DNA of 35,774 nt from Akkermansiaceae bacterium. Its GTDB lineage: Bacteria; Verrucomicrobiota; Verrucomicrobiia; Verrucomicrobiales; Akkermansiaceae. The DNA lies in assembly GCA_028822935.1 (NCBI GenBank), contig JAPKCM010000042.1, positions 1 to 35,774 of the forward strand. The letters are read 5' to 3'. The notes under the pieces are model-generated. The model ran no database searches. It saw only the letters and a program-made list of their open reading frames with translations, and had not been told where the DNA came from. Below are positions 1 to 35,774 of the stretch, one piece after another (the first letter of the stretch is position 1; every line of letters begins with the position of its first letter). A program made the position numbers and the translations under genes.

Positions 1-102
1 AATCGCTCGCCGAATATACCCCGCTCCGCATTGCGCCGCCAGCCGGCCTGATTCTAGTTTTCCTTCTGAAACGTTAACTTTCATATCCTCTTCTTGACTC
101 AT
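1..102 (-). CDS. possible partial CDS, N-terminus only, running off the left edge
   Basis: An open minus-strand frame starts at the ATG at 102-100, has a second in-frame ATG at 84, and stays open for 34 codons to the window edge. It begins MSQEEDMKVNVSEGKLESG. A purine-rich AAGAAGAGGA lies just before the second ATG but is closer than a normal ribosome-binding site. The piece is too short to recognise a family. It could be a real gene start or chance. The stretch between it and the LTD remnant (103-262) shows nothing convincing. Confidence 0.22.
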   Translation of the reverse strand, partial: MSQEEDMKVNVSEGKLESGRLAAQCGAGYIRRAI

Positions 103-262
103 GGCATTGTGCGACAACGAGCCCCCTTGGTCCAACTCCTTCTTTCACCGAAGCACAACGTCGAATTCCCCAATCGAGTTCGGCTTGCGCCGACAAGACG
201 ATCAAAGAGCGAATGATGGCGAAAATGGTCTTCTTCGTGTCTCTTTATGAGAAAACCGCCTT

Positions 263-1099
263 TTAACGCGTCAACGTCGCTTTGACCCGCATAAAGAGTC
301 GAGGCTCGGGAACGAGGCTGAAAGTCCATACTTCCGGTTCGCGACTAATGAGGACAAAGTCGCTCGAATGCCAGGTGATAAGGTCGTTACTCCATTCAGG
401 AATGACTTTCACATCATCGGCACCGGGAATCAATGGGACGTTCAAAGTCAATTGAGTCGGGTCGAACACGGGATCACCAGAAAGCGCATATCCCAACAGA
501 TCTTCATCTTGACGAGGCACGGCATCGCTTTCGCCAGGATTACCACCATCCGAGAGACTGCTCCGCCAGCTCAGGGGATCCCCGTGATCCGGCACTCCCT
601 CTGGATTGATCAGGACAAGACTTCTCCCCACTCCGTCTGCTCCGACTGGCCAGGGAAATTTGTCATTGTAGTTGAGTTCACGAAGAACGACATCCTCTCC
701 ATATGAGAGAATGACAGTCTCGCCTTTGTTGCTCAGGCCACCCGAAAGATACTCGCCGGCCACAGGAAGTTCGATTCCGTAAGTAGCCTCAAACACCACA
801 AGATTGCGGACCAGCAGGACACGTTCACCAGGTGCCAACTGACTAATCGTCCCCGTTGAAAAACCAAACTCAATGCCATCGGTAAATCGCAAGGGCGCGA
901 GCGAAAGCGTCACTGGTCCGACATTCAGTAGCTCGATAAATTCGGCGTCACCATCGCCCGCCGGATGATACATAATTTCACTAATCACCAGTCCGGCCAG
1001 GTAAGGAGCAACATCTGGTTCTCCGGTGATAAAGGAATGGGGCGCAGACCAATGACTCCATCTTCCGCTGCTATCCTGATGACGAACGCGAGGCAACAT
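263..1099 (-). pseudogene. 5'-truncated remnant of an LTD/CotH-type secreted protein
   Basis: This 278-codon frame encodes only the C-terminal part of a large secreted protein. It opens inside a motif (RVRHQDSSGRWSHWS) that in Verrucomicrobiota CotH/LTD giants lies in the middle of the protein. It then shows a lamin-tail domain (VISEIMYHPAGDGDAEFIEL, about residues 38-165) and the C-terminal SxDLxxW...FMRV module. There is no signal peptide. Its end resembles the C-terminal third of the CotH gene at 4801-9342 (shared ISEIMYHPA, EFIEL, PWP, LINP, GGNP). The open frame continues upstream of the ATG to the TGA that ends the FG-GAP gene, so 5' truncation with fusion to the FG-GAP 3' end is the simplest reading. 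It could still be translated from the internal ATG. Confidence 0.6.
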
Positions 1100-1123
1100 A
1101 ACAAACTTGCTCCATCGTGTTAT

Positions 1124-4100
1124 TCAACGACTGAACTTCACCTTCAACTGTTCCGCTCCTATTTGCTTTTTGGCCACCTTGCCATCCGACCATCGCACAG
1201 TCAGTTCGGACGCGTTCTCACTATCTGGAATCGCAAAGCGAACGATGGGTGATGATTGTGAAAGATACGATCCTCCGGCGTAGACTTCCGACGAGAACTT
1301 CTTTCCGCTGGAAAGCTCCACGGTGACTAACGCTCCCACTTTCAGGGCCTCGGCTGCCTGAAGATCAACAGTCAACGCATTCCCTTCCATCGGCGACACC
1401 GTTTCGTAGGCCAGCATCTCCCCACCATTTACCGCAATCATCAAGTCGGACCAGGCATCGCCATTGAGATCGACGAGAACGACTCCCTTGGCATCTCCGG
1501 GAATCACAATACCACTTCGATCCGCTCTCAGCCCAGTGAAAGTTCCGTCCCCAAACCCACGGAGAAGAGCTCCGCTTCCACCATCCATTCGGCCGGTTTC
1601 AACTTGTGGCGCATACGAGTTTTGCGCCAGAAAAACATCCAGGTTTCCATCGGCATCAAAGTCACTGATGGCAATGCCATTCACGGGAGACAACTGCGCC
1701 ATCGAGGGTAATTCACGGAATTCAAACTTGCCACTTCCATCGTTGATGAGCACCCCACTCGCCAGGGTATTGGCTTCAAATTTCTGAGCCTTGCTAAGAC
1801 TTCCGGCATACAAGTCCGTCAATGTAGCAGAGGCAAAGTCATGAAACTTCGGCGTCTTCTTTCTCAGAAATGGAATCGCACTACTGGAACAACTCAAACC
1901 ACGAATGGGGTAACACTTTCCTCCTTCAAACTCAGCTTCAAGAATACGCTTCTTCCCGGAGCCGTCAACGTCACCATAGTAAAGAAGCGCCGGAGCTTGA
2001 TACTTGGTATTTAAGCCTACGTTCCCTACGACATAATCGATATCCCCGTCGTTATCGAGATCGCCACCAGCGAGACTATTCCACCATCCGGTCCGTTCAG
2101 ACAATCCGGCTCCCTTGGTTTCCTCGACAAGCTTCCCCTTCGAATTCTGATAAAGTCTCACTGATCCCCATTCGTGCGCAACCAGGAGATCAAGCCAACC
2201 GTCGCCATCCACATCCGTCCAGAGAGCAGAGGTGACCAAACCACCGAATCGGCCTTCCGCGACATCGACGAACTTTTCCCCGGAATCATTGCGCAACAAC
2301 TGACTTTGCGGAGATTCGGGATACGATCCCGGAGTAACTCTCCCACCCACGAACAAATCAAGATCACCATCGCGGTCATAGTCTGCCGCGCACACAATCG
2401 AACCGCTCCCCATCGACTCAGGCAATACCCCGGCGCCTGCCTCGCTGAACTGTCCCTTACCATCGTTGAAGTAGAGTCGGTCCTTAAAAATAAGATCTCC
2501 ATCCTCCCCCTCAACACCTCCGCTCACGACGTAGAGATCAAGATCACCATCGCTATCGGCATCAAAAAACAAAGGAGCCATATCCTCGCTTTTGGAATCA
2601 GCATCAAACGCCGGAAACATCTTACGACTAAATGAAGATTCTTCGCCTTCAGCCCCCTGATAAAGCCGACCCGACCGACCCGACGGATGTCCCACATAAA
2701 AATCCTCTTTCCCATCGCCATCAACATCTCCCACCGCCAAGCCCGGGCCCATTTGTGAATGCTTTGCAGGCAGCAAGGGCTGACGCTCAAAGTCATTGAA
2801 GAACTGCTCTCTTGGCACGACCCGGGGAATGTCCTCGGCGCGAACAAACATCGTTTTCTCCTCTTCTTTCTCAACAACAATCAATTTCCCCGGCTGCTCG
2901 ATGAGATAGCGCCTCCCCGCCTCAAGATTTTTTAAGATCTGCCTTCCCGACCCCGGCCAATCAATCACGACTCGCTCCACTTTCTCCGTCTCACCCAGTC
3001 CAAAGTGCAGCAGAGAATCATTACTCGACATAAACCCGCGCGAGGCAGTCAAGACCCGCATTTGTATCTTGGGTTCGCTCGCTGTTTCCACTCGCACCAC
3101 CGCACCCAGAGCACCAGGATTCATCCCCTTACCGCGAAGCTCTAGAATCAGGCGATTCCCACCGGTCTGACCGTTGCGATAGATTCCCGGCTCCCCTCCG
3201 AAATTATTCACAATGAGGTCCAAGTCCCCATCACCATCAAGATCACCCAGGGCCGCTCCATAGCTCACCGACAAATCACCCAATCCCCAGCTCTCCCCGA
3301 CATTACTGAACTTCAAATCACCGTCATTCCGAAATGCCCAGTTCTTCAGCGCGAGTGGCTCCTTGTCATTCCAAAACGCCTGTCCTGCAGCAGACCCCTT
3401 GCTCATGATGAGCGCCTCCTCCTGGTTCCGTAGATCACTATTAAACCAATCCCGACTCATCCCGGTGGTGATAAAAACATCCTCGCGACCATCGCAATCA
3501 AGATCACCAAATTTGATCGCCCAGGTCCAGTCGGTCGCCGCCATCCCGGTCAGAAATGCCACCTCATTAAATCGTCCGGCACCAGTATTCACATACACCG
3601 CATTGCGCATGTACTGCGCAGGCGTGGGCCAATTGAGAAACCACGAATCACTATCCTGCCCGGTCATATTCCCCATCGACATCTTTTCTTTATAGTGGTC
3701 GCTCCCCGCCATGTCCGAAGCCATGTAATCGAATAGCCCATCGTTATTAATGTCGGCGACGTCGGAGCCCATCGAGAACCACGGCGTATGAGGCAGGGCC
3801 TCCGGTGCCATATCCTTAAAAGTCCCATCGCCCTGATTGCGGTAAAGATGATCGGCTCCATAAAAATCATTGGAGACATACAAGTCGGGATAGCCGTCGG
3901 CGTCGTAATCCCACCAGGTCGCAGAGAGACCAAATTCCGACTCACGAATCCCTGCCTCTTTCCCTACCTCGGTGAACTTCCCGCCATCGTTTCGGTAGAG
4001 ACGATCAAACTGACCCGAGGAGATTTTTTTATAGCCCTGTGGATACTTAATAATCCCCGCATATTCCTGCATGACCTCAGGCTGAATGATGGGTTCGCCA

Positions 4101-4735
4101 TCCGGCCCTTTCACCAAACCGAAGCGGATATCTTTCAATTCCTCCCCCGGCGGAATTCGATTGGTCAGGAGATAGCCATCCAAATCCCCATCGAGATCAT
4201 AGTCACTAAACGCCATCATCATACTCGCTCCCTTAAAATCCAAAGCAAGAGCCTTTGCCTGATCCTTAAACCCACGTCCTTCCTGATTCATAAAAAGTCG
4301 ATTAGGCGTATCAAAGGCACACAAATAAAGATCCAACCAGCCATCTCCATTGACGTCCACCCAGGTGCATCCCGCTCCCCATACGCCCGGTGACGCCATT
4401 CCCATTTCGTCCGTGACATCCTCAAATTTAAAACCACCAAGATTTCGATAAAGCCTTCCGCCATCGGTCATCCGGGAAAGAAAGACGTCGGTATCACCAT
4501 CATTATCGAAGTCTCCCAAACAAACCCCTCCTCCGGTAAACGACCCACTGATCTCCGCCGCCCACTTCGCGGGTGGCTTCCACTCCCTCACGAAATCGAT
4601 TCCGGTGCGCTCTGCACCAAGCCGATCAAACAAGGTTTTTCCCTCCGAAGGGATTGGTTTGGCCAGGATCTCAGATTCAAGCGCCCAGGCAACTGAAGTG
4701 ACAAATAAAACAAGAATTGGGAGAAGCGATTTCAT
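1124..4735 (-). CDS. secreted FG-GAP/VCBS repeat protein with two ASPIC/UnbV domains
   Basis: The 1203-residue exported protein has a clear signal peptide (MKSLLPILVLFVTSVAWA). From about residue 65 to 525 it has repeated Ca-binding FG-GAP loops of the D-x-D-x-D-G-x-x-D type, such as GDFDNDGDTDVFL, VDVNGDGWLDLYL and GDLDGDGDLDLIV. An ASPIC/UnbV domain follows (about 530-615, ending HFGLGETEKVERVVIDWPG). A second FG-GAP block runs from about 665 to 1110, and a second UnbV-like end finishes with LTVRWSDGK. This is the CRTAC1-like beta-propeller architecture common in Planctomycetota and Verrucomicrobiota. These are taken to be extracellular adhesion or binding proteins, and the ligand cannot be told from sequence. 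The start is fixed by the signal peptide. It is divergent from the CotH gene across 65 bp. Confidence 0.9.
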   Translation of the reverse strand: MKSLLPILVLFVTSVAWALESEILAKPIPSEGKTLFDRLGAERTGIDFVREWKPPAKWAAEISGSFTGGGVCLGDFDNDGDTDVFLSRMTDGGRLYRNLGGFKFEDVTDEMGMASPGVWGAGCTWVDVNGDGWLDLYLCAFDTPNRLFMNQEGRGFKDQAKALALDFKGASMMMAFSDYDLDGDLDGYLLTNRIPPGEELKDIRFGLVKGPDGEPIIQPEVMQEYAGIIKYPQGYKKISSGQFDRLYRNDGGKFTEVGKEAGIRESEFGLSATWWDYDADGYPDLYVSNDFYGADHLYRNQGDGTFKDMAPEALPHTPWFSMGSDVADINNDGLFDYMASDMAGSDHYKEKMSMGNMTGQDSDSWFLNWPTPAQYMRNAVYVNTGAGRFNEVAFLTGMAATDWTWAIKFGDLDCDGREDVFITTGMSRDWFNSDLRNQEEALIMSKGSAAGQAFWNDKEPLALKNWAFRNDGDLKFSNVGESWGLGDLSVSYGAALGDLDGDGDLDLIVNNFGGEPGIYRNGQTGGNRLILELRGKGMNPGALGAVVRVETASEPKIQMRVLTASRGFMSSNDSLLHFGLGETEKVERVVIDWPGSGRQILKNLEAGRRYLIEQPGKLIVVEKEEEKTMFVRAEDIPRVVPREQFFNDFERQPLLPAKHSQMGPGLAVGDVDGDGKEDFYVGHPSGRSGRLYQGAEGEESSFSRKMFPAFDADSKSEDMAPLFFDADSDGDLDLYVVSGGVEGEDGDLIFKDRLYFNDGKGQFSEAGAGVLPESMGSGSIVCAADYDRDGDLDLFVGGRVTPGSYPESPQSQLLRNDSGEKFVDVAEGRFGGLVTSALWTDVDGDGWLDLLVAHEWGSVRLYQNSKGKLVEETKGAGLSERTGWWNSLAGGDLDNDGDIDYVVGNVGLNTKYQAPALLYYGDVDGSGKKRILEAEFEGGKCYPIRGLSCSSSAIPFLRKKTPKFHDFASATLTDLYAGSLSKAQKFEANTLASGVLINDGSGKFEFRELPSMAQLSPVNGIAISDFDADGNLDVFLAQNSYAPQVETGRMDGGSGALLRGFGDGTFTGLRADRSGIVIPGDAKGVVLVDLNGDAWSDLMIAVNGGEMLAYETVSPMEGNALTVDLQAAEALKVGALVTVELSSGKKFSSEVYAGGSYLSQSSPIVRFAIPDSENASELTVRWSDGKVAKKQIGAEQLKVKFSR

Positions 4736-4800
4736 AAGAGATGGCCGAAAAGATGCTACTTGAATAGCGCTGTCATACTCAAGAGACTAATCCATTCACA

Positions 4801-7800
4801 ATGTCATCTTACTTTAAATCTCTCCTCATTTCGATGGCGCTCGTCCTATTCTCCGGCTCCGCGATTGCCGAGCTGATTGCCCACTGGCCCCTCGATGGCA
4901 ATGCCGACGACGCCCTTGGCAATCACAACGGCTCGGCCTCATCAGTCGTCTACGGCGCAGACGGCGCAGCGGCCCATACCGGCACGGCGGCAGAGTTTAA
5001 CGGATCGAATTCCACCATCACTGTTCCCTTCAGCTCCGATCTCAATCCCGACAGCTTCACCCTCTCGATGTGGGCCAATGCCGACAGCACCAGCGGCTTC
5101 GCCTCCGCGGTAACGAGCCGCGATGACGTGGCCGGTCCAATTACCCATGGCTACATCATCTACAATAACAGCGGCGGGAATTGGGATTTCTGGACAGGGG
5201 ATGGAGACGCAGGCTGGGATAGCCTGGCAGGACCTGCAGTCGCGACAGGCAACTGGACCCACTTGGCCATCACATACGATGCCGCAACAGACACCAAATC
5301 TCTTTGGGTCAATGGCGCTCTGGCGGTCTCCGACAATACCCCTCAATCCGGACCCACCCAATACGCACCAAACGGCACTATTGAGTCCGAAAATCTCAAC
5401 ATCGGCTCAGGCGCTGACAATGGCTCCCAGTTTTACTTTGATGGACTCATCGACGATGTCGCTCTTTGGGACAACGTTCTCTCCTTGGCCGAAATCCAGG
5501 ATGTCATGAATAACGGCGTCCCGGGGGGACCTCCATCGGTGAGTTCCCTCACCGCCAGTCCCCCCTTCGTCGATTCTGGTCAAAGCACGACCCTTTCCTG
5601 GGTGACCAACGATGCCACTTTGGTAAACATTTCATCTCTCGCCGGAAACTTCCCCGCCGCTGGAAGTGTCGTCGTTTCCCCGACCGCGACAACAACCTAC
5701 ACTCTCACTGCCACTGGCGATTCCCCTCCGGTTGCGATCAGCCAGATCACGGTGGGAGTCGATGTCGAATCACTCGACCCGATTATCACCGAATTCCTGG
5801 CCGACAACGAAACGGGACTCACTGACTCCGATGGCGACTTTTCCGACTGGATTGAAATTCACAACCCCAATCCTTTTGCCATCGAGATCGGCGGATGGCA
5901 TCTCAGCGACGATCCGCTCGACCCACAAAAATACAGCATTCCCTCGCAGCAAATCAATACCGGAGGCTACCTCATCCTCTTCGCCTCCGACAAGCAGGGC
6001 GCGGTCAACTTCCTCCTCAGCAAAAGCGGCGACTACCTCGCACTCAGCGATCCCGAGGGGAACATCACCCAAGAGTTCTCACCTTCTTACCCCGCACAAT
6101 TCGACGACGTTTCTTACGGCAAGAGCAACGATGGCAGCACGACTTATCTCGTCCCGACTCCCGGCAACATCAATGGGCCGTCTCGCAGCGAACTGGGCCC
6201 CGATATTGCTTCAGCCACTCATGATCCAACCACTCCCGGAGAAAATGACGACCTTATCATTTCTGCCGAAATTCCCCCGCGAATCGGTGCCATTTCCGGA
6301 GCAACCCTGTTCTATCGCATCGGCTTCGGAGCAGAACAATCGATCTCGATGACCGCCGGAGCAGGTGATTCTTTCACTACCATCATCCCCTCCTCCGCCT
6401 ATGGCGCAGACGATATGGTTCGCTGGTATTTCACCGCAACGACCGCCACCGGAGAAACCACCCGTGCGCCCGCTTTCTCCGATCCGCTTGAATCAGCACG
6501 GTATTTTGGGACCGTCATCAGCGATCCCGCGATCTCCGTCGATCAACCGGTGATGCACTGGTTTGTCGAAAGTCCCGGAGCAGCCGACACTCGAGGCGGC
6601 ACGCGCGGCTCGCTTTATTTCGAAGGGCAATTCTACGATAACATTTTCTGTCGCATCCGTGGTCAAAGCACCGCCAACTGGCCGAAACACAAATACAAAT
6701 TCGATTTCTATCGCGGAGGCCATTTTAAGTGGGATCCCAACCTTCCCCGCGTGGAAGAAATCAACGTCAACTCGCATTATCGCGATTCCTACGTTCGCGA
6801 AAACACCATCTTCGCTTTCCTCAACGAAGCTGGAGCCCTCGCTCCGGACACTCGCTATCTCTGGATTCGCCGCAACGGAAGCGACCTCGGCCTCTTCACC
6901 TTCGTCGAGCAGGTCGACGAAGATTTCCTCACTCGCCGGGGCATCGATGCCACCGGATCAATGTATAAAGGAATCAACGTTCCCGCGACCCTTTCGCCAA
7001 CCGTGAACTCCAGTCTCTATCGTAAAGTTCTCCGTAAAACCGAGCCTTACACCGACCTCAGCAATCTCACCGCGAACATCAACATCTCGAATCCAGATCG
7101 CTTCGACTACGTCGCGGACGAAGTCAATCTCCCGAACTACATCAACGTGATGGCGGCAATGTGCGTTCCCTTTAATCACGATCAACTGACAAAAAACTAC
7201 TACGTCTATCACGATCTCGATCGCGGGGAATGGTTCCGAATTGCCTGGGATGGCGACCAGGGCCTCCCTACCGGAACTAAAAACACGGCAGAAAACTGGG
7301 CCAGCCCGCTCTATGGCGACGCGCGCCACACCCAAGAGCTTCAAGGTGGCAACCCGAATCCCAATTGGCAAAACCACCTCCACGCCGCCATCCTTGACAA
7401 CCCGGTGACGCGACAAATGTACATGCGCCGGGTTCGCACTTTGATGGACCAATACCTCGCTATCCCCGAGGCAGGCCCATCAACGACCATCCTCGCGGAA
7501 GGAGCCATCGCAAGCTACCTCGTGCCCCTCGACAACTCTCTTGAGTCCACCTGGTTTACTACCACCTTCGATGACTCCGCATGGCTCACCGGACAGTCGG
7601 CCTTTGGATACGAAAACACCCCGGACGACTATGAAGATTTACTCGAAACAGTCGTCAGACCCACCGACACCGTTGCTGGCGCGACTTCCATTTATTTACG
7701 CTACCACTTTGAAGTAGTCGATCCAGCGCAGTTCCAAAACCTCATTCTACGCATGCGCTACGATGATGGATTTACGGCCTATATAAATGGCGCTCTGGTA

Positions 7801-9342
7801 GAACAACAAAACATCACAGGCACCGTAGAATACAATTCCACGGCCAGTTCTCACTCCGATTCCCTCGCCGTCGATTTCGCCGACTTCCCTCTCGCTGGAG
7901 TGACTCTCAATGCCGGAACCAACGTTCTGGCCATTCAGATCATCAACCAATCAACAGGCAGCAGCGATCTTATTTGCGAACCCGGTTTGATTGATCAACC
8001 GGGTGCTTCCGGAGGATACTTTGAAAACATCCTCGGAGGATTTCGAAACACCATCGCAAATGATGTCGTCGTCGATCAAGCACTCTGGGCCGGAGCTGGA
8101 ATTACCAATTTTAACAGTGGCTACAATGGCGTGATCAACACCTCTCTGCCAAGCCGACGGATCGCTCTCTTCGACACCTACGGTCCAAGCGGTTCCGGCC
8201 TCATCCCCGATCCGCAGCCATCGGACGCTGTCGTTAATTTTGGTCAGATCGACACCAATCCCGCTTCTGGCAACCAAGACGAAGAATTCATCGAACTCGC
8301 CAACCCGAATAGCTACGCCGTCGATATGTCCGCTTGGACTGTCAGCGGAGGAGTCGACTTCACTCTTCCTCCCGGAACGGTCGTTCCCGGAAACGGCAGT
8401 ATCTACCTCTCTCCAAATGTTCGCGACTTCCGCTTGCGCAGTGCGAGCCCGACCAGAGGTGAAGGAAACATTGTCGTCGGACACTATCAGGGTCATCTCT
8501 CCAACTTCTCCGAAACGCTCACCTTGTCTGACGCCTCCGGCACCATGATTGCCCAGACCACCACTCCGAACATGCCCAGCGACGCCCAGCAGTTTCTCGT
8601 CATCAGCGAAATCATGTATCACCCGGCCGATGGTGCGGGTATCGAATTCATCGAACTCTTCAATATAAGTGATAGCGTGACCCTCAACTTAGAAGGAGTA
8701 GCATTCACTCGTGGCATTAATTACATTTTCCCTGCTGGCACAATACTTGCTCCCGGGAATTACCTCATGATCGACGCTCTCGACTTCGCCAATGGCACTG
8801 CCCTTGAAAATGGCGGCGAGACATTAAAGCTCGAGGACTCTTCGAGCGGAACGATCAAGGAATTCCGCTACGAAGACGAATCGCCGTGGCCGCTGGACTC
8901 CGACGGTAACGGCCCCAGCCTGATCCTAATCAATCCTATTTTAAATCCCGATCCCAGCCTGGCCTCCAACTGGCGCCCCAGCGCGGAAAACGGCGGCAAT
9001 CCTAACAAAACCGACGCCACCACCTTCAGCGGTAACCCGAATGGCGATGCCAACCAAAACGGCCTGCCCGACCTCATCGATTACGCGCTCGGCGACGGAG
9101 GAATCACGACGTTGACTCCAGACTCACTCATTTTCCAACGCCCTATCGGAACAGACGACGTCAATTTGATCATCGAATCATCCACCGATCTCTCAACCTG
9201 GAGCGATGCGAGCCCCTTCCTCGAAAATCGACAAGCCACCTATCCCGGCGGTGGATTTGAGCGGATCGAATACTTCCTTTCTCCCGCAGCTCGTACCCAA
9301 AAGTGGTTTATCCGCATTCGAGCGGAAATAATTATTCTTTAG
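4801..9342 (+). CDS. secreted LamG-LTD-CotH multidomain protein
   Basis: The 1513-residue protein begins with a signal peptide (SLLISMALVLFSGSAIA). Approximate domains are: LamG/concanavalin-like 24-238; an Ig-like linker 241-318; first LTD 325-460; a beta-domain 466-560; CotH kinase-like 578-890 with a WDGDQG motif near 816; a beta-sandwich 892-1066; the CotH helical tail resuming 1068-1125; second LTD 1144-1250; third LTD (ISEIMYHPA) 1267-1390; and the C-terminal SSTDLSTW...FIRI module. CotH proteins are atypical kinases known from spore coats and effectors. In Verrucomicrobiota and Planctomycetota they occur in secreted giants of unknown substrate. It heads a co-directional run of three LamG genes and shares an AATAGCGCT upstream motif (4763-4771) with the third. 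Confidence 0.9.
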   Translation: MSSYFKSLLISMALVLFSGSAIAELIAHWPLDGNADDALGNHNGSASSVVYGADGAAAHTGTAAEFNGSNSTITVPFSSDLNPDSFTLSMWANADSTSGFASAVTSRDDVAGPITHGYIIYNNSGGNWDFWTGDGDAGWDSLAGPAVATGNWTHLAITYDAATDTKSLWVNGALAVSDNTPQSGPTQYAPNGTIESENLNIGSGADNGSQFYFDGLIDDVALWDNVLSLAEIQDVMNNGVPGGPPSVSSLTASPPFVDSGQSTTLSWVTNDATLVNISSLAGNFPAAGSVVVSPTATTTYTLTATGDSPPVAISQITVGVDVESLDPIITEFLADNETGLTDSDGDFSDWIEIHNPNPFAIEIGGWHLSDDPLDPQKYSIPSQQINTGGYLILFASDKQGAVNFLLSKSGDYLALSDPEGNITQEFSPSYPAQFDDVSYGKSNDGSTTYLVPTPGNINGPSRSELGPDIASATHDPTTPGENDDLIISAEIPPRIGAISGATLFYRIGFGAEQSISMTAGAGDSFTTIIPSSAYGADDMVRWYFTATTATGETTRAPAFSDPLESARYFGTVISDPAISVDQPVMHWFVESPGAADTRGGTRGSLYFEGQFYDNIFCRIRGQSTANWPKHKYKFDFYRGGHFKWDPNLPRVEEINVNSHYRDSYVRENTIFAFLNEAGALAPDTRYLWIRRNGSDLGLFTFVEQVDEDFLTRRGIDATGSMYKGINVPATLSPTVNSSLYRKVLRKTEPYTDLSNLTANINISNPDRFDYVADEVNLPNYINVMAAMCVPFNHDQLTKNYYVYHDLDRGEWFRIAWDGDQGLPTGTKNTAENWASPLYGDARHTQELQGGNPNPNWQNHLHAAILDNPVTRQMYMRRVRTLMDQYLAIPEAGPSTTILAEGAIASYLVPLDNSLESTWFTTTFDDSAWLTGQSAFGYENTPDDYEDLLETVVRPTDTVAGATSIYLRYHFEVVDPAQFQNLILRMRYDDGFTAYINGALVEQQNITGTVEYNSTASSHSDSLAVDFADFPLAGVTLNAGTNVLAIQIINQSTGSSDLICEPGLIDQPGASGGYFENILGGFRNTIANDVVVDQALWAGAGITNFNSGYNGVINTSLPSRRIALFDTYGPSGSGLIPDPQPSDAVVNFGQIDTNPASGNQDEEFIELANPNSYAVDMSAWTVSGGVDFTLPPGTVVPGNGSIYLSPNVRDFRLRSASPTRGEGNIVVGHYQGHLSNFSETLTLSDASGTMIAQTTTPNMPSDAQQFLVISEIMYHPADGAGIEFIELFNISDSVTLNLEGVAFTRGINYIFPAGTILAPGNYLMIDALDFANGTALENGGETLKLEDSSSGTIKEFRYEDESPWPLDSDGNGPSLILINPILNPDPSLASNWRPSAENGGNPNKTDATTFSGNPNGDANQNGLPDLIDYALGDGGITTLTPDSLIFQRPIGTDDVNLIIESSTDLSTWSDASPFLENRQATYPGGGFERIEYFLSPAARTQKWFIRIRAEIIIL

Positions 9343-9402
9343 TGATTGATCTCAATCCATCGAAAATAGTACGTTGGAAGGTAACTACACGTTTGCGACA
9401 CT

Positions 9403-11643
9403 ATGAAATATCTCCACACTCTTCTTCTGAGCTGCCTGGCTGCATCCAGTGTCCAGGCTGATCTCATCGCCCACTGGCCGCTCGATACCGATGCCAGCGA
9501 TGCCACAGGTAATAGCCACAACGGCACCGTCGTTGATGGCGCTGTTAATTTTGGACAACCCGGAGCCAATGCTAATACCGGCACGGCAGCAGCCTTTCCC
9601 GACAATGGCCACATCGATGTCTCCTTCGATACCGCTCTCAATGGCGAAAGCTTCACCGTCACCCTCTGGGCCAATGCTGCCAGCACTGGGGGATTTGCCT
9701 CACCCATCACGAGCCGGGACGACGCGCCTGGAGCGCTCACTCACGGCTATATCCTCTATAACAATAACGCCGGAAATTGGGATTTCTGGACGGGAGACGG
9801 GGACGCTGGCTGGGATGGCTTGCCTGGTCCCGCCGTCGCCGTAAGCACCTGGACCCACCTCGCGATCACTTATGACACCGACACCGACACCAAGACCCTC
9901 TGGATCGATGGCGTCTCCTCGGCAACCGATAACGTGCCACAATCCGGTCCAACCCAATATGCGCTAAACGGAACCATTGAGATGGAAAATCTCCATATCG
10001 GGGCCGGACAAGACGACGGCCTCAATTTCTACTTCGACGGTCTCATCGACGATGTTGGAGTCTGGAATGAAGCTCTCGATGGCGCGGCCATCCAGAGTAT
10101 CATGGCCAATGGTATCAGCAGCGAACGTGCCGATCCCGGCCTCTCAGCGGCCAATCCTCTCGACCTAACCCTCGATGGAACAGTGCAGAGCTTTAACGTC
10201 CCCATTACAAACAGCGGGCAGACCCAAAGTCTCACCGTGTCAGCATCGACCTTTAACGGTGATGCCAATTTTTCCGTCACTACCCTGCCAGGAGAGATTT
10301 CACCGGGAGGCAGTGATAATCTCGTCATCAGCTTCGATCCATTGGGTGCCAACGGGGCGTTCTCCGCAGATCTTGAAATTACCAGCAACGACTCGCTGAG
10401 CCCGATCCGAACCATCACGTTGCAGGGAAGCATTCACGATCCCATACTCGTCACCGACGACACTGTCGATCTGGGCGAAAACACCACCGGAACAATCACC
10501 CTCACCAACGATGGAGCCACGCGTCCTCTGCAAGTCTCCGGCGTCGATATCGTTGGAGATACCGATCATTTTGATTTCACCTCAATTCCAAGTATCATCG
10601 CTGCCAATGGCGGAACCGATGACATCGACATTTCTTTTGATGCCTTGGGCCTCGAAGGTGCTTTCAGCGTCACCCTGACTTTTAATACCGATGACCCGAT
10701 CAACCCTGCCATCATTGTCGTCGTCAATGCCGAAGCTCCTTTCAGCGAAATACTCGTCGCCTGGTGGCCTCTCGATATTGATGGCACCGACGCCAGCGGT
10801 AATGGCTTCGATGGCACCGTTGTTGGAAGCCCCATCGCCAGCGCCGGTGCAAATGGCGCCACCAGCGGCTCACTTGACTTCGATGGTTCCACGCGAATCG
10901 ATGTCCCTTTTGATTCCGCTTTAAACCCCGAGAGCTTTTCCATCACTCTTTGGGCCAATGCCGACACCACTGCCGGTTTTGCTTCGCCCATCACCAGCCG
11001 GGACGATGTCGCTGGTCCACTCACTCACGGATACATCATCTATAACGACAACGGCGGAAACTGGAATTTCTGGACCGGAGACAGCGATAACGGTTGGGAT
11101 ACTTTGCTGGGAGATCCGGTCGCTCCCAGCACCTGGAGTCACCTTGCCATCACCTATGATGCGGGAACCGACACCAAGAGCCTTTGGATCGACGGAGTGC
11201 TCTCGGCTTCTGACGACGTTCCCCAATCCGGACCCACCCAGTATTCACCCAACGGCACACTCGAAAGCGAAGATCTGCACATTGGTGCAGGTCAGGATGA
11301 TGGAAACAACTTCTGGTTTGATGGTAAGATCGACGACGTTGGCCTCTTCCGGGTCGCTCTATCCGAGGAAGACATCGCCTCAATCATGGTCAATGGCATC
11401 GCAGGTTTCTCCGGCGTTTCACAGTCTCCTGAGATCACCGACCTCGACCCGGCAAATGGCAATGTCACCATCACCTTCAATTCCATCAACGGTGCAGTAT
11501 ATGTCATCGAACGCTCCACCGATCTTGAAAGTTGGTTTGAGCTTACCGATGACCATGATAGCGTCGGGACTTCGACGACTTTCATCGACAGCACTGTGCC
11601 TCCCGGAACGACAAAGATATTCTACCGCGTCACCCGGCTTTAA
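9403..11643 (+). CDS. secreted double-LamG protein with ASPM/HYDIN-like repeats
   Basis: This 746-residue protein has a signal peptide (LLLSCLAASSVQA). A first LamG domain spans about 22-240. Two choice-of-anchor-D/ASH (HYDIN-like) beta modules follow at about 250-440, recognisable by NVPITNSGQ and VISFDPLGANGAFSADLEI. A second LamG domain spans about 450-665. The C-terminal module has YVIERSTDLESWFEL and ends FYRVTRL. LamG domains usually bind polysaccharide or protein outside the cell, but the target is unknown. The gene starts 60 bp after the CotH gene and ends 74 bp before the PEP-CTERM LamG gene, so the three may be co-transcribed. Both of its LamG copies share long exact DNA stretches with the downstream gene. 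Confidence 0.9.
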   Translation: MKYLHTLLLSCLAASSVQADLIAHWPLDTDASDATGNSHNGTVVDGAVNFGQPGANANTGTAAAFPDNGHIDVSFDTALNGESFTVTLWANAASTGGFASPITSRDDAPGALTHGYILYNNNAGNWDFWTGDGDAGWDGLPGPAVAVSTWTHLAITYDTDTDTKTLWIDGVSSATDNVPQSGPTQYALNGTIEMENLHIGAGQDDGLNFYFDGLIDDVGVWNEALDGAAIQSIMANGISSERADPGLSAANPLDLTLDGTVQSFNVPITNSGQTQSLTVSASTFNGDANFSVTTLPGEISPGGSDNLVISFDPLGANGAFSADLEITSNDSLSPIRTITLQGSIHDPILVTDDTVDLGENTTGTITLTNDGATRPLQVSGVDIVGDTDHFDFTSIPSIIAANGGTDDIDISFDALGLEGAFSVTLTFNTDDPINPAIIVVVNAEAPFSEILVAWWPLDIDGTDASGNGFDGTVVGSPIASAGANGATSGSLDFDGSTRIDVPFDSALNPESFSITLWANADTTAGFASPITSRDDVAGPLTHGYIIYNDNGGNWNFWTGDSDNGWDTLLGDPVAPSTWSHLAITYDAGTDTKSLWIDGVLSASDDVPQSGPTQYSPNGTLESEDLHIGAGQDDGNNFWFDGKIDDVGLFRVALSEEDIASIMVNGIAGFSGVSQSPEITDLDPANGNVTITFNSINGAVYVIERSTDLESWFELTDDHDSVGTSTTFIDSTVPPGTTKIFYRVTRL

Positions 11644-11717
11644 TCCAAATTCGAGCGACCTCACCCAAAAACATCATTAACTAACCAACCAAATAGCGCT
11701 AATCAACACATAGTATT

Positions 11718-12503
11718 ATGAAAAAACAACTCCTTGTCATTTCGACATTAAGCCTGGCCATTCCATCTCTTTCAATGGGAGCGATGGTGGCATGGTATCC
11801 CCTCGATGCCAACGCATCCGATGCCAGCGGCAATGGCCACGACGGCTCTATCGTCGGCGGAACAGTCAACTTCGGTCAAAGCGGCGCCAATGGCTCCACC
11901 GGAAGCTCCGCAAACTTCCCTGATAACGGTCACATTGATGTCCCCTTTAGCACCGCTCTCAACCCTGGCAGCTTTACCGTGACGCTTTGGGCCAATGCTG
12001 GCAGCACCGGCGGATTTGCCTCTCCCCTCACGAGCCGGGACGACGTCGCCGGCCCACTCACTCACGGCTATATCCTCTATAACAATAACGCCGGAAATTG
12101 GGATTTCTGGACGGGAGACGGGGATAGCGGTTGGGATAGTATGGCAGGAGGAGCAGTCTCCACTAACACTTGGAGTCACCTTGCGATCACCTACGACGCT
12201 GGAACCGACTCCAAGAGCCTTTGGATCGACGGAGTGCTCTCGGCTTCTGACAACGTTCCCCAATCAGGACCCACCCAGTATTCACCCAACGGCACGCTCG
12301 AATCCGAAAACCTCCACATCGGATCCGGACAGGATGACGGAAACAACTTCTTCTTCAATGGTAACATTGATGACGTCACCATTTGGGACGAAGCTCTCGA
12401 CGGAGCCGCCATTCAAAACATTATGAATAACAGCATCCCCGAGCCGACTTCGCTGGGACTTCTCAGCCTCGCTGGCCTCGCGCTCTTGCGCCGCCGACGT
12501 TAG
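11718..12503 (+). CDS. LamG-domain protein with PEP-CTERM sorting signal
   Basis: A 261-residue protein with a signal peptide (MKKQLLVISTLSLAIPSLSMG), one LamG domain (about 22-235) and a textbook PEP-CTERM tail: PEP, a hydrophobic stretch (GLLSLAGLALL) and RRRR. PEP-CTERM proteins are processed and surface-anchored by an exosortase (EpsH/XrtA family), none of which is in this window. The LamG domain appears mosaic: its 5' half is nearly identical to the first LamG of the preceding gene, and its 3' half to the second. The gene is followed at once by a strong intrinsic terminator, which probably ends the three-gene LamG unit. Confidence 0.92.
   Translation: MKKQLLVISTLSLAIPSLSMGAMVAWYPLDANASDASGNGHDGSIVGGTVNFGQSGANGSTGSSANFPDNGHIDVPFSTALNPGSFTVTLWANAGSTGGFASPLTSRDDVAGPLTHGYILYNNNAGNWDFWTGDGDSGWDSMAGGAVSTNTWSHLAITYDAGTDSKSLWIDGVLSASDNVPQSGPTQYSPNGTLESENLHIGSGQDDGNNFFFNGNIDDVTIWDEALDGAAIQNIMNNSIPEPTSLGLLSLAGLALLRRRR
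12057..12124 (+). repeat. 68-bp exact repeat shared between LamG copies (partner 9736-9803)
   Basis: These 68 bases are identical to 9736-9803 in the first LamG domain of the preceding gene. They encode the core around GYILYNNNAGNWDFWTGDG. The flanks diverge quickly, which favours recent gene conversion over a uniform old duplication. Confidence 0.9.
12211..12251 (+). repeat. 41-bp exact repeat shared with the second LamG copy (partner 11174-11214)
   Basis: These 41 bases are identical to 11174-11214 in the second LamG domain of the preceding gene, encoding KSLWIDGVLSASD. The following roughly 50 bases are also nearly identical. The donor differs from that of the 68-bp repeat at 12057-12124. 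Confidence 0.9.
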
Positions 12504-12526
12504 ACAGATCACTCATTCAATCACTC

Positions 12527-12563
12527 AAAGCTCCCCAGGAAAATCCTGCGGGAGCTTTTTTTA
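12527..12563 (+). terminator. intrinsic terminator after the LamG/PEP-CTERM gene
   Basis: AAAGCTCCC pairs with GGGAGCTTT and an inner CAGGA pairs with TCCTG around an AAA loop, with one bulged C. A run of eight T follows. It lies 24 bp after the stop codon. Confidence 0.88.
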
Positions 12564-12602
12564 TTATCCTAACCATCCTCTTGAATACCGAACGAATCTA
12601 CC

Positions 12603-12761
12603 ATGCCCTCAACGATCAACCCAAAAAGCACTTTCCTGGTAGTAGAAATATGATCTCAACAAGTTTACCAAGTGCGGGCTGTCGCAACGGTTCCCGAGCC
12701 ATCAGGAGTTTTTCTTCTGGGACTTTCGGGAATGGCCTTCCTCTTCCGTCGCCGGAAGTAG
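12603..12761 (+). pseudogene. decayed C-terminal tail of a PEP-CTERM protein
   Basis: The frame ending at the TAG at 12759-12761 encodes VYQVRAVATVPEPSG, then a hydrophobic stretch (VFLLGLSGMAFLF) and RRRK, a complete PEP-CTERM sorting tail. In the same frame an ATG at 12603 gives 16 codons and then a TGA at 12651-12653. No body of a secreted protein or signal peptide is found upstream; the LamG terminator lies there instead. The best reading is the last 35 or so codons of a deleted PEP-CTERM gene. The tail is unmistakable, but its upstream limit is uncertain. From here to 12849 nothing else is seen. Confidence 0.6.
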
Positions 12762-12849
12762 GTCAAATTCCATCTCATTTATCAAGCCCTCAGGATTTGG
12801 TTCCTGTGGGGGGGGCCAACACTCCAAAGCTACCTGATAATGCCCTCAT

Positions 12850-14463
12850 CTAACGCATCGCAACAATTCTCGCAGCCAGGGCCATCTCGGCCTTGGCGCG
12901 CCACATCAGTGACTCCTGGGACCTCTTCTTGTGGAAAGAACTCATCGTGAGGTTTTGAAATCGGTAGGACTGTGTTTTAGATCCGGAAAGAAGATCGCGA
13001 TAGTAGCTGGCATACTGCTTTTTGAGATCAGCCTTGCTGAGCCCAATCTTCCGCTCCCCTAGCTCCTCATTCATTTTCAAGAGATCTTGCACCGCTCGCA
13101 TATTGCTATTTTCTCGAAAGATATCCATGGCCGTGAGCTCTCCTCCGACGCGGGTATTCAGCCGAAGTCCCCTACCTGAGGGCTGCAGCATCGACAACGC
13201 AAAGATCAAGCGAGTCCCTCGATCTATTTCTTCGATCGCCTTAGGTTCCTTCAAAAAATCGAAGACCGTCGTCTTTTTCCATTCAATGGGCCGATCAAGA
13301 CGAGCCGCAAAGCGCCGGACCTTCGTGAAACGAGTTGATTGCGCCCAGACATCTGTTCGTGCCGCAATGGCATGGGTCACCACGCCCAATGCCACTGAAG
13401 TATCTCTCTCGACGATCGCCCCACCGCTATTCCCTTGAATGATTTCGGCCGTCACTTCGAAAGAACTATCGCCAATTCCATTCACCGTTCCCTCTGCTTG
13501 ATTGACCACTCCTCCTCCACCGGAATTTCCAAAGGCTGTAATTTCCGCCCCATCCTGCACCTGGCCCAACTTCGGAAGTTCTAGGGCATGCTTGGGGACC
13601 ACTCCGATGGCCAAGCGCACAAGGTCTTCGCCCTCAGCGATCTCGAGTCGACCAAGGTTCTTAAATTTCCGCCCATCCGAAGTCGTCACTTCCAGTTGCT
13701 CATTTCCGCTCAACACATGTGCTGCGGTGTAAAGGTAATAGCCCCCTTTTCCCTCGACAAAGAAGCCTGTACCCACCCCCTTGTCTCCGGTAATGATGGC
13801 GATGGCATTCGACGCGTCCATCTCGGCCTTTTCCAATCCGTCAGCGTCCCCGGAAGCAACCGGCTCGGGAACCAAAGACTCCTTTGAGACCAAAGCATAT
13901 TTTTCTACCCACTCGCTTGGGGCCGTGTCGACATTGAGACTGGCAGCACCACCAGCGTGCCTCAGTTTGATCCGTAATTCGGTGACCTCGCTAATCACGA
14001 CATCCTTATAGATTTTCCCTGAAGGGATTTCCAACGTCGCGAGCTTCATCCCCTCAGCTTTCGCCCGAATCTTTAAGACATATTTTTTACGATACTCCTC
14101 AAATTCCTTCTGCAGCTCTTCCAGAGTTTTCTCAAGTTCTTCAATCTTACTCTCCGATTTTTTCAAAGTCTCCTTTGAGCGATCAACGCTTCCCCGAAGG
14201 ACCTTGTTCTCGATTTTCAGATCCGAAAATTCGCTCTCTGAGATTTTCGGAAGTTCGCTCTCTGAGATTTTCGGGGTTTCGCTTTCCTCCTCTTTTTCTT
14301 CTTCCTTTACCGGCTCTTCGACAAAGGGAGAATCCTCTCTCCCTTTCTGCATTTCCTTCATCTGCGCCTGAAGATCGGCGAGCGCAGCAGTTTGATCATC
14401 TTTCTGTTTGCACGCGCCAAGAACAACCGCGAGGAGTCCTATGGAGAGATAACTACTTCTCAT
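12850..14463 (-). CDS. trypsin-like serine protease lipoprotein with coiled coil
   Basis: This 537-residue protein begins with a lipoprotein signal ending in LGAC, so Cys18 is the predicted lipidated residue. A charged coiled coil follows (about 22-150). A small beta domain around 150-205 has an SHD1-like feel. A trypsin-like protease domain then carries TAAHVL (His near 248), GEDLVRLAI (Asp near 278) and GNSGGAI (Ser near 346), so the triad looks intact. The C-terminal 150 residues are unassigned. It probably works in the periplasm, anchored to a membrane. AAAGGAG directly abuts the ATG, which is unusually close. It is divergent from the selenoprotein candidate at 14581. Confidence 0.85.
   Translation of the reverse strand: MRSSYLSIGLLAVVLGACKQKDDQTAALADLQAQMKEMQKGREDSPFVEEPVKEEEKEEESETPKISESELPKISESEFSDLKIENKVLRGSVDRSKETLKKSESKIEELEKTLEELQKEFEEYRKKYVLKIRAKAEGMKLATLEIPSGKIYKDVVISEVTELRIKLRHAGGAASLNVDTAPSEWVEKYALVSKESLVPEPVASGDADGLEKAEMDASNAIAIITGDKGVGTGFFVEGKGGYYLYTAAHVLSGNEQLEVTTSDGRKFKNLGRLEIAEGEDLVRLAIGVVPKHALELPKLGQVQDGAEITAFGNSGGGGVVNQAEGTVNGIGDSSFEVTAEIIQGNSGGAIVERDTSVALGVVTHAIAARTDVWAQSTRFTKVRRFAARLDRPIEWKKTTVFDFLKEPKAIEEIDRGTRLIFALSMLQPSGRGLRLNTRVGGELTAMDIFRENSNMRAVQDLLKMNEELGERKIGLSKADLKKQYASYYRDLLSGSKTQSYRFQNLTMSSFHKKRSQESLMWRAKAEMALAARIVAMR
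14230..14274 (-). repeat. two 21-bp direct repeats inside the coiled-coil region
   Basis: The same 21 bases occur at 14230-14250 and 14254-14274, a 24-base period, giving two tandem copies of the octapeptide PKISESEL. This is probably slippage or unequal crossover in a low-complexity linker, and it keeps the frame. Confidence 0.85.
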
Positions 14464-14512
14464 CTCCTTTAAGAAAATGCAATCTCACCTCGTCTGACAA
14501 CAAAAACTTTAT

Positions 14513-14539
14513 CGCTTTCAATTCGCAAAGCGGTATAAT
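14513..14539 (+). promoter_or_regulatory. candidate -10 box with adjoining inverted repeat
   Basis: TATAAT at 14534-14539 lies 41 bp before the start of the HMA lipoprotein. Just upstream is an inverted repeat, CGCTTT (14513-14518) and AAAGCG (14527-14532), with an 8-base spacer. The -35 region is weak. The repeat sits where an operator would overlap the promoter, but it is short and could be chance. Confidence 0.35.
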
Positions 14540-14580
14540 GTTGCACGCCCAATATTTATTGGCCGTCGACCCATCAAATT

Positions 14581-14931
14581 ATGAAAATGACCCAACTCCT
14601 CCTCAGCGGGATGGCAGGCATCGCCCTGACCCTCGTCGCTTGTAATCCGAAAGAGCAGGCCGACGCCGCTCCTTCCAATGACTCAAAGCCTGACGGCGCT
14701 GCCGCTCCTTCCGGAGAAATGCAGACCGTATCGATCAAAGTGTCAGGAATGACATGAGGCGTCGGATGCGTGAAGCAAGTGCAGGCTGCACTTGCCAAAG
14801 TAGATGGCGTTTCCGGAGCAAATGTCTCCATGCCTAATTCCGCAGTGGTCACTGGTTCGGCCTCTGCCAAAGATCTCATTGCTGCCGTAACCGGGATCCC
14901 AGGTGGGAAATACAGCGCCTCAGCGAACTAG
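14581..14931 (+). CDS. HMA-domain lipoprotein, probable selenoprotein (in-frame UGA at residue 59)
   Basis: Read through one TGA (14755-14757), this is a coherent 116-residue protein. It has a lipoprotein signal (LLSGMAGIALTLVAC, Cys21 lipidated), a short Ala/Pro/Ser linker, and a heavy-metal-associated domain: VSIKVSGMT, then UGA, then GVGCVKQVQAALAKVDGVSG and NVSMPNSAVV. HMA domains bind soft metals through GMTCxxC, and some bacterial relatives have CxxGC. The UGA is exactly where the first Cys belongs, giving U-x-x-G-C. Similarity continues on both sides in the same frame, so this is not decay. A hairpin suited to SelB follows the UGA. The likely role is soft-metal binding or redox at a membrane surface. 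Ordinary calling would split it into a 58-residue stub. Confidence 0.85.
14755..14795 (+). promoter_or_regulatory. UGA codon plus bacterial SECIS-like hairpin (HMA gene)
   Basis: After the TGA (14755-14757), GCAAGTGCA (14775-14783) pairs perfectly with TGCACTTGC (14787-14795) around the loop GGC. The loop begins 26 bases after the UGA and its first base is G, both typical of bacterial SECIS elements. The apex GCAGGCTGC resembles that of the E. coli fdhF SECIS as I remember it. Confidence 0.75.
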
Positions 14932-14951
14932 TCCAAGGACTCCAAGCTTTC

Positions 14952-14989
14952 AAAAGCGCCTTTTTCCTCACGGAATTGGGCGCTTTTTC
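14952..14989 (+). terminator. intrinsic terminator after the HMA selenoprotein gene
   Basis: AAAAGCGCC (14952-14960) pairs with GGCGCTTTTT (14979-14988), with an inner TTCC/GGAA pairing and a T run. It lies 20 bp after the TAG stop, so the HMA gene is probably a single-gene unit. Confidence 0.8.
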
Positions 14990-15044
14990 TGTCTCCAAGC
15001 GGTTCTTGCTTCTCGCTAACAACTAGTCTAATCCTCCCGCAGTC

Positions 15045-16073
15045 ATGCCAGTCGCGACCCCAGAACAATACAAGCAGATGCTCGATGCCGCCCAACAAGG
15101 AGGCTATGCATACCCCGCCATCAACATCACCTCACTGACCACTGCGAGTGGCGCGCTCAAGGCATTCGCCGAGTCCAAGTCCGATGGCATTATCCAGGTT
15201 TCCACCGGTGGCGGGCAGTTCGCTTCCGGAACAAGTGTGAATGACGCCGCTTTTGGTGCCATCGTCCTCGCTGAGGCCGTCCACACTCTCGCTGAGAAGT
15301 ACGACATCCTCGTCGGCCTTCACACCGACCACTGCCACCCGGACAAAGTAGATTCTTTCCTCCGTCCCCTTCTCGACGCTTCCCGTAAGCGCATCGCCGA
15401 GGGCAAAGGCCCCCTTTTCCAATCCCACATGTTCGATGGCTCCGTAGTGGAACTCGATGAGAACATGAAGATCTCGACAGAACTCCTTAAGGAATGTGTC
15501 GAACTCGACATCATCCTCGAAATCGAAGCCGGCTGCGTCGGTGGAGAAGAAGATGGTCACGACACCTCCGGCCTCCCTGCCGAGAAGCTCTACACCTCTC
15601 CCGAGGACATGATGCAGGTTTACGAAACGCTCAACCCAATCGGCCGCTTCATGTTCGCTGCGACCTTCGGAAACGTTCACGGCGCCTACAAGCCCGGTTC
15701 AGTGAAGCTCAAGCCCACCATCCTCCGCGACGGTCAAAAAGTCGTCACCGATAAGTATGGCCCGGAAGCAGAAATGGACCTCGTCTTCCACGGTGGTTCC
15801 GGAACCTCTTCGGATGACCTTCAAGAGACCCTCGACTATGGTGTCGTTAAGATGAACATCGATACTGACACCCAGTATGCCTTCTCCCGCCCCATTGTGA
15901 CGCACATGTGTGAGAACATCGAGGGCATGCTTAAGATCGATGGCGAAGTTGGCAACAAGAAGTGCTACGACCCGCGCAGCTACCTCAAGAAAGCCGAGCA
16001 ATCCCTTTGCGACCGCATGAAGCAGGCTTGCGACGAGCTCCGCTCCACCGGAAATACCATTTACTCCGCCTAA
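15045..16073 (+). CDS. fba: class II fructose-bisphosphate aldolase
   Basis: This cytosolic, zinc-dependent enzyme splits fructose 1,6-bisphosphate into glyceraldehyde 3-phosphate and dihydroxyacetone phosphate in glycolysis, and runs in reverse in gluconeogenesis. At 342 residues it is close to the usual 340-360 of the FbaA type. Diagnostic motifs are all present: GLHTDHCHPDK with the zinc and catalytic region, EIEAGCVGGEEDG, ATFGNVHGAYKPG, VFHGGSG, and NIDTDTQYAFSRP for phosphate binding. No Shine-Dalgarno sequence is seen before the ATG. It is flanked by terminators on both sides and is probably transcribed alone. Confidence 0.97.
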   Translation: MPVATPEQYKQMLDAAQQGGYAYPAINITSLTTASGALKAFAESKSDGIIQVSTGGGQFASGTSVNDAAFGAIVLAEAVHTLAEKYDILVGLHTDHCHPDKVDSFLRPLLDASRKRIAEGKGPLFQSHMFDGSVVELDENMKISTELLKECVELDIILEIEAGCVGGEEDGHDTSGLPAEKLYTSPEDMMQVYETLNPIGRFMFAATFGNVHGAYKPGSVKLKPTILRDGQKVVTDKYGPEAEMDLVFHGGSGTSSDDLQETLDYGVVKMNIDTDTQYAFSRPIVTHMCENIEGMLKIDGEVGNKKCYDPRSYLKKAEQSLCDRMKQACDELRSTGNTIYSA

Positions 16074-16093
16074 GCGGTTCTCCACTTTCAGAG

Positions 16094-16131
16094 AGGCTCG
16101 CCCTACTTTAAAACGGCGGGCCTTTCTTTTT
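16094..16131 (+). terminator. intrinsic terminator after fba
   Basis: AGGCTCGCC (16094-16102) pairs with GGCGGGCCT (16115-16123), with one G-T wobble, followed by a T-rich run. It lies 20 bp after the fba stop and just before the next gene. Confidence 0.8.
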
Positions 16132-16143
16132 CCATCTCGACCC

Positions 16144-16908
16144 ATGTCCACTTCTCCCAAGACCACCGCTGCCCAGGATGATAATCCTCTGGCAAACATC
16201 ATCCTCAACGTCCTCGCACCTGTCCTCATCCTGAGTTACTGCAGTAAGGATGGTGAAAGTTTCTGGCACTTGGGACCCTACTCTGCCATGGCTCTGGCCA
16301 TTGCCATTCCCATCGCCTACGGAATCTGGCACTTCGTTCGACACAAGAAGTTCAACATCTTTTCTGCCGTGGGATTTGGAAACGTCCTCCTCACCGGAGC
16401 GATCTCCATCTACCTCTACGCATCCGATGATCCCGAAGTGCGCAAAAATGCCCCTCTTCTCTTTGGCATTAAGGAAGCAGTTCAGCCTCTCATCTTAGGT
16501 TCCCTCTTCTTAATTACCGCAAAAAGCGCCTCGCCTCTTTTCAATACCTTCATCTACAACGATGGGATTTTCGACCAAAGCCGCATCAACAAAGCGGTCA
16601 AAGAAAACGAAAAACAAAGCGAACTTGGCCAACTCCTCTGGTCCTCTACCAAACTTTTCTTCGGTTCCTTCTGCCTCTCCGCCGTCATGAACCTAGGCCT
16701 CGCCTTCTATTTCCTGGGCGATCTCGATCCTGCTGCAGAAAACTGGAAAGAACTCTACAACTCCGATGTTGCCAAGATCACCGGCTGGGGCTTTCTCGTC
16801 ATCGGCCTTCCTCTTCTGGTCGTCGGAGGTTTCATCCTTTCCCGACTCATCAAGGGACTCAAAGAACTCACCGGTCTCGAAACCGATCGTATTCTGCAAG
16901 CCCGCTGA
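16144..16908 (+). CDS. VC0807-like multi-pass membrane protein
   Basis: A 254-residue integral membrane protein with roughly six hydrophobic segments: about 17-33, 45-63, 76-93, 108-124, 168-190 and 214-236. The pattern (early PLANIILNVLAPVLILSY, the middle NAPLLFGIKEAVQPLILGS, and an acidic loop before the fifth segment) matches what I know as the VC0807 family, sometimes grouped with septation-protein-A-like proteins. Its biochemical role is not established. There is no Shine-Dalgarno sequence. It follows the fba terminator and converges on deoA with only 22 bp between stop codons. Confidence 0.75.
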   Translation: MSTSPKTTAAQDDNPLANIILNVLAPVLILSYCSKDGESFWHLGPYSAMALAIAIPIAYGIWHFVRHKKFNIFSAVGFGNVLLTGAISIYLYASDDPEVRKNAPLLFGIKEAVQPLILGSLFLITAKSASPLFNTFIYNDGIFDQSRINKAVKENEKQSELGQLLWSSTKLFFGSFCLSAVMNLGLAFYFLGDLDPAAENWKELYNSDVAKITGWGFLVIGLPLLVVGGFILSRLIKGLKELTGLETDRILQAR

Positions 16909-16930
16909 TTGAGGGAAGAGCGCTCGCCGC

Positions 16931-18253
16931 TCAAACGGAAGCTTGATCCACCCGCTCGTAAACCACGGGCTGGCCGGAAGCTTGCTCATCCGTCAGCGTG
17001 ATCGCAGCAAGAATGCGCTTCTCTGCTTGCGCCAATTCATCCTCATTGCGGGCGTGAATCTGGCACAGCGGATCGCCCTTTTCGAGGTGCTGCCCAAGTT
17101 CTGCTATTCCTGAGATCCCAACCGAGTAATCGATCGCATCCTCGGCGCGACGTCTTCCGCCCCCAAGCTCCAGGACCGCAATCCCCAGCTCTCGCGTATC
17201 AATTTTCGAAACCCAGCCACCGGAGGGAACCAGCAAATCTCTGCGAAGCGCGGCGATCGGAAGATACTCTGAAGGACGCTCCAAAAAATCACTCGGCCCA
17301 CCCAAACCAGAAACCATTCGCCCAAAGGCCTCGGCCGCTTTTCCCGTATCGAGGGCTGATTTGAGAATACGCTTCGCCTCATCCCGACCCTCCGCCAGCC
17401 CACCCAAAACGAGGAGTTCCGCCGAGAGAGTCATCACGACAGTTTCAAGTCGCGAACGCTCCCCTTCACCTCTCAAAAAGGTTACCGCATCTTGCACTTC
17501 CAGCGCATTTCCGGCGCAGCCCGCAAGCGGTTCGTTCATATCGGTGACCAGTGCGCTCGTCTTCACTCCCGCTCCATTCGCCACTCCAACGATACTTTTA
17601 GCGAGAGCCCGCGCATCCGTATACTCCTTCATAAAGGCGCCACTCCCCGTCTTGACATCCATCACGAGCGCATCAAGCCCTGCCGCAAGCTTCTTCGATA
17701 AAATGGAAGCCGTAATGAGATCAAGCGACTCCACCGTCGCCGTGATATCCCGGGTCGCATAGAACCTCTTGTCCGCTGGAGCGAGGTCACCCGTTTGTCC
17801 AATGATGGCCACTCCGCAGCCTTGGACCACCTCACGGAAAAGCGGATTACTCGGCATCGTCTCATAGCCGGGAATGCTATCGAGCTTGTCGAGAGTCCCA
17901 CCCGTATGACCCAGGCCCCGCCCCGAAATCATGGGCACATAACCACCACAAGCGGCCACCAATGGACCCAACATTAGAGAAACATTATCGCCCACTCCTC
18001 CGGTGGAATGCTTATCGATCACCGGGCCATCCAGCCCCCTCCACTCGAGCACTTCGCCCGAATCGCGCATTCCCTCGGTCAGAGTGACGCGCTCCGCCAA
18101 CGTCATCCCTTTAAAATAGACTGCCATCGCAAAAGCCGCGATCTGCCCTTCCGAGATCGAACCGTCTCCGATTCCCTTGGAAAAAAAGAGGATCTCTTCC
18201 GTCGAGAGGATTTCTCCATCCCGCTTCCGTCGAATTATTTCCTGTGGGAGCAT
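16931..18253 (-). CDS. deoA: thymidine phosphorylase
   Basis: This cytosolic enzyme splits thymidine with phosphate into thymine and 2-deoxyribose 1-phosphate, for pyrimidine salvage. Its 440 residues match E. coli DeoA in length and along the whole sequence. Landmarks are the start [11 protein letters not shown], the glycine-rich [18 protein letters not shown], the [20 protein letters not shown] signature, [15 protein letters not shown] and [10 protein letters not shown]. The start ATG fits the family N-terminus. No other nucleoside-catabolism gene lies beside it. The 170 bp upstream, to the esterase stop, shows no clear gene. Confidence 0.96.
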
Positions 18254-18423
18254 CTGCGGGCAGCATCTCTAAAATACCGCCCGGCTCAACTAAAAGGATC
18301 AGAATTAGCGCCGGCGACGTAAGAGAAAACTCCGTCCCCCAGCCAGCTACAGGCAAGTCACTCATATCATTAACAATGAAATATTTTGATATACTCACGC
18401 TTCCGGAAACATCAAAAAAGCGT

Positions 18424-19740
18424 CTATTTCACGCCCAGTCGGAAGAACACAGCATTCTCCGGCGACCTAAATTCGAACTCCAGTTCGCCAGCTGGATTGA
18501 TGATGGTTTGCTCTAGGGAGAATGGTAGCGGTCTGAAGGTGCTAAAATCAGTGCTTTTCTGAAGCTTGATGGTCATCCGGAACTTCCCCGTCACGGGGTC
18601 CTTCGCCAGCAAGGGTGCATCCACATGGACTGCCTGCACTTGGGAAGAGGTGTAGAGATCGTAACTCGCAGCACTACTTAATATTGCAGAGAAGGTCTGC
18701 GTATCATCATGCAATGGGTCTCCACCGGCATGATACTCAACTCCATCATCAAACTGATCACCATCAGTATTGGCTTTAGATGGATCGGTGCCCGCTTGAA
18801 ACTCAAGGGCGGCGGTAAGCCCGTCACCGTCGATGTCATCCTCCGGCGCAACTAGCGCCAGGGTCGCGCTCGCCATCCTCACTCCCAAACGCTGCATCCC
18901 GATCGCCGAGTAATGCGGCCCCGCCGAACTCTCACTTGGAAACTCCACGACATGATCCATTCGTAAATCAAGCTCCTGCCCACTGACATAAAGTGTGGTG
19001 GCTGGGTGCGCAGCAACATAGTCCTTGAAAGCAATATCCGCCTCGGCGGTTGCCGAGGAACCTCTCCCCAAGCCCATGAATACCACCTTCATATTCGGAC
19101 TTGAGAACTGGACCTTCAGATCCTCAATAAGGGTCGTGAGTTCATTATAGTAATTTCCCGGCGGGGTAATTCCAGCTTCCCCTTGACCCCACCACAGGAC
19201 ATCAACCTCGCCAATCGGGGCAAGCCCCTCAACCGCTGCCTCTGCCTGAGTAATCGCGTAATTGTCCACGATCAGATCCCATCCGGAATTCCCGGGCATG
19301 AAGGCATTGAGGGTAGCCCCGTCAAAACTAGCTTTCGTCATGACGACATCATAGTCGGGATTGGCCAGAGTCCAGCCCCCGAAAACCTCGGGCCCCCAGA
19401 TACCCACCGAATAAGACGAGGGCCTGACAATATGCAAATGGGTTTGATTTGGGTCCCCTAGCTTCCCATACCAAGTGAGCCATGTTCTCGCGAGCCTGCT
19501 ACCCGTGCCATTCCTCAGATCGTCTGACATCGGAACGGTGATATTAGAACCCAATGTCCCCCGCATATTCGATTGCCCGAGAAGTAGAATATTAAGCGTC
19601 TCTGTGGCCCTGACACACGGAACGAAAGAAAAGAACGAAATCAAAAGACAGGGAAGCACAGCGCCCCGCGATGATCGAAACACGAATTTCCCGTAGGAAA
19701 ATCGAGTTAGATTTCTCCAGATCTTTCTTAATATCGTCAT
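18424..19740 (-). CDS. secreted SASA/CE6-type SGNH esterase with TSP3 repeat
   Basis: This 438-residue protein has a long, basic signal region (residues 1-45, hydrophobic CLLISFFSFVPCVRA). An SGNH hydrolase domain follows: the nucleophile motif LLLGQSNMRG (Ser57), WWGQGEAG, and a catalytic-His-type GPHYSAIGMQRLG. This is the SASA family of sialate O-acetylesterase and acetylxylan esterase relatives. It probably removes acetyl groups from a polysaccharide outside the cytoplasm, but the substrate cannot be told. A Ca-binding thrombospondin-3-like stretch (DDIDGDGL, NTDGDQFDDG) and the C-terminal module (QKSTDFSTF...FFRL) follow. A shorter N-terminus is possible. Confidence 0.85.
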   Translation of the reverse strand: MTILRKIWRNLTRFSYGKFVFRSSRGAVLPCLLISFFSFVPCVRATETLNILLLGQSNMRGTLGSNITVPMSDDLRNGTGSRLARTWLTWYGKLGDPNQTHLHIVRPSSYSVGIWGPEVFGGWTLANPDYDVVMTKASFDGATLNAFMPGNSGWDLIVDNYAITQAEAAVEGLAPIGEVDVLWWGQGEAGITPPGNYYNELTTLIEDLKVQFSSPNMKVVFMGLGRGSSATAEADIAFKDYVAAHPATTLYVSGQELDLRMDHVVEFPSESSAGPHYSAIGMQRLGVRMASATLALVAPEDDIDGDGLTAALEFQAGTDPSKANTDGDQFDDGVEYHAGGDPLHDDTQTFSAILSSAASYDLYTSSQVQAVHVDAPLLAKDPVTGKFRMTIKLQKSTDFSTFRPLPFSLEQTIINPAGELEFEFRSPENAVFFRLGVK

Positions 19741-20090
19741 GCTTATTCATACGAGAGGGGGAGGGGATTATTACGATCGTCAATTTTTTCTGCAAAAACA
19801 AATTCATGATTATCATCTATTGGCGCGCCGCGTTTGAATAAATCCGCGGCAGGACATCCAGCCATCTCCAGCATTTCAATAATGCGCGTCTCTCTGCAGT
19901 CGTGATTCGTAATGGCATCATTGATGGGGAGTAAAATCGACAGATCCAAGGGTCAAAAAAATCTCCGTTCCGGGTAAGGTTAAATTAACTGCTATGGGGC
20001 AATCTTCACCTTACGTGAGAGCCAACCTAAACTGAATTTCTTTCGAACTTCCAAGATTTGTGCTAGCTGTTGTTAACACTTTGTCACTTC
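19741..20090 (+). other. 350-bp AT-rich intergenic region, weak small ORF only
   Basis: The only frame of note is on the minus strand, 19949-19743: 68 codons from a TTG start, no ribosome-binding site, no recognisable family. Its composition is protein-like but the support is weak. The region must hold the divergent promoters of the esterase (minus) and the LTD gene (plus). No clear -35/-10 pair was picked out. Confidence 0.4.
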
Positions 20091-23054
20091 ATGAAACCCC
20101 TCCTTCTTGCACTCCTCCCCCTCGCCGCTTCCGCGAATCTTGTGATCACGGAAGTCATGCCTTCCAGCCGACACTCCAATAACTCTGTCGACGGAGACTG
20201 GTTGGAACTCACTAATAACGGCGCAAGCGCAGTGAACCTTGGTGGCTACAGCTGGGACGACTCAAGCAATCTCGCCGGCCAGCAAACCTTCCCTGTCTAC
20301 ACCATTCAAGCTGGCGAAACGGTCATCATCCTGGATGAAACCAGTGGTTCCATTGCCCCTTTCCGCGCAACATGGAGAATTGCCGATACCGTGAGAATCT
20401 TCCATGAAACCGAAATGGGGGGCTTTGCCGGACTCGGAGGCGGAGGTGACTCCCTCTTCGTTTATTTGCCAAATGGCACCCTCGTCGATTCCTTCGCCTA
20501 CCCAAGCTCAACCGCCGGGGCTTCCTTTCAATTTTTCGACGATGGCTCCCCTGTCCCGGGCGGCCTCAGCCAGGAAGGCCTCTACGGCGCAGATGATAGC
20601 AGCCTCAGCCCTAGCGACATCGGCTCACCCGGAACAGCAGCGCCAGTTCCAGGAGCGGTCGCTCCAGAATATTTTGCCCCCTTCGACATCTACTGGACCG
20701 TCGAGCGGAATCTCAGCACCTCAGATTTCCTTGCCGTCGCCGTAGATCCCAACCCTGCCGACACCATCACCGTCACCGTGCTTTCGAAACCCGACTGGCT
20801 CACCCTAGTCGATCAAGGAAGCGGGATCATTCAACTTTCAGGCACTCCCACTGAAGCCGAAATCGGATCTCACACCTTCGAACTACGGGCTCAGGATGAC
20901 TCAGGAGTCACCGATCCCAACACCCAGGTCTTCAGCCTGCATATTCTTCCTCAAACGAGTCCTATTATTCTCAACGAATACAATGCCGTTGGCCCTCTAT
21001 CAACTCTCGACGGAATAGCCCTGGGAGAGGTGGGCGCACCTACCGACACCTATTTCGGACAGATTGAAGGAAATGGTGGCGAATGGATTGAGTTCGTTCT
21101 TGTCGGCTCAGATGGCGAAGCCTCCATGGACATTCGAGGGGTCAGAATCGAAATCACCAATGATGACAGCACCCGCGTCCTGAAGCTTTCCCAAAGCATC
21201 GCCCTTTCCGAGATCCCGGTAGGCACCATCTTAACCTTCAGCGAAACCCTTTCTTCCAAACTCAACATCACCGCTGATTTTCAAACTACCGGTCACAGCT
21301 GGAGCAATATCTGGATGTATGACCCGATCCTCATCGACCAAGATGCCAGCACCCACCCTGCGGTCCCTGCCATCGGTTCGAATAACACCCGCGTGACCGT
21401 CTACTCCCCCAGCGGCGATCTCACTTATGGGCCCAGCGGTGAATCCGTGGGAGCGACTGATTCGAATGCAAACGGAATCCCCGATGATCTTCTCAGCGTC
21501 AATGACACGGAGGTCTACAAGCTCGAGCAAAACCCATCGGCAAACGTCGATCCTCTCTTTGGCCTTTACGACGACGGGGCCACCTCAACCTTCGGCAGCC
21601 CCAACCAATGGAGCAATGAAACAATGACCCAATCATTTGCAGCCTTCATCCCTGGGAATGCCCCCCCTCTTTTTGGAACGCTTCCCGGACCTTACGCCAC
21701 CAGAGGCAGCTATTTGGGCAATATCACCGTGATTGATCCGGAAGGGCAGCCAGTGACAATTTCGGTCATCGATCTACCCTCATTTCTCACCTTCACCGAC
21801 AACGGAGGAGCGGCCACGATACAAAACAATCGCCCCCTCACGGTGGCTGATATCGGCACCTACGAGATCGTCCTTCAGGCTGACGATGGCGCCGCCACCC
21901 TGAATCGCACTTTCTATCCCTTCCACCTCAACGTGGTGAACCCTACCCCAACTGTCGTTCTCAACGAATACAATGCCGTCAGCAGCACTAAGTTCCTCAA
22001 TGGCGGCTCTGCCTCAAGCGATGAAGACGGCCTCCCCAACGCGGCAGACAATCACTTTGGACGCATCGCTGGAAATGGCGGTGATTGGTTCGAGCTCGCC
22101 GTGGTAGGAAATGGCGAAGTCGGCACCGTCGATCTCCGCGGTTGGAAGATTGAAATCGGAAAGCCCGATGCTTCCGGAGCATTCGTCACCGAAGTCCTCG
22201 GAACCCTCACCAACAACGCTGCTTGGTCTGCAGTTCGGGCGGGAACCCTCCTTACCTTCACCAAGTTTAATACCGCGCAAGGAGGCTTGGATACCGACCT
22301 AAATCGAACCGATAACTTCGACACCGAAGGCTGGGGCTGGAGCAATATTAACCTCGTTGATTCCTCGCTCATCTTGAATGTCAACTTCAACGACATCGAT
22401 ATCGACTCGAACAATACTCAATTCCGACTTTTTGATAGCGCTGGCCTCCTCGTCTTCGGACCTGTCGGGGAAGGGGTCATCGCCGACATCAGCGTCGGCA
22501 GCGAGGAAATCTTCGAACTCGAAGCGGACCCCTCTCCCTCTGTCGGAATCAACGACAATGCCAGTGGCACCAGTCAATCAGGATACGATGATTCCTCCTC
22601 AAGTTCCACCTTCGGCGCTCCTAATATTTTCCTGCCTGTTGGTGTCGGCGAAGTCGATCGAACGCAAGATTTCACCCCCTACATTTCCCTCTCCTCAACC
22701 TACGCATCATGGGCTACCGGATTCGGAATCGGAAGTGATCCCCAGACAGATGACAACGACGGAGACGGCTGGTCCAACATTCAGGAATATCTCTTTGGAG
22801 GTGATCCAACATCGGCCACCTCTGCTCCTAGCATTTTCGTTGATGCAGAAGAGGAAGCGGTCAAAGCAAACATTCGGATCGACGATCCAAGCCTCACCTT
22901 CGTTGCCCAGCGCAGCAGCGATTTACTCACTTGGCTGGATACCAATATGAGCCAAACCACCAGCCCTTCGCTACTCGGCACGAACTTCATGACCCTGACG
23001 ATCAGCTACGACGGCCCCGAAGAGAGACATTTCTTCCGGGTCACCGCTGAGTAG
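20091..23054 (+). CDS. secreted multi-LTD protein with cadherin-like modules
   Basis: I place the start at the ATG at 20091, which begins a clean signal peptide (MKPLLLALLPLAASA). The frame is open upstream to a TTG at 20070, but those codons do not fit a signal sequence. The protein has about 987 residues. An LTD domain lies at 16-130 (NLVITEVMPSS, DWLELTN). An Ig/cadherin-like module follows at 195-285 (YWTVERN, IQLSGTPT). Two longer LTD-like units start with ILNEYNAVG (about 292) and VLNEYNAVS (about 625), separated by another cadherin-like module. A TSP3-like stretch (DNDGDGW) and the C-terminal SSDLLTW...FFRV module end it. The two NEYNAV units look like an internal duplication. The likely role is extracellular binding. 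Confidence 0.88.
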   Translation: MKPLLLALLPLAASANLVITEVMPSSRHSNNSVDGDWLELTNNGASAVNLGGYSWDDSSNLAGQQTFPVYTIQAGETVIILDETSGSIAPFRATWRIADTVRIFHETEMGGFAGLGGGGDSLFVYLPNGTLVDSFAYPSSTAGASFQFFDDGSPVPGGLSQEGLYGADDSSLSPSDIGSPGTAAPVPGAVAPEYFAPFDIYWTVERNLSTSDFLAVAVDPNPADTITVTVLSKPDWLTLVDQGSGIIQLSGTPTEAEIGSHTFELRAQDDSGVTDPNTQVFSLHILPQTSPIILNEYNAVGPLSTLDGIALGEVGAPTDTYFGQIEGNGGEWIEFVLVGSDGEASMDIRGVRIEITNDDSTRVLKLSQSIALSEIPVGTILTFSETLSSKLNITADFQTTGHSWSNIWMYDPILIDQDASTHPAVPAIGSNNTRVTVYSPSGDLTYGPSGESVGATDSNANGIPDDLLSVNDTEVYKLEQNPSANVDPLFGLYDDGATSTFGSPNQWSNETMTQSFAAFIPGNAPPLFGTLPGPYATRGSYLGNITVIDPEGQPVTISVIDLPSFLTFTDNGGAATIQNNRPLTVADIGTYEIVLQADDGAATLNRTFYPFHLNVVNPTPTVVLNEYNAVSSTKFLNGGSASSDEDGLPNAADNHFGRIAGNGGDWFELAVVGNGEVGTVDLRGWKIEIGKPDASGAFVTEVLGTLTNNAAWSAVRAGTLLTFTKFNTAQGGLDTDLNRTDNFDTEGWGWSNINLVDSSLILNVNFNDIDIDSNNTQFRLFDSAGLLVFGPVGEGVIADISVGSEEIFELEADPSPSVGINDNASGTSQSGYDDSSSSSTFGAPNIFLPVGVGEVDRTQDFTPYISLSSTYASWATGFGIGSDPQTDDNDGDGWSNIQEYLFGGDPTSATSAPSIFVDAEEEAVKANIRIDDPSLTFVAQRSSDLLTWLDTNMSQTTSPSLLGTNFMTLTISYDGPEERHFFRVTAE

Positions 23055-23071
23055 GCGAAGAAGAATCGATT

Positions 23072-23103
23072 GCCGCGGGAAACTATTTGAGTTTCTTCGC
23101 GGC
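23072..23103. terminator. possible hairpin between convergent genes
   Basis: GCCGCG (23072-23077) pairs with CGCGGC (23098-23103), with inner GAAAC/GTTTC pairing. It spans the stop codon of the minus-strand TPR gene and follows the LTD gene by 17 bp. It lacks a long T run, so a shared terminator is only possible. Confidence 0.35.
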
Positions 23104-23982
23104 CCGCTTCTGAAGCGCCTTGGCCGCCTTTTCCTCCCCGATGAAGTTCAGGACGTCTGAGTAGTTTGCCACGACGATTTTGTAGTCGTCAGAGGCCTCG
23201 GTAAGGTTGCCCTCGTAGGCTTCGATAGCGCGGTCGAAATGACCCTTGGCGGCATCCATCTCCTCGCTCTTCACAAACACCAACGCGAGGTTGGCATGAG
23301 ACTGCGCCGTATCGAGATGGCGTTCACCTAGAATCTTAGAGCGGGCCTCAAGCGCCAACATGTGCATCTCTCGAGCCTGCTCGGCGTAGTCTGCTTTGAA
23401 ATAGAGAGACCCAACGTTGTTACAAATACTCGCGGTCTGGACATCGTCCGGGCCACGATGCTCATGGGAAATCCGCAAAGCCTTGAGAAGCAGGGTCTCA
23501 GCTTGGTCAAAGTTGTCTTCGGCCTCGTAAATAAATGCGAGATTATTACTCAAATTCGCCACATCAAGAAGAGCTGAAGGACCTATGCGCTCAAAGCAAG
23601 CGATCGATCTTTCGTAAAGTGATTTCGCTTCCATCGTTCGGCCTTCGTTATCGTGAATGCCCGCAAGACTGGCCGCGACACGACCGGTCTCTTCGTCAAA
23701 ATTAAAATTTACCCCCAGGAGACCGAGCGCCTCCTGATAATCGGCGGATGCACTATCACACTCATTCAGAGAGCGATGCATGTCCCCTTTTACTTCCAGA
23801 GCAAGGGCGAGATCCTTCTTTCTGTCGGCGCCCTTCCCACCCACCGAGCGGGCATTTTCAACGGCAGTATCAGCAGAGAGGCGGGCTTCGTCGACTTTAC
23901 CCTCCTCCAACAAAGTACGCACTCGATCTTCGAGTATGTGGAGAAAATTCGCCGTTTCGAGTTCCATAGTCAGGATAGACAT
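23083..23982 (-). CDS. tetratricopeptide repeat (TPR) protein
   Basis: This 299-residue protein, probably cytoplasmic, has no signal peptide. It is built of about six TPR helix pairs of the kinesin-light-chain-like type, for example NLAFIYEAEDNFDQAETLLLKALRI repeated in style as NVGSLYFKADYAEQAREMHMLALEA and NLALVFVKSEEMDAAKGHFDRAIEA (patterns paraphrased from residues about 140-265). TPRs bind other proteins, and no enzymatic domain is seen. Translation may start at the second Met (23967, MELETANF). It follows recO by 41 bp on the same strand and may be co-transcribed with it. The basic tail (KALQKRAAKKLK) is notable. Confidence 0.85.
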   Translation of the reverse strand: MSILTMELETANFLHILEDRVRTLLEEGKVDEARLSADTAVENARSVGGKGADRKKDLALALEVKGDMHRSLNECDSASADYQEALGLLGVNFNFDEETGRVAASLAGIHDNEGRTMEAKSLYERSIACFERIGPSALLDVANLSNNLAFIYEAEDNFDQAETLLLKALRISHEHRGPDDVQTASICNNVGSLYFKADYAEQAREMHMLALEARSKILGERHLDTAQSHANLALVFVKSEEMDAAKGHFDRAIEAYEGNLTEASDDYKIVVANYSDVLNFIGEEKAAKALQKRAAKKLK

Positions 23983-24023
23983 TGATAAGAGTTTTAAGGT
24001 TAATCCGCGTTTTTAAAACACTT

Positions 24024-24545
24024 TTATTGCATAAGATCAAGGCAGTGATCGCGGGAAGACGGTAATTTTCCATAGGCCTGTAATAGAGCGGCTTGCGAAG
24101 AAAGTCCCAAACCAAGTAATCGAGCCACCTCCTTCTCGAAATGGTAAAAACTACGTCGATCCGCCCCATTATCTGAAAGATAACCCAATCCACGTTGGAG
24201 AAGATCAAACATCTCCGGAACCGGGTGGTCGAGCTCCAGGACTTGCTCTAAAAGTTGTCCAAAATAGGCCGCCACCACCGCATCCCGATAGCTTTTTCGC
24301 AATCCTTGCCGGTAATCTACGACATTAACTTCCCGAAGGGCATGAAGTTCGGATCTGCTGCTCCGAGTCCACTCGAGTTCGGCCTCGATAAAAAGATCTA
24401 TGCGGCCGGCAAAAGAACTCTTCGCCCGTCGCGCCCCTTTGGCCACTGTTTTGATGAGTCCGTCATTCTCCGTCAGCCAGTGCACGATGAGGCTCGTCTC
24501 CGTGAGCTTGGTAAGGCGAATGATGGTCCCCCGGGCATGTTCCAT
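24024..24545 (-). CDS. recO: DNA repair protein RecO, short form
   Basis: RecO loads RecA onto single-stranded DNA together with RecR and anneals complementary strands. The N-terminal OB-fold is clear: [31 protein letters not shown] and [16 protein letters not shown] helical C-terminal part follows ([20 protein letters not shown]). At 173 residues it is well below the 230-250 of E. coli-type RecO and lacks a visible C-terminal zinc-finger region. Short forms may be normal in this lineage, and I see no frameshift. It is divergent from prfB, as part of an 82-bp intergenic region. Confidence 0.85.
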
Positions 24546-24627
24546 GTGAGCGGAGCTTCGTTCGGAGACCTCCGCTGTTCAATATTCAATTGACCCTGGT
24601 CGGGTCGCTCCCTACCTCCTCTCTCAC

Positions 24628-25747
24628 ATGGCAAACGAATCTATCGCTGACCTCCTGGCGGTCGACACCCAGTCCTTGCAGGACCGGGTCTCTGAACTCA
24701 GGAGGTATCTTTGACCTTCCCACTCTCGAAGCCGAGCTTGCGGAGCTTGAAGCAGCAGCAGTCGAGCCCGAATTCTGGAACGATCAGGAGAAGGCTCGTA
24801 AGGTCCTTTCCGAAACAAAGAATCGGAAGGATAAGGTAGTTCCCTTCCTTAAACTGGAGTCAGACATCGAAAACCTCCTCGCGAACATCGAGCTCGCTAA
24901 AGAATTCGATGACCTCGATTCCGCAAAGGAAGCCAACGCCGGGCACGCGAAGCTCGCCACCGACATCGAAAAATTTGAGGTCATCACCCTTCTCCATGGC
25001 GCCTCGGATATCAGCAATGCCTACGTCATTATCCAAGCCGGAGCAGGCGGAGCGGAGGCTTGCGACTGGGCCGGAATGCTTCTCAGAATGTATCAGCGCT
25101 GGGCGGAAAATCGCGGATTCACCGTGACCACCACCGATTATCAAGAAGCCGATGAAGCAGGGATTTCCTCCGCTTCGATCAAGATCGAGGGCGACTACGC
25201 CTATGGTTATCTCAAGGCCGAGCGCGGAGTCCATCGACTTGTGCGCATCTCGCCATTCGACTCAGCTGGAAAACGGCACACCTCATTTGCCTCGCTGGAT
25301 GTCACCCCGGAAATCGATGACAGCATCGTGATCGAGATTCCCGACTCAGACGTCGAGATCACCACCGCCCGTTCGGGCGGAGCCGGGGGCCAAAACGTGA
25401 ACAAGGTCGAGACTGCGGTCATTATGAAGCACCTCCCTACCGGGATCATGATTCGCTCCACACAAGAGCGCTCTCAGCTCCGGAACCGCGAGATGGCGTG
25501 GGAAACCCTGCGTGCGAAACTTTACCAGATCGAGGAAGACAAACAAAAGGCCGAGGCCGACCGTGAGTATTCCGAAAAAGGCGAAATCGGCTGGGGAAGC
25601 CAAATCCGCTCCTACGTTTTCCAACCTTATCAAATGGTAAAGGATCTCCGCACCGGCCACGAAACCGGCAACATCCAGGCCGTCATGGATGGCGATATCG
25701 ATGGCTTCATCGAGGCCATGCTTCGGGGCGAGAAAAAGAAAAAGTAA
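24628..25747 (+). CDS. prfB: peptide chain release factor 2, with programmed +1 frameshift
   Basis: RF2 releases finished proteins at UAA and UGA codons. The true start is the ATG at 24628 ([15 protein letters not shown]). That frame runs 28 codons to an in-frame TGA at 24712-24714. A +1 shift on CTT leads into the long frame ([13 protein letters not shown] onward), giving about 372 residues, normal for RF2. The catalytic GGQ is in [16 protein letters not shown]. The RF2 frameshift is the classic autoregulatory switch: low RF2 favours slipping past UGA and making more RF2. A continuous-frame call starting at 24590 gives a wrong N-terminus. Competition with UGA decoding matters here because of the selenoprotein candidates. 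Confidence 0.96.
24700..24715 (+). promoter_or_regulatory. RF2 programmed frameshift site
   Basis: The bases read AGGAGGTATCTTTGAC. This is an internal Shine-Dalgarno-like AGGAGG, a 3-base spacer, the slippery CTT, then TGA followed by C, the classic prfB recoding signal. The P-site Leu tRNA re-pairs on TTT and translation resumes at GAC (24713). Confidence 0.95.
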
Positions 25748-25756
25748 GCTCTTGGT

Positions 25757-26038
25757 TCACTTCACCGCTTCAATCTCGACCCGATCAATTCCGAGCATGT
25801 AGCGGGCAAGCGCAGCTTCGTTTTTCCCGATGATGTGAATGTCCACTTGAAGGGGTTCGCTCGGACTGACGTTCACGTTTTTGAAGACCACCGGTGCACC
25901 CGGAAGAACCTCCTCGGTGTAAAAATCAGCCTCTTGAAGTTGGCCATTGATCGCGATTCTTACCTGCGCGTAGTCAAGCGCCGTCGTCGGAAAGACTGTC
26001 ACGCTGTGAGTCCCGGGTTTGATTCCCTTGAGACTCAA
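25757..26038 (-). pseudogene. orphan C-terminal domain, probable gene remnant
   Basis: The frame encodes a protein-like beta-rich stretch (KPGTHSVTVFPTTALDY, VRIAINGQLQEADFYTE, LGIDRVEIEAVK) that I cannot assign. It has no ATG; the nearest start is a TTG at 26038 without a ribosome-binding site. The same frame continues upstream through clearly similar coding sequence (NPKATYEFAASSTGG) and then overlaps the 3' end of the lactonase gene in another frame. This suggests the C-terminal piece of a larger protein cut by deletion. It could still be a small expressed gene. It converges on prfB with 9 bp between stop codons. Confidence 0.4.
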
Positions 26039-26108
26039 TCCGCCGGTGGATGAGGCAGCGAACTCGTAGGTTGCCTTAGGATTTGCACTGATTGAACGAA
26101 TGCGTCGA

Positions 26109-27200
26109 CTAGGGAAACACCACGCACATCGCTTTTGGCACCGGGGTGGAATGACCGGTTGGAGTCATTTTTCCAGTCGCAGGGTCCACTTTGATCGAGG
26201 TCACCTGATTCGATCTCTGGCCGGACGCGAGAATGAAATCTCCCTCGGGACTGAGGGCAATATTTCGAACGATCCAAACCCCGGAAGAAACAGTCTGCAG
26301 ATGTTTCAAGGTTCCATTTTCTTGCACCGCGAGCGCTGAAACAGAATCTCGCTCAGGGCCTTTGAGATCGCGATTTCCAGTGTAAACAAACTTGCCGTCC
26401 TTCGAGACAAGAATCTCCGAGCAGCTCATCTTATTCTTTTCACTCCCTTTCTCAAAAACGCTCACGGTCTGGACCTCGGTCAAGGCTCCGGTTTTTGAAT
26501 TGCGCTTAAACACGGTCACCGAAAGCGTCAGCTCATTCAGGACATAGGCATGCTTCCCATCAAGCGAGAATTTCATGTGCCGGGGACCCGATCCAGGAGG
26601 GCTCACAGCTGCGCCCACCGGAGTCAGAGTTCCCTTGGCTGGATGCATCTTGTAGATCTTCACCCGGTCAATCCCGAGATCGGGCACGTAGGCGAATTTG
26701 TTCTCCGGTCCCGGCCAAGTGGCATGCACGCGAGGAAGGTTTTGTGGAGACGGACGAGGATCGATGACCTCGTGCTGGTGGAGAGATGCATTAGCTCCAA
26801 GCTTTCCACTTTCATCGATGGGAAATGAAACCAATTTACCGCCGCCGTAGTCAGCCCCCATGACCATCCGATTCGTCGCATCGATACTCACTTGACAGAG
26901 TCCTCCGCCTTGATAGGTCGAGCGATTGATCAACTCGACCCCATCCTTCGTGACCCTCCATGAAGCCACAGCACCCAGTTTCTCCACTTTCGCAGTCGAA
27001 ACGACGACCTTGCTGTCTGAACTCAAGGCTAAAAATCCTGCGTTCTGCTCCTCACCAACCAAACGGACCGGCGATAACTTCCCCGTTTCCCTGTCAAGAT
27101 CAGCGCGGTAGATCCCTTCGACACCAGTTCCAATGAGAATGGGGATCGATTCCGCGTGAACCATCGACCCCAGGACGAGAGCAATCAGAACTTTATTCAT
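26109..27200 (-). CDS. secreted lactonase-fold beta-propeller protein (6-phosphogluconolactonase-like)
   Basis: I start the gene at the ATG at 27200, which opens a signal peptide (MNKVLIALVLGSMVHA). The frame is open further upstream but adds a basic, non-signal stretch. The mature part is a seven-bladed propeller of the lactonase family (COG2706 type): IYRADLDRETGKLSPV, FLALSSDSKVVV, GPGSGPRHMKFSLDGKHAYV, VSKDGKFVYTGNR, NIALSPEGDFI. Cytosolic members hydrolyse 6-phosphogluconolactone. An exported copy probably does something else, such as acting on sugar lactones, so the Pgl name would be an over-claim. About 363 residues, a normal length. Confidence 0.82.
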   Translation of the reverse strand: MNKVLIALVLGSMVHAESIPILIGTGVEGIYRADLDRETGKLSPVRLVGEEQNAGFLALSSDSKVVVSTAKVEKLGAVASWRVTKDGVELINRSTYQGGGLCQVSIDATNRMVMGADYGGGKLVSFPIDESGKLGANASLHQHEVIDPRPSPQNLPRVHATWPGPENKFAYVPDLGIDRVKIYKMHPAKGTLTPVGAAVSPPGSGPRHMKFSLDGKHAYVLNELTLSVTVFKRNSKTGALTEVQTVSVFEKGSEKNKMSCSEILVSKDGKFVYTGNRDLKGPERDSVSALAVQENGTLKHLQTVSSGVWIVRNIALSPEGDFILASGQRSNQVTSIKVDPATGKMTPTGHSTPVPKAMCVVFP

Positions 27201-27289
27201 GCCATACATTAGCGCGACTCGCGATCCAGCCAACTTTAAAGTTCGCACGATCCTTGCACGTCTTATGAGTTTCTCCAATATCCCGCAAA

Positions 27290-27497
27290 ATGTCCGGCAC
27301 GATCAAAAACGCCAACTACTTTACCCAAGGCTTTCGAGAACTCGATGAGACACTCGCGGAAACCACTTCCATATTGGCCAAATCTCGCCCCCTCGATCCC
27401 GAGCTCCGCGCTCTCGTCCCTTGGGAGGGAGACGACGCCTATCCCCGCCTGCGATTCTCCACCTGGATCGGAAGAGATAGCGACGGGCACCCGTTCG
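27290..27497 (+). pseudogene. internal fragment of a phosphoenolpyruvate carboxylase-like gene
   Basis: About 70 codons read like part of PEP carboxylase. The end, PRLRFSTWIGRDSDGHPF, matches the family motif RFGSWIGGDRDGNPF, preceded by a helical stretch (LDETLAETTSILAKSRPLD). After GHPF the similarity stops and the frame runs on about 30 codons of low-complexity sequence to a stop. PEP carboxylase has 850-950 residues, so over 90% is missing. It starts with an ATG, probably by chance or as an N-terminal deletion endpoint. Expression cannot be excluded, but enzymatic function can. Confidence 0.5.
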
Positions 27498-27519
27498 GTC
27501 GGCTTCAGCTCCCATCAGA

Positions 27520-27606
27520 CTTCTCCCGTCGACGACTGCCGCTCCGTCCCGGTTCCCGGCGACGAAATAGCTTCCGTCCGGACTAAAGGACAAGCCAACG
27601 CCCCCC
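27520..27606 (-). pseudogene. WD40-like repeat fragment
   Basis: On the minus strand, just after the nadK stop and in a different frame, about 28 codons read GVGLSFSPDGSYFVAGNRDG followed by AAVVDGRS, a recognisable WD40-type blade. There is no gene around it. It faces the PEP-carboxylase-like fragment across about 20 bp, so the region looks like a scar where two gene ends met. Confidence 0.45.
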
Positions 27607-28443
27607 CTACCACTTTAACTTCCTCCTCAGCGTGTCGTAAAACGAGTGCCCCGGAAGTCGCACCAAGTTCAGGCAATGCGGATGCTTTGTCACCCGCACC
27701 ATGCTGCCCTTATCGATTCGTAAAATATCACGACCATCGGCCGAAAAGAGAATCGGTTCGTCGGTCCGACCCGTTGGGGTCAGCTCAATCACCGAATCGT
27801 CGCTGAGGACCAGAGAGCGGTTGCTCATACTATGAGGGCAGATCGGCGTGATCACAAACACCCCCGAGCGAGGCCCAATCAGAGGCCCTCCTGCCGCAAG
27901 CGAATATGCGGTCGATCCGGTCGGTGTCGCCACCAGGAGACCATCGGCGTTGTATTCGTTTAAAAGATCCCCATCGACCCGCGCTTCGAGCGACACCAAC
28001 CGCCCCGTCTCACCACGCATCAAGACCGCTTCATTGAGCGCGATGAATTCGTGGGACTTTCCGCCCTCTTCCGTCATCTCCACCCTGAGCATCGCCCGCT
28101 CGACGATCTCCTGTTTTCCAACCGCGATCACCTTGCTCAGTTGATCGATTTCCTCATCGGTGCATGCCGTAAGAAATCCAAGAGTGCCAATATTGACTCC
28201 GGCAATAGGAATCGCAGTCGGTCCAATTCTGTGAAGAGTCTGAAGTAATGTTCCATCTCCACCAAGGGAGATAACCATGTCCGCATCCTTCCAAAATTTC
28301 TTAATCCCTTTCTCCCCCAGAAGCTCCGCTGTCTCGAATTCGAGCACGACCTCAATATCTCGCGCGACCAGACTTTGGCGAACGCGCGAAACGGCAACCG
28401 GGGCGTCAGGCTTCTTAGGATGTGCAACGATGGCAACTCTCAC
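27607..28443 (-). CDS. nadK: NAD kinase
   Basis: NAD kinase phosphorylates NAD to NADP using ATP or polyphosphate, in the cytosol. The signature GGDGTLLQTLHRI is present, followed by GVNIGTLGFLTAC, the LNEAVL segment, the catalytic-region motif NADGLLVATPTGSTAYSLAAGGPL, and ITPICPHSMSNRSLVL. I prefer the GTG start at 28443 (MRVAIVAHPKK), which fits family N-termini. A TTG two codons further upstream is the alternative. About 278 residues, near the usual 270-300. It is divergent from the MoeB-rhodanese gene, 79 bp between starts. Confidence 0.94.
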   Translation of the reverse strand: MRVAIVAHPKKPDAPVAVSRVRQSLVARDIEVVLEFETAELLGEKGIKKFWKDADMVISLGGDGTLLQTLHRIGPTAIPIAGVNIGTLGFLTACTDEEIDQLSKVIAVGKQEIVERAMLRVEMTEEGGKSHEFIALNEAVLMRGETGRLVSLEARVDGDLLNEYNADGLLVATPTGSTAYSLAAGGPLIGPRSGVFVITPICPHSMSNRSLVLSDDSVIELTPTGRTDEPILFSADGRDILRIDKGSMVRVTKHPHCLNLVRLPGHSFYDTLRRKLKW

Positions 28444-28522
28444 CCCCAATCTCTACCACTTCAATCAGCTCTCGGCAAGCGAGCCGATTGACACTCACCT
28501 CACCAGAGCGCAAACTCCTGCC

Positions 28523-29635
28523 ATGCCGATGACGTCGGAAGAACAAGTTCGCTATTCCCGCCAAACCCTTCTTCAGGAATTCGGAGAGGAAGGGCAGGAG
28601 CGACTCAAAAACTCTGCGGTCCTCTGCATCGGAACTGGAGGGCTCGGCTCCCCCTCTCTCATGTATCTCGCGGCAGCGGGTGTCGGGAAAATAGGCCTCA
28701 TCGATCCCGATGTCGTCGACCTCTCGAATCTCCATCGCCAAATCCTGCATGATAGCGACCGGGTGGGAACACCCAAACTAGAGAGCGCCCGTTCCCGCGT
28801 CGCCGCGATCAACCCTCATGTCGAAATAATCGAGCACCCCGGCTACTTCAACGCCCATAACTGTCTCGCTATCGTCAAGGACTACGACCTCATCCTCGAC
28901 GGATCCGATAATTTCCCCACGCGCTTCTGCGCAAATGACGCGGCCTTTTTCCTCAAAAAACCCGTCATCCATGGCGCGATCTTCCAGTTCGAGGGCCAAG
29001 CAACCGTCTTCGCCCCCCATCTGGGGGGCCCCTGCTATCGTTGTCTCCTTCCAGAACCTCCGCCAGAAGGAGCCGTGCCCACATGAGGAGAAGCAGGTGT
29101 CCTGGGCGTGCTCCCGGGAATCATCGGTTCGCTGCAAGCGATGGAAGCAATCAAACTCCTCGCAGGTTTGGGCTCACCTCCTCTCGGAAGACTCGTCCAT
29201 TATCGAGCGCTCGATACCAGCTTCCGCGAAATCAAAATTAAACCCGACCCTTCCTGCCCCCTCTGCGGATCCTCTCCCACGATCACCGCTCCCGTGGCTT
29301 ACCCTGAAAAATCCTGCGATATGAACAACGGCGGCCTTCCCGAAATCTCCACCCAAGACCTTAAAAACATTCTAGACTCCGGATTCGACGGCATCCTCCT
29401 CGATGTCCGCGAACAAGATGAATTCTTCATGGCCCACATTGATGGCTGCCAGCTCCTTCCCCTCAGCGGCTGGCCGGAGGCCGCGAGCAATCTCCCGAAA
29501 GACGAAACCTACTACGTTCTCTGCGCCGCCGGGATGCGGAGCGCCCGCGCCGGAATGTGGATGCTCGATAATGGCTTCGAAAAAGTCACCAACGTCGCCG
29601 GCGGAATGAAAAGCTGGCAACAAGAGAACCCCTAA
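28523..29635 (+). CDS. MoeB/ThiF-type adenylyltransferase fused to rhodanese, probable selenoprotein (in-frame UGA at residue 188)
   Basis: Read through the TGA at 29084-29086, this is a 370-residue MoeB/ThiF-rhodanese fusion like MOCS3/Uba4 and MoeZ. It activates the C-terminus of a sulfur-carrier protein with ATP for sulfur transfer (molybdopterin, thiamine, cysteine or tRNA thiolation; which one is not shown). Seen in order: GTGGLGSPSLMYLAAAG for ATP binding, DVVDLSNLHRQ, DGSDNFPTRF, zinc pair CYRC, then GAVPT-UGA-GEAGVLGVLPG, IIGSLQAMEAIKLL, zinc pair CPLC, and a rhodanese domain from about 272 with active Cys334 (VLCAAGMRSARA). The UGA replaces the conserved Cys (MoeB Cys187, MOCS3 Cys239, ThiF Cys184). 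ATG 28529 is an alternative start. Gene callers would split it in two. Confidence 0.9.
29084..29119 (+). promoter_or_regulatory. UGA codon plus bacterial SECIS-like hairpin (MoeB-rhodanese gene)
   Basis: Thirteen bases after the TGA, TCCTGGG (29100-29106) pairs with CCCGGGA (29113-29119), with one G-T wobble, around the loop CGTGCT. The loop begins 20 bases after the UGA and its second base is G. These values fit the bacterial SECIS description (16-37 bases to the loop, G among its first two bases). Confidence 0.7.
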
Positions 29636-29978
29636 GCAAACGAGCCCCTCATCCTTAGGATAATCTCCCCAAGAAAAGCCCATTACATCGTCTCCGCACC
29701 TCTGAAATTTTTCCCGCAATTTCGCCTTGTTGGCCCAAAACCTAACATCAATATTGAGCTGTCGCGAAATGCCGAAGGGATCACAGGCGAGCAGGCAAGT
29801 CCATTTCCTTCTGGACGAAACAAAGCCAGAAAGTTGCGATACCTGCTCTCCGCGAATGGGCTCCTGAAGACCTAGAAATAATCCCCCTCCTGCCTGATGG
29901 CGCAGAGCTTACTCTGGCTGAATGGAACGGGGAAAAGGGCGTATCGTAATATTACCTTTGTTGAGAGAGCTTGCCCCA
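29636..29978 (+). other. intergenic region with a possible coding relic
   Basis: No complete gene is seen. One plus-strand frame ending at the TAA at 29948-29950 reads VAIPALREWAPEDLEIIPLL then PDGAELTLAEWNGEKGVS. This looks protein-like, as if the C-terminus of a lost gene, but has no start and no family I recognise. The right end lies beside the rplQ terminator. Confidence 0.3.
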
Positions 29979-30016
29979 ACAAAAACGACCGCCCCCTTTT
30001 CGGAGACGGTCGTTGA
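29979..30016 (-). terminator. intrinsic terminator after rplQ
   Basis: On the minus strand AACGACCG (30014-30007) pairs with CGGTCGTT (29991-29984) and is followed directly by a T run. It lies about 25 bp after the rplQ stop and ends the rpoA-rplQ unit. Confidence 0.85.
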
Positions 30017-30038
30017 AATAATATTGCTTCGCTACGAT

Positions 30039-30443
30039 TTACTCGGCAGCAGCTTCTTCAGCCAGCTCATCGTCTGGCGCAAGATTCTCAAGATCAACCC
30101 ACTCAATGTAGGCCATCTCGGCAGCATCGGAAATGCGTGGTCCAAGCTTGGTGATGCGGATGTATCCACCAGGGCGATCCCCGATAGCTGGTGCAACCAC
30201 GTCGAACAAACGCTTCACGGAATCCTTCTGACGAAGGACACGGAAGGCCATACGGCGGGAATGCACGTTGTCCTTCTTACCCAAGGTTACCAACTTCTCC
30301 ACCACAGGGCGGATTGCTTTGGCTTTACCAAGGGTCGTGCGGATACGTCCATGTGCAATCATGGCGCAAGCCTGATTGGAGATCAGCGAGCGGCGGTGCC
30401 CGTCGCTGCGCTTAAGTCTTACTGTTTTACGGCGATGTCTCAT
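30039..30443 (-). CDS. rplQ: 50S ribosomal protein L17 (bL17)
   Basis: bL17 is part of the large ribosomal subunit near the exit-tunnel side. The 134-residue sequence starts MRHRRKTVRLKRSDGHRRSL and contains the L17 core ACAMIAHGRIRTTLGKAKAIRP and RPGGYIRITKLGPRISDAAEMAYIEWV, followed by an acidic tail (DDELAEEAAAE) longer than the E. coli end. It lies 28 bp after rpoA on the same strand, the near-universal rpoA-rplQ order, and is followed by a strong terminator. There is no clear Shine-Dalgarno sequence. Confidence 0.97.
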   Translation of the reverse strand: MRHRRKTVRLKRSDGHRRSLISNQACAMIAHGRIRTTLGKAKAIRPVVEKLVTLGKKDNVHSRRMAFRVLRQKDSVKRLFDVVAPAIGDRPGGYIRITKLGPRISDAAEMAYIEWVDLENLAPDDELAEEAAAE

Positions 30444-30471
30444 CGGTCTGAATTTCTAACGGTAGGGTGTT

Positions 30472-31593
30472 TTACTGGTCGAGGTTCTGAGCGATCAAAT
30501 CGGCCAGTCCTACAGGGGCTTCTTCTTCAGCGCCGAGACGTGGGGCCATTGGGGCACCCAAGTTCACACCAGAGAGGAGAGATGGATCGAGGTTCATACC
30601 AAGGCCAAGTCCAAGCTCATGAAGCTTGTCCTTAATCTCGTTGAGCGACTTCTTACCGAAGTTACGATACTTGAGCATTTCTGCCTCGGTCTTCAGCGCA
30701 AGCTGACCGACAGAGGTGATATTTGCGTTGTTGAGGCAGTTGGCAGCACGAACGGAAAGCTCGATCTCGTTGACGCTCATGTTGAGGAGCTTCTTGAGAG
30801 CGGCATTCTCTTCGGACTGCTCGGCTGGTGCTTCTTCGAACTCCACCGCGTTGTCGTCGTAGTTGACGAACACGTCGAGGTGATGACGAAGGATGGCCGA
30901 AGCCTGAAGGAGTGCATCGTGTGGCTCCACGCGACCGTCGGTCCAGATATCGATGTCGAGCTTGTCGAAGTCGGTAATCTGTCCCACGCGGGTGGCTCCC
31001 ACGGAATACTTCACGCGGGAAACAGGGGAGAAAATGGAGTCAATCGCGATCACCCCGATGGGCGCACCGTCGCGCTTGTTCTCTTCACCGGTGTGGAAAC
31101 CACGACCGACTTGAATTTCGAACTCAGCGTCGAACTTGATCTTCTTATCGAGAGTGCAGATGACGAGGTCCTTATTGACTACTTCATACATATTGTCCTC
31201 TTGGATGTCTCCAGCGGTCACTTCCCCTGCTTGGTTCGCAGAAAGTGTAAGGACGCGCGGCTCCTTACCGTGGGCAATGAATTTGACTTTCTTGAGGTTC
31301 AACACGATGTCGGTGACATCTTCAACAACTCCAGGGAGAGTAGCGAATTCGTGCTGCACTCCGGCAATACGCACGGAAGTGATTGCAGCCCCTTCCAAAG
31401 AGGAAAGAAGGACGCGCCGGAGAGAGTTACCAATCGTGTGGCCGTAACCGGGTTCGAAGGGCTCAGCAGTGAAGCGAGCGTAGGTTTCGGTTGCTGTATC
31501 CTCGTCCTTTACAAGACGATTCGGGAGCTCGAAGCGGTTAAGCTTCACGGCATCGGTAGTTTCTGGCTGGGTTTCAGCGGTTTCTTCTGACAT
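30472..31593 (-). CDS. rpoA: RNA polymerase alpha subunit
   Basis: Alpha dimerises to nucleate RNA polymerase assembly, and its C-terminal domain contacts UP elements and activators. The N-terminal domain shows ETYARFTAEPFEPGYGHTIG, NSLRRVLLSSLEGAAITSVRI and EVQVGRG-like EIQVGRGFHTGEEN. The C-terminal domain is intact (ELSVRAANCLNNANITSVGQ, RNFGKKSLNEIKDKLHELG). Its 373 residues exceed the usual 330 because of an N-terminal extension (EETAETQPETTDAVK) and a C-terminal tail. It is the first gene of its unit here: upstream lies a divergent small gene rather than the S13-S11-S4 cluster usual in many bacteria. Confidence 0.97.
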   Translation of the reverse strand: MSEETAETQPETTDAVKLNRFELPNRLVKDEDTATETYARFTAEPFEPGYGHTIGNSLRRVLLSSLEGAAITSVRIAGVQHEFATLPGVVEDVTDIVLNLKKVKFIAHGKEPRVLTLSANQAGEVTAGDIQEDNMYEVVNKDLVICTLDKKIKFDAEFEIQVGRGFHTGEENKRDGAPIGVIAIDSIFSPVSRVKYSVGATRVGQITDFDKLDIDIWTDGRVEPHDALLQASAILRHHLDVFVNYDDNAVEFEEAPAEQSEENAALKKLLNMSVNEIELSVRAANCLNNANITSVGQLALKTEAEMLKYRNFGKKSLNEIKDKLHELGLGLGMNLDPSLLSGVNLGAPMAPRLGAEEEAPVGLADLIAQNLDQ

Positions 31594-31752
31594 TTCTGTA
31601 GTAGTAGAGCCGGGTTACCCTCTGGCGAGGTCGGATGCTTTTGAAACATCCTTCAGAGGACCAACGGCGGGTTGCAATTTCTCGCGGGGCGGGAAAGAAC
31701 CAGCTTTAGACCGGCAGTGCAATGCTTTTCTCCCTAGAACTTCGGAAGAAAT

Positions 31753-31787
31753 TTGAGATTTCATGACGAAATTAGATGAAATCTCAA
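31753..31787. promoter_or_regulatory. perfect 12-bp inverted repeat in the rpoA / AP2-like divergent region
   Basis: TTGAGATTTCAT (31753-31764) and ATGAAATCTCAA (31776-31787) are exact reverse complements separated by 11 bases. There is no T run, so it is not a terminator. It lies 160 bp before rpoA and 40 bp before the small plus-strand gene. It looks like an operator for a dimeric regulator; the binder is unknown. Confidence 0.55.
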
Positions 31788-31827
31788 TAATCTGGCATAA
31801 GGGTAACATGTTATTCGTTAGATCAAC

Positions 31828-32088
31828 ATGAAGTCGCGCAAGAACCTCACCCGTTTCACCTACGAAGCTGCTGCCTTTGAAGGCTGGCGTCTCTGCTTGA
31901 GCAGAGCCGGGACCACCTTTACCAAATACTATTCTGATAAGGTCTATGGAGGGCCAGGGAAGTCGCTCAAGGAGGCAGAACAAGCCAAAAACCTCCTAAT
32001 AAAACTAGTGGATAATTCCCGTCGAATAAATGGAAAATTGAGTAAATCAACCATTTTAAAAGGACAAAAGCTCCTCAAGGACTGCTAA
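31828..32088 (+). CDS. small basic protein with AP2-like DNA-binding fold
   Basis: This 86-residue, Lys/Arg-rich protein contains FEGWRLCLSRAGTTFTKYYS followed by DKVYGGPGKSLKEAEQAKNLL. The pattern of a Trp-bearing strand, a basic strand, a Tyr/Phe strand, then Gly-Gly and a helix starting S-x-x-x-A resembles AP2-domain proteins found in bacteria, some as the N-termini of integrases and some stand-alone. A DNA-binding role is inferred, not shown. It starts 40 bp after the 12-bp inverted repeat, an obvious candidate site. An overlapping minus-strand frame (31983-31615) has less protein-like sequence. Confidence 0.5.
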   Translation: MKSRKNLTRFTYEAAAFEGWRLCLSRAGTTFTKYYSDKVYGGPGKSLKEAEQAKNLLIKLVDNSRRINGKLSKSTILKGQKLLKDC

Positions 32089-32103
32089 GCCTAAGCGTTC
32101 CAG

Positions 32104-32427
32104 ATGTCCAAAAACTATTCCCGGGCCATTCATGGGTTCCGACGTGGTCTCCGCCTCACCGATAACCGCTGAGCCGACTGTGCGCCGAACTTGGGATCGC
32201 TTTTCATTATTTCAAAGACGCTGCACTCCACGGTCCCGATGAAGTTCTGAAGAGCGACGGCTCCCCCTATCGCGTTTATACCCCCTATTCAAAACCGTGG
32301 CTCTCCTTGCCCCCCGGAAAACGGTCAACCGATTGCTCTCGGTTACGTCGCACCAATTGTCGATCACTTCCATGAACGACTACTAACGCTGGCTCGCTTT
32401 AAAAAGCACCGGGAGGGCCAGCGCTAG
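32104..32427 (+). pseudogene. phr: deoxyribodipyrimidine photolyase relic (three fragments)
   Basis: Three pieces of a DNA photolyase lie in the right order in 324 bp. Piece 1 (32104-32172) is the N-terminus: [14 protein letters not shown], compare WFRrDLRLtDN. Piece 2 (32172-about 32300), in another frame, is from about residue 100: [20 protein letters not shown] and [13 protein letters not shown]. Piece 3 (about 32305-32427), back in the first frame, is the C-terminus: [20 protein letters not shown] and a TAG stop. Photolyases have 450-500 residues and bind FAD with the middle that is missing here. Two large internal deletions explain it. The end overlaps the convergent pseudo-HtrA stop, and contains a 7-bp inverted repeat (32387-32393, 32417-32423). 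Confidence 0.8.
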
Positions 32428-33443
32428 TTCTTCCCATTCGCCTCGGCCTCTTCCATCATCTTGGGAAGAACCTCCAGGAGATTCTCGACCGGAACAGCAT
32501 ATACCTCAACACGATTTACGGCGGCGATATTGAGACCGACGCATTCGCCGTCAAAAGTCAAAAGTGGCCCTCCCACACTGCGACGGGTCAGCTGGGTTTC
32601 ATGCTGGATCACCATCGGAAATCCAGTGCGACGACGAGAAATGTGATTATCGCCTCCACTCATCTGATCGTTCCTGCTTTTCGAGCCCCCGTAGAGTTTG
32701 TAGCGAGAGGTAAGTTCGACATCGAGAGTGAGCGTTTCCTTATCTCGCTTAACAACGAGCTCGATGGAATCCTCTGCTGTCTTCTCTTTGATGAGTTCGA
32801 CAAAATCTTCCCTTTTCTTGGGATCTTGATCGTCGACTTTGATAATCAAGTCCCCTTTCTGAAGCTTCGCTTTCTCCGCTCCCGATCCTTCGGTGATCGA
32901 CGTAATGACGATCCCCTCGTCGGTGTCCTTCAACCCCACCCCCAGCACCATCTGGGTTCCTCCGGAAATCGCGCGCTTGTTCGCACTGATGATTCCAGGA
33001 CGCGGTCGACGATACCTTCTTTCCGTCGCACCATTTGATACCACCCAAGTCCCGTGGGCCAAATCACTGGACGGAGCCCAAACAACCGGAGTGAGCTCCG
33101 TGGCTTCCACCTTAACAAGAGCAAGGTCCCAGACAGCATCAATCGCGACAACTTTGAGCTCGCGATACCGTTCCTCATCAATGCGGACATGAAACTCCTC
33201 CACAAGCTCCAGCTCACTCGCTTTCGTTAGAACGTAGCCACTCGGGCTGACCACCGTCCCATAGATAAAGGGCTTCCGGTCCGAGTCATTGTAGAAAACC
33301 GCACTTCCGCTCTGCAGCGACAACTGCACAGGACTAAGCGCATCCTGAACAAGTTTGTTGTTTTTCCGCTGCTCGGAAGGAAGTGAGTTCGCCAAAATTG
33401 GCGATCCCAAAAGGGCGGACAGGAAAAAAATGGTGACTCTCAT
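32424..33443 (-). CDS. inactive HtrA-like protein with PDZ domain nested in the protease fold
   Basis: This 339-residue exported protein (signal MRVTIFFLSALLGSPILA) has an HtrA-type trypsin fold with a degraded active site. The His motif TAAHV is replaced by LTKASEL (residues 72-78). The Asp region WDLALVKV (Asp106) is kept. The Ser motif GNSGGPL is RSVGGPL (residues 288-294), putting Val at the nucleophile. A PDZ domain (about 165-245, LGVGLKDTDEGIVI, LQKGDLIIKVDD) lies between the GIISA strand and the Ser loop, not at the C-terminus. A role as a binding partner or regulator is inferred. Its start overlaps the stop of the active HtrA gene by 4 bp (ATGA), so the two are translationally coupled. 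Confidence 0.82.
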   Translation of the reverse strand: MRVTIFFLSALLGSPILANSLPSEQRKNNKLVQDALSPVQLSLQSGSAVFYNDSDRKPFIYGTVVSPSGYVLTKASELELVEEFHVRIDEERYRELKVVAIDAVWDLALVKVEATELTPVVWAPSSDLAHGTWVVSNGATERRYRRPRPGIISANKRAISGGTQMVLGVGLKDTDEGIVITSITEGSGAEKAKLQKGDLIIKVDDQDPKKREDFVELIKEKTAEDSIELVVKRDKETLTLDVELTSRYKLYGGSKSRNDQMSGGDNHISRRRTGFPMVIQHETQLTRRSVGGPLLTFDGECVGLNIAAVNRVEVYAVPVENLLEVLPKMMEEAEANGKN

Positions 33444-34429
33444 GGGCGTTCAGCGAGTTCGATTTTCTTTTCAAAGACTTCTTCTTGAAAAGACCACCTT
33501 AACAATACGAATCCTTCAACTCCTTTTGTATCAAGAGCTTCGTAAAAACTGTTCTTATCGGCCAGAGCCTTGCCGTCGATCTCCAAAAGAATCGCGCCCA
33601 CCTTAATCCCAGCCCTCTCTGCCACGCTCTTGGAAAAGAGTTCCTTCACTTCGATTTCCCCTTTTTCATTTTCTTCCACCATCACCCCAAGAAACCCGGA
33701 TCCAGGCTCAGGCTTTTTAGCAAAACCACCCTCGCCGAGAAACTCACCCTTCGACATTTCCTCCCAGCCCCGCTGAAACTCGCGAATGGGCACGTGCATG
33801 CTTTCTTCCTTGGAAGCTCCCACTCGGCTGTGAATCGCGATCAGCTTTCCCTCAATATCAAAAAGAGGCCCTCCGGAGTCTCCCCCGATCAGCATGCAGT
33901 CAGACTGCACCGTTGAGTCAGCCTGCCTCACCATCCGGCCGATGCGCACATTAATCCCCCTCTCCTTGTCGAATCCCCCGGAGTGACCGAGAGCAAAGAC
34001 CCAGTCGCCCAACTTAAATGAATCATCCATATCGACCTCCACAAAAGGGAAGGGTCCGGGATCAGTAATCTGCAACATCGCCGCATCAGTCTCCGAGTTA
34101 AGGCCCAGCGACCGGCCCTTCAGCTTTCGGCCATCTTCCAACACCACTGTAATTTCCTTATCAACTCCGCCGCTCACATGAGCTGCCGTAAGCACTAATC
34201 CATCTTCGGAAATGATGACTCCGCTTCCCGAGCCTTCGCCAATTTCCAAACAAACCGTGGCAGCCCGAGTCTTCGGAAGGCTTACTTGTAAGACTTCCTG
34301 GATTTTTTTCAAATCCTCGAGAGATTCGGGCGCTTCCTGGTTATTAAAATAGGGCCGGGCAAGAAGAGGAGAGAGTATGCTCAGAGCAAGGAGCAGGATG
34401 CAATGAGGACGGCAAATCATTTCAATCAA
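33440..34429 (-). CDS. HtrA/DegP-like serine protease with C-terminal PDZ
   Basis: This 329-residue exported protease has an intact catalytic triad: LTAAHVSGG (His84), SETDAAMLQI (Asp115) and GGDSGGPLF (Ser185). One PDZ domain follows (about 245-325, GFLGVMVEEN, AERAGIKVGAILLEIDGKAL). HtrA proteases degrade or refold damaged proteins in the periplasm. The N-terminus has a signal-like segment (ILLLALSILSPLLA) after a short polar start. It is the upstream partner of the inactive homologue, with a 4-bp overlap. The 200 bp before it, to the next gene's end, probably hold its promoter; nothing specific is visible there. Confidence 0.88.
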   Translation of the reverse strand: MIEMICRPHCILLLALSILSPLLARPYFNNQEAPESLEDLKKIQEVLQVSLPKTRAATVCLEIGEGSGSGVIISEDGLVLTAAHVSGGVDKEITVVLEDGRKLKGRSLGLNSETDAAMLQITDPGPFPFVEVDMDDSFKLGDWVFALGHSGGFDKERGINVRIGRMVRQADSTVQSDCMLIGGDSGGPLFDIEGKLIAIHSRVGASKEESMHVPIREFQRGWEEMSKGEFLGEGGFAKKPEPGSGFLGVMVEENEKGEIEVKELFSKSVAERAGIKVGAILLEIDGKALADKNSFYEALDTKGVEGFVLLRWSFQEEVFEKKIELAERP

Positions 34430-34630
34430 GGATAAGTGCTCAAGACCCTCGTGGCAATGGACAAAACCAATCGATATGATTTAGAGAATATCAGAAGCCC
34501 GATCGCCGTTCAACAGGAAAACCCCCTTACCTACATAAGATGAACAGCCAGCCTTTTCTCAAAAGATGATAGCCTAGTGAGGACAGGCAAGCGCTGCGAG
34601 CAAATGTTGCCCAGTTTAAATGTGCACACG

Positions 34631-35680
34631 CTACATCCGCTGAAGATAATCCGGAACCTCATCCCGCTGAACCGATGGCGGAAAAGTCGCGCTGGTATAG
34701 GCGATTACGGCCCCTACCCCTGCCGCATGGGGAGCCTCGAGAAGAAGATTCCCTTCCGACTCAGGGAAGACATAGATTCGTTTTCGATCCACTAACCATT
34801 TTCCAAAAAGCGCTGATGCTACGGTGACGATCAAGATTCCGATTCCGCCCCCAATCAGACGAACCCGTGGCGAATTGCTCAACGAGTTCCAGCTCATCGC
34901 TTCGTCTCCCACTTCCTCTGATGCCTCAACCCCCAGCGGATGCAAGACGGAAGCCTCCCGCACCTCAAGATGGCCCAACTCCTTCTCCAACCAATAGAGG
35001 CGAATCGAGAGCTGTATCGAAAAACTCTCGATCTGCGCCACCGCTTCAGATCGATCCAGCGCCTCTTCCACCGAGCGAATCAAGGCATTCTTCCGCATCT
35101 CTAACTCGATGGTTTCCGTAATCATGGGAGACATCACGATCTGAGTTCTCTCCGGAATCCCCAGGAAATAAAAGACGACCACGGAGTGCCCACTTTCTCC
35201 ATAATGCTCGCTCATCACTCGCTCGGCAGTTTCTCCCTCAGGGAGCTCCTGCTTGGCGTCGAAGAGATACAGATAGATATTAATCGACGAGTCCCGCGCG
35301 TGGTAGGCCAAGAACCCTTCCCGATCTCGCTTCTCCTGAGGCGTCAGGATGTTTTGAGGATCAATAAGATAGTTCCCGGGCGGCTGACGAAAATAGACTT
35401 GAAAATAGCTTTCATCGATCGTCGTCGGCCACTCGTCCTCAGGATGTGGCTCGCCCGGGATATTCATCAGCTCCTCCTCAAACTCAATCGGCTCTCGGTT
35501 CCCCGCAAACAAGCGCTCCAACGCGAGACTCCCCATAAGCGATGAACCCGGAACAAGCGCCCCTCCTTCAAGGTCCTCCATCTCCTCATCCGACCACTGC
35601 GGCATCACTAATTGCTCCTCTTCCGCATTCAGGGAGAGACAAACAAATAGCGTAAGAATGACAGCCTTAAGAAACTTCAT
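34631..35680 (-). CDS. exported single-pass membrane protein, TPM-like domain possible
   Basis: This 349-residue protein has a signal peptide (MKFLKAVILTLFVCLSLNA), an acidic region rich in Glu, and a central alpha/beta stretch (about 125-190, INIYLYLFDAKQELPEGE, HYGESGHSVVVFYFLGI, TQIVMSPMI) that resembles TPM/YgcG domains in layout; I cannot confirm the family. Helices follow, then one transmembrane segment (about 279-300, IGGGIGILIVTVASALFG) and a C-terminal tail. It is likely anchored in the inner membrane with a large outside part. Its ATG overlaps the stop of the upstream gene by 4 bp, and a GGAGGAG 9 bases before the ATG is one of the few good Shine-Dalgarno sequences here. Confidence 0.7.
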   Translation of the reverse strand: MKFLKAVILTLFVCLSLNAEEEQLVMPQWSDEEMEDLEGGALVPGSSLMGSLALERLFAGNREPIEFEEELMNIPGEPHPEDEWPTTIDESYFQVYFRQPPGNYLIDPQNILTPQEKRDREGFLAYHARDSSINIYLYLFDAKQELPEGETAERVMSEHYGESGHSVVVFYFLGIPERTQIVMSPMITETIELEMRKNALIRSVEEALDRSEAVAQIESFSIQLSIRLYWLEKELGHLEVREASVLHPLGVEASEEVGDEAMSWNSLSNSPRVRLIGGGIGILIVTVASALFGKWLVDRKRIYVFPESEGNLLLEAPHAAGVGAVIAYTSATFPPSVQRDEVPDYLQRM

Positions 35681-35774
35681 CGTTTCGATTTCTCCTCCTC
35701 CACTTCCGGTCCTTCGGTCGAATTTTGATTTTCCTCACTTTCCTCACTTTCCTCACTTTCCTCACTTTCCTCAC
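35677..35774 (-). CDS. partial CDS, acidic Glu-Glu-Ser repeat C-terminus, running off the right edge
   Basis: The frame ending at TGA (35679-35677) encodes tandem EES repeats, then ENQNSTEGPEVEEEKSKR. The body of the gene is outside the window. The ATGA overlap with the next gene argues for a real, co-translated gene. A different frame through the same repeat gives basic VRK repeats, but lacks that coupling. Confidence 0.65.
   Translation of the reverse strand, partial: EESEESEESEESEENQNSTEGPEVEEEKSKR
35731..35774. repeat. 9-bp tandem repeat (about 5 copies, continues beyond the edge)
   Basis: TTCCTCACT is repeated four full times plus eight bases with no mismatch. The unit length keeps the reading frame, so copy-number change would lengthen or shorten the EES tail of the encoded protein. 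Confidence 0.95.

Follow-up and report, generated by a model that had tools for sequence, protein, structure and literature searches.

The question raised by this locus is whether the TGA that lies within the reading frame of a fused ThiF/MoeB-rhodanese gene is a translated codon and, if so, what selenium would do at that position. The gene is located in a stretch of 35,774 nucleotides (hereafter the window) from an Akkermansiaceae bacterium (GenBank assembly GCA_028822935.1, contig JAPKCM010000042.1, forward strand). An earlier note, made from the letters of the window, had read it as a probable selenoprotein with UGA at the E1-like cysteine. This reading was supported by comparison with related sequences: the in-frame TGA at the Cys position of the E1 crossover loop was confirmed to be real, and it is very probably read as selenocysteine (Sec).

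The whole reading frame runs from 28523 to 29635 on the plus strand and encodes 370 amino acids with the TGA as Sec, followed by a TAA stop. The start codon was placed at 28523, where relatives begin; upstream of it the frame stays open to 28277. In a Pfam scan with Cys substituted for the TGA, a ThiF/MoeB adenylation (E1-like) domain (PF00899, 263.5 bits; residues 11–246, 28553–29260) and a rhodanese domain (PF00581, 56.5 bits; residues 277–368, 29351–29626) were matched in one single frame across the TGA, in the domain order of the MoeZ/MOCS3/Uba4 layout. Both CxxC zinc pairs claimed by the earlier note were found, the first as C171/C174 (29033–29044; each Cys in 53 of 54 aligned rows) and the second, by alignment, as C245/C248 (29255–29266), as was the active Cys of the rhodanese in the same polypeptide (C334, 29522–29524). 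The active-Cys loop of rhodaneses carries the motif CxxGxR; here it reads C334-A-A-G-M-R, with the Cys and the Gly kept in 54/54 rows and the Arg in 53/54. The best NCBIfam matches were PRK08762 (408 bits), PRK07411 (379 bits) and PRK07878 (371 bits), the last two covering the whole fused chain, and the window's protein did not reach the cut-offs of these models (449, 633 and 647, respectively). Of the listed NCBIfam models, that for the MoeB subfamily (PRK05690) was passed (299 vs. a cut-off of 266).

The TGA occupies positions 29084–29086, in frame, as codon 188 of 370, with family sequence on both sides, just as had been described. Position 188 was either a Cys codon or TGA in all 54 aligned rows, and the alignment with MoeB, ThiF and Uba4 was likewise favourable, E. 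coli MoeB (1jw9) and Uba4 (6yub) both having a Cys aligned to this residue. A search for the gene covered 58 genomes from the neighbourhood. Genus g1 comprised 27 genomes including the source genome, and codon 188 was readable in 23 of these: it was TGA in 22 (source genome included) and TGC in one (G010, locus L024). Among the genomes of the genus lacking a readable codon, the contig of G015 stops before codon 188, and G013, G014 and G023 (85, 81, and 61% complete) held a distant paralog only. The same TGA in 22 genomes of the genus means that no base error, a possibility raised at the outset, is involved, and because the TGA persists while protein identity to the window's protein drops to 66% within the genus, decay is disfavoured as well. 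The residue before it also differed between the two forms: in alignment A1, residue 187 was Thr in 24/24 Sec rows, and Ser (22), Asn (4), Thr (3) or Gly (1) in the 30 Cys rows; it was Asp in 11 Sec rows of family f2. Several other candidates were rejected. The TGA codons in second MoeB-like paralogs of G002, G004, G020 and G026 are terminal stop codons, and those in G254 and G663, like the TAG codons in G031 and G289, are end stops, with Cys at the position in each.

A complete set of genes for Sec insertion, the presence of which had been proposed as a check, was found in the source genome (4.59 Mb, 156 contigs, 96% complete). The tRNA-Sec was matched at 53.9 bits (cut-off 47) and was called by ARAGORN as tRNA-SeC with anticodon tca, and selB (278.3 bits vs. 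242.25), selA (485.6 bits vs. 267.9) and selD (386.5 bits vs. 125; L048 1399–2451) all scored above their cut-offs. In 14 control genomes, tRNA-Sec exceeded its cut-off in five, selB and selD in two each, and selA in one; since selA was over the cut-off in the fewest control genomes, it was chosen as the sharpest marker for the co-occurrence test. The selD gene itself holds one in-frame TGA, in the motif ..CGGUASK.., so that selenophosphate synthesis seems to be Sec-dependent in this organism too.

At E ≤ 1e-60, selA was found in 117 of 386 genomes of the order, in 115 of them above the cut-off, and the fusion gene was present in 275 of the 386 at E ≤ 1e-80. A TGA lay inside the match in 42 of these 275, and codon 188 itself was read in 41 of the 42, the exception being G588. 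The 42 genomes belonged to genera g1 (21), g218 (7) and g9 (2) and to family f2 (12), the last group consisting of six genomes of g26 plus G588, three of g228, one of g230 and one of g237. The other 233 genomes with the gene showed no TGA at the place of residue 188, which for most of them was taken from the search report rather than from the codon itself. SelA was present in 39 of the 42 TGA genomes vs. 64 of the 233 others (Fisher test 4e-16, kinship ignored). The TGA genomes without a selA match were G001, G022 and G588 (86, 72, and 59% complete), and in a further TGA genome (G501) the match was partial and under the cut-off. Beyond the order, a draw of 387 genomes from the phylum gave 150 with a match at E ≤ 1e-60; among the matches listed, a TGA inside the match was seen only in the source genome and in G254, where it is the end stop mentioned above. 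In a scan of one genome per species (84,980 species), the best 80 of 573 loci were taken, several of them being the same records as genomes in the other surveys here. Among these best 80, TGA was found in 20 of 79 loci with a readable codon; 19 of the 20 were titled Verrucomicrobia (two of them Roseibacillus) and one 'Bacterium'.

The codons that follow the TGA are constrained beyond the protein they encode. When synonymous codon diversity was compared over 344 ten-codon segments in 20 TGA genes of the genus, the six lowest values all fell on segments starting at codons 188–194; codons 195–197 were GGC GTG CTC in 20/20, and none of 20,000 random codon draws for these genes was as low as codons 191–200. 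In 25 Cys relatives, the segment 191–200 was ordinary (rank 164 of 264, p 0.70), and the TGC congener (L024) has GGG GTC CTG at codons 195–197. The frozen bases build a hairpin, UCCUGGG-CGUGCU-CCCGGGA (29100–29119), which begins 13 bases after the UGA. In bacterial SECIS elements G and U stand near the start of the loop, and the same holds for CGUGCU here. The loop predicted for 43 distinct TGA genes was CGUGCU in 27, CGUGCUU in six and CGUGUUA in one (together 34); nine had another loop, seven of which came from genus g218, where the hairpin is different or absent, or from loci titled Roseibacillus. The fold was hardly more stable than shuffled sequences in the window (z +0.57 over 66 nt, −0.77 over 42 nt), and z ranged from −1.81 to +0.68 in eight other TGA genes. 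Pair counts revealed no compensatory double changes in the hairpin, the RNAalifold consensus chose another weak fold, and Rfam gave no match on the window at gathering scores. Cys genes also fold at this place (97 genes, mean −7.2 kcal/mol, with a GUGCU loop in 14). Because the thermodynamic and covariation evidence is weak, the SECIS reading rests on the synonymous constraint, on which the hairpin is a strong candidate for the SECIS element.

The exchange between Sec and Cys forms appears to have happened repeatedly, as the trees need at least five changes. On the more careful tree, of 55 rows, five Sec/Cys changes were needed, four of which were forced by starred branches; on a quick tree of 71 rows, built after masking the Sec/Cys column and the one next to it, there were again five, all forced by starred branches. 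These are counts of state changes in which gains and losses are not separated. Sec was placed in g1 together with G027 (a join that is an unstarred branch), in g218, in an 11-row clade of f2, and within a Cys clade, in G698; the tree did not include G691.

A second cysteine was found to vary with this state. The linker that joins the second zinc pair to the rhodanese domain carries a Cys that was kept in 69/69 distinct Cys proteins whose linker could be read, one further Cys row having been dropped from the count as it was without the zinc motif; among 39 distinct Sec proteins it was kept in 14 and missing in 25. On the tree, where the linker could be read in 70 rows, 19 of 30 Sec rows lacked this Cys vs. 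0 of 40 Cys rows. Parsimony placed six losses, all on Sec branches and in all three large Sec clades. Sec branches make up 35% of the tree length, so the chance of all six falling on them would be 0.351^6 = 0.0019, a figure derived by parsimony from a single quick tree. An independent-pairs test of linker Cys against Sec was not significant, being underpowered with only five pairs (median p 0.5). The window's own protein retains the residue as Cys265 (29315–29317), which many of its Sec relatives have lost. In many Cys rows it forms a Tyr-x3-Cys motif with a spacing equal to that of Tyr301–Cys305 in Uba4 of Chaetomium (numbering as in PMC7527816), and from this spacing we infer that the linker Cys is homologous to Cys305. 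In the same paper, Uba4 Cys202, the E1 Cys, is described as forming a thioester, as having 'crucial redox communication' with Cys305, and as preventing conjugation of the enzyme by its own product under oxidants. The losses of the linker Cys would be explicable if a selenol at position 188 resolved such states without it.

The genes around the fusion gene offered no partner operon: the next genes lie on the opposite strand, and only nadK is conserved in congeners. This divergent neighbour (27607–28449, minus strand) had an NCBIfam best model for NAD kinase at 233 bits, below the cut-off of 309, and lay next to the E1 gene in 14 of the 16 loci from the genus, and in 33 loci from elsewhere it was not found; it is no part of the mechanism. 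Elsewhere in the window, prfB, encoding release factor 2, was matched at 474 bits vs. a cut-off of 370. At 24628–24715 it has a 28-codon leader frame followed by the classical programmed +1 frameshift site (AGGAGGTATCTTTGAC), which adds another case of UGA recoding to the window. Release factor 2 competes with SelB at UGA. The window also encodes two adjoining proteins with Laminin_G_3 domains (9403–12503), a third large protein with a start resembling theirs (4801–9342), and, on the minus strand, two HtrA-like proteins in tandem that have trypsin-like peptidase and PDZ domains (32424–34429).

An AlphaFold model with Sec modelled as Cys (pLDDT 93, pTM 0.75) predicted an adenylation domain plus a rhodanese. 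Its best PDB match was Uba4 (6yub) over both domains, followed by MoeB-MoaD (1jw9) and ThiS-ThiF (1zud); the rmsd of the 6yub match was 19 over both domains because the domains lie differently, so that the arrangement itself is not matched. Regarding the sulfur-carrier partner, the identity of which had been left to be found, both ThiS- and MoaD-like carriers are present in the source genome. Two ThiS-family matches were obtained, both of them carriers with a C-terminal GG. One is a ThiS ending in AAGG, which adjoins thiH (above cut-off); the other is the C-terminal MoaD, ending in AGG, of a MobA-MoaD fusion of 280 residues (L133 6154–6996), which adjoins a moaE-like gene. The names MobA, MoaD and MoaE are likely but not certain, the models having matched below their cut-offs. 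Two other ThiF-family proteins were found in the genome. A MoeB-like paralog (L135 6150–6884) adjoins modA (above cut-off) in a molybdate ABC transporter cluster and, on inspection by eye, lacks a Cys at the E1 position; the third member is TcdA-like (255 bits, below the cut-off of 304). Of these three proteins, the Sec enzyme alone combines an E1 nucleophile with a fused rhodanese, which makes it the likely activator of ThiS; for MoaD, either this enzyme or the paralog beside modA may take that role.

Taken together, we consider it likely that the gene encodes a selenoprotein in which UGA188, directed by the hairpin, is decoded as Sec by the organism's own SelA, SelB, SelD and tRNA-Sec, and which acts in a Uba4-like relay for ThiS and perhaps MoaD. 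Actual insertion of Sec and the carrier served are inferred, as is the chemistry, which is modelled on work on Uba4 and MOCS3. The ThiF domain would adenylate the C-terminal Gly-Gly of the carrier (ThiS, perhaps MoaD), and Sec188 in the crossover loop would attack the acyl-adenylate to give a selenoester, with direct transfer as the alternative. The persulfide on rhodanese Cys334 would then attack, producing an acyl disulfide with the carrier, and Sec188, whether or not it had formed the selenoester, could resolve this disulfide to release the thiocarboxylate. Sec188 would also shield the site from oxidative side reactions, and with selenium present the linker Cys would become dispensable. In papers on related enzymes, MOCS3 C239 is described as cleaving the acyl disulfide (PMC5372717), and ThiF and MoeB, according to a review, form no thioester (PMC12954526). 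Yeast Uba4 C225S is stated to retain 25% of tRNA thiolation, making the E1 Cys helpful and non-essential (PMC5349211); since the E1 Cys is non-essential there, the gain from Sec may be small. Tentatively, Sec188 might replace the redox pair of E1 Cys and linker Cys of Uba4, freeing the linker Cys, with the selenoester or a Sec188–Cys334 selenosulfide as the resting or resolving state.

The protein could also be a selenoprotein in which Sec is a near-neutral stand-in for Cys, held in place by SECIS lock-in and bringing no new chemistry. At least five swaps between the two forms on the tree, and a TGC congener that still has selA, would fit such drift; residue 187, which varies with the state (Thr or Asp in Sec rows, mostly Ser in Cys rows), and the confinement of linker-Cys loss to Sec branches speak against it, and we regard it as unlikely. 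Quite improbable is a selenium-dependent switch in which UGA is mainly a stop, the 187-residue adenylation fragment (correctly given in the earlier note as the length for termination at the TGA) being the usual product and the full-length protein made only with ample selenium. The TGA does come after most of the adenylation domain, and a GTG start opens a 175-aa frame downstream of it (29108–29635), but the fragment would miss the second zinc pair and the helix past the crossover loop. Moreover, the rhodanese Cys is retained in every one of the 54 rows, and the extra constraint on the codons after the TGA is not needed for termination. That UGA is read as Cys or Trp through a reassigned code or a suppressor tRNA would agree with the aligned residue being Cys, but it is highly implausible in a genome with tRNA-Sec and selA/B/D, with prfB in the window, and with a second MoeB-like gene that, there and in four congeners, stops at TGA or TGA TGA. 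Sequencing error or a decayed gene, in whose favour it might be said that the TGA is a single one, can be dismissed, as 22 genomes of the genus, and other clades besides, have the same codon, and in the full-length genes the frame is intact on both sides of it.

With Sec188 as the preferred reading, the protein joins a known family. The statement in the earlier note on Sec-containing MoeB from marine surveys was correct: 11 sequences were reported from the Sargasso Sea in 2005 (PMC1088965) and 19, under pfam05237, from the GOS in 2008 (PMC2398784), and the family was catalogued again in two reviews, with MBT7809913.1 (PMC9312934; PMC13188914). In the window's protein, UGA takes the place of the E1 Cys of a PF00899 domain, and the published MoeB selenoproteins may use the same Cys; compared with the text passages of those reports, it shares the MoeB/ThiF family, an in-frame UGA paired with the Cys of homologs, a candidate SECIS-like hairpin and a marine source. 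The same passages name no rhodanese domain, host clade, partner carrier or linker Cys, and the 2005 and 2008 sequences may well be the same protein as the one in the window. No E1-rhodanese selenoprotein or verrucomicrobial Sec-MoeB was named in the text passages of the literature searched. Uba4 and MOCS3 share with the window's protein the domain order, the zinc pairs, the position of the crossover-loop Cys, the rhodanese Cys and, by spacing, the linker Cys; unlike them, it has Sec for the E1 Cys, and its likely carriers are ThiS and MoaD rather than Urm1. Sec at the E1 Cys also distinguishes it from the bacterial MoeZ/MoeB-rhodanese proteins (PRK08762, PRK07411, PRK07878). E. coli MoeB and ThiF have a similar adenylation domain (45% identity to 1jw9 and 38% to 1zud in structure alignment), but they carry Cys at the position and are without a fused rhodanese, whereas the window's protein has Sec and a rhodanese.

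Sec-MoeB is already known; the relatives compared here add the history of Sec/Cys exchange and, as the new part, the tendency of linker-Cys loss to go with Sec. The linker pattern was not met in the passages of the literature searched, in a search that was not aimed at the pattern itself. The role of the E1-like Cys in Uba4 and MOCS3 is debated, as it forms a thioester with Urm1, is nevertheless non-essential, and has a redox link to the linker Cys. A clade with a sulfur-to-selenium swap at this residue, in which one congener has Cys and the linker Cys was lost in parallel, constitutes a natural experiment on that role. The genus also allows the constraint downstream of the UGA to be set side by side for the Sec and Cys versions of a single gene, and the enzyme would place selenium into the sulfur transfer of thiamine or molybdenum-cofactor synthesis. 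If the tentative reading holds in which Sec188 replaces the redox pair, a selenium-dependent form of ubiquitin-like activation would have arisen repeatedly among marine Verrucomicrobia, in most cases accompanied by one and the same SECIS loop.
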